This document shows positions 1-21,399 of a stretch of 21,399 nucleotides of DNA, in pieces. The notes under the pieces were generated by a model. That model saw only the letters and a list, made by a program, of their open reading frames with translations. It ran no database searches and was not told the DNA's origin. The stretch is from a virus. The translations under genes were made by a program, and so were the position numbers. Location of the stretch: positions 1 to 21,399 of IMG/VR virus record IMGVR_UViG_3300018059_000353; one strand, 5' to 3'. Each line of letters starts with the position of its first letter. The first letter of the stretch is position 1.

Positions 1-54
1 GGCCTGACCGAACAAGCCGCGATCACCGATCTGCTGGAGAAGCTGCGTGGATAA
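1..54 (+). CDS. 3' end of an upstream gene (partial)
   Basis: The first 17 codons read GLTEQAAITDLLEKLRG and end at TAA. The gene begins outside the window. The stop lies inside the start region of the next gene (GTGGATAA), the same kind of 8-nt overlap seen at two later junctions, which supports this being a real coding end. The peptide is probably a C-terminal helix; no function can be read from it. Confidence 0.6.
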   Translation, partial: GLTEQAAITDLLEKLRG

Positions 55-361
55 CGAACAGCAGTTCTACGCGTACGTGCTTTGCATGGGCGATTCAGTT
101 CCCGGCCAATCTCCGTGCGGCGTTGTCGGCCTTACGCCCGGGCAGTACGAATTACAGATGAATCGGCCGGACTCACTGTGGTTCTGCCCTCACTGCGGCT
201 CGACTGCGCAATACGACGACGCTCGATCCGAAGAAGCGCAGGGCCTCAACGAGGAGGATAACCCGCTGAAGACCGCGCTGGAGCGGCTGGTCTATACGCA
301 CGGCACCGACGACATTCGCAAGATGCTCGAGGTGATCGAAGACGAGGCACGCCATGCGTGA
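47..361 (+). CDS. Small zinc-ribbon-like phage protein
   Basis: A 104-residue hypothetical early phage protein. Four cysteines (C13, C24, C47, C50) include a CPHCG knuckle, so one zinc ribbon is likely; the C-terminal 40 residues look helical and acidic. The GTG start has GGAG 7 nt upstream and overlaps the stop of the preceding gene; its own stop overlaps the next start by 8 nt (ATGCGTGA), so it is translationally coupled in the early operon. Family not recognised. Nucleic-acid or protein binding is only an inference from the Cys pattern. Confidence 0.75.
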   Translation: MDNEQQFYAYVLCMGDSVPGQSPCGVVGLTPGQYELQMNRPDSLWFCPHCGSTAQYDDARSEEAQGLNEEDNPLKTALERLVYTHGTDDIRKMLEVIEDEARHA

Positions 362-602
362 CGCGCTCCCCACACAAGACCGCCTGACCCAGATTCGCCG
401 CAGCCACGCGAGCGCACGACCAAGTGCGGAGAATCCAGCGTGGTGTCACACGCACGCGGACCTCACGTTCGCGCTGGCGGAAATCGACCGGCTGTGCGCG
501 GTACTGGCCCGGACTGAGCAGAGGCTCTTCGCGCTGGCATCCGGCATCGAGGGCGAACTTCAGCGTTCCTCTGTCAAGCGCGCAGGAGCGCTCCATGGAT
601 AA
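354..602 (+). CDS. Hypothetical helical phage protein
   Basis: 82 residues, not recognised. The central part (about residues 28-70) has a helical heptad-like pattern (FALAEIDRLCAVLARTEQRL) with a WCHTHAD segment before it, a layout common in small phage proteins of accessory operons. It overlaps both neighbours by 8 nt, and its TAA stop lies inside the next gene's ATGGATAA start. No membrane segment or signal peptide. Confidence 0.65.
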   Translation: MRDALPTQDRLTQIRRSHASARPSAENPAWCHTHADLTFALAEIDRLCAVLARTEQRLFALASGIEGELQRSSVKRAGALHG

Positions 603-612
603 GGCCCTCATT
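594..612 (+). repeat. 19-bp direct repeat at a gene start, copy 1
   Basis: The start codon and next five codons (ATGGATAAGGCCCTCATT) plus one upstream base are identical to 854-872. The copy begins one gene and contains the TAA stop of the previous one. Confidence 0.85.
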
Positions 613-852
613 ATTGCGTCCCGTCGCCATCATCAGTGCCGCGTTTTGGAATGTGAGAACGAGCCAGTCGTGTGCGGCGAGTGCTTCGATGATGGCGTGC
701 GCCAATGCAGCGAGGCTGAGAAGAAAGAATTACGGCAGGAGATCGGGCGGCTAGAGCAGTGCCACCGCGAGGGATGGCGCTACGCCAAGGAAATCGAAGA
801 CGAGTACCGCAAGCGAACCGGCCATGGCTTCGCTGTCGAGCATGGGAGATGA
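595..852 (+). CDS. Cys-rich coiled-coil phage protein
   Basis: 85 residues. Five cysteines (C15, C20, C27, C30, C38) form a probable zinc-binding head, followed by a charged helix (about 39-72) suited to coiled-coil pairing. The ATG is chosen because it overlaps the upstream stop; the longer in-frame extension is the shadow of the neighbouring gene. Its first 18 coding bases (MDKALI) are identical to those of the gene starting at 855, so one 5' end was probably copied from the other. Function unknown. Confidence 0.7.
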   Translation: MDKALIIASRRHHQCRVLECENEPVVCGECFDDGVRQCSEAEKKELRQEIGRLEQCHREGWRYAKEIEDEYRKRTGHGFAVEHGR

Positions 853-853
853 G

Positions 854-872
854 CATGGATAAGGCCCTCATT
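854..872 (+). repeat. 19-bp direct repeat at a gene start, copy 2
   Basis: Identical to 594-612 although the downstream proteins differ entirely (a Cys-rich soluble protein versus a membrane protein). A related run (TGGATAAGGCCCT) occurs inside the small + strand gene near 14,853. Confidence 0.85.
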
Positions 873-1016
873 CTCGCCGGCATCCTCGCGATCAGCGCCC
901 TGCTGTTCGCGTGGCTGGACTACCGCCGGTTTCTTCGCAAGCGGGACTTGTCGCGCTACCTGACGCGTCCCGATGAGCGCGTGAGCGCCAATCGCTTCCC
1001 GAAGTGGCAGAAGTGA
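855..1016 (+). CDS. Small single-pass membrane protein
   Basis: 53 residues: MDKA, one hydrophobic helix (about residues 5-20, LILAGILAISALLFAW), then a basic cytoplasmic-type tail rich in Arg/Lys. The charge pattern suggests N-out/C-in by the positive-inside rule. GGAG lies 6-7 nt before this ATG, which favours it over an in-frame ATG two codons earlier. It lies between a Cys-rich protein and the recombination gene. Function not recognised. Confidence 0.65.
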   Translation: MDKALILAGILAISALLFAWLDYRRFLRKRDLSRYLTRPDERVSANRFPKWQK

Positions 1017-1029
1017 ACAGGAGATTTGA

Positions 1030-1884
1030 ATGAGCACCATCGAACACGAAGTAGCCACTGTCGAGCAGTCGCACGCGGTCACCGTATCGAATCCGCTCGA
1101 TATGGACATCGCCGTGTTCAGCGCGGCTCTGTCTCGCCGTGGAGAGAATCGTCGCGCTCTGATGCAGTGGGTGCGGGAATCGCTCGTCGAAGGCGTGGAC
1201 TACGGCCGCATCCACACGATGAGCAAGCGCTATCGGGAGGGCCGCGAGCACTGTCAGGACAGGAACTGCACGTACGAGAAGAATCCGCACCACTGGTCGA
1301 AGCACTGCTTGTACAAGCCTGGATCGGAAAAGATCGTCGGCATGCTCGGCTGCACGGCGACGTTCCCCACGCTCGGCGATTACGAGAAAGCCGCGCTCAC
1401 TGGCGTCGAGCTGAAGCAACTGATTCTACGCTGTCACATGCTGGACCCGGCGGGCCGCATCGTCTCCGACGGGATTGGAGCTCGCTCGCTGGATCAGGAC
1501 TACGGCGACATCAACAAGGCACTGAAGATGGCCGCGAAGTCCGCGATGATCGACGCGACGCTGCGCATGGCCGGACTGTCCGAGGTGTTCACGCAAGACC
1601 TCGACGTGATGCAGGCCGAGAAGGAGGCGCGCGAAGCTAAAGGGCAGACCCCCGCCGAAGCGGCGGCAGACAAACCGCCCGAGAGCGCTCCCGACCCGAA
1701 CCTCGTGCCCGCCGGCAAGCATCGCGGCAAGAAGTGGATCGAGGTGGCTGAGGACTATCTGAACTGGTGCGTCAATGCTGGCAAGGCGCCCGAAGCCCTG
1801 AAGGCTGGCGCTCAGAAGGAACTCGAGCGTCGCGACTTCGAGCGCACCAAGGGCATCGACGGTGACGAGAAAATTCCACACTGA
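1030..1884 (+). CDS. Phage recombination-type protein with ExoX-like C-terminal domain
   Basis: 284 residues. The block GVDYG...YKPGSEKI...GARSLDQDYGDINKALKMAAKSAMIDATLRMAG..SEVFTQD (about 55-190) matches a widespread phage family found with homologous-recombination genes, in which KPG and KMA-K-A are conserved; a single-strand-annealing or recombination-mediator role is the usual guess, not proven. Residues about 228-268 (AGKHRGKKW...DYLNWCVN...ELERR) resemble the C-terminal add-on of exodeoxyribonuclease X. Between DYG and KPG lies an unusual Cys/His insertion (C75, C80, H87, H88, H92, C93) that could bind zinc. The ATG has AGGAGA 5-6 nt upstream. The HNH/Ref-like gene 510 bp downstream fits a recombination module. 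Confidence 0.7.
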   Translation: MSTIEHEVATVEQSHAVTVSNPLDMDIAVFSAALSRRGENRRALMQWVRESLVEGVDYGRIHTMSKRYREGREHCQDRNCTYEKNPHHWSKHCLYKPGSEKIVGMLGCTATFPTLGDYEKAALTGVELKQLILRCHMLDPAGRIVSDGIGARSLDQDYGDINKALKMAAKSAMIDATLRMAGLSEVFTQDLDVMQAEKEAREAKGQTPAEAAADKPPESAPDPNLVPAGKHRGKKWIEVAEDYLNWCVNAGKAPEALKAGAQKELERRDFERTKGIDGDEKIPH

Positions 1885-1885
1885 T

Positions 1886-2071
1886 ATGGCTTGCCAGCAT
1901 CCCGAATCAGTGAAGCGACGGCGTAGGCGTCTCAACCGAGACGGCTACCCGTACGAGGCTGTCGTGTGCCGCATCTGCGCGAACGCCGTTGCCTTGCGTG
2001 GATATCACCGCCGCAAGCTCCTGAGACGAGTGTGGCGTTTGCTGGCAACCATGCCACGGCCCTGCCTATGA
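1886..2071 (+). CDS. Small basic zinc-ribbon-like protein
   Basis: 61 residues with C3, H5, C28, C31 (CQH...CRIC) and two Arg/Lys-rich stretches, giving a strongly basic protein that may bind nucleic acid. The ATG follows the preceding stop by one base, and its stop overlaps the next ATG in ATGA. An in-frame earlier start would overlap the recombination gene and add no recognisable sequence. Function unknown. Confidence 0.65.
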   Translation: MACQHPESVKRRRRRLNRDGYPYEAVVCRICANAVALRGYHRRKLLRRVWRLLATMPRPCL

Positions 2072-2397
2072 GCGGCCTATCCAACGAGGATTGCGATGCG
2101 GCGCTGGAGTTCCTGCAAGACTCCTGCGAGGCGATTGCGGCCAGCAAGGGCGAGCTGGAGCGCTCCGAGATTCTGCGCAAGCGTGCCCGCAAGCGAATCT
2201 TTCTCGGCGCGCCCGATGGTCCCGTGGCTCAGCGCGAGGCATACGCGGAAGTTAACGAGGAAGTCATCGCAGCAGACGAGCGTCACATCGAAGCCGTGGT
2301 GGCCTATGAATCTCTGCGGGCGAAGCGGGAGCTGCGGGTGATTCAGACCGAGGTATACCGCACACAGGAAGCCAGCCGGCGGCAGGTGAGGCCGTGA
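2068..2397 (+). CDS. Hypothetical helical phage protein
   Basis: 109 residues, predicted almost wholly helical and highly charged: two amphipathic stretches (about 10-55 and 62-105) rich in Glu, Arg and Lys, consistent with a helical hairpin or coiled coil. It is joined by 4-nt overlaps to the genes on both sides (ATGA and GTGA). In this context it may be a recombination accessory factor, but no family is recognised. Confidence 0.7.
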   Translation: MSGLSNEDCDAALEFLQDSCEAIAASKGELERSEILRKRARKRIFLGAPDGPVAQREAYAEVNEEVIAADERHIEAVVAYESLRAKRELRVIQTEVYRTQEASRRQVRP

Positions 2398-2759
2398 ACC
2401 CCAAGGCTCGCGAACATCGCTATACCCGTCTGCGCGAAATGCTGTGCATCGCCTGCACCCTTGAGGGCATGCCGCAACCGATGTTCCCCGAGATCCACCA
2501 CCTCAACGGTGGCGGGCATGCTGGACAGAAGAGGCGTGGCGATGAATTCACGATTCCGCTATGCCCATGGCACCACCAAGGCAGGCCACCTGATCCGATG
2601 ACGACGATTGCCGGCGCGTACATCGAGTACGGTCCGTCGCTGAAGCATCACTCTCGACAGTTCCGCGAGAAGTACGGAAGCGATGACTACTTGCTTACGT
2701 GCGTGAACATCGAGATCGAACACCGCGACCGAATCGCACGGAGAACCGCATGCTCCTAA
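2394..2759 (+). CDS. Ref-like HNH endonuclease
   Basis: 121 residues. C18-xx-C21, the EIHHLNGG core (H35, H36), RRGDEFTIPLC (C57) and WHHQG (H60, H61), followed by YGPSLKHHSRQFREKYG, form the zinc-bound beta-beta-alpha-metal fold of the phage P1 Ref / HNH recombination-nuclease family. Known members cut ssDNA or RecA-bound DNA and raise recombination. The GTG start overlaps the previous stop by 4 nt. The HH motifs needed for metal binding and catalysis are intact. Confidence 0.85.
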   Translation: MNPKAREHRYTRLREMLCIACTLEGMPQPMFPEIHHLNGGGHAGQKRRGDEFTIPLCPWHHQGRPPDPMTTIAGAYIEYGPSLKHHSRQFREKYGSDDYLLTCVNIEIEHRDRIARRTACS

Positions 2760-2896
2760 GCCGCCCCGCCCGCAATCGCATCAGCGCCATTGCAAACTTT
2801 CTGGACCGCTGCGCGCTGCGACTTCGCAGAGTAGTCCGGGATAGTACGCCGCGCAGAAAGCGCGGGGCGAAGGCTGAAGCGGAGCGCATCGAATGA
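2750..2896 (+). CDS. Very basic small protein
   Basis: 48 residues with about one third Arg/Lys, no cysteine pattern beyond one Cys, and a helical middle (SAIANFLDRCALRLRRVV). It begins inside the end of the HNH gene (10-nt overlap) at an ATG preceded by GAGAACCGC, the same junction sequence that recurs at 9374, 9697 and 10456. The stop overlaps the next ATG. Possible DNA-binding peptide; not recognised. Confidence 0.55.
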   Translation: MLLSRPARNRISAIANFLDRCALRLRRVVRDSTPRRKRGAKAEAERIE

Positions 2897-3069
2897 ATTG
2901 GTTCTCTGCATTTCTGGAACTGCTGTTCATTGCCGTCTACGTAGCCACGACTGCCGCGCTCGACTGGCTGTTCAGCACAGACACTAAGCCGCTGACGCTG
3001 CTCTTCGGGTTGGTGTGCGTGAACGCGTTCCGCAACGGGCTTTTCAAGCCAAAGCGCAACATCCCATGA
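2893..3069 (+). CDS. Small two-helix membrane protein
   Basis: 58 residues with two hydrophobic segments (about 4-27 and 34-46) around a short polar loop and a basic end (FKPKRNIP). The ATG overlaps the preceding stop in ATGA. The stop TGA falls on the first bases of the first copy of the 60-bp direct repeat. Function unknown; small inner-membrane proteins of this kind in phage early operons include exclusion and lysis-timing factors, but nothing here decides. Confidence 0.65.
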   Translation: MNWFSAFLELLFIAVYVATTAALDWLFSTDTKPLTLLFGLVCVNAFRNGLFKPKRNIP

Positions 3070-3124
3070 CCCCTTCTTCCGCACTTCAAGGAGGACGTAT
3101 GAGCCCGCGTGAGAATCTGCTGGA
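3065..3124 (+). repeat. 60-bp perfect direct repeat, copy 1
   Basis: Identical to 4037-4096, 972 bp away. The unit carries the last bases of the preceding gene (stop TGA), a strong ribosome site (AAGGAGG 6-7 nt before ATG) and the first eight codons plus two bases of a gene starting MSPRENLL. Here the reading frame dies after 11 codons. Confidence 0.95.
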
Positions 3125-3134
3125 TCAGCGATGA
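3099..3134 (+). pseudogene. Truncated 11-codon copy of a neighbouring gene's start
   Basis: MSPRENLLDQR then TGA. The first eight codons are the same DNA as the start of the intact 65-residue gene at 4071. It retains the full Shine-Dalgarno, so it is probably translated and its stop (overlapping the next ATG as ATGA) would feed ribosomes into the TGT-like gene. It now behaves as a leader peptide, created when a cassette was placed between two copies of the repeat. Confidence 0.75.
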
Positions 3135-3871
3135 TCCGCTATCACGGCCTGCCAATGACGCCGATCGACACGATGATCAATGCATTGGTCAGTAAGAACG
3201 CCATGGTCAGCTACGCCAATCCTGAACAGATGGAAGTCGCGTGCCAGAAGTGCTCGTCGGTTGCGATCGATTGCGGAACGTATACCGCCTACGTGGCCGG
3301 CGAGAAGTACAACCCAGAGGGGTACCTTGAGTTTGTAACGCTCTGGCTACGTCATCCCTGCGTTGTGTGGGCCACCATTCCGGACATCATCGACGGGACC
3401 GAAGAAGAAAACGATGCTCTGATCGATGCTTGGCCACATGACAAGGCGCTTTCAGTTCCCGTCTATCACCTGCACGAGGATCTGTCGCGGCTGGAGCGGT
3501 TGATCAAGGAATACCCCCGCATCGGATTTGGCTCATCCGGAGTGTTCAGCGATCCGAACTCGCCACCATGGTGGAAACGGATGCGCGAAGTCATGAAGGT
3601 CGCCTGTGACTCCGAAGGCTACCCACTACGCAAGTACCACGGCTTCCGGATGCTCGATACCGGCATCTTCTCGCGTATCCCGCTCGCATCTGCCGACTCA
3701 ACGAACGTCGCGCGAAACATCGGTTTCGATACTCGATGGAGTGGCACCTATGTTCCCCGGTCAAAGACCGCGCGGGCTCTCGTGCTGATCAGCAACATTG
3801 ATCACCACATAGCAGCCGATCGCTGGAACTTCGACGAGGACGGCCTCCAGAACTTCGAGTTACTCGGATGA
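3131..3871 (+). CDS. TGT-fold (queuine/archaeosine transglycosylase superfamily) protein, DpdA-like candidate
   Basis: 246 residues. The pattern fits a compact transglycosylase TIM barrel: VAIDCGTYTAY (D47, position of the TGT DSGGF motif), WATIPDIIDG (D85), VPVYHLHEDLSRLERLI...YPRIGFGSSG (beta-alpha repeat with a Gly-rich strand end), and YHGFRMLDTGIFSRIPLASADST (D189, in the place of the nucleophile loop). It lacks the C-terminal CxCxxC...H zinc site of tRNA-TGT and is much shorter than bacterial Tgt, so a tRNA enzyme is unlikely. Phage relatives (DpdA) exchange guanine for 7-deazaguanines in DNA; no FolE/QueD/QueE/QueC genes are in the window, so a precursor would have to come from the host or elsewhere in the phage. 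Function is inferred from motifs only. The gene sits in a repeat-bounded cassette and is translationally coupled to an 11-codon leader. Confidence 0.55.
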   Translation: MIRYHGLPMTPIDTMINALVSKNAMVSYANPEQMEVACQKCSSVAIDCGTYTAYVAGEKYNPEGYLEFVTLWLRHPCVVWATIPDIIDGTEEENDALIDAWPHDKALSVPVYHLHEDLSRLERLIKEYPRIGFGSSGVFSDPNSPPWWKRMREVMKVACDSEGYPLRKYHGFRMLDTGIFSRIPLASADSTNVARNIGFDTRWSGTYVPRSKTARALVLISNIDHHIAADRWNFDEDGLQNFELLG

Positions 3872-4041
3872 CAGTTGTAACCGACGACCTGATCGAAGCG
3901 CACCGTCGCTTCGCAATGCTGGAAGCTCTCGCGAATCACCTACGGTACTGCAAGGTATGTGCGCAGAACGATGTCGAAAACTGCGAACTGGGAAAGCAAC
4001 TGTGGCTAGCTTCTGGCCACGAACTGGTTCCGTTCACATGA
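3868..4041 (+). CDS. Small Cys-containing protein travelling with the TGT-like gene
   Basis: 57 residues: an N-terminal helix (about 7-26), then HLRYCKVCAQNDVENCELG with C28, C31, C39 and possibly H46/H51 as metal ligands. The ATG overlaps the stop of the TGT-like gene (ATGA), and its stop is the TGA in the second repeat copy, so both genes lie exactly between the repeats and probably moved together. Function not recognised; it could be a partner of the TGT-like protein or just a passenger. Confidence 0.65.
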   Translation: MTVVTDDLIEAHRRFAMLEALANHLRYCKVCAQNDVENCELGKQLWLASGHELVPFT

Positions 4042-4096
4042 CCCCTTCTTCCGCACTTCAAGGAGGACGTATGAGCCCGCGTGAGAATCTGCTGGA
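4037..4096 (+). repeat. 60-bp perfect direct repeat, copy 2
   Basis: Identical to 3065-3124. Here the MSPRENLL frame stays open and gives a 65-residue protein, so this is the parental gene start and the upstream copy is the remnant. Homologous recombination between the copies would delete 972 bp. Confidence 0.95.
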
Positions 4097-4268
4097 CGCA
4101 TCCTGTCGCCTGACGATGCAGGCGCATCGGGCGAACGAGCACGGCGACCGCGAGGAAGGCATGCGCTGCGGCTGGATGGCGATGTACCTCGACGCGAGGG
4201 CTAGGGGACATTCCAAGCACAACGCCAGCATGCGGGCGAACGTGTACGAGCGGCGGGGGGATTTGTAG
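4071..4268 (+). CDS. Hypothetical phage protein, intact copy of the duplicated start
   Basis: 65 residues beginning MSPRENLLD, mostly helical and charged, with several Met and His but only two Cys; family not recognised. AAGGAGG lies at good spacing before the ATG. The last base of its TAG is the first base of the next GTG. Before the cassette arrived it presumably followed the small membrane gene ending at 3069. Confidence 0.7.
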   Translation: MSPRENLLDASCRLTMQAHRANEHGDREEGMRCGWMAMYLDARARGHSKHNASMRANVYERRGDL

Positions 4269-4552
4269 TGGCCGCAAAGCGCTTGATCGAGTGGCACGGC
4301 ATCACCCTCGGGATCGCAGAGTGGGCGAGGAAGCTTGGGATACTTCCCGCCACGATGTCGGCTCGCTTGCTCTCAATGCCAGTCGAGAAAGCCTTTACGA
4401 TGCCCACGCAGGCTTGCGGCGGCAGCGTGAAGCGTATCGAACCGTCGCCAATGTTCGGCGAGTACACCGCCGAAGAAGCGGCTCTCTACGGACTAGTGGA
4501 CGCTGATGAATACCTCGCGCTGTACGAGCGGCAATCAAGGAATCGCAAGTGA
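4268..4552 (+). CDS. HTH-like phage protein
   Basis: 94 residues. The N-terminal half (IEWHGITLGIAEWARKLGILPATMSARL) reads as a helix-turn-helix-like element often found at the end of phage HNH/AP2-type DNA-binding proteins; the C-terminal half is acidic (TAEEAALYGLVDADEYLALYE). No nuclease motif remains, so it may be a stand-alone DNA binder. The GTG start shares a base with the previous TAG and its TGA overlaps the next GTG. Confidence 0.65.
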   Translation: MAAKRLIEWHGITLGIAEWARKLGILPATMSARLLSMPVEKAFTMPTQACGGSVKRIEPSPMFGEYTAEEAALYGLVDADEYLALYERQSRNRK

Positions 4553-4692
4553 AACTCCTCCTCCTGTGCCTGCTGCTATCCGGCTGCACACTTCACGCGA
4601 AGGCGCGCGAGTGTCGTGCCTTGGGCCACGAGGTCATGCCGATCGTGGATGAGAGCGGACGCACGGTGGATGTGCGATGCCTTTACCGGTAG
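4549..4692 (+). CDS. Small lipoprotein
   Basis: 47 residues. A short leucine-rich signal (MKLLLLCLLL) runs straight into the lipobox LSGC, with lipidation expected at C13 and a mature chain of about 35 residues holding two further Cys (C22, C44) that could pair in the periplasm. GTG start overlaps the previous stop. Phage-encoded lipoproteins of this size are sometimes superinfection-exclusion factors (for example Llp of T5), but there is no sequence identity to claim here. Confidence 0.65.
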   Translation: MKLLLLCLLLSGCTLHAKARECRALGHEVMPIVDESGRTVDVRCLYR

Positions 4693-4701
4693 GAGCGGAC
4701 A

Positions 4702-4953
4702 GTGTTTAAGGTCTACGAAACAAAATGCGATCAATGCCTTTTCTCGAAGGACAGGATCGTCAGCAACAGCCGGCGGGTGGAAGTCTTAGCCGAATGCAAA
4801 CGGCGGGACTCGCACTTCATCTGCCACAAGGCGACGCTCTTGAATCAGGACGTGTGCTGCCGCGGATTCTTCGATACGCAGACCTCGCAGCTAATCCGCA
4901 TCGCCGGACGGCTCGGCGCTATCGAGTTCGTACCGTTACCTCCACAGAGATGA
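4702..4953 (+). CDS. Cys-rich zinc-ribbon-like phage protein
   Basis: 83 residues with C9-xx-C12, C32, C41-H42 and C52-C53, followed by GFFDTQTSQLIRIAGRLG. The spacing suggests a treble-clef or double zinc ribbon. The pattern is familiar from small hypothetical proteins of temperate phage early regions. The GTG start has TAGGAG upstream at 9-10 nt. It is one of the few genes here with a gap (9 bases) before it. Confidence 0.7.
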   Translation: MFKVYETKCDQCLFSKDRIVSNSRRVEVLAECKRRDSHFICHKATLLNQDVCCRGFFDTQTSQLIRIAGRLGAIEFVPLPPQR

Positions 4954-4954
4954 C

Positions 4955-5044
4955 GTGAGCACCCTCGGCCTGCAACAAGCTGCCCGCCTGCTGCGCATCA
5001 GTGAGGATGCGTTGATGCGCAAGGCGCGCGCGGAGTCGGAATGA
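4955..5044 (+). CDS. Truncated HTH (excisionase-type) peptide
   Basis: 29 residues: LGLQQAARLLRISEDALMRKAR is the first part of a MerR/excisionase helix-turn-helix, but the protein ends before the wing (usually G-IPG-K-G-W). The frame stops at a TGA that overlaps the ATG of the GIY-YIG gene. It is either a remnant left when the GIY-YIG gene was inserted or a minimal DNA-binding peptide. No Shine-Dalgarno is visible apart from coupling to the upstream gene. Confidence 0.5.
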   Translation: MSTLGLQQAARLLRISEDALMRKARAESE

Positions 5045-5382
5045 CCACGTGGACCGACAAGATGAAGCGCGAGCTGGCGGACGTGCAGATTCTGCCGCTT
5101 GAGCAATTGCGCGCGCTGCCGGCAGAGTTCGGCGACTACGACGGCGGGATTTACTTTCTGTGGCTCGGCGAGGAGCTGCAGTACATCGGCAAGTCGCGGC
5201 AACTCTGTAACCGCCTGAACTATCACAAGGTGAAGTTCGACCGCTGCACCCTCCTGCTAATCGTCAGCGACGAGCGTATCCACGACTTCTCGAAAGACCC
5301 CGAAATGCAGCGGCTGGAACGTGCCTACATCGCGCACTACCAGCCGCCGCACAACTGCCTGCATCAGAATCCTGGAACATGA
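5041..5382 (+). CDS. GIY-YIG nuclease-domain protein
   Basis: 113 residues. The core is complete: GGIYFLW (G36-Y38), LQYIGKS (Y48-G50), an Arg at 58 (NRLNYH), Glu 93 (RLERAYIAHY) and Asn 105 (PPHN), the usual catalytic set of this small alpha/beta nuclease fold. No extra DNA-binding domain follows, so specificity would come from the first 30 residues or a partner. Stand-alone phage GIY-YIG proteins can be homing endonucleases or repair nucleases. It is linked by ATGA overlaps to the HTH remnant upstream and the excisionase-type gene downstream. Confidence 0.85.
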   Translation: MTTWTDKMKRELADVQILPLEQLRALPAEFGDYDGGIYFLWLGEELQYIGKSRQLCNRLNYHKVKFDRCTLLLIVSDERIHDFSKDPEMQRLERAYIAHYQPPHNCLHQNPGT

Positions 5383-5765
5383 GCGAGCTGAACGAAAACG
5401 ACTACTTCACCGTGCGACAGGCTGCCGAGTACGCGCGCTGCTCGTATAGTCATTGGCGTTCGCGCATTCAGCCGCACTTCCCGCCGGGCGAGTTCTTCGG
5501 CAGACTCCTGTATCGCAAGGCCGACGTTCAACTCTTCGTCGAGACAAAAACCAGATGGCCACAATCAACTGGCGACGCGGGAAGGCGGGCGAGTTCGCGC
5601 AGCTCAACTGGTCCGAGAACGGATGCCAGCACCGAGTCACCCTCGGTCGGATCTCGCCGCATGACGCGGAGCTCCGGCGCAAGGCCAAGGAAGTTGAGCT
5701 TGGTACCGGAGAGCCGATCTTCGTCCCCTCCATGCGATTCATCGACCACCGCAGGGACTACCTGA
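5379..5765 (+). CDS. Excisionase-type HTH protein overlapping the integrase gene
   Basis: Residues about 7-55 (DYFTVRQAAEYARCSYSHWRSRI...GRLLYRKADVQLFVE) form a winged helix-turn-helix of the HTH_17/excisionase type, placed directly before the integrase as expected for a recombination directionality factor. After residue 58 the frame stays open for about 70 more codons inside the integrase gene, but that part is low-complexity Arg/Ser/Thr-rich and may be only the shadow of the integrase frame. No earlier stop exists, so the tail would be translated. ATG overlaps the GIY-YIG stop. Confidence 0.7.
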   Translation: MSELNENDYFTVRQAAEYARCSYSHWRSRIQPHFPPGEFFGRLLYRKADVQLFVETKTRWPQSTGDAGRRASSRSSTGPRTDASTESPSVGSRRMTRSSGARPRKLSLVPESRSSSPPCDSSTTAGTT

Positions 5766-6586
5766 CGTGGCACGAATCAGAGTTCCCGGACAGTCACTTC
5801 CGGGTGAGGCAGATCCTCGAACAGTGCTGCGCGACCTTCGAGCCGAAGGCGCTCGCGCAGGTGACGAAACGCGACGTGGAGGGGTGGAAGGCTACACGGG
5901 TCAGCCGGATCGGCGTGAATCGCCGCAAGGAACGCGCGAAGGTCTCACGCAGTACGGCCGGCAAGGAATTCCGAACGGTGAAGGCGTGCTTCTCGAAGGC
6001 GGTGGATTGGGAACGGCTTCGCAAGAGCCCATTCGATGGAGTGGAGGAACCGAAGAACCTCAAGAGCGCGCCACCGCACTGGTACCGGAAACCGGAACTC
6101 GCACAGCTCTACGCCTGCGAGTCGTACGGGGATACCTGGCGAGTGATTGCGAACGGCGGACTGCGCCGCGCCGAGGCATTGCAGCTCCGACCGGAGGATG
6201 TGGACTTCGCCGGCAAGGCGATCCATGTGCTCTCCACCGAGGACGATCGGACGAAATCCGGCGAGTGGAGATTGGTGCCTCTGTCCAGAACCGCCGCTGC
6301 GGCCCTACGCCGGCTCATCAAAGCGGGCGGCAGATCGGCCTACGTGATCCCGCATGTCACCGGCCCGAGCCTGTCGCGGGCCTTCGCGCGCGATGTGGAG
6401 CGACTCGGGCTGAAGGGGTCGCTTCACTCACTGCGGCACAGCTACGGGGCGCATATGGTGATGGCCGGCGTTCCCTTGCGAACGCTGCAGAAGCTGATGG
6501 GTCACGCCAACTTCGAGACCACGGAGCGCTACGCCCACGTGGCCGACGACCACATGAAAAAGCAGGCCCGAGCGGTCAGTTTTTAG
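5555..6586 (+). CDS. int: Phage integrase (tyrosine recombinase)
   Basis: 343 residues from the chosen ATG. The N-terminus (MATINWRRGKAG..AQLNWSENG..HRVTLGR) is an arm-binding-type beta sheet, residues about 60-160 a core-binding SAM-like domain, and about 170-343 the catalytic domain with R204 (GGLRRAEAL), K234 (TKSGEWR), H291-xx-R294 (HSLRH), H317 (MGHANFETT) and nucleophile Y326 (RYAHV). All catalytic residues are present. The gene points towards the tRNA-derived core 52 bp away. No good ribosome site precedes the ATG, so coupling to the overlapping excisionase gene is likely; in-frame TTG further upstream is the alternative. Confidence 0.95.
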   Translation: MATINWRRGKAGEFAQLNWSENGCQHRVTLGRISPHDAELRRKAKEVELGTGEPIFVPSMRFIDHRRDYLTWHESEFPDSHFRVRQILEQCCATFEPKALAQVTKRDVEGWKATRVSRIGVNRRKERAKVSRSTAGKEFRTVKACFSKAVDWERLRKSPFDGVEEPKNLKSAPPHWYRKPELAQLYACESYGDTWRVIANGGLRRAEALQLRPEDVDFAGKAIHVLSTEDDRTKSGEWRLVPLSRTAAAALRRLIKAGGRSAYVIPHVTGPSLSRAFARDVERLGLKGSLHSLRHSYGAHMVMAGVPLRTLQKLMGHANFETTERYAHVADDHMKKQARAVSF

Positions 6587-6596
6587 CACTCGGAAT

Positions 6597-6603
6597 AGCA
6601 CAC
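6597..6603 (+). promoter_or_regulatory. Possible integrase arm-type site (AGCACAC), left
   Basis: The heptamer AGCACAC lies between the integrase stop and the core. It recurs inverted at 6755-6761 and directly at 6770-6776. Flanking the core with repeated heptamers is how arm-type sites are arranged in lambda-like attP regions. No experimental support. Confidence 0.3.
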
Positions 6604-6618
6604 GGAGCCGCAAGTGAT

Positions 6619-6634
6619 TGTTCCACGTGAAACA
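6619..6634 (+). promoter_or_regulatory. parS-like centromere site
   Basis: TGTTCCACGTGAAACA fits the bacterial chromosomal parS consensus TGTTNCACGTGAAACA at every defined base; one half-site differs from the perfect palindrome by a single base. ParB (Spo0J) binds this sequence and spreads along DNA. It lies on the phage side, 4 bp from the tRNA-derived core. No parA/parB gene is seen in the window, so host ParB would be the binder. Confidence 0.6.
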
Positions 6635-6638
6635 GTGA

Positions 6639-6687
6639 TAGCCCTCTCAAGGCTGGAACACCGGTTCAAATCCGGTTGGGAGCGCCA
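6639..6687 (+). other. attP core: 3' half of tRNA-Glu(CTC)
   Basis: The sequence folds as the 3' half of a tRNA: anticodon arm TAGCC-CTCTCAA-GGCTG (anticodon CTC at 6646-6648), 4-nt variable loop GAAC, T arm ACCGG-TTCAAAT-CCGGT, 3' acceptor strand TGGGAGC, discriminator G and encoded CCA. The 4-nt variable loop and G73 match bacterial tRNA-Glu. The matching 5' acceptor (GCTCCCA) and D arm are absent upstream, so this is not a working tRNA gene but the identity segment by which phage restore the target tRNA after integration. Exchange would be expected at the anticodon loop. Confidence 0.85.
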
Positions 6688-6694
6688 TGGTTTC

Positions 6695-6726
6695 AGAGGC
6701 TTAGGCGAATCTTGCCTAACGCCTCT
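6695..6726. other. Strong hairpin just downstream of the attP core
   Basis: AGAGGCTTAGGC and GCCTAACGCCTCT can pair over 12 bp with one bulged C and a 7-nt loop. There is no T-run on either side, so it is not a classic factor-independent terminator. It could end or process tRNA read-through in the lysogen, or be structured DNA for integration. Confidence 0.6.
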
Positions 6727-6753
6727 CGGCTCATCCACGCCAAGAAACGCCAC

Positions 6754-6777
6754 TGTGTGCTACGAAAACAGCACACA
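6754..6777. promoter_or_regulatory. Inverted repeat carrying two AGCACAC heptamers
   Basis: TGTGTGCT and AGCACACA form an 8-bp inverted repeat with an 8-nt spacer (ACGAAAAC). The same heptamer lies at 6597-6603 on the other side of the core. Candidate integrase arm sites, or an operator for the gene train starting 52 bp downstream. Confidence 0.4.
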
Positions 6778-6828
6778 AGCACGCGCCATGTCGCCTCCCT
6801 CCCGCCGCGTCCACACAGGAGCCCTGAC

Positions 6829-7074
6829 ATGAATGACCTCGAGCCTCTCGCCCTGTTCGGCCGTATCGTGCTGGAGGAATCGCGCGACTGCTGCGACCTC
6901 GACGGCGGCTGGCTGCGAGAAAAGGCAGTGGAGTGCGGACTGTTGGAAGCGTTTGCGGTAACCGAGCCGTGCAATCCCAAAGACTGCCGCTGTGCTGAGT
7001 GGGACGGCTTCCCCGCGACGTGCTACCGACTGACAGCCGCCGCGCGCGTGGTGAAGGTGACCGTCAATGAGTGA
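6829..7074 (+). CDS. Cys-rich small phage protein, first gene of the accessory train
   Basis: 81 residues. Six cysteines in two clusters (C21, C22; C48, C53, C55, C65: CNPKDCRCAEW...TCYRL) suggest a metal-bound core. The ATG is preceded by AGGAG at 8 nt, one of the few good ribosome sites on this side of attP, and an earlier in-frame start would run through the tRNA core. In an integrated prophage this would be the first gene downstream of the restored host tRNA-Glu. Family not recognised. Confidence 0.65.
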   Translation: MNDLEPLALFGRIVLEESRDCCDLDGGWLREKAVECGLLEAFAVTEPCNPKDCRCAEWDGFPATCYRLTAAARVVKVTVNE

Positions 7075-7315
7075 GTCCACGACTACCCATGAGCAGCTCC
7101 CGGACGACTATTTCGATGACGAGTACGAGCCGGACGAATGGGAAGAGGAAATGGCCGACTGTTACGGACACTTTGAAAGTCAGTCGCCTAATGCGGTCTT
7201 CTTATGCGGCGCGGTTGGCTCTGAAGATTGCGACGAGTGTCCCTGCTATGCATGGCTCGGCCTCACCAATCAACAGATCGATGCGCTCGACACTTTCGAG
7301 GGGGACATCCTGTGA
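7067..7315 (+). CDS. Extremely acidic Cys-containing protein (possible DNA mimic)
   Basis: 82 residues with 23 Asp/Glu and no Lys or Arg at all. The N-terminal third (about residues 9-31) is almost continuous acid with aromatic residues. The C-terminal half holds C32, C47, C55, C58, C60 (CDECPCYAWLG), which looks like a small metal site. Phage proteins with this charge are often DNA mimics that block restriction, CRISPR or nucleoid proteins, but no known family is recognised. The start overlaps the upstream stop by 8 nt and the stop overlaps the next GTG. Confidence 0.7.
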   Translation: MSESTTTHEQLPDDYFDDEYEPDEWEEEMADCYGHFESQSPNAVFLCGAVGSEDCDECPCYAWLGLTNQQIDALDTFEGDIL

Positions 7316-7566
7316 GCGCTCCCCCTGAACCCGAAACCCTCGTCGACCGCCTGCTTCAAGCAGCGCCAACATGCCGTGGATGGGTTGAGTGCCACTTACT
7401 GCGAGAAGCCGCCGCACACATCGACTGGCTTCACGAACGGCTGGAGGTGCGCGGCAGGGACAGCCATGGAGGTATGGTGTGGCTCGGCATTGGTGATTAC
7501 GACGGCATCGCGTGCCGAGACGAGACGATCAGGAAGCTTGACGATGTGATAGCGAGGATCAGGTGA
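7312..7566 (+). CDS. Hypothetical phage protein
   Basis: 84 residues. A helical first half (TLVDRLLQAAPTCRGWVECHLLREAAAHIDWLHERL) resembles short phage ead/Ea-type or AntA-associated helices, and the C-terminal part (DETIRKLDDVIARIR) is another amphipathic helix; no family assigned. GTG start in a GTGA overlap with the preceding TGA; its own TGA overlaps the next GTG, so it is fully coupled. Confidence 0.6.
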   Translation: MSAPPEPETLVDRLLQAAPTCRGWVECHLLREAAAHIDWLHERLEVRGRDSHGGMVWLGIGDYDGIACRDETIRKLDDVIARIR

Positions 7567-7682
7567 GCGCAGATCGGCAGTGCAATTGGCTGGTCCACTT
7601 CGCGCAGTCCATGGCGCTGCGGCTATTCGGTGCCAAGCGATGGCTGTGGCATTGCGAACGCTGTGGCAGGAGGGTTTCGTGA
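7563..7682 (+). CDS. 39-residue CxxC peptide
   Basis: A short basic, Trp- and Arg-rich protein ending HCERCGRRVS, so one zinc knuckle's worth of ligands (C7, H30, C31, C34). The ORF is below common size cut-offs but lies exactly between two GTGA overlaps, which is the main evidence that it is real. Function unknown. Confidence 0.5.
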   Translation: MSADRQCNWLVHFAQSMALRLFGAKRWLWHCERCGRRVS

Positions 7683-7882
7683 CCGAGGCATCAACCTGCT
7701 ACGCCTGCGGGCGGGATAAGGACGAGGGCGACCGGCTGCGCGCCATAATCGCGGAACTTGAAGGCAAGCGCATTCCCTGGCGTTGCGGCGTGTGCGATTA
7801 CCTCAACGGACCCAACAGCCCCAATTGCCTGTACTGCCTGCATGCACGGGGCAATGCGTTAACGCCAGAGGAGCTGAAGTGA
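7679..7882 (+). CDS. Protein with a RanBP2-type zinc-finger signature
   Basis: 67 residues. After CYAC near the N-terminus, the segment W34-x-C36-x2-C39-x3-N43-x6-C50-x2-C53 reproduces the RanBP2-type (RBZ) finger pattern exactly. In eukaryotic proteins this fold binds ubiquitin, Ran or single-stranded RNA (GGU), with the Trp and Asn contributing to binding; phage or bacterial occurrences are less known. The last residues (LTPEELK) are a charged tail. GTG start overlaps the 39-residue peptide's stop; the stop overlaps the next GTG. Confidence 0.65.
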   Translation: MTEASTCYACGRDKDEGDRLRAIIAELEGKRIPWRCGVCDYLNGPNSPNCLYCLHARGNALTPEELK

Positions 7883-8073
7883 AGCCGCGCCGAATTGTGA
7901 AGATCACGCACACCCATCCACTTGACGCCCTTGTCGATAGCGTCATGCGCTGCACAGTCTGTGGCGCCAAGATGGGCGAATGCGACTGCTGGACGCGCTG
8001 CGGATGCGGGTGGAGCTACCGCAAGGGCACGAGCTGCAACAATCCAGCCTGCGATCCGTCAGCGCAGCCATGA
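7879..8073 (+). CDS. Cysteine-rich (8 Cys in 64 aa) protein
   Basis: C25, C28, C35, C37, C41, C43, C53 and C58 (MRCTVCGAKMGECDCWTRCGCGW) could hold two zinc ions in an interleaved treble clef. The N-terminal 20 residues are basic. It follows the RanBP-type gene with a 4-nt overlap, and both are probably small zinc proteins made together. Not recognised as a family. Confidence 0.6.
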   Translation: MKPRRIVKITHTHPLDALVDSVMRCTVCGAKMGECDCWTRCGCGWSYRKGTSCNNPACDPSAQP

Positions 8074-8225
8074 TGAGCGAAGCCGACCAGCGCCGTGCGT
8101 GGCGCTACGCCGATGAGCTGCGCAAGTACGTCGCGCTCAACGCGGAGCCCACGAGCGGGCTGCTGCTGGGCGTGGCGGCGTTGTTGGAGCGACTCGTTTC
8201 ACCACAACCTGCGGAGCCACGATGA
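8070..8225 (+). CDS. Small helical protein
   Basis: 51 residues, two amphipathic helices (about 5-20 and 28-44, RRAWRYADELRKYV and GLLLGVAALLERLV). No Cys. Two adjacent ATG codons start it; the first overlaps the upstream TGA and is preferred by the pattern of the operon. Function unknown. Confidence 0.5.
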   Translation: MMSEADQRRAWRYADELRKYVALNAEPTSGLLLGVAALLERLVSPQPAEPR

Positions 8226-8377
8226 TCCTCGACGCATGGCAATTACTCGCTCGGCGCATGGCTTACCGTCGCTGGCGCCAAGGCAGATGGGTCCAACTGG
8301 CTGACGGCCGATGGCTGCGAACGATGCAACGGTATGGCCTGAGGTACGACGCATGCGAATGGTACACCGACATATGA
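8222..8377 (+). CDS. Small basic Trp/Arg-rich protein
   Basis: 51 residues, with seven Trp/Tyr-Arg pairs or near pairs (RRWRQGRWVQLADGRWLRTMQRYGLRY). The high Arg and Trp content suggests nucleic-acid or membrane contact. ATGA overlaps on both sides support it as coding. Not recognised. Confidence 0.5.
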   Translation: MILDAWQLLARRMAYRRWRQGRWVQLADGRWLRTMQRYGLRYDACEWYTDI

Positions 8378-8403
8378 AGTGCCCCCGAACGGAGCCGAAG
8401 TGA
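8374..8403 (+). CDS. 9-codon micro-ORF linking two genes
   Basis: MKCPRTEPK. Its ATG overlaps the upstream TGA (ATGA) and its TGA overlaps the next GTG (GTGA), so it keeps the 4-nt overlap chain unbroken. It may be a ribosome relay rather than a functional peptide. The alternative is that ribosomes restart at GTG 8379. Confidence 0.35.
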   Translation: MKCPRTEPK

Positions 8404-8573
8404 GCTGGGCCGTCGAACGCGACAATGCTGGCAGGCCGGTGCGGCTGATCTGGCTGGGCCGTGATGATCGGTGCGAGCCGAAGGAACCGCGGCAGCTCGT
8501 CCACGGGTGTCCCGGCTGCGGCTTTCACTTCGGATGGCACAAGATGGGATGCAAGCTGAAGGCTACCAAGTGA
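8400..8573 (+). CDS. CxxC zinc-ribbon-like protein
   Basis: 57 residues; C25, C37, C40 and C51 (HGCPGCGFHFGWHKMGC) form a likely zinc site. GTG is chosen because GGAG sits 5 nt before it and it lies in a GTGA overlap; a GTG 21 nt upstream in the same frame would add seven residues. Family not recognised. Confidence 0.6.
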   Translation: MSWAVERDNAGRPVRLIWLGRDDRCEPKEPRQLVHGCPGCGFHFGWHKMGCKLKATK

Positions 8574-8743
8574 AGCGCCTATCCCTCGCGCTGCGTTCCC
8601 TGCGCGCCTCCGTGGCGTGGCTCAACACGCACCCGCGCATCGATATAGCCCCGACCCGCAAGGAGGCTGCGCGCGTGAGCTACCAGCTTGGGTTTCGAGC
8701 GGGGTATCGTGCGCGAGGGCGTGGATCAGCAGGTGATGCATGA
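8570..8743 (+). CDS. Small basic protein
   Basis: 57 residues, Arg-rich with no Cys. The last 25 residues (KEAARVSYQLGFRAGYRARGRGSAGDA) resemble short nucleic-acid-binding tails. It is held between a GTGA and an ATGA overlap. No recognised domain. Confidence 0.5.
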   Translation: MKRLSLALRSLRASVAWLNTHPRIDIAPTRKEAARVSYQLGFRAGYRARGRGSAGDA

Positions 8744-8898
8744 GCCAGGAAGTCAGCATGATGAACTACTACGCCGGGCGCTTCGAGGCGCTAGAGAGGC
8801 GCGTCTCTGACCTTGAAAACGAACTGCGTCAGGCGCGACTACTCATTGAAGCGCTGTGCTCTGGAAATACCTACCCGGCATCCGGCGCTCTTCCGTGA
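8740..8898 (+). CDS. Short coiled-coil protein
   Basis: 52 residues. Residues 12-40 (RFEALERRVSDLENELRQARLLIEAL) keep heptad spacing and would form a parallel dimer or trimer. ATG start in an ATGA overlap; end overlaps the next GTG. The following two genes are also coiled-coil-like, so a hetero-oligomer is possible, but this is inference. Confidence 0.55.
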   Translation: MSQEVSMMNYYAGRFEALERRVSDLENELRQARLLIEALCSGNTYPASGALP

Positions 8899-9107
8899 AG
8901 GGTGAATCAGTGATGACCAAGATCGACCTCGCATCCCTGCGCGTGTACGCCGTGCTCGACGGTGAGCGACTAGCGGCGCTGTGGGCGGAGATAGAGCGGC
9001 TGCAAAGCCTATGCGAATCCTTGGCTGATAACGTAGAGCGGCTGGCGAAAGAGAATGCCGGCCTCGTTGCCGACTTGAACAACAGTTTGCCTGAGCGTTG
9101 GAGATGA
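8895..9107 (+). CDS. Coiled-coil protein
   Basis: 70 residues; from about residue 18 to 60 a continuous heptad pattern (LAALWAEIERLQSLCESLADNVERLAKENAGLVADL). The GTG overlaps the previous stop; an internal ATG six codons on is an alternative. The stop overlaps a five-codon MNHEH frame, but the next real gene starts 7 bases later with its own GGAG. Confidence 0.6.
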   Translation: MKGESVMTKIDLASLRVYAVLDGERLAALWAEIERLQSLCESLADNVERLAKENAGLVADLNNSLPERWR

Positions 9108-9110
9108 ATC

Positions 9111-9386
9111 ATGAGCATTGAGTTCCACGTTGATCCAGACCTTTGGGCTGTCTTCAAGGCTGTCACTGTCCAGAAGGACGCTCTCTCGGATGAGAACGCC
9201 GCCCTTCGTGCGCGTGTTGCGCAACTTGAAGAAGAAGCGCGGCTCCTGCCGTTCTGGCGCAGACGCGCAAAGCACGCGACCAAACTCTTGCTCGCCCCGA
9301 AAGGCTGCAACTGCGCCACCCTCGGCGGCTGCAGCAAGTGCTACACCGGCCCTGTCACTGACTTACGCGCTCTGAGAACCACATGA
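9111..9386 (+). CDS. Coiled-coil protein with C-terminal zinc knuckle
   Basis: 91 residues. A heptad segment (about 20-47, KDALSDENAALRARVAQLEEEARLL) is followed by a basic patch and GCNCATLGGCSKCYTG (C66, C68, C74, C77). GGAG lies 7 nt before the ATG. The C-terminal RTT-TGA is encoded by the junction motif shared with several other genes (TGAGAACCACATG). Confidence 0.65.
   Translation: MSIEFHVDPDLWAVFKAVTVQKDALSDENAALRARVAQLEEEARLLPFWRRRAKHATKLLLAPKGCNCATLGGCSKCYTGPVTDLRALRTT
9373..9385 (+). repeat. Gene-junction motif, instance 1
   Basis: TGAGAACCACATG, ending in the start codon of the next gene. Consensus over five sites is TGAGMACCRCATG; the related GGAGAACCGCATG occurs at 2740-2752. 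Confidence 0.6.
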
Positions 9387-9628
9387 AGATCGAGAAACTT
9401 GAGCAGATTGACGAGCTGCTGCGGGCTGGTGGCGAGCTGGCAATCTCTGGCTACTCAGATGTCCTGCGCATCACGGAACAGCCCCGGAAGTTCCATGCGC
9501 GGATATGGAAGCGTGGCCGGCCGGAGTCCTCGCACAACTACATCGGCGACAACGCCGTGGACACGCTGGCTGGCCTTGAGAACTATCTCGTGCAACACGC
9601 TGGCCGGTCACGTGATGCTGGCGCTTAA
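9383..9628 (+). CDS. Hypothetical phage protein
   Basis: 81 residues of mixed alpha/beta character: an N-terminal helix (KIEKLEQIDELLRAGGE) and then alternating strands (LAISGYSDVLRITEQPRKFHARIWKRG). No Cys. The ATG comes from the junction motif and overlaps the previous stop. Similar short proteins occur in phage accessory regions, but no function is known to me. Confidence 0.6.
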   Translation: MKIEKLEQIDELLRAGGELAISGYSDVLRITEQPRKFHARIWKRGRPESSHNYIGDNAVDTLAGLENYLVQHAGRSRDAGA

Positions 9629-9698
9629 AGTCGTCGGGATATTCCTGCTGGTGGCAGCGGTCGGCTATGCCTTTATCCTGCTGCTTACTGACAGTTGA
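9612..9698 (+). CDS. 28-residue single-pass membrane peptide
   Basis: MMLALKVVGIFLLVAAVGYAFILLLTDS is almost entirely one transmembrane helix. It overlaps the end of the upstream gene by 17 nt, and its TGA is the first base group of the next junction motif. Tiny hydrophobic peptides like this can modulate host membrane complexes; the role is unknown. Confidence 0.45.
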   Translation: MMLALKVVGIFLLVAAVGYAFILLLTDS

Positions 9699-9708
9699 GA
9701 ACCGCATG
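9696..9708 (+). repeat. Gene-junction motif, instance 2
   Basis: TGAGAACCGCATG; the TGA ends the membrane peptide and the ATG begins the next gene. Confidence 0.6.
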
Positions 9709-9825
9709 AAAGTCTTTGCAAGCAGCGCGCTGATTGCAGCGTGCGCATTGGCCATCTTCATGGCTGGCCTATACATTCTGTTGCGCCTGTTCTTGTGGCG
9801 ACAGGCTCGGCGTCGATCACTGTGA
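9706..9825 (+). CDS. 39-residue membrane protein
   Basis: One transmembrane helix (about 6-28, SSALIAACALAIFMAGLYILLRL) and an Arg-rich cytoplasmic end (WRQARRRSL). The start is supplied by the junction motif; the stop overlaps the next GTG. It forms a pair with the preceding membrane peptide. Confidence 0.5.
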   Translation: MKVFASSALIAACALAIFMAGLYILLRLFLWRQARRRSL

Positions 9826-9968
9826 GTCCCAATCTGCAAGAATTGCGGAAAGGAGGAGACGGCCCCCCGGTCACTGATCGCCCTTTCGGGAGTGCAACCT
9901 TTCAGCTGCTCGTGATGGTCCGGCGCATGACCGTCTCACGCGAATGGTACGCCGTTAAACCCCCGTAA
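9822..9968 (+). CDS. Hypothetical 48-residue protein
   Basis: MSPNLQELRKGGDG...VSREWYAVKPP. The GTG lies in a GTGA overlap with the upstream stop. The frame contains an internal AAGGAGG with no start codon at the right distance, and it ends at the edge of the minus-strand terminator. It is weakly supported. Confidence 0.35.
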   Translation: MSPNLQELRKGGDGPPVTDRPFGSATFQLLVMVRRMTVSREWYAVKPP

Positions 9969-9989
9969 AAACCCCCGTTCCGACGGGGG
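9966..9989 (-). terminator. Factor-independent terminator for leftward (late) transcription
   Basis: On the minus strand CCCCCGT-CGGA-ACGGGGG makes a 7-bp, nearly all-GC stem with a 4-nt loop, followed at once by TTTTT. On the plus strand the run is A and precedes the hairpin, so it does not serve plus-strand genes. The nearest minus-strand gene end (Rz) is 2.3 kb away at 12,318, so late mRNA may continue antisense to here. Confidence 0.75.
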
Positions 9990-10012
9990 AGAAATGTCAT
10001 GTTCGATGCCCA

Positions 10013-10300
10013 GTGAGTAACTGTATGGATGAATTCGAGCGCGGTGTGGCCATAGGCAAAGCCGTAGAGTCGGCAGAGGGTTGCATTTGCCGTGGCAATT
10101 GGCGAGCTATCGTGAAGGAAAGCCAGCCGCTGATCGACAAGCGCTTCACGGACCATCGCGGACACGAATTCAGCTTCTTCGGAGTCGTCCATGGTGGCGA
10201 CGATTTCTACTACGGCATGTGGAGCAAGGAGCACGGAATGCGATTGCTATCGTGCGTGGGCTCGCTCGAAGCCCATGGATTTACTATGAGCACCACATGA
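10013..10300 (+). CDS. Hypothetical phage protein
   Basis: 95 residues with an N-terminal helix (EFERGVAIGKAVESAEGC), a central mixed region and a Gly/Tyr-rich stretch (FFGVVHGGDDFYYGMWSKEHG). GTG start, with an ATG four codons on as an alternative; it overlaps the end of an eight-codon MSCSMPSE frame. The C-terminal STT is encoded by a junction motif. Family not recognised. Confidence 0.6.
   Translation: MSNCMDEFERGVAIGKAVESAEGCICRGNWRAIVKESQPLIDKRFTDHRGHEFSFFGVVHGGDDFYYGMWSKEHGMRLLSCVGSLEAHGFTMSTT
10287..10299 (+). repeat. Gene-junction motif, instance 3
   Basis: TGAGCACCACATG, bridging the end of one gene (...MSTT-TGA) and the ATG of the next. Confidence 0.6.
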
Positions 10301-10440
10301 CATCGTTCGTCCGCGTACTGAACACCGGAGCGGTGATCGTGGACCTTGCCGGCTGGCTGCGTACACCGGCAGGATTGGCACAGCTTGCTGCGATCAGTCG
10401 TCTGAGGGATCGCCTTCGTGACGCCACGAAAGGGATATGA
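10297..10440 (+). CDS. 47-residue hypothetical protein
   Basis: A hydrophobic N-terminal half (VRVLNTGAVIVDLAGWLRT) and a basic helix (LAQLAAISRLRDRLRDATKG). Start from the junction motif, stop overlapping a six-codon frame (MRVVHR, 10437-10457) that itself ends on the TGA of the next junction motif. Function unknown. Confidence 0.5.
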   Translation: MTSFVRVLNTGAVIVDLAGWLRTPAGLAQLAAISRLRDRLRDATKGI

Positions 10441-10454
10441 GGGTAGTTCACAGG

Positions 10455-10467
10455 TGAGAACCGCATG
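10455..10467 (+). repeat. Gene-junction motif, instance 4
   Basis: TGAGAACCGCATG; the TGA ends the MRVVHR micro-frame and the ATG begins the next gene. Confidence 0.6.
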
Positions 10468-10698
10468 TTAGTCGGCCCGGTCATGGGAAGCGTTTGGGGC
10501 GTTCGCACGATGAAGCCGGTGGGACCGACCTCTCGCCGTCGTTGCTTCTGCGGTTGCGGCAAGCGCGCCACGCACCTCGGTCTAGGGGATGGGGTTGGCC
10601 TTGTTACCGCCTGCGAACTCTACATCCGCCGGTGGGTTCGTGACGGTGTCAAGACTTCGCGACTCGCCGTGTGTCGAACAAAGCTGAGCACCACATGA
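10465..10698 (+). CDS. Small basic protein with CxCxC motif
   Basis: 77 residues. RRRCFCGCGKRATHLG (C27, C29, C31) with C50 makes a plausible single-zinc site of the kind seen in small phage proteins with a CFCGCG signature. The chain is basic. Start supplied by the junction motif; stop overlaps the next ATG within the following motif. Confidence 0.6.
   Translation: MLVGPVMGSVWGVRTMKPVGPTSRRRCFCGCGKRATHLGLGDGVGLVTACELYIRRWVRDGVKTSRLAVCRTKLSTT
10685..10697 (+). repeat. Gene-junction motif, instance 5
   Basis: TGAGCACCACATG, bridging ...KLSTT-TGA and the next ATG, as at 10287. A degenerate version (TGAGAACCACCAC) without a start codon is at 11042. Confidence 0.6.
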
Positions 10699-11015
10699 AA
10701 TCCGTGATGGGGATACACACCGAACCGACGAACGAAGAATTCTACGACAGCGAGATCGCGCCGAAGTTGCTTGAACTAGCGAACCAGTGCGGTGATCGCG
10801 GGATGTCGTTTGTGTCGGTTGTCGAATACGCTCCCGGCGAGCGCTCCACGACGAAGCGATTGATGACCGACGCGGGGCTGGCGATGGTCATGCTGGCGCA
10901 CTGCGCGAAGATGGGCGAGAACGTGGACGGCTACATTATGGGGCTGATGCGCTACTGCCGCGAGAAGAGTATCGACATTAGCGCAAGCATCATTCTCAGC
11001 AAGTTCACCGGATAG
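10695..11015 (+). CDS. Hypothetical alpha-helical phage protein
   Basis: 106 residues. The pattern EEFYDSEIAPKLLELANQCGDRGMSFVSVVEYAPGE...TTKRLM..AGLAMVMLAHCAKMGENVDGYIMGLMRYC recurs in phage accessory genes of proteobacteria as a conserved protein of unknown function. Last gene of the overlapped train; a 61-bp spacer follows. TAG stop, unlike most neighbours. Confidence 0.65.
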   Translation: MKSVMGIHTEPTNEEFYDSEIAPKLLELANQCGDRGMSFVSVVEYAPGERSTTKRLMTDAGLAMVMLAHCAKMGENVDGYIMGLMRYCREKSIDISASIILSKFTG

Positions 11016-11076
11016 CGGAACAGCTACTCGCTGACCAGATCTGAGAACCACCACAACAATAAAAAGGGACGACACC

Positions 11077-11775
11077 ATGATATGGGACAGGATCAAGGGA
11101 TCAATACGCGCGATGATTCGGGAGGAACTGAAGGCGCAGGAGTATCGCCAGGCACGCAGCATCGACTACGGCCTGCGCATGAACGCCATCATGGACTCCG
11201 CGCGCTTCGTAGAGCAGAACATCCCGCTTTCCAAGCGTTTCTCGTCAGAGGATCTGCGCAGGCAGGCGATCCAGACGGCACCGCCCGGGATGATGCTCGA
11301 GTTCGGGGTGTGGAAAGGCGACTGGATCACGCGGATGTCGCAGATGGCGCCGAGCTTGCACTGGTACGGCTTCGATTCGTTCGAGGGGTTGCCGGAGGCG
11401 TGGTCGATTCGGCAGGCGGGATTCTTCGCGCTCGATGCGCTACCGGCGGTGCCGGCGAACGTCACGCTCGTGAAGGGCTGGTTCAAGGACACGCTGCCGA
11501 AGTTTCTGGACGAGCATTCCGGGCCGCTTGGCTTCAGTCACATCGACGGGGACCTCTACTCATCGACGATCGAGGTATTGGATCTGCTGGCCGAACGGCT
11601 GCAGGTGGGAACGACGCTGGTGCTGGATGACTTTCTCGTCGAGCCAGGCTGGCAGCGCGAAGAGCATCGGGCGTGGTTTGAATTTCTCGGCAAGAACCCG
11701 CGAATCCGGTGGGAGTACCTCGGCTACCAGCCGGATCTCTTCGGGTCGGTTGGGGTTAGGATCACGGGGGTCTGA
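11077..11775 (+). CDS. TylF/MycF-type class I methyltransferase
   Basis: 232 residues. SAM-binding motif I is MMLEFGVWKGDW (E75, G77), followed by WYGFDSFEGLPEAW (D100), GFSHIDGDLYSSTIEVL (D157/D159, metal-binding site of the TylF family) and LVLDDF (D184, D185). The family methylates hydroxyls of sugars in macrolides and in O-antigen or capsule glycans, using Mg2+. In a phage it may alter cell-surface sugars, or a modified base or glycan. It has its own ribosome site (AAAGGGA) after the 61-bp AT-richer spacer, which with its solitary position suggests a separately acquired (moron-type) gene. Confidence 0.8.
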   Translation: MIWDRIKGSIRAMIREELKAQEYRQARSIDYGLRMNAIMDSARFVEQNIPLSKRFSSEDLRRQAIQTAPPGMMLEFGVWKGDWITRMSQMAPSLHWYGFDSFEGLPEAWSIRQAGFFALDALPAVPANVTLVKGWFKDTLPKFLDEHSGPLGFSHIDGDLYSSTIEVLDLLAERLQVGTTLVLDDFLVEPGWQREEHRAWFEFLGKNPRIRWEYLGYQPDLFGSVGVRITGV

Positions 11776-11837
11776 GACGGCGTCGGAGAAGAGAGCCATG
11801 AGTTTTACAGGCTGGGAAGGCAACACGGCGAGCGGTA

Positions 11838-12095
11838 GTGCAGGCGAAGAACTTAACGTCAGACCAAGCCATCGAAGTGTTGCGCGCCGCGCTGCTCAAG
11901 GCGAAGCGCTCGCACTATTTCTGCGAAGACTGTTGGTATACCTGTCCAATGCACCCGGAAGGTTCTTGCAACGAGCGCAAGGCGAAGAAGTGCGACTGCG
12001 GCGCCGGTGAGTTTAACGCGGAGATTGACCGCGTTTTGCTCTGCGTCAAGGAGCGGAGCTATGAAAATTTGGGCGCTGCAGTCTGGCGGAAGTGA
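11838..12095 (+). CDS. Cys-rich hypothetical phage protein
   Basis: 85 residues. C29, C32, C36, C44, C52 and C54 (CEDCWYTCPMHPEGSCNERKAKKCDCGAGEFNAEID) recur as a compact zinc module in phage proteins of unknown function. GTG start without a clear ribosome site; a competing ATG frame from 11,798 becomes Arg-rich shadow and is not favoured. Its last 35 nt overlap the next gene. The 62 bp before it hold no convincing gene. Confidence 0.65.
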   Translation: MQAKNLTSDQAIEVLRAALLKAKRSHYFCEDCWYTCPMHPEGSCNERKAKKCDCGAGEFNAEIDRVLLCVKERSYENLGAAVWRK

Positions 12096-12297
12096 CGGAG
12101 ACGTCATCGTCGGCCACGTCATCCTGCCGGACGGACTAAACATTCGGGCCGAGCTAATCGAATACAGAGCGTGGTATCGCGATGTGTATTGTGCGAAGGG
12201 TGCGCGCGTACAGTATCAGACGTTTCAACGCTGGCTTACGGATCGTGGCGCGCGAGAGCCCACGCCGGACGAGCTAGAAGTTCTTGAAGAATACTGA
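12061..12297 (+). CDS. Hypothetical phage protein, last plus-strand gene
   Basis: 78 residues, no Cys pair; beta strands (VIVGHVILPDGLNIRAELIEYRAW) and an acidic C-terminal helix (TPDELEVLEEY). AAGGAG and a second GGAG stand 5-10 nt before the ATG. It converges on the Rz gene, whose stop is 21 bp away; an imperfect inverted repeat there (GCTGG...CCAGC with AGGG...CCCT) could form a shared weak terminator. Confidence 0.65.
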   Translation: MKIWALQSGGSDGDVIVGHVILPDGLNIRAELIEYRAWYRDVYCAKGARVQYQTFQRWLTDRGAREPTPDELEVLEEY

Positions 12298-12317
12298 GGC
12301 GCTGGCAGGGCCTGAAC

Positions 12318-12929
12318 TTAGCGTCCCTCTGACACCAGCCCGCCATTCATAAGCGCGGCTTGCTTGCGATACCACGAAACCCAGCCCGCTAATCGTTCAG
12401 CGTCTCGCTCGCACCGTCGAGCAGTATCACTAAGGCTTGCTGAAGCTCGCTCGATGCGTTCGTCGCTTCCGGTGGACTCAGGAGCGAGGCTGGGGCTTCC
12501 GGGAACCGCGGGCATTTGGCCACCGTTGCGATTGGCGTTGTACTGGCGCAGGAGGTGAGCGTAGCGGCGCTGATAATCAGCAGCGCGAGAGTCAATGGCC
12601 TTGAGTGCTTCGGCATGACGGGCTTCCTGTTCGGCGGTGAGACGTTCTGATGCAGTCTCTAGAGTACGGGTGCGTTCCTCGGCTCGGGCCTTGGCGAGCG
12701 CGGCGGCAAGAATGAGCGGCTTGTAGTGGCCTTCTGTCGCCTCTACACCGCGTTCGTAGGACCAGTGGTAGGCCGCGAGCAGCACGAGGCCGACGATGAG
12801 GACTCCGGCAAGCGGCTTCCAGAATTTCAGCGCGAGCGGTAGGAATGGAATCACGGCTGCGGCTCCGACTGTCGCGAATTGAAGTACCCGCGCCATGCGG
12901 TGAGCAGGCCGGATGCGAGCAGAATCCAC
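12318..12929 (-). CDS. Rz-like inner-membrane spanin (i-spanin)
   Basis: 203 residues from GTG. A transmembrane helix (about 37-55, FWKPLAGVLIVGLVLLAAYHW) anchors a long periplasmic coiled coil (about 72-140, rich in Ala/Glu/Arg), then a Pro-rich linker and another helix, the layout of Rz. Together with Rz1 it fuses inner and outer membranes in the last step of lysis. An ATG 11 codons downstream is an alternative start; neither has a clear ribosome site, and both overlap the upstream holin-candidate gene, implying coupling. Confidence 0.85.
   Translation of the reverse strand: MDSARIRPAHRMARVLQFATVGAAAVIPFLPLALKFWKPLAGVLIVGLVLLAAYHWSYERGVEATEGHYKPLILAAALAKARAEERTRTLETASERLTAEQEARHAEALKAIDSRAADYQRRYAHLLRQYNANRNGGQMPAVPGSPSLAPESTGSDERIERASASLSDTARRCERDAERLAGWVSWYRKQAALMNGGLVSEGR
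12389..12616 (-). CDS. Rz1-like outer-membrane spanin lipoprotein (o-spanin)
   Basis: 75 residues, encoded entirely inside the Rz-like gene in another frame, as in lambda. Signal peptide (about residues 1-22, basic start MPKHSR and hydrophobic LTLALLIISAATL) with lipobox LTSC and lipidation at C23; the mature chain is Pro/Ser-rich (PRFPEAPASLLSPPE), as in Rz1. A second Cys (C35) could allow dimerisation. Confidence 0.85.
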   Translation of the reverse strand: MPKHSRPLTLALLIISAATLTSCASTTPIATVAKCPRFPEAPASLLSPPEATNASSELQQALVILLDGASETLND

Positions 12930-13057
12930 TTGAGCGCTTTGTCCGTGAATACCCCATCGGCCACCGCGAGCACGCCTACGGTGACCTGCGAGAAACCAAT
13001 CGCCTTCGTGCCGTGCGAACGGAAAAAGTCATAGATGGTTTTCAATGCCGTCATCAT
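12851..13057 (-). CDS. Holin candidate
   Basis: 68 residues from the ATG that overlaps the lysozyme stop in ATGA; a longer frame upstream exists but lies inside the lysozyme gene. Two hydrophobic stretches (about 21-37 and 43-58) with charged ends (MMTALKTIYDFFRSHG..., RGYFNSRQSEPQP). Size, topology and position between lysozyme and spanin fit a two-helix holin. Other small membrane proteins upstream are competing candidates. Confidence 0.65.
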   Translation of the reverse strand: MMTALKTIYDFFRSHGTKAIGFSQVTVGVLAVADGVFTDKALKWILLASGLLTAWRGYFNSRQSEPQP

Positions 13058-13515
13058 CGGGCCCCCGTTGCGAGTTGTTTTGCGACGGCCTTGGCCCTCA
13101 CCGGTGTCTGCTTGGCCCATAGGCTATCGAGAGCTTCGGACTCGGCTTCCGTCCATACCTTGGCACGTATGGCGATCAGCATCTTCTTGAAGCCGCGCAG
13201 GCGGTCCATGCCCATCTGGTAGGCCATTTCGATCAGCGCCTCGCGCCGCATTTCGTCCAGGTCCGGCCAGAAGTCGAATACCCGCGCGCATTCCAGTTCA
13301 GTCGCCTCAAGCTGCTTCGTCATCAGCCAGTCGGCACCGACGACGGAGATCGACACGGTGAGCATGTGATTGTCGAGCAGGAACTTCCATTCCGCTGGCG
13401 ACAAGGGATTCGTTTCAAGACAACGCCCCTTGGCGAACGTCCACAACCCTTCCGTGTCCTTGTAGGGATTGGTACGGAATCCCTCGTGACCGGATACCGA
13501 TTCGAACAGGCTCAT
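13054..13515 (-). CDS. T4-type lysozyme (endolysin, GH24)
   Basis: 153 residues aligned end to end with T4 lysozyme. Catalytic triad intact at the same numbers, E11 (GHEGF), D20 (PYKDTEG) and T26 (LWTFAKG). Also conserved are the FDFWPDLDEMRREALIEMAYQMG helix and the QTPVRAKAV end. The GxGH loop is replaced by AKGRC. No signal peptide or SAR-type N-terminal helix, so it needs a holin to reach the wall, where it cuts the MurNAc-GlcNAc bond. ATGA overlaps on both sides. Confidence 0.95.
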   Translation of the reverse strand: MSLFESVSGHEGFRTNPYKDTEGLWTFAKGRCLETNPLSPAEWKFLLDNHMLTVSISVVGADWLMTKQLEATELECARVFDFWPDLDEMRREALIEMAYQMGMDRLRGFKKMLIAIRAKVWTEAESEALDSLWAKQTPVRAKAVAKQLATGAR

Positions 13516-13883
13516 CGTTCATCTCCCCGCTGTCCGTTGAACACCTTTGCGTCGAGCTTGTTCAGGCGGCGTTCGTGCTCTTCTACCGCGCGCGGCAGAT
13601 ATTTATCGACCACGAGATGCTTCCAGTCGCGCATACCCTGCTGATCCTTCTCCAGCGTCTTTACCTGCTGTAGCAGCGGCCACAGTTCCTTGTTGATGGC
13701 GGTGATAGTGTTCACGTACTCCGCGTCGCGATCCTTGGCGCGCTGCTCGAAGCGGCCCTCCAGCTTCGTAAGGGACGAAGCAATGGCAGCAATTCTGTGT
13801 TGCAGGAGCGCCCAGACCACCCCGACGAGCGCCAGAACAATCGGCAGCCCAACGATGAGAATGAACCTGGCATCGTCGCTCAC
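13512..13883 (-). CDS. Membrane-anchored coiled-coil lysis-region protein
   Basis: 123 residues: short N-terminus, one transmembrane helix (about 7-27, FILIVGLPIVLALVGVVWALL), then a charged helix to the end with heptads. GTG start directly follows the previous gene's TGA (TGAGTG). It could be a holin modulator or a scaffold; no family recognised. Confidence 0.75.
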   Translation of the reverse strand: MSDDARFILIVGLPIVLALVGVVWALLQHRIAAIASSLTKLEGRFEQRAKDRDAEYVNTITAINKELWPLLQQVKTLEKDQQGMRDWKHLVVDKYLPRAVEEHERRLNKLDAKVFNGQRGDER

Positions 13884-14069
13884 TCAGTCCTCGTTGCAGT
13901 ACGCCTGCGTTACCCGACGGGAGAGATAGCGGAACTGCTCATCGGTCCACGTCGCGCAGGCGAGGATCTGATCGACTTTCGTGCACTGGCCGGGCGTGAG
14001 ATGGTCACGCACTTCTGGATCGTCCAGCATGTTGCGGAATGAATTGATGATGATGACCTGATGTGAAAT
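13884..14069 (-). CDS. 61-residue protein with probable ATT start codon
   Basis: Reads MSHQVIIINSFRNMLDDPEVRDHL...ACATWTDEQFRYLSRRVTQAYCNED if ATT initiates. A perfect AAGGAG lies exactly 8 nt before that ATT and overlaps the previous stop (TAAGGAG), while the only ATG in frame (residue 14) has no ribosome site. The stop abuts the GTG of the downstream gene. Likely a soluble helical protein; function unknown. ATT starts are rare (infC in E. coli), often tied to IF3 autoregulation. Confidence 0.6.
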   Translation of the reverse strand: MSHQVIIINSFRNMLDDPEVRDHLTPGQCTKVDQILACATWTDEQFRYLSRRVTQAYCNED

Positions 14070-14081
14070 GTTCGCTGCTCC

Positions 14082-14351
14082 TTAGTGGTCGTCAGTCTTG
14101 ATACCCAAGGCTTCGATTCTGGCGCGCATGATCTGCGCGTCGTACTGCGCAAGGCGCGCTTCACGCTCGGCGAGCTGCGCGAGCACGACGGCGAGAATGG
14201 CAAGCCCTACGCCAAGCGTTCCGAGCACGATGGCGATGATGGATAGCGTGCGCTCGGACAGTTCGATCTTCGTGACCTGCACCTGCGCACGATCACTTGC
14301 GTGAACACTATCGTCCGGGCTCTGCGTGTGGTTCACGACATCAGGGTTCAC
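14082..14351 (-). CDS. Small membrane protein
   Basis: 89 residues from a GTG with GGAG 5 nt before it; this start overlaps the upstream gene's stop. A polar N-terminus (about 33), one transmembrane helix (LSIIAIVLGTLGVGLAILAVVLAQL, about 35-59) and a charged helical tail. Second of several adjacent one-helix proteins ahead of the lysozyme; candidate holin partner or antiholin. Confidence 0.65.
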   Translation of the reverse strand: MNPDVVNHTQSPDDSVHASDRAQVQVTKIELSERTLSIIAIVLGTLGVGLAILAVVLAQLAEREARLAQYDAQIMRARIEALGIKTDDH

Positions 14352-14577
14352 GTCCGCTCCGATAGCGCTGTCGCTCCTGAATGAGGAAGTCCACCTTCGC
14401 GCCGATGGCTTCGACCTTGCCGTTGATCGTGTAGAGAGCCTGTCCCACAGAGACGACGCCGATTGTAACCAGCGTCGCCACGATGCCGAGGACCCACCAG
14501 ATGAGGCGCGTGTTGCCATTCATGTTCCCCACGCCGTACGGGTTCTCATAGCCATCGGCTCCTACTTCACGTCTCAT
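14341..14577 (-). CDS. Small membrane protein, first of the lysis cluster
   Basis: 78 residues from the ATG chosen here; a GTG 21 codons upstream or an ATG 18 codons downstream are alternatives, and none has a good ribosome site. One transmembrane helix (about 25-46, LIWWVLGIVATLVTIGVVSV) then a helix (INGKVEAIGAKVDFLIQERQ). Same plan as the next gene, so the two may be distant copies or partners. Confidence 0.6.
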   Translation of the reverse strand: MRREVGADGYENPYGVGNMNGNTRLIWWVLGIVATLVTIGVVSVGQALYTINGKVEAIGAKVDFLIQERQRYRSGREP

Positions 14578-14771
14578 GTGCGTATTTTCATCGCGTGCTC
14601 GCGCCAGCGCACGATGACCGACATCTCCGGCGCCATACACGACTGTTCCGCTGTCACTTCTACCCCCGTCGTCACTTATTCTGCGTGATTTTAATTGCTA
14701 CGACCGCGCGCGCCAGCGAGAGGGGATGTCCCCGTCGTACCACAATGCAATTCCAGTATTGGCACCGAGCG

Positions 14772-14799
14772 TTACAGCGATGCAGATGTCTGCTAACCT
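14772..14799 (+). promoter_or_regulatory. Possible promoter of the plus-strand moron
   Basis: TTACAG at 14772-14777 and TGCTAACCT ending at 14799 (extended -10), 16-nt spacer. No ribosome site between it and the ATG 6 nt on. Weak, by eye only. Confidence 0.25.
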
Positions 14800-14805
14800 C
14801 GCCGC

Positions 14806-14997
14806 ATGCAGATATTCCGGATCTACCGTGTCCCGCCAGAGCGGCGGGCGAATGTGGATAAGGCCCTGCAAGAACTGCAGGCTGATCGAGACCGCAGGTG
14901 TACGACCTGCGAGACGACCTTTGCGGTGATCCTGCTGGTTCTCTTCGTGCTGTTATGGTTCGGCTTTGGGATACCGACGCCGATATCCCTCGCCTAG
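14806..14997 (+). CDS. Plus-strand moron-like membrane protein within the late region
   Basis: 63 residues: a charged N-terminal part (YRVPPERRANVDKALQELQADRDRRCTTCETTF) with CxxC, then one transmembrane helix (AVILLVLFVLLWFGFGI). It is the only plausible plus-strand gene among late genes and converges on the acyltransferase, overlapping its end by 45 bp. A possible promoter (TTACAG, 16 nt, TAACCT with a TG extension) would start transcription at or near the ATG, so the mRNA may be leaderless. Confidence 0.45.
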   Translation: MQIFRIYRVPPERRANVDKALQELQADRDRRCTTCETTFAVILLVLFVLLWFGFGIPTPISLA

Positions 14998-15942
14998 ACG
15001 AATCACGAGATTTCGCGCCGGACGCTCGTACCACCGCAGGGCAATCCACGCGATACCCATTGCCCCGACGACCGTGGCGACGATGCGTGACACTTGAGGC
15101 AGCCCTTCCGTCACCGACCATACAAACGGGTGGATGAGATAGAGCCCGTAGCTCACGTCGCCGAAGAAGCGACTGATACCCGCAAGCACCACGTTCTGTG
15201 TTGACCAGAAAAAGCCAGCGACAATCAGTACCGCGAGGCTTGTGTAGGCGACGCCCTGCCAACCCAAAAGCAAAGCGCGGTCGGGAGCACCGGGAAAGGC
15301 GAACAGTGCGATCGCGCAGGCAATCCCCAGCAGCGGCAGCCAGGTCCCGCGCGGCGCCAGCTTCGCAATCAGCATGCCGCCGAAGAAGAACACTAGAAAC
15401 GCGCCGGGCTGGGTGTAGACCGCGAAGCTCCCGAACAGGTCGGCCCCGACGACCTCACTGGCAAAGGCTAACCGCAGTGAGAAGAACGCAACGAACACGA
15501 GGATCGCCGCGCGCCCGGTGAGGCCCAGCAGCACCGGAAAGAGCGCATACAGCACGCACTCAATACCGAGGCTCCATCCTCCGGTAACCGATGAGGTCTG
15601 ACCCGGCGAGGCAAAGCCAAAGAGCATCGAGAGATTCAAGAACTCCCGTGCGCTATCCCAATCACGTCCAACAAGAGTCGGCGCGAGCGCACATGCAACA
15701 TAGAGGGGCGCAAGGCGTGCGAAGCGCCGCAGCAGGAACTGCGGGATTGAAAGGTCCTTCCCGAGCCGCCCGGCATATATGTGATAGAGCACCGCGCCGG
15801 AGATCGTGAAGAAGACGTAGACCCCGTAGAGTCCCCATTCACGGAAATGGGCAATCCCGCTCCACCATAGACAATGGTAGAGCGCCACCAGCAATGCGCA
15901 CAACCCCCGCAGCAGCTCGAGCCCGAGTAGTTTCTTCGGCAC
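14953..15942 (-). CDS. Acyltransferase-3 family membrane protein (probable O-antigen acetylase)
   Basis: 329 residues with about ten transmembrane helices. Family signatures: LELLRGLCALLVALYH (R12, H23), VYVFFTISGAVL, and FLLRRFARLAPLYV (RR..R..P-Y). OafA-type proteins move acetyl groups across the inner membrane to sugars of LPS; phage-carried members change serotype and block further adsorption. There is no C-terminal SGNH domain. GTG start after 15 bp from the tail-spike stop. Placement next to the spike, the receptor-binding enzyme, fits receptor modification by a lysogen. Confidence 0.85.
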   Translation of the reverse strand: MPKKLLGLELLRGLCALLVALYHCLWWSGIAHFREWGLYGVYVFFTISGAVLYHIYAGRLGKDLSIPQFLLRRFARLAPLYVACALAPTLVGRDWDSAREFLNLSMLFGFASPGQTSSVTGGWSLGIECVLYALFPVLLGLTGRAAILVFVAFFSLRLAFASEVVGADLFGSFAVYTQPGAFLVFFFGGMLIAKLAPRGTWLPLLGIACAIALFAFPGAPDRALLLGWQGVAYTSLAVLIVAGFFWSTQNVVLAGISRFFGDVSYGLYLIHPFVWSVTEGLPQVSRIVATVVGAMGIAWIALRWYERPARNLVIRLGEGYRRRYPKAEP

Positions 15943-15957
15943 CGCTCAAGTGTAGCT

Positions 15958-17523
15958 TCACATCGTGTTGGTAGCATGGTCCATGATCGCGACGTACACC
16001 ACGATAGTCATGTCGTTGGACCCATCCGGCAGGAATCCGGCATCCGTCGTGTACTGGCATCGCAGCGAGCCCCCGGAGGCAATCTTGTTCCCGTCCTGCA
16101 GCGGCGGGACCATTGTGGAGGCGTTGCCCGCGTTCGATGAGTTGAGCGTCAGGGTCGTGGTTGCGGCAACTCCCGAAACTAGCGGCTCGATCAGCATCGT
16201 TCCTGCGGTGACGTTCGCTTCCGTTGCCACCCCGATCCCTACCACCCATGCCGTATTGGGCATGCGGTAGAACGTTGCGGCCGCATTGACTCCGGCAAGC
16301 GCTACGTCCGTCTGGCTCGCCGCGACGTTCGTGACCTGGAAATAGAACGGGACGATGCTGAGGAACGATACTCGCGTTCCCAACGCCGCGATGTTGATGC
16401 TGGCGAGTTTCAGCCCGCTGGTATTCCAGTAGTTGCGGCCGATCTCGATGTCTCGTGAGTCCGCGCCAACCGTGATCGGCGGAAGTGTCGAAAGAGATGA
16501 GAAGCGATTTCCCTCAATGACGCATCCGCGCGCGCTGTTGTAGTTGACGCACGTCCCGGTTCCGGAAGTCTGGTTCGAGCGCACGATCTCGTTGCCGGAA
16601 ATGATCCCACCAAGGCATTGATCGGCAGACACCGCATCCAGGTAAATACAATCGAAGTTGCTGGCGGCGCCGGACAGCTCTCCGTGGCACCCCTGAATCA
16701 CATGGTGGCGAACGTTCTTGAGCGCGATCCAGTGGGCTCCAGCGTTGCCGTGGTTGAAATACGAATCGCGCATGATAAAGCTCGATCCGTCCTGCGCCAG
16801 CACGTTTTCGTTCGTGTTGTAGTGGACTTGAGAGCCGTCGCAAATGACGAGCTGCGTCCACGCCAGTGACTGCGCGCCCTTGTCGGCATGGATGCCGCGA
16901 TAGTTGCCCTCGATGACGCTCTTTCTCACGACGGTGATCTGCGTGTCGCCGCCGGAGAGGCGCAGACCCGCCTTGTCGGTCGAGGTGAAGCCGTGGATTT
17001 TCGAGTTGTCGAGCAGGATGGAATTGCCGGAAATGATCTCGATGCCGTGTCCTGTCGCGCCACTGCCTTCGAGTTCGATGTTCTGAAGCGTGAGTCCGAC
17101 CCAGCTCGTGGACTGCACGCCGGTCCCGGTGATCGCATTCCCGGAGCCGGTGTAAATAAGGCGTGTCGCCGCACTCGTTGCAAACTGCTCACCGAATGCC
17201 CCGCCGATGCCACGAAGCTTGACATGTTTGTTGACCGGGATGGTGAGCCCGGTGTTGTAGGTGATGTCCCCGTCCGTAATATCCACCGTCCCACCGCCGG
17301 TCGGCAGCGCATTGATGGCGGCCTGAAGCCCGGTGGCATTGGTTGCCGCGCTGGCGGATGAGGAAACGCCTTGGCGTGCGGCCTGCCCGGGCAGATACGC
17401 ATAGTTGACCGGGATGATGCCGGCGGCGCGCTCTGCGTCCGTGAGATCGCGCGAGTCATCCGCCGCGTCGAACACTTCGCCGCTCGCCGAGTCGAGTTGC
17501 TTGAGAAGCGGTGTCCGTGCCAT
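15958..17523 (-). CDS. Tail spike/fibre with right-handed beta-helix
   Basis: 521 residues. The N-terminal part (about 1-60) probably attaches to the tail tip; residues about 65-380 show pectate-lyase-like beta-helix features (GLQAAINALPTGGGTVDIT, repeated short strands, N/G turns such as VIEGNYRGI, IQGCHGELSG and VIEGNRFSS). The last 140 residues are beta-rich and may be a trimerising or carbohydrate-binding domain. Such spikes bind and often cleave surface polysaccharide; the catalytic residues cannot be named from sequence alone. ATG overlaps the upstream stop (ATGA). Confidence 0.85.
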   Translation of the reverse strand: MARTPLLKQLDSASGEVFDAADDSRDLTDAERAAGIIPVNYAYLPGQAARQGVSSSASAATNATGLQAAINALPTGGGTVDITDGDITYNTGLTIPVNKHVKLRGIGGAFGEQFATSAATRLIYTGSGNAITGTGVQSTSWVGLTLQNIELEGSGATGHGIEIISGNSILLDNSKIHGFTSTDKAGLRLSGGDTQITVVRKSVIEGNYRGIHADKGAQSLAWTQLVICDGSQVHYNTNENVLAQDGSSFIMRDSYFNHGNAGAHWIALKNVRHHVIQGCHGELSGAASNFDCIYLDAVSADQCLGGIISGNEIVRSNQTSGTGTCVNYNSARGCVIEGNRFSSLSTLPPITVGADSRDIEIGRNYWNTSGLKLASINIAALGTRVSFLSIVPFYFQVTNVAASQTDVALAGVNAAATFYRMPNTAWVVGIGVATEANVTAGTMLIEPLVSGVAATTTLTLNSSNAGNASTMVPPLQDGNKIASGGSLRCQYTTDAGFLPDGSNDMTIVVYVAIMDHATNTM

Positions 17524-20500
17524 CAGAGGATGCTCGTCCAGCCAAGATGCACAGTTACATCTGCATAGGCCGTCGCGCTCAACGAGTCAGTGACTGTGCA
17601 GCGCGCAACTCCATCCATTCGCGTGCCATCAAAGAAGCTTGTGCCTCTGAACGTCGTTGTCGCAGAGGCGGGGGAATCAATCGTGATGCCTGTACCGCCG
17701 GTCAGCCATGCCCACGCATAGGTGTATCCGGGTGTTCCGCCAGTTGGCGTCACTACCGTCGATCCGGTTACGGCCGTCTTCGGGTTCGGGGGCGGGAACC
17801 CCCCGCCTGCACTAAGATTGTCCGGCACGGCAGTGGCAGCAAGAGCGGCTGTCACAGACGAGGCTGCTGCGGCGAGCCCATCCCCGACCGGCTCCACAAC
17901 ACTCACTTCGCCGCTTCGCGTGAGGCGAAGCCAGTAGTAGCGCGTTGTGGTATCCGTCTTCTGAAGGAAGAGTCCAACCGCGTAGCCACTCCATGCAAGC
18001 GTTGCGCTTGCAAACGGACTTACCGAGGTGTGCTCGAAAAGCTCCACGAACCCAATCATCTTGGAGACGCTCGGCAAGGCCCACGAAAACTTGATGCCGT
18101 TTGCCTTGCCCACCGCGGTGAAATCGACCGGCTTTTCGCCGTGCTCGCCGGGGGCTTCGATGTTGGAACTCTCGCCGTCGGTCGGACCTGCGGGCTCCCA
18201 CTCCGAATACAACGGTAGCCGCCCGAACTCAGGATCAATGCGCGCGCGAATCCAGTAGTAGCGCAAACCGCCAAGCGGAAGCTGATGGAAGTACGCCGAG
18301 CCCTTCACCTCTCCGGCGCTGGTTGCATTCTCGCGGTTGTTGTCGATGCTCGCCCAGACCTCGATGACGGTGTACGCATCGGAGGCTGGCGGCGTCCACG
18401 TCAGGGAATTTCCACCCTGCACGTGACTGGCGACGAGATCGGCAGGCGCGGGAGGCGTGGCGTCCTCGTCGTCTTCCGGGACTTGCGGCTCCGGGATGTA
18501 CTGAATCCGAAGCGCAGCGTTCGAGTAGTCGTGACCTGAAATGACGGCCGGATCAGCGTATCCGGCGTGAGGGTTGCCGGGTCTCGCGATCGGATCGGCT
18601 ATCACTGGATTCGGCGTGAGCGTCGAACTGCGATCCACCATCGCATTGCCGGACTGCGTCACGGTCCCGGTCAATGCCGAAAACTTTCCCGCCATGATCG
18701 GAAACGAAAGCTGGTTGCCATCGAGCAGCAGCAGGAAAGAGCCGGGACTGCCGGCACCACCGGCACCGGGGTGCATCTGGATATTGCCGTTGGTGATGAA
18801 GGCCGGAGCTGTCGTGCTCTCGCCGTTCAGAGTGATGCTGCCTGAGGCACCATAAGCAAAGCCACGACAGATCAGGCAGAAGCCCGCCCCCCCGGCTCCC
18901 CCGGCACCACCAGCCGCAAGAACCGAGTCGTTCTGCGAGACGATGCGGCCACCGGGCGCCCCGCCGGTCCCGCGAAGATCGGTCGGCAAGCCGAGCAGGG
19001 TACTGCCATCGACGCGCAGCTCAAGCGAGGGGAACGCATCGTTCTTTGCCTTGGTCAGTTCAGCCGGGAGCGTTCGAACTTTATGGAACCCGGTGATACC
19101 GGCGACCTCATCGACGCGAATCCCATCCCAGCCGCGTGAGTTGCCGATGAAGCCGGGATTCCCCGCGAAGGTGTCATCCCACGCGCCCGTACCCGGATCG
19201 GAAACACCAGCCTGGCCGTCGCCGGTTCCGACCAGATCGCCGTTCTTCGTCACGAAGCCGCGAATCTGAAACATCACGTTTTCGGTGATGTTGATGATTA
19301 CGCCATCGAGAAAGGTCAGATCGCCGAGGTAGTAGTAGATCGCCGCGGCGTTGGCGAGGCTCGCATGCCCCGTCAGGTTGTACGTGCCGGCCTGCACGAT
19401 GCCATCGACAATGGTGAGTACCGAGGTCAGCGGTGTCCCGATAGCCCCGTAGAAGTCGTCCGGGAGCGAGGCATTGACGCTATCCGAAGGCGGGAAGAGC
19501 CCCGGCCTTGCCGTGGAACCGAACAACTCCAGCGCAACATCGCCGCTCAGGAAGTCGTAGCTCTTCTGCTGGATCTCGTGCGAGCGGTTGTAGTCACCCG
19601 CCGATCCGGCAAAATCCCGCAGCACGTCCGAGGACACCGAAAGCCGCACCACATCGCCCACCTCCAACCGGTTGAGCGAGCCCAGCACTGTGCAATCAGT
19701 CGTCTGCGGAGGCGCGGCGTACGCGTCACGGATTGAATCCAGCCGCTGCGCAAGCGTCGCGTCCGTTGCCCGCTGGCCGTCCAGTCCGCGGAACTGGTAA
19801 GTCAGGAGTTTCGACTTACCGTGCGCATCGGCAGAGTCCCAGTCAATCCACCCTGTTTCCCGGATGAAGTCCTCAGCGATCGGGTCGTACGCCCACAAGA
19901 TTCGAAAGTCGTTGTGAACCAGATCGTAGCGGTGCTCAAGCTCGCCGAGGGAGACGATCTCGCGCTCGGTGAGCGTCGCTACCGGAGAGGCGTCCGAGAT
20001 CAGCGCGACACGTCGCCGAAGGCCCAGAGCGCCATCGGAGTACACCGGGGAATAGCACCCGAGCAGGAGGTAGATTTCCTTCTCGAGGAAAGCCTTCCCT
20101 TCCGATTGCTGCTTCAGGCCCACAAAGCGGAACACGAGTGCCGCCGTATCGTCTGTCGGGTCCCACAGATCAGGCCCGATGCCGGTGAAGTCGCTTAAAC
20201 GGACAAAGGCTGTGTCGATTCCGAGGTGCCAGTGATCCGGCAACACGTTCGCGGTGCCGTAAATGATGCCGGTCATCACCGCATAGGCGAGTTTCGGCCC
20301 CGGCATCTCGAGGTAGATAAATTCCTCGACCTTCGGGCGCTTGTCCGGGGGCGTTACCGGATCTACCGCATACCCTTTCGCCACCGTGTTGTGAACACCG
20401 CGGGTACAGCCTGAAAAGCTGTCGGAGGTCTTCCCGGTATACCGGATGATCTCTTCTCCGAGCCGGAAGTACCCTACGGTCTGTCCTGGCGCATCCGAGT

Positions 20501-21062
20501 AGGACGTACCGTGCGCGACCATATGGAAGCGCGAGGTGTCGTAGACCGGAATGATGTCCGCAAAGGCGGACACCGAATCCCGCAACGTTGTCGAGACCGG
20601 CCGGAAGACTTCCTGCTGAAGCTCCCGCGTAATATCCGAGCAGCGAACCTCGTACCGTCCACCGCTGTAGAGACAGCGCGTAACGATCTGCGTCTGAAAC
20701 AGTTGGAAGTCCGAGAAGTCCATACCTTCAGCGCCGAGGTACAGTCTCACTCGCCGACGCCTCAGTCCCGCGCCCTGCGTCTGAAGCTGCGAGCGCATCG
20801 CGATGGTGAAGGCTTGCGCCTTGTCTACCAGCGTGAAGGTGAAAGAACCTATTTCCGAGCGGCCCTCATCCGGGATAATGCGCTGAGAGATCGCCGAGGG
20901 TCGCTGCAGCATCCCTTGCAGCACATCGCCGGGAACATTCGGAATGTCGTCGTGGCTCGTGATGTACGGGGAGGCGACGTCGAACTCGATCTGTACGACG
21001 GCGCGCGGGCGCCTGCTTCGCGCCTCGTTCGCGAGCGCGAATTGGATCGGGTCGGCGCGCAT
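17523..21062 (-). CDS. Tail tip attachment protein (J-like, multi-domain)
   Basis: 1179 residues. About 1-470: hub-type domain (VQIEFDVASPYITSHDDIP..., GEEIIRYTG, CTRGVHNT). About 540-840: glycine-rich beta structure including GGAGGAGGAG near 712-724. About 869-960 and 976-1060: two fibronectin-III-like domains (TPPAPADLVASH...WTPP; FTAVGKANGIKFSWALP). About 1085-1175: an Ig-like end (PTGGTPGYTYAWAW...CTVTDS). This is the central fibre or baseplate component that contacts the host. ATGA overlaps on both sides place it in one late transcript. Confidence 0.85.
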   Translation of the reverse strand: MRADPIQFALANEARSRRPRAVVQIEFDVASPYITSHDDIPNVPGDVLQGMLQRPSAISQRIIPDEGRSEIGSFTFTLVDKAQAFTIAMRSQLQTQGAGLRRRRVRLYLGAEGMDFSDFQLFQTQIVTRCLYSGGRYEVRCSDITRELQQEVFRPVSTTLRDSVSAFADIIPVYDTSRFHMVAHGTSYSDAPGQTVGYFRLGEEIIRYTGKTSDSFSGCTRGVHNTVAKGYAVDPVTPPDKRPKVEEFIYLEMPGPKLAYAVMTGIIYGTANVLPDHWHLGIDTAFVRLSDFTGIGPDLWDPTDDTAALVFRFVGLKQQSEGKAFLEKEIYLLLGCYSPVYSDGALGLRRRVALISDASPVATLTEREIVSLGELEHRYDLVHNDFRILWAYDPIAEDFIRETGWIDWDSADAHGKSKLLTYQFRGLDGQRATDATLAQRLDSIRDAYAAPPQTTDCTVLGSLNRLEVGDVVRLSVSSDVLRDFAGSAGDYNRSHEIQQKSYDFLSGDVALELFGSTARPGLFPPSDSVNASLPDDFYGAIGTPLTSVLTIVDGIVQAGTYNLTGHASLANAAAIYYYLGDLTFLDGVIINITENVMFQIRGFVTKNGDLVGTGDGQAGVSDPGTGAWDDTFAGNPGFIGNSRGWDGIRVDEVAGITGFHKVRTLPAELTKAKNDAFPSLELRVDGSTLLGLPTDLRGTGGAPGGRIVSQNDSVLAAGGAGGAGGAGFCLICRGFAYGASGSITLNGESTTAPAFITNGNIQMHPGAGGAGSPGSFLLLLDGNQLSFPIMAGKFSALTGTVTQSGNAMVDRSSTLTPNPVIADPIARPGNPHAGYADPAVISGHDYSNAALRIQYIPEPQVPEDDEDATPPAPADLVASHVQGGNSLTWTPPASDAYTVIEVWASIDNNRENATSAGEVKGSAYFHQLPLGGLRYYWIRARIDPEFGRLPLYSEWEPAGPTDGESSNIEAPGEHGEKPVDFTAVGKANGIKFSWALPSVSKMIGFVELFEHTSVSPFASATLAWSGYAVGLFLQKTDTTTRYYWLRLTRSGEVSVVEPVGDGLAAAASSVTAALAATAVPDNLSAGGGFPPPNPKTAVTGSTVVTPTGGTPGYTYAWAWLTGGTGITIDSPASATTTFRGTSFFDGTRMDGVARCTVTDSLSATAYADVTVHLGWTSIL

Positions 21063-21399
21063 CAGGCTTCGCGAACGTCGAAGCCGAACTGGATCATCCG
21101 TTCGCCATAGAGGCCCTTGATGAACAGCTCTTCCGAGGCGCCTTCGTCATCCCGAACCACGGTCATCTCAGCGAGCGGCATGTCAGGTGTGCCACGCGCA
21201 TCGAAGGTGAAAGGCTGGCCGTCCGCAGTGCTGGCAAGAAACTCTCGCAGAACGGCCGCTTCCTGCTCCTGGATCGGTTCGAGCGTGATGCGCCAGATGC
21301 GCTCACGGCCGAAGTAATTGGTCTCCACCACTCCGGAAATGCTCTTCTGCTTCGTCTTCAAGTCCTTGCCGATGAATTGAAACCCGTCCCCCGTGATGA
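21062..21399 (-). CDS. Tail protein, N-terminus outside window (partial)
   Basis: The frame is open to the window edge (ITGDGFQFIGKDLKTKQKS...), so the TTG at 21,361 is not the real start and the gene is incomplete. 112 visible codons with a beta-rich pattern (WRITLEPIQEQEAAVLREFLA...GQPFTFDARG..., MIQFGFDVREA). Its stop overlaps the tail-tip start by 4 nt. The position before the tail-tip protein suggests a small tail-tip component; family not identified. Confidence 0.7.
   Translation of the reverse strand, partial: ITGDGFQFIGKDLKTKQKSISGVVETNYFGRERIWRITLEPIQEQEAAVLREFLASTADGQPFTFDARGTPDMPLAEMTVVRDDEGASEELFIKGLYGERMIQFGFDVREA

Follow-up and report, generated by a model that had tools for sequence, protein, structure and literature searches.

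The dpdA locus

The window, that is the whole stretch of viral DNA that was analysed (21,399 nucleotides, IMG/VR record IMGVR_UViG_3300018059_000353), contains at positions 3131-3871 of the plus strand an intact ORF of 246 amino acids with an ATG start, named dpdA. Its product is a short DpdA, i.e. a protein resembling tRNA-guanine transglycosylases (TGT) and a putative DNA base-exchange enzyme; all the three motifs quoted in a preliminary description of this DNA are present in its sequence.

The gene is enclosed, together with a second ORF, by two 63-nt direct repeats, which are 98% identical, lie on the plus strand at 3062-3124 and 4034-4096 and have their starts 972 bp apart. The second ORF (3868-4041, plus strand) codes a Cys-containing protein of 57 aa, with only a sub-threshold Pfam match; it overlaps the dpdA stop by an ATGA and belongs to the same cassette. 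The repeat contains a ribosome-binding site together with the initial codons of a 65-aa ORF found downstream (4071-4268, plus strand; no PHROG match), the 5' end of which is thus duplicated as the left repeat. In the left copy these elements start a truncated leader ORF of 11 codons on the same strand (3099-3134, MSPRENLLDQR followed by a stop), whose stop overlaps the dpdA start in the ATGA at 3131-3134; this overlap makes a translational coupling of leader and dpdA possible. Judging from this arrangement, the dpdA cassette looks like a recent cargo insertion that captured a translation start. No empty site came to light when viral contigs were searched with part of the 63-nt repeat, and promoter and terminator scans gave no more matches than shuffled sequences. 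The possibility that a membrane ORF of 58 aa located upstream (2893-3069) codes for a transporter was dismissed, as it has no match to Vut_1 even at E 10.

The surroundings of dpdA consist of small ORFs on the same strand, a Ref-like nuclease being encoded upstream and an integrase downstream; lysis and tail genes of the window are on the opposite strand. With its integrase, Ref-like nuclease and opposite-strand lysis and tail genes, the virus can most likely be classed as a temperate tailed phage, and the location of dpdA in an early operon is plausible. The position of the gene in the window resembles that observed in BTP1, SfI and HK106. Beyond dpdA itself, no synteny was detected with the closest relatives, the loci L021 and L169, and no dpd-type neighbours were found among the window genes searched. 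Two other genes of the window were noticed: a TylF-like O-methyltransferase (11077-11775, plus strand), with an additional match to the C-terminal portion of a phage glycosyltransferase family, and a phage O-acetyltransferase of the O-antigen acetylase type (14953-15942, minus strand), which lies between lysis and tail genes and suggests a modification of the host surface.

Relationship to phage DpdA proteins

In PHROGs the window protein matches phrog_887 (E 2.4e-55), and the profile of this family also matches the DpdA proteins of Enterobacteria phage 9g (2e-98), Seurat (8e-96), Salmonella SW9 (8e-95), Salmonella phage 7-11 (7e-74) and Dp-1 (1e-66). A tblastn search revealed relatives in 145 phage records, with a best identity of 46% over 96% of the length; Acinetobacter phage AB3P2 shares 46% identity (E 5e-62), and tblastn from the window protein also gives direct matches to 7-11 (1e-17) and to the Seuratvirus DpdA group (3e-5). 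Comparison by hhalign of the short family with the 9g/Seurat/Dp-1 group gave a probability of 98.2 and an E-value of 5e-14, with both Asp motifs aligned: D47 is paired with the Asp of DSGAFS and D189 with that of DSS. A scan of viral contigs with the single sequence found no relatives, while an alignment-based scan of IMG/VR with one pattern retrieved at least 597; they include relatives matching the whole length of the protein at 50-54%, and most relatives, both in phage records and in IMG/VR contigs, are about 246 aa long. Thus, the phrog_887 match, the AB3P2 alignment and the full-length relatives indicate that the ORF is not a chance reading frame. A Pfam search with the protein found nothing, PF01702 being without match among those listed up to E 10, and an NCBIfam search was equally negative, NF041059 included.

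The family is also found in cellular genomes: a GTDB scan retrieved 79 loci, mainly in Proteobacteria and a few in Acidobacteria, and an SfI-type short dpdA is present in 100 of 5426 complete E. coli genomes, where the copies, among those listed, are annotated as "hypothetical protein" (e.g. NZ_CP014497.1:823595-824347). In GenBank and PHROGs the family is labelled as queuine tRNA-ribosyltransferase. The individual gene is ordinary, and the family to which it belongs is large and poorly annotated. The phage gene is a somewhat divergent DpdA within a phage gene family that is widespread and already known, and does not represent a new kind of system; it is the relationship at the sequence level to verified phage DpdA proteins, and not the fold search, that carries this identification. 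The assignment to the TGT/DpdA type made in the preliminary description is therefore borne out by the phrog_887 profile shared with verified DpdAs, by hhalign and by the invariant residues. The shortness to which it drew attention is real, at 246 aa, but not peculiar, since this is the normal length for the family.

Lone DpdA proteins have already been described in phages. Those encoding DpdA without synthesis genes (group 3) form the largest group, 76, in the survey by Hutinet (2019), who proposed that preQ0 comes from the host or by uptake; a gamma-proteobacterial cluster of singleton DpdAs was described, and YhhQ was found in some phages, uncorrelated with any group (PMC6884629). The 9g DpdA together with Gat-QueC is sufficient to mark E. 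coli DNA, and in Escherichia phage CAjan without dpdA the DNA mark is lost (PMC6884629). In Salmonella phage 7-11, with a lone DpdA, dADG amounts to 0.02% of G (PMC6884629), and in Pantoea phage MED16, which contains dpdA only and whose closest phage relatives are SW9 and SEN1, to 0.13% of G; MED16 DNA is still cleaved by most enzymes tested (PMC8306585). Since lone DpdA is already published as the largest class, and dADG was measured in two of its phages, the gene is of a known kind, and the novelty previously attributed to a DpdA without precursor genes does not stand. The trace levels in both tested lone-DpdA phages with the mark imply that bulk restriction protection is not established for this class.

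Active site and predicted fold

In an alignment of 126 non-redundant sequences, six long DpdAs included, D47, H113, H170, P184, D189 and S190 never vary. D47 (codon at 3269-3271, plus strand) is the proposed acid/base and D189 (codon at 3695-3697, plus strand) the proposed nucleophile. A conserved His has been reported at position 196 of 9g-type DpdA (PMC6884629); both H113 and H170 are invariant, also in the long DpdAs, and either of them might be its equivalent. The zinc motif CxCxxC...H is absent: the chain ends 57 residues past D189, and the cysteines C38, C41 and C77 are not conserved in the alignment, in agreement with the lack of a zinc site noticed earlier.

A model was obtained with AlphaFold2 from the window protein and 58 relatives (pLDDT 91.2, pTM 0.87). 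It is a TIM barrel with helices between eight strands (residues 2-6, 23-27, 43-47, 78-82, 111-113, 130-134, 168-172 and 187-190), in which D47, D85, H113, G134 and D189 are located at or right after strand ends. In TIM barrels, strand ends of this kind form the active-site face. In the model, the invariant residues are thus placed at the C-terminal mouth of the (alpha/beta)8 barrel, and the two aspartates singled out from the sequence prove to be a conserved pair at the predicted barrel mouth, with D47 at the end of strand 3 and D189 at that of strand 8.

When the model was compared with the PDB, the best E-values were those of tryptophan synthase alpha chains; the archaeosine TGT 1j2b ranks 14, with a joint-best TM-score of 0.52 among the matches listed, and, when the model of the sister protein L021 is used, ranks 47 with the best TM-score (0.55) among the matches listed. 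A search of BFVD viral models retrieved phage queuine tRNA-ribosyltransferases and the nt-1 DpdA2. HMMER against the sequences of solved structures gave chance matches only, and profiles of short or long DpdA showed no significant match to 24 bacterial TGTs; homology to TGT rests therefore on the published HHpred results for MED16 DpdA and nt-1 DpdA2 and on the fold. The PDB result for the predicted model is compatible with TGT, yet not specific, unrelated TIM barrels scoring roughly as high as the archaeosine TGT. The fold search earlier put forward as a check did find the archaeosine TGT, but among generic TIM barrels, and by itself is weak.

The window protein is divergent within its family. 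It deviates at 15 of the 69 columns that show at least 90% conservation, while the next complete sequence deviates at 6 and the median is 1. Several changes are near D47 (Q42S, F44V, N48C, A50T, F51Y and W54Y); the codons of C48-Y51 (3272-3283, plus strand) specify C-G-T-Y in place of the family consensus N-G-A-F. N48C is also present in the locus L084; the close relatives L021 and L169, in which some but not all of the changes recur, have retained N48 and A50. In a FastTree phylogeny the protein groups with L024, L021 and L169 (support 0.99), and its branch, of length 0.75, is the longest in its clade; the 7-11 and SW9 proteins form a sister branch to the 246-aa clade, with about 27-33% identity to the window protein. 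To our knowledge, no member of the 246-aa clade itself has been experimentally tested.

Precursor genes in the window, in relatives and in hosts

Profile searches found no QueC, QueD or YhhQ family members in the 21.4-kb record; FolE and QueE were searched with local models only, and the search of the window for preQ0 genes was negative overall, in line with the preliminary description, which saw no precursor genes there. Since the record is a fragment of a virus, absence from the window does not mean absence from the phage.

Six-frame ORFs of 178 external loci, which are the best matches and not a random sample, were surveyed for YhhQ, QueD, QueC, QueE and FolE on the same strand and within 300 bp of dpdA, using local models seeded from annotated genes. 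A neighbour belonging to the 7-deazaguanine pathway was found in 47 of them (YhhQ only in 24, QueD only in 17) and, among the non-redundant short members, in 32 of 119 (YhhQ only in 18, QueD only in 10). An independent Pfam search found PF02592, i.e. the QPTR (YhhQ) preQ0/preQ1 transporter family PF02592/COG1738 (PMC11130926), in 11 of 56 records, where it adjoins dpdA or, in Seurat, is in the same que cluster; PF01242 and PF06508 matches in environmental contigs also adjoin dpdA. The adjacency of short dpdA genes to YhhQ or to a preQ0-synthesis gene, mainly QueD, ties the short family to 7-deazaguanine, and the pairing with a preQ0/preQ1 transporter or with a single QueD supports the view that lone DpdAs depend on salvaged or host-made precursor. 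In the 17 QueD-only loci, QueD (PTPS) is directly beside the short dpdA and no other preQ0 genes were detected adjacent to it; they include L030, L033, L035, L050, L053, L074, L077, L080, L108 and L141. On the 5' side of dpdA, or near it, Pantoea phage AH07 (L003:3682-5004) and two mycobacteriophages (L207:202-861; L208:1-633) carry ParB-type genes, which recall bacterial DpdB.

Among the prophage-bearing genomes, full-length QueC is present in 26 of 28; both QueC-less genomes, Rhizobium subbaraonis and Devosia ginsengisoli (L172, L175), carry YhhQ beside dpdA. Although based on small numbers, this suggests a rule, namely that a phage should supply its own YhhQ where the host has no QueC. A host TGT was found in 24 of the 25 genomes searched.

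Proposed function and alternative explanations

Considering family membership, the conserved active-site pattern, the barrel fold and the association of the family, in genomes, with genes for preQ0 transport and synthesis, the gene probably codes a short lone phage DpdA that exchanges a host-fed 7-deazaguanine into DNA and is an accessory gene of a temperate phage. For this phage we infer the chemistry, the inserted base, the density of the mark and its benefit, and DNA as the target is proposed by analogy with the tested relatives. The chemistry established for the TGT family is the basis for the roles assigned to the two aspartates. By this analogy, D189 would attack C1' of the target deoxyguanosine, with the departure of guanine, and a 7-deazaguanine base, most likely preQ0 and possibly ending as dADG, would enter with D47 as acid/base. 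The precursor would be drawn from the queuosine pathway of the host, none being made by the phage as far as the fragment shows; use of a host precursor, one of the options listed at the outset, is the best reading. The gene would be a cargo gene (moron), and the probable effect of its low-density DNA mark is to modulate restriction or some other DNA-recognising function of the host.

The identification of the family in the preliminary description was right, while its novelty was not; the unusual features are local, namely the surroundings of D47 and the 63-nt repeats. That this copy has changed its specificity, towards another base or DNA site, or has lost activity and is decaying, is rather unlikely: the departures from conserved columns, several of them beside the catalytic Asp, and the longest branch of the clade would agree with such a history, but D47, G49, H113, H170, D189 and S190 are all preserved, the reading frame is open and has relatives matching its full length, the model is confident, and L021 and L169 share some of the changes only. 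A "different base" or a "new role", as previously suggested, is unsupported and left open solely by the divergence beside D47. It is unlikely, too, that the remodelled surroundings of this residue (C48, T50, Y51, Y54, Y112 and F172) confer a base or target preference unlike that of other short DpdAs or, alternatively, that the short family marks a few specific sites and not the genome in bulk; few-site marking by short DpdAs would explain the trace modification in 7-11 and MED16.

Queuosine-type modification of host tRNA, raised or altered during infection, is very improbable. The best-known members of the superfamily act on tRNA, the name of the family in PHROGs and GenBank derives from such an activity, and a tRNA target was offered by Hutinet (2019) for phages with pathway genes and without DpdA (PMC6884629); however, the window protein has neither the zinc site nor the C-terminal tRNA-binding part, in 9g, CAjan, 7-11 and MED16, the relatives that have been tested, it is the DNA that contains the base (PMC6884629, PMC8306585), and nearly all the host genomes searched already contain a TGT. 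Hardly credible is a generic TIM-barrel resemblance hiding a different chemistry, to which the best PDB E-values, for tryptophan synthase alpha chains and other barrels, and the lack of a Pfam match could point; sequence homology to verified DpdA, shared invariant residues and the repeated operon-like pairing with YhhQ, QueD and QueC all speak against it. DNA modification fed by the host thus remains the preferred reading.

Comparison with known systems

Among the closest systems are the short DpdAs of lambdoid temperate phages and prophages (BTP1, SfI, SPN3UB and Eeyore) and that of AB3P2, which are about 244-251 aa long, share 40-46% identity with the window protein and mostly start with MIH[YF]HG. 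In BTP1 and SfI dpdA is near xis/int, similarly to the window; in AB3P2, differently, YhhQ is directly downstream of dpdA. C48, T50 and Y51 of the window protein correspond to N, A and F in these proteins. The lone, group 3 DpdAs of 7-11 and MED16/SW9 share with it the PHROG, the invariant residues, a similar size (about 230-280 aa) and, as far as the fragment shows, the absence of preQ0 synthesis genes, but they are on the sister branch, and dADG was measured in 7-11 and MED16.

The DpdA of 9g belongs to the same PHROG and aligns at both Asp motifs. DNA modification is proven for 9g and CAjan (PMC6884629), Seurat DpdA having been searched as a stand-in for CAjan kin; however, DpdAs of the 9g/CAjan type are longer (about 306-317 aa) and only about 20-26% identical to the window protein, their synthesis genes share a cluster with dpdA, and about 27-32% of G is replaced. 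The DpdA of bacterial dpd islands (NF041059) belongs to the same superfamily and shares the same proposed chemistry, but it is a protein of about 400 aa that acts together with DpdB and DpdC of the same cluster; NF041059 does not match the window protein and gives sub-threshold matches only with three long phage DpdAs. Finally, TGT (PF01702) shares with the window protein the TIM barrel and, in the sequence, the motif D-x-G-x-[FY] as well as another conserved Asp, although no significant profile match links the two; TGT contains after the nucleophile the zinc site C-x-C-x2-C...H, which the short phage protein lacks.
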